From Burkholderiaceae bacterium (GTDB lineage: Bacteria; Pseudomonadota; Gammaproteobacteria; Burkholderiales; Burkholderiaceae), in assembly GCA_947380285.1 (NCBI GenBank), contig CANCQD010000122.1, positions 1-5,634 of the forward strand: a DNA stretch of 5,634 bases, written 5' to 3'. The notes beneath the pieces were generated by a model. The model made no database searches, was not told the DNA's origin, and was given only the letters and a program-made list of their open reading frames with translations. The position numbers and the translations under genes were made by a program. Shown one piece after another: positions 1-5,634 of this stretch (within the stretch, counting starts at the first letter, position 1; every line of letters begins with the position of its first letter).

Positions 1-581
1 TTCTGACCACGGCCAGAGTGAGTACGTTGATATAAAGCAGTAACAATGCCTAATGCCAAATGTAAGCCCGTTCCACTGTCGCCAATTTGCGCGCCAGTCA
101 CCATGGGAGGACCATCATCAAAACCAGTAGTTGATGCAGAGCCGCCTGCACATTGCGCTACGTTCTCATACACTTTGCAATCTTCGTATGGTCCAGGGCC
201 AAAGCCTTTAACAGAAGCCATGATCATCATTGGGTTGAGTTCTTGAATACGTTCCCAAGAAAAACCCATACGATCAAGTGCGCCTGGCGCGAAATTCTCA
301 ACCAATACGTCGCACTCTTTAATCAGGCGCTCGAGAATCTCTTTGCCTTTTTGAGTTTTAGTATTCACGGTGATCGAACGCTTGTTGTGGTTGAGCATCG
401 TGAAATACAAACTATCTGCGTCAGGAATATCGCGCAATTGACCACGAGTTGCATCACCCTCGCCTGATTTTTCTACCTTAATTACATCTGCACCAAACCA
501 AGCAAGCAACTGAGTACAAGTTGGCCCTGATTGAACGTGCGTGAAGTCGAGGATTTTGACCCCTTCTAGTGCTTTTGCCAT
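1..581 (-). CDS. Class III (CaiB/BaiF family) CoA-transferase, second Frc-like paralog, C-terminus beyond window
   Basis: This is the N-terminal 193 residues of a family III CoA-transferase; the rest lies past base 1. By hand alignment about 142 of 194 positions match the frc product encoded at 1208-2458, with one one-residue gap. Conserved landmarks include the FTHVQ segment (13-17), R104 in LDRMGF, the KVYEN segment, and the catalytic aspartate, here D168 in IGDSGTG. In Frc this aspartate forms the aspartyl-CoA thioester. Position 48 is Gln, as in Escherichia coli YfdW, not Trp as in the Oxalobacter enzyme. A notable change is GFDDGPP where Frc has GFWDGPP. The ATG at 581-579 aligns with the frc start and has an AGGA Shine-Dalgarno (590-593) 8 nt upstream. 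Likely substrates are oxalate plus a short acyl-CoA donor such as formyl- or succinyl-CoA; the exact pair cannot be read from the sequence. It lies past the frc terminator, so it is probably transcribed separately. Confidence 0.9.
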
Positions 582-655
582 GATTTAAGTCCTAATAAGA
601 ATAAAATTTTGAATTGAGACAATTTTACCAGCGGGAAATAAGAAAAATAGGGGCT

Positions 656-672
656 TGCCCAATTTTTGGGCA
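656..672. repeat. Short perfect inverted repeat between PAS remnant and second CoA-transferase
   Basis: The arms TGCCCAA (656-662) and TTGGGCA (666-672) are perfect complements around a 3-nt TTT centre. On the minus strand the element sits between the end of the PAS remnant and the start of the downstream transferase, with a T-rich stretch (ATTTTTCTT) about 7 nt after it. It could be a weak terminator for the remnant or an operator for the transferase. Neither role is established. In the rest of 582-720 I see only an AT-rich leader with the transferase ribosome binding site and no convincing promoter hexamer pair. Confidence 0.4.
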
Positions 673-720
673 CAGATCCTATCTAAGCCTATATTGGCGT
701 CACCATAGGGCTATATGCGG

Positions 721-1085
721 TTAAACCTGAGGGTTTTCAAGCTCAGAGATGCGCTTTTTAAGGGCTCTCTTGGGCAAAACGTTCAGTTTCATCCCGAATG
801 ATCGCCGCCATCCTTGTGCTTGGCAGGCACCTTTAATAAGGAATAAGGAGCCGCCATAACGGGTTGTACCGCTTTCCATAGAATGGCTGTAGCCCTCATT
901 ATGTTTATGGCGCTGACGATCAGGAACCATTAAATTAAGGCCTTACCTAACGCCTCTTCTTCGGACTAGCCGAAGATGCGAGTGGCGGCAGGGTTCCACA
1001 GCACAATTTTTTCATGTGCATCAGCCACAATCATTGCGTCACCCCCATACCCTACCAATTGGCGCAAATCAATACTTGTCTTCAT
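721..1085 (-). pseudogene. Decayed PAS-domain (S-box) sensor protein
   Basis: From the ATG at 1085-1083 the reading frame encodes the start of a PAS domain (DAMIVADAHEKIVLWNPAATRIFG). It then hits an amber codon (TAG, 968-966) where PAS proteins usually have Trp (FGW/FGY followed by S-x-E-E-A-L-G). Downstream homology continues with EEALGK, but a net one-base loss around 936-945 shifts the frame. The next frame gives VPDRQRHKHNEGY and GTTRYGG, the usual PAS core. A further extra A near 832-834 hides VPAKHKDGG in another frame, and the frame returns near 801-806 to give MKLNVLPK. The end reads ALKKRISELE and stops at 721. The last PAS strand and linker seem shortened, which suggests an internal deletion. 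The intact ancestor would have been a small single-PAS protein of unknown partner. The piece at 930-721 can be read as a 69-residue open frame, but it is part of this remnant. Confidence 0.8.
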
Positions 1086-1140
1086 ATAAGTAGTCTGTAG
1101 AAATTTTGCTTCACTAGTGATTTTTTGTACCTTGGTTGCT

Positions 1141-1173
1141 AGAAAGAAAAAAGGCGCTCACTAGGAGCGCCTT
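1141..1173 (-). terminator. Intrinsic terminator after frc
   Basis: A perfect 9-bp stem (AAGGCGCTC at 1151-1159 with GAGCGCCTT at 1165-1173) encloses a 5-nt loop. Read on the minus strand it is followed directly by a T-rich run (complement of 1141-1152). It begins 35 nt past the frc stop codon. This should end the oxc-frc transcript and separate it from the PAS remnant and the second CoA-transferase. Confidence 0.9.
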
Positions 1174-1207
1174 AAAGAAACTACTTTAATACAAAAACGT
1201 ATTTTTA

Positions 1208-2458
1208 TTAAACCGCTTTTGCTGCGTGCAACTTAGCAATGTCATCAGCGTTGTAGCCAAGGTCAGCCAATACTTCATCAGTGTGCTCACCCAATACTGG
1301 TGATGGACCAACTTCGATTTCCAAATCAGAGAACTTGATTGGGCTGCCGATAGTCAAATACTTGCCACGAACTTTGTGGTCAACTTCAACAATAGAACCA
1401 CTCTTACGCAAGTCTGGAGAAGCAGCCAATTCTTTCATCGAGAGAACTGGAGCACATGGAATATCGAACTTGCGGAGGATGTCCACAGCTTCGTACTTAG
1501 TCTTGTCTTTGAGCCAGTCTTCAATCGTTGCGAAAATGTCAAAAATCTTATCTTGACGAGCTTCAGCAGTCATATAGGCTGGATCGGTTGCCCACTCTGG
1601 CTTACCAATCGCACGAGTGATTGGCTCCCAAGCGTGTCCTTGAATAGTGAAGTAGATATAGGCGTTTGGATCTGTTTCCCAACCCTTACACTTCAATACC
1701 CAACCAGGCTGACCGCCACCACCAGCGTTACCTCCACGTGGAACTACGTCCGTGAATGAACCGTGTGGGTACTGTGGATACTCTTCCAAGTAACCGATCT
1801 TGTCCAAACGTTGTTGATCGCGCAACTTCACGCGGCACAAGTTCAACACTGCGTCTTGCATTGAGCAAGATACTTTTTGACCTTTGCCAGTTTTTTGACG
1901 CTGCATCAATGCAGTCAAAATACCAATTGCCAAGTGCATACCAGTATTAGAGTCACCCAAAGCAGCAGCAGAAACTGTAGGAGGACCATCCCAGAAACCA
2001 GTTGTTGAAGCAGCACCGCCAGCACACTGAGCAACGTTCTCATACACTTTTAAGTCTTCGTATGAGTGGCCATCGCTAAAGCCTTTTACAGAAGCCATAA
2101 TCATTTTTGGGTTCAATTCTTGGATACGCTTCCAAGAGAATCCCATACGATCCAAGGCACCAGGACCAAAGTTCTCAACCATCACATCAGAAGTCTGGAT
2201 CATCTTCTCTAAAACTTCTTTACCTTCTTGAGTCTTAGTATCCAAAGTTAAAGAACGCTTATTACCGTTGAGCATTGTGAAGTACAAAGCATCTGCACCT
2301 GGAATATCGCGCAATTGGCTACGTGTTACATCGCCAGAACCTGGGCGCTCTACTTTAATTACGTCAGCACCATACCAAGCCAACAACTGAGTACATGCAG
2401 GGCCTGCTTGTACGTGCGTGAAGTCAATAATGCGAATACCGTCTAATGGTTTTGTCAT
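1208..2458 (-). CDS. frc: Formyl-CoA:oxalate CoA-transferase (formyl-CoA transferase)
   Basis: This cytoplasmic enzyme transfers CoA from formyl-CoA to oxalate, producing oxalyl-CoA for the neighbouring decarboxylase. The 416-residue product matches the length of E. coli Frc/YfdW and is strongly similar along its whole length; the Oxalobacter enzyme has 428 residues. The catalytic aspartate is D169 in ALGDSNTG. The glycine loop that closes over the active site is GGGGQ at 246-250, within [15 protein letters not shown]15, Q17, R38, R104, K137 and Y139 fall at the expected family positions. Q48 makes it YfdW-like and not Oxalobacter-like (W48 there). The C-terminal [14 protein letters not shown] is typical of the CaiB/BaiF family. 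Members form interlocked dimers. The ATG has a strong AAGGAG (2467-2472) 8 nt upstream. The 81-bp AT-rich gap after oxc contains no terminator that I can see, so oxc and frc are probably co-transcribed, ending at the stem-loop at 1141-1173. Confidence 0.97.
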
Positions 2459-2539
2459 GTTTGTTTCTCCTTAAGTCTTTCTTGTTTGTTGCTTAATTTA
2501 GCCTAAAAATATTAACTTTTTATTACCGTTTTAAATATC

Positions 2540-4249
2540 TTATTTCTTCGCGCCTGCTGTAGATGGGTTTAAGTTTGTTAAACGTCCACTCTCAGTACCC
2601 GCAGTTTCATCAATAACAGCATTGATGAGGGCTGGTTTACCGGCAGCAATCGCTTCTGTTAACGCTGCTTCTAATTCTGCTGGGGTAGTTACGTAGTAAC
2701 CAATGCCGCCAAACGCTTCAATCATCTTGTCATAACGAGCATCTTTAACAAACACTGTTGGTGCAACATCAGCACCGCCCGTTGGATTCACGTCAGTACC
2801 ACGGTAAACACCGTTGTTATTGAAAATAACTGTAGTAATTGGCAAGTTATAACGGCAAACAGTCTCTAATTCCATGCCGCTAAAACCAAACGCGCTATCG
2901 CCTTCAACGGCGATAGTAGGCAAGCCGCTAGTTACAGCAGCACCAATGGCATAACCCATACCGATACCCATAATCCCCCAAGTGCCTGAGTCAAAACGCT
3001 TGCGCGGCTTGTACATATCGACGATTGCACGGCAATAGTCCAATGTATTTGCACCTTCGTTTACCAAGTTCACATCTGGATTCTTTTTGATCACATCACG
3101 AATGACACGCAACGCACCATGGAAGTTCATTGGATGCGCCTCTTTAGCCAATGTCTCTGCCATCTTCGCGGTGTTCTTGTCTTTCTTCTCGGTAATCGCA
3201 GCGATCCACTCAGCGCTTGGCTTAGGAACAGCAGAGATACCTTTTAACAATTCGCCAACGCATGAACCGATATCGCCAATCAATGGAGCAGCGATTTGTA
3301 CGTTGCTATCCACTTCGTTTGCCTGAATGTCGATCTGAATAAATTTCTTAGGATCCTTGCCCCAAGTTTTACCTTTACCATGCGCAAGCAACCAATTCAA
3401 ACGTGCGCCAACCAATAACACCGCATCAGCTTCAGCCAATACAAATGAACGGGCCGCAGAAGCAGATTGCGGATGATTGTCTGGCAATAAACCTTTAGCC
3501 ATCGACATCGGCAAGTATGGGATACCAGATGTTTCGATTAAGTCACGAATCTCTTTATCAGCCTGAGCATAAGCAGCGCCCTTACCCAAGAGAATCAACG
3601 GACGCTTAGCGCCCTTCAACACATCTAATGCACGAGCAACTGCATCAGCTGCGGGGATTTGACGTGGAACTGGATCGATTACCTTGAAGATCGATTTCTT
3701 GGCTTCTTCAGCAGGCATGGTTTGGGCAAGTAACTGGGCTGGCAAGTCTAAATACACGCCGCCTGGACGACCAGAAACTGCAGCGCGGATTGCACGAGCA
3801 AAACCGATGCCGATATCTTCAATGTGATTAATACGATAGGCTGCTTTGCAATAAGGCTTAGCAGCATTGAGCTGATCCATCTCTTCGTAGTCACCTTGTT
3901 GCAAGTCAACGATTTCACGCTCGCTTGAACCAGAGATCAAAATCATTGGAAAGCAGTTCACGGTAGCGTTTGCTAACGCTGTCAAACCATTTAAGAATCC
4001 TGGAGCAGAAACGGTCATGCAAATGCCAGGCTTTTGAGTCATGTAGCCAGCAATCGCGGCAGCATTGCCAGCGTGCTGCTCGTGACGGAAGCCAATAAAA
4101 CGCAAACCTTCGGCCTGCGCTAAACGACATAAGTCAGTAATTGGAATACCAACGAGACCAAAAATTGTATCGAGGTCATTTGCTTTCAAAGCGTCAATGA
4201 CGAGATGAAAGCCATCGGTTAATTGTGTGTTTTGATTATCTGTTGTCAT
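2540..4249 (-). CDS. oxc: Oxalyl-CoA decarboxylase (thiamine diphosphate dependent)
   Basis: This cytoplasmic enzyme converts oxalyl-CoA to formyl-CoA and CO2, consuming a proton. With Frc it forms the oxalate cycle. The 569-residue protein matches the roughly 568 residues of Oxalobacter Oxc and aligns throughout. The N-terminal PYR domain (about 10-170) carries the cofactor-activating glutamate E57 in FRHEQHAG and the active-site pair Y121-E122 in GDYEEMDQ. The middle domain (about 195-335), which binds an ADP activator in known Oxc, contains [10 protein letters not shown]. The PP domain (about 375-550) has the ThDP/Mg motif starting at G450-D451-S452 and ending at N477-N479, followed by Y482. 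The C-terminal SGR (554-556) matches the substrate-binding end of the family. The ATG is the only sensible start: a stop codon lies in frame 9 nt upstream and residues from about 10 onward are conserved. No Shine-Dalgarno precedes it, which is unlike frc and the regulator gene. Confidence 0.97.
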
Positions 4250-4263
4250 AGAAATTTATATAA

Positions 4264-4300
4264 AAATTGCGGTTCCGCTCTTGTAGAGCCAAGGCAATTT
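4264..4300 (-). other. Stem-loop in the oxc 5' leader
   Basis: The outer arms are AAATTGC (4264-4270) and GCAATTT (4294-4300). They enclose an inner perfect stem, GCTCT (4277-4281) with AGAGC (4285-4289), separated by a 6x4 internal loop. In the minus-strand transcript the hairpin is followed by a short U run and an AU-rich stretch, then the oxc ATG 14 nt later. A second small hairpin just upstream (4299-4312, TTAGC stem with a GAAA loop in the transcript) overlaps its outer arm by two bases. The element could act as a weak attenuator or influence translation of a start codon that lacks a Shine-Dalgarno. Its function is not shown. Confidence 0.45.
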
Positions 4301-4365
4301 AGCTTTCGCTAACGTCTCCAATGTAGTTATTAATCGCACAACGGGCTTTGTATCCCGCTTAGGCT

Positions 4366-4378
4366 GAGATGAATATTA
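4366..4378 (-). promoter_or_regulatory. Predicted oxc promoter (-10 element and start point)
   Basis: On the minus strand TAATAT (4378-4373) matches four of six bases of the TATAAT consensus. It places a transcription start near 4366 and leaves a leader of about 117 nt before oxc. There is no good -35 hexamer at the right distance. Instead the TTGAC-N4-GTCAA dyad is centred at -41.5, as expected when an activator of the Crp/Fnr class replaces the -35 contact. The prediction rests on spacing and motif only. Confidence 0.55.
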
Positions 4379-4399
4379 GGCTTGGGGAGAGGGTTCATC

Positions 4400-4415
4400 A
4401 TTGACTTCGGTCAAT
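4400..4415. promoter_or_regulatory. FNR/FixK-like operator upstream of oxc
   Basis: The 16-bp sequence ATTGAC-TTCG-GTCAAT is a perfect dyad. Its core TTGAC-N4-GTCAA has the size and half-site of FNR (TTGAT-N4-ATCAA) and FixK-type boxes. It lies between the Crp/Fnr-type regulator gene and oxc, centred between 4407 and 4408. The adjacent regulator is the obvious candidate to bind it, since its recognition helix has the E-x-x-S-R pattern known to read TTGA. No other copy of this dyad was found in the other gene-upstream regions of the window. Confidence 0.65.
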
Positions 4416-4427
4416 TTCCCTCCAAAT

Positions 4428-4441
4428 CCTGTAATTACAGG
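4428..4441. repeat. 14-bp perfect palindrome after the regulator gene
   Basis: CCTGTAATTACAGG is a perfect palindrome without a spacer, 12 nt beyond the regulator stop codon and just upstream of the FNR-like box. A 10-bp inverted repeat, GCAG-TT-CTGC (4441-4450), abuts it. There is no T run after either on the minus strand, so an intrinsic terminator is unlikely. It may be a second operator for the oxc promoter, or chance. Confidence 0.4.
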
Positions 4442-4453
4442 CAGTTCTGCTGA

Positions 4454-5071
4454 TTAGACAAAAAGCTCTTTGTGCTTCGTTTTGAGCCGACTCAAAGTCT
4501 CGGGAGAAAGATTTAGGTAGGCGGCCAGCTCTTTTTTAGGAAGCAGCTCAAATAAGTCCTCGTATTTACGCAAGAAACGCTCTACCCGACCTGGGGCATC
4601 GAGCATATGCAGGGTAATGGTGTGAGCCATGATTTCACTCATGAGGCGCATGACCTCAAACTCGAAATTCTCCTTCAAGGGCTTATGCTGCTCCAGAAAT
4701 TCTGCCCATTTCTTCATCGGCATCCGAGCTACGCGGGCCTTAGTAACGCACGCAATACTGTAGGGGGCAGCGGTTTTAAGGCGCCAGGCGGCATAGCTAG
4801 TTTCAATATCTTTTTCGATAGCAAAACGCAAAATCATCTCTTTTGCATCCGCACTAGAGACAATGCGCTTCAGAATTCCATCCAAAACAAAGTACTGCTC
4901 CATTTGGTGGTCACCTTGGTGCAGCAAGATTTCGGATTTTTTAAGCTCATCGATTTCTAAATGACGCTCTAAATCAGCCATTGCTGAGGGGTCTAGGCTT
5001 TTTAAAACCGAGTTTTGACTCAGTTGCAGACGAATCAGGTTTTTTTCGGGGTGCTTATCTAATACGGTCAT
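4454..5071 (-). CDS. Crp/Fnr-family transcriptional regulator
   Basis: The 205-residue protein has the Crp/Fnr layout: an N-terminal cyclic-nucleotide-binding-like beta-roll (about 22-125, including HQGDHQMEQYFVLDG), a long dimerisation helix (about 131-158), and a C-terminal winged helix-turn-helix (about 160-205). The recognition helix reads SPETLSRL, with E191, S194 and R195 at the spacing FNR uses to contact TTGA half-sites. Only one cysteine is present (C108), so an FNR-type iron-sulfur oxygen sensor is excluded. The Arg-Ser pair that binds cAMP phosphate in CRP is not evident; the region reads LKTAAP. The effector is unknown. The ATG has a GGAG (5081-5084) 9 nt upstream and a closer AGGA. 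It points toward oxc across a 204-bp gap holding a matching dyad, so it is probably the local activator of the oxalate genes. Confidence 0.9.
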   Translation of the reverse strand: MTVLDKHPEKNLIRLQLSQNSVLKSLDPSAMADLERHLEIDELKKSEILLHQGDHQMEQYFVLDGILKRIVSSADAKEMILRFAIEKDIETSYAAWRLKTAAPYSIACVTKARVARMPMKKWAEFLEQHKPLKENFEFEVMRLMSEIMAHTITLHMLDAPGRVERFLRKYEDLFELLPKKELAAYLNLSPETLSRLKTKHKELFV

Positions 5072-5094
5072 GAATCCTTACTCCAAGACCATCT

Positions 5095-5100
5095 ATTGTA
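5095..5100 (-). promoter_or_regulatory. Possible -10 element for the regulator gene
   Basis: TACAAT (minus strand, 5100-5095) matches five of six consensus bases. It would start a transcript near 5088, giving a leader of about 17 nt that contains the GGAG ribosome binding site. No convincing -35 hexamer is seen 16-18 bp upstream, so the call is tentative. Confidence 0.4.
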
Positions 5101-5154
5101 GGCTTTTTTACTCTCGAAAACCCTTATTTCCGACTTAGATTGGCGCAAATCCAC

Positions 5155-5160
5155 TAGAAT
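5155..5160 (+). promoter_or_regulatory. Possible -10 element for the riboswitch-btuB transcript
   Basis: TAGAAT matches five of six bases of TATAAT and would start transcription near 5167, right where the cobalamin riboswitch begins. No clear -35 hexamer lies at the standard distance. It is divergent from, and about 55 bp away from, the candidate promoter of the regulator gene. Confidence 0.4.
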
Positions 5161-5165
5161 CTGGG

Positions 5166-5357
5166 AGTCGTGGTGCTTTATTGCAGTGCAATAAAGTTAA
5201 ACGGGAAACACTAAACGTGTGCTGCCCCCGCAACGGTAGGTAAATGCGTCTTTACTAACTGTCTAAGACGTCAGGAATCTGACAAAGCCACTGTGCGCGT
5301 CAATCGCATGGGAAGGCCAGATTCTGATATTTACTAGCCCGGATACCGGCCAAGACA
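5166..5357 (+). promoter_or_regulatory. Cobalamin (B12) riboswitch aptamer
   Basis: The leader contains the conserved blocks of the cobalamin riboswitch family in order. First are a GGTGC start and a variable hairpin (CTTTATTGC/GCAATAAAG, 5176-5196). GTTAAACGGGAA and the CTGCCCCCGCAACGG segment (5222-5236) follow, then a small hairpin GTCAG-GAAT-CTGAC (5270-5283). AAGCCACTG (5285-5293) and GCATGGGAAGG (5306-5316) form the B12-box region. AGCCC plus GGATACCGGCC (5336-5351) closes the core. It should bind a cobalamin and turn down expression of the receptor gene at 5501. The exact ends are approximate. Confidence 0.97.
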
Positions 5358-5360
5358 GGT

Positions 5361-5500
5361 GGAATTTTGCGGACGGGGATCTTCGCGCGCCAATTATGCG
5401 CAACCCGCGCTTTATTGACGCCTGAACTCCTGCACGGGAAATTCTGTTCGACCCAGTTAACGGGGAAGTTAACTAGGCATTCGATAACAGAAAGTGAATC
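5361..5500 (+). promoter_or_regulatory. Riboswitch expression platform and btuB translation start region
   Basis: A nested hairpin ends just before the start codon. The outer arms TTCTGTT (5442-5448) and AACAGAA (5486-5492) pair, CGA (5449-5451) and TCG (5481-5483) extend the stem past a bulge, and an inner stem AGTTAAC/GTTAACT (5455-5474) encloses GGGGAA. The only weak ribosome-binding-like sequence, AGAAAG (5489-5494), overlaps the outer 3' arm. Further up, GCGGA and TCTTCGC (5369-5386) can form a small stem with CGGGG in its loop. That loop is complementary to CCCCG (5226-5230) in the aptamer, a candidate for the loop-loop contact of this riboswitch class. No U-run terminator is visible, so control is probably at translation initiation. 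Confidence 0.6.
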
Positions 5501-5634
5501 ATGAAGCAGCAGTCAAAACAGCAGAGGATCGCCCTCGTTTGCGGCGCCCTTTTCACGCTATACCTTACCCCTTCAGTCTTTGCGCAAAGCAACCAAAACA
5601 CAGTCATTGTTACCGGTTCACGCTTTGAGGAAAA
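5501..5634 (+). CDS. btuB: TonB-dependent outer-membrane receptor, probable vitamin B12 transporter BtuB, N-terminus only
   Basis: Only the first 44 codons are in the window. The product begins with a basic N-terminus (MKQQSKQQR), a hydrophobic stretch (about 10-26) and a likely signal peptidase site after VFA (residue 28), so export to the outer membrane is expected. The mature start carries TVIVTGSRFEE, a TonB-box/plug opening much like the LVVTANRF of E. coli BtuB. In the family, the plug-and-barrel protein moves cobalamins across the outer membrane using TonB-ExbBD energy. The cobalamin riboswitch directly upstream strongly supports B12 as the substrate. The ATG at 5501 was chosen because it begins a proper signal peptide. 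Its ribosome binding site is weak and probably masked by the leader hairpin. Confidence 0.88.
   Translation, partial: MKQQSKQQRIALVCGALFTLYLTPSVFAQSNQNTVIVTGSRFEE

What the first reader, a model, noticed from the sequence alone, without database searches (positions are those of the whole stretch)
4366..4415. Class II activator promoter geometry linking the Crp/Fnr regulator to oxc
Seen: the perfect dyad ATTGAC-TTCG-GTCAAT is centred at 4407.5 and a TAATAT -10 lies at 4378-4373 on the minus strand. The implied start at 4366 puts the dyad centre exactly at -41.5. Known: FNR and CRP class II promoters have this spacing and often lack a good -35, and the E-x-x-S-R recognition helix of FNR reads TTGA. 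Inference: the regulator at 4454-5071, which has E191/S194/R195, binds here and activates oxc-frc. The dedicated Crp/Fnr-type control of oxalate degradation appears self-contained in this locus.
Basis: partly seen in the sequence, partly recalled or inferred. Interest (0 to 1): 0.72.

Follow-up and report, generated by a model that had tools for sequence, protein, structure and literature searches.

The report
Dedicated switch for bacterial oxalate degradation
A small DNA-binding protein encoded beside the oxalate-degrading genes has a matching, strictly positioned landing site in front of those genes, and the pair is kept together across many related bacteria, so it is very probably the on-switch for breaking down oxalate.

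Summary
The dyad ATTGAC-N4-GTCAAT (4400-4415) and the -10 TAATAT (4378-4373, minus strand) are where stated. In 80 of 80 fetched Polynucleobacter loci with the regulator, oxc follows and a dyad lies between. The best -10 sits 30 nt from the dyad centre in 84 of 92 rows (one duplicate), although dyad-to-ATG distance varies. Outside the genus the regulator is mostly divergent from oxc-frc or lies between frc and oxc. A dyad (at most one mismatch, within 400 bp) precedes oxc in 58 of 58 testable regulator-bearing genomes and 1 of 15 regulator-less ones; that one is a different, TTGAT-N4-ATCAA, sequence 361 bp away. The -10 at 30-31 nt appears toward oxc/frc, not toward the regulator. The site does not track the FNR paralogue. 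E191, S194 and R195 are invariant in 141 of 141 proteins. Best reading: a dedicated class II Crp/Fnr activator of oxalate catabolism without the CRP cAMP contacts or the FNR cysteines. Binding, transcription start and effector are not shown. My open-access searches found no report of it. 'Self-contained' fits Polynucleobacter; elsewhere the regulon looks wider.

The parts
4400..4415 (.). operator dyad ATTGAC-TTCG-GTCAAT
   Evidence: exact match; TTGAC in 92 of 92 rows, GTCAA in all but two rows at single columns, loop variable (rows L080 and L141 are the same contig)
4373..4378 (-). -10 element TAATAT, 30 nt from the dyad centre
   Evidence: at this exact offset TAATAT in 44, TAAGAT in 38 and TAACAT in 2 of 92 rows
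4366..4366 (-). predicted transcription start of oxc; dyad centre at -41.5
   Evidence: inferred from the -10 position only, not mapped
4416..4428 (.). conserved upstream flank of the dyad (GATTT-N2-GGGGAA consensus, read on the minus strand)
   Evidence: raised information at most of offsets -21 to -9 in 92 rows; role unknown
4454..5071 (-). Crp/Fnr-family regulator, 205 aa
4475..4504 (-). codons of the predicted recognition helix (residues 190-199, PETLSRLKTK)
   Evidence: helix 190-199 in the model; E191, S194 and R195 in 141 of 141 proteins
2540..4249 (-). oxc, oxalyl-CoA decarboxylase
   Evidence: TIGR03254 986 bits, cut-off 739
1208..2458 (-). frc, formyl-CoA transferase, same strand, 81 bp behind oxc
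   Evidence: TIGR03253 724 bits, cut-off 504
4250..4366 (-). oxc 5' leader with three hairpins in many Polynucleobacter
   Evidence: covariation above shuffles and slid controls in 57 of 72 leaders given to the count; no Rfam family at gathering score, only a chance-level match
3..581 (-). second frc-like CoA-transferase, cut by the window edge; membership of the operon not shown
   Evidence: PF02515; only a 3-mismatch dyad-like stretch at 608-623 upstream

Best explanation
The regulator at 4454-5071 is a dedicated Crp/Fnr-family activator of oxalate catabolism. As a dimer it binds TTGAC-N4-GTCAA, placed at -41.5 (or -42.5) of the oxc-frc promoter, and recruits RNA polymerase in class II fashion to a promoter that lacks a good -35. 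Shown here by comparison: the site, its nearly fixed distance to the -10, its direction toward oxc/frc and its link to the presence of this regulator. Inferred: that this protein binds the site, that it activates, and that the signal is an oxalate-pathway molecule (oxalate, oxalyl-CoA or formyl-CoA), because the cAMP contacts and the FNR cysteines are missing.
For: Dyad between regulator and oxc in 80 of 80 Polynucleobacter loci; best -10 at offset 30 in 84 of 92 rows. Composite dyad plus -10 in 148 of 186 genomes of the genus; the pattern read backwards in 8 of 186 by my count of the listing. Outside the genus: dyad with at most one mismatch before oxc in 58 of 58 testable regulator-bearing genomes (55 exact TTGAY-N4-RTCAA), before a TPP-enzyme gene standing in for oxc in 7 of 7, before separately placed frc in 15 of 20; 0 of 8 oxc without the regulator; in the genus set 0 of 7 for TTGAC-N4-GTCAA. 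Chance level of the loose rule is 0.08 per 400 bp, of the exact one 0.02. Oxc on another contig or about 5 kb from the regulator still carries it: exact in 4 of 7 testable genomes, one mismatch in the other 3. -10 at 30/31 toward the target in 44 of 50 sites upstream and 7 of 8 downstream of the regulator gene, against 3 of 50 and 1 of 8 in the opposite direction. Not FNR: of 20 listed genus genomes without the FNR paralogue 17 have the regulator, and 16 of these have the composite motif. E191, S194 and R195 in 141 of 141.
Against: No binding, expression or start-site data. The bare dyad occurs 3-5 times per genome against 1-4 for its reversed control in five genomes, so the motif alone is not specific. 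At least five regulator-less genus genomes (G464, G472, G482, G518, G519) have one composite match; in G472 and G482, whose places are listed, it lies on another contig than oxc. One of 15 regulator-less oxc promoters (G484) has TTGATAAAAATCAA 361 bp upstream. In 8 of 58 oxc promoters outside the genus the best -10-like hexamer is not at 30-31, among them the sister group L228/L232/L239 and two unlinked oxc. Pseudogene regulators (L126-L129) keep an intact dyad, so either loss is recent or the site has another reader. On the oxc tree the presence label changes only six times, two of them forced by strong branches. Five of 20 frc promoters lack the dyad. Four Polynucleobacter species are described as not assimilating oxalate (PMC5018217, passages).
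Confidence: 0.83

Rival explanations
1. The dyad is a site for the oxygen sensor FNR, which Polynucleobacter also encodes and whose recognition helix has the same E-x-x-S-R pattern.
For: An FNR-type paralogue with N-terminal cysteines and the helix ETVSR was read in two genomes and found in 153 of 186; TTGAC-N4-GTCAA is one base per half-site from the FNR consensus TTGAT-N4-ATCAA (recalled).
Against: 16 of the 17 listed FNR-less genomes with the regulator keep the composite motif. Six genomes with an FNR homologue (E <= 1e-40; in G484 and G519 with a stop in the match) and oxc but no regulator lack TTGAC-N4-GTCAA before oxc; one of them, G484, has a TTGAT-N4-ATCAA 361 bp upstream. Occasional co-binding by FNR is not excluded.
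Confidence: 0.05
2. The regulator binds the dyad but represses oxc, released by an oxalate-pathway ligand.
For: The site overlaps where a -35 would be, so a bound protein could also block polymerase (inference).
Against: The spacing is that of class II activation and is held at 30-31 nt; the promoter has no recognisable -35, so it would be weak without help.
Confidence: 0.08
3. The inverted repeat works as RNA (hairpin or terminator of the regulator gene), not as a protein site.
For: It lies downstream of the regulator gene in Polynucleobacter and can form a short stem.
Against: No terminator-like site in 4200-5200; in the Polynucleobacter group the arms hardly vary and show no compensatory pair changes while the loop varies; outside the genus it lies between divergent genes or in front of unlinked oxc.
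Confidence: 0.02
4. Conservation reflects shared ancestry of the region, not function.
For: Polynucleobacter loci are close relatives.
Against: Dyad and -10 stay fixed while the rest of the gap diverges and changes length (dyad to ATG 107-183); dyads occur in other genomes of the order in other gene orders and rarely without the regulator.
Confidence: 0.02

Closest known systems
FNR (Crp/Fnr superfamily)
   Different: One cysteine instead of the Fe-S set, TTGAC rather than TTGAT (consensus recalled), no wing after the recognition helix in the model, a metabolic pathway instead of the oxygen response (inferred).
E. coli CRP and cAMP-binding relatives (GlxR, M. tuberculosis CRP)
   Different: cAMP contacts (recalled) not kept: CRP E72, R82 and S83 fall on S92, A102 and P103 in my alignment.
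Short Crp/Fnr protein of Cytophaga hutchinsonii (PDB 3dn7)
   Same: Best sequence match among solved structures (E 7.4e-9), ending at a similar point of the helix.
   Different: Function not given in the listing; no call here ties it to oxalate.
NtcA (2-oxoglutarate-binding Crp/Fnr protein)
   Different: Binds GTA-N8-TAC and controls nitrogen metabolism (recalled).

Membership tests
Crp/Fnr superfamily | cNMP-binding-type N-terminal domain | tested here: met
Crp/Fnr superfamily | full C-terminal winged HTH (PF13545) | tested here: inconclusive
   No PF13545 hit in the window protein; in three relatives only profile positions 18-42 of 70 at most, below cut-off, though the database lists it for P0078; the model ends just after the recognition helix
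FNR | cysteines for a [4Fe-4S] cluster | tested here: not met
   one cysteine in the translation; the FNR paralogue of the genus has an N-terminal cysteine set
FNR | E-x-x-S-R recognition helix | tested here: met
   141 of 141
FNR | TTGAT-N4-ATCAA operator (recalled) | tested here: not met
   TTGAC in 92 of 92 rows; outside the genus 38 of 58 oxc promoters are TTGAC-N4-GTCAA, others mix C/T and G/A
CRP | cAMP-contact residues (recalled) | tested here: not met
   E72, R82 and S83 replaced by S, A and an invariant P (alignment-based)
class II activator-dependent promoter | activator site centred near -41.5, judged by the distance to the -10 | tested here: met
   offset 30 in 84 of 92, 30-31 in 50 of 58, not in the opposite direction
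class II activator-dependent promoter | mapped start and activator-dependent transcription | not testable with these tools
   needs RNA 5' ends and mutants

The most novel reading that the evidence does not exclude
This is the founding case of an unreported Crp/Fnr subfamily, wingless and free of the cAMP and Fe-S signatures, that senses an oxalate-pathway molecule in the pocket used for cAMP in CRP. It would control an oxalate/formate regulon across Burkholderiales: TctC or antiporter uptake, oxc, frc, formate-tetrahydrofolate ligase, and a TPP enzyme that stands in for oxc in some lineages.
Probability: 0.5. Interest if true: 0.68.

Novelty: new member of a known kind. Interest (0 to 1): 0.58.

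Why it matters
In the papers I could search, the oxc-frc pathway of oxalate degradation has no named dedicated regulator of this family. A named protein, a named 14-bp site and a near-fixed promoter geometry make its control directly testable, give a motif for finding other oxalate genes, and suggest a new ligand for a very large regulator family. It also raises a puzzle: Polynucleobacter keeps the switch and the genes, yet several species are described as not assimilating oxalate.

Tried and rejected
The window's own genome could not be searched because none is held. The bare motif count in five genomes is near its reversed control, so I used dyad plus -10 instead. Recurrent second hits there, such as TTGACTGCAGTCAA..., read as open coding frames by eye and were set aside. 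RNAalifold found only five pairs in the leader; the three-hairpin structure that I named did better but stays a side observation, and it was counted on 57 of 72 leaders: the 15 left out include the more divergent L065, L067, L071, L072, L074, L075, L077 and L078. A search of the plasmid collection for the regulator gave no match. Rejected: the dyad as a -35 (no -10 at 16-18 nt on either strand, by eye), as a terminator, as an FNR site.

Literature: nine searches of an open-licence PMC library listed no paper that I could recognise as describing a Crp/Fnr regulator of oxc-frc; subscription journals and regulon databases were not searched. Passages only were seen of PMC12531629, PMC4576408, PMC5209427, PMC5987411, PMC3308952 and PMC5018217; all other papers were seen as search listings.

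Rows dropped or not tested: oxc of G843 and G664 (no upstream sequence), G909 (no oxc or frc in the fetched stretch); identical upstream stretches counted once. Among the 92 rows, L141 repeats L080, four have a broken regulator gene and one a broken oxc. L130, where both genes are fragments, has no TTGAC-N4-GTCAA and is not among the 92. Genus genomes beyond the fetched loci were covered only by the pattern search, whose list of places was cut.

Full report
What is there. The window is from Polynucleobacter or very close to it: the regulator is 98% identical to that of Polynucleobacter sp. AP-Kaivos-20-H2. On the minus strand lie, in order, a 205-aa Crp/Fnr-family regulator (4454-5071), a 204-bp gap, oxc (2540-4249), frc (1208-2458) and, further on, the start of a second frc-like gene (3-581). 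The gap holds the exact dyad ATTGAC-TTCG-GTCAAT (4400-4415) and TAATAT at 4378-4373.

Conservation inside the genus. A scan of genome contigs gave 100 relatives of the regulator, of which the best 80 loci were kept. In 80 of 80 oxc follows on the same strand and a TTGA-N6-TCAA dyad lies between. The distance from dyad to ATG varies from 107 to 183, and several lineages lack a large part of the leader, yet the distance from dyad centre to the -10 hardly does. With the window and 11 further loci (92 rows, one a duplicate, five with a broken regulator or oxc) the best -10-like hexamer is at offset 30 in 84, at 31 in 3, at 28 in 3, and at 29 and 36 in one each. TTGAC is in 92 of 92 rows; the N4 loop varies. 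In L143 much of the gap differs, but dyad and TATCAT keep the same spacing. Across 186 genomes of the genus the composite dyad plus -10 pattern occurs in 148, mostly once and, in the listed places, mostly at oxc by eye; the reversed pattern occurs in 8 by my count. At least five of the 148 lack the regulator (G464, G472, G482, G518, G519). The bare dyad is near its control level.

Conservation outside the genus. A search of 399 genomes of the order with the Collimonas homologue P0064 found the family in 76 at E <= 1e-30. I fetched the surroundings of all 69 that are not among the 7 Polynucleobacter hits. Gene order differs: mostly regulator and oxc-frc divergent; in some the regulator lies between frc and oxc with a dyad before each. 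A dyad TTGAY-N4-RTCAA with at most one mismatch within 400 bp precedes oxc in 58 of 58 testable genomes (55 exact; 38 strict TTGAC-N4-GTCAA), 7 of 7 operons with a TPP enzyme in the place of oxc, and 15 of 20 separately placed frc genes; the best -10 is at 30-31 nt in 50, 5 and 15 of these. Of 68 genomes with a testable gene 67 have at least one dyad; the exception, G664, is cut by contig ends. The background in the fetched stretches is 0.02 exact and 0.08 one-mismatch matches per 400 bp, itself raised by likely real sites.

Direction. Read toward oxc/frc the best -10 is at 30-31 nt in 44 of 50 sites upstream and 7 of 8 downstream of the regulator gene; read in the opposite direction, in 3 of 50 and 1 of 8. 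This is an internal control: the geometry serves oxc/frc, not the regulator's own promoter.

Presence and absence. 75 of the 399 genomes have oxc at E <= 1e-200, 8 of them without the regulator. None of these 8 has a dyad by the loose rule, although two of their oxc proteins (79% and 77% identical) are among the closest to the window's outside Polynucleobacter. In the genus set, of 7 regulator-less oxc genes none has TTGAC-N4-GTCAA upstream; one (G484, L136) has TTGATAAAAATCAA 361 bp upstream, a match by the loose rule. Where oxc sits on another contig or about 5 kb from the regulator, 4 of 7 testable promoters have an exact dyad and 3 have one mismatch, the latter being weak evidence at that chance level; a -10-like hexamer at 30-31 is missing in two of the four exact ones. 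On a quick oxc tree of 79 rows the label changes 6 times, only 2 forced by strong branches, so the independent evidence is smaller than the raw counts.

Not FNR. Polynucleobacter has an FNR-type paralogue with the same E-x-x-S-R pattern, found in 153 of 186 genomes. Of the 20 listed without it (13 more are not listed) 17 carry the regulator, and 16 of these have the composite motif; G413 is the exception. Six genomes with an FNR homologue and oxc but no regulator lack TTGAC-N4-GTCAA before oxc; in two of them, G484 and G519, the FNR match holds a stop. Four genomes with a broken regulator (L126-L129) still have an intact dyad; in L131, with an open regulator and a broken oxc, the dyad has decayed by a base.

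The protein. 141 of 141 aligned regulators have E191, S194 and R195; the cAMP contacts of CRP are not kept; there is one cysteine. The AlphaFold2 model (mean pLDDT 88.7) has the CRP/FNR fold and stops just after the recognition helix, without a wing. NtcA with 2-oxoglutarate, listed, is a precedent for a small acid as ligand; the effector here is a guess.

Wider regulon. In the fetched stretches of regulator-bearing genomes the exact TTGAY-N4-RTCAA dyad also lies before genes similar to formate-tetrahydrofolate ligase (6 of 6), TctC (16 of 36) and the oxalate/formate antiporter (3 of 13); in the regulator-less set 0 of 1 each. The families were checked on one or two representatives each. Spacing to a -10 is less regular there.

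Physiology and print. Four Polynucleobacter species are described as not assimilating oxalate (PMC5018217, passages), and an earlier study says the same of its strain (PMC3308952, passage), so the pathway may serve energy, detoxification or co-metabolism; this is open. I found no report of this regulator in the searches named under Tried and rejected. Verdict: the finding is real, well supported as regulation, and a new member of a known kind.

Noticed in passing
window 4259-4366, minus strand: The oxc leader of many Polynucleobacter can fold into three hairpins with covariation (score 0.183 against 0.147 +- 0.008 in shuffles and at most 0.074 when slid; 57 of 72 leaders) and a conserved GGAGA; no Rfam family, only a chance-level match. 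It is missing in lineages with a 141-146 bp gap (L051, L054, L063, L064, L073).
   Followed up: partly
window 5154-5368, plus strand: Cobalamin riboswitch (RF00174, 76 bits) in front of an open frame that starts at 5501 and runs off the window.
   Followed up: no
L190, L191, L192, L200, L202, L205, L212: In these seven loci a TPP enzyme only 25-28% identical to oxc takes its place behind the same kind of dyad and before frc. Three were scanned: best NCBIfam match PRK05858, below its cut-off. Perhaps another route from an oxalate-related compound.
   Followed up: partly
L252, L255, L256, L257 (upstream of oxc): Four of the eight regulator-less oxc promoters share a different sequence near TGATATATCA-N-ATACC (seen by eye; L250 has a partial one), which may be the site of another regulator.
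   Followed up: no
window 4428-4441: A second perfect palindrome, CCTGTAATTACAGG, lies next to the dyad; similar but imperfect forms are seen in a few of the closest relatives shown.
   Followed up: no
L023, L048: P. yangtzensis and P. sinensis loci carry regulator, dyad and oxc, yet these species are described as not assimilating oxalate (PMC5018217, passages).
   Followed up: no
L228, L232, L239 and L229, L246, L248, L249: A sister group of regulators with a different C-terminus (mostly LHLNISPETLSR); oxc in L228, L232 and L239 has two exact dyad-like sites but no -10 at 30-31 nt.
   Followed up: partly
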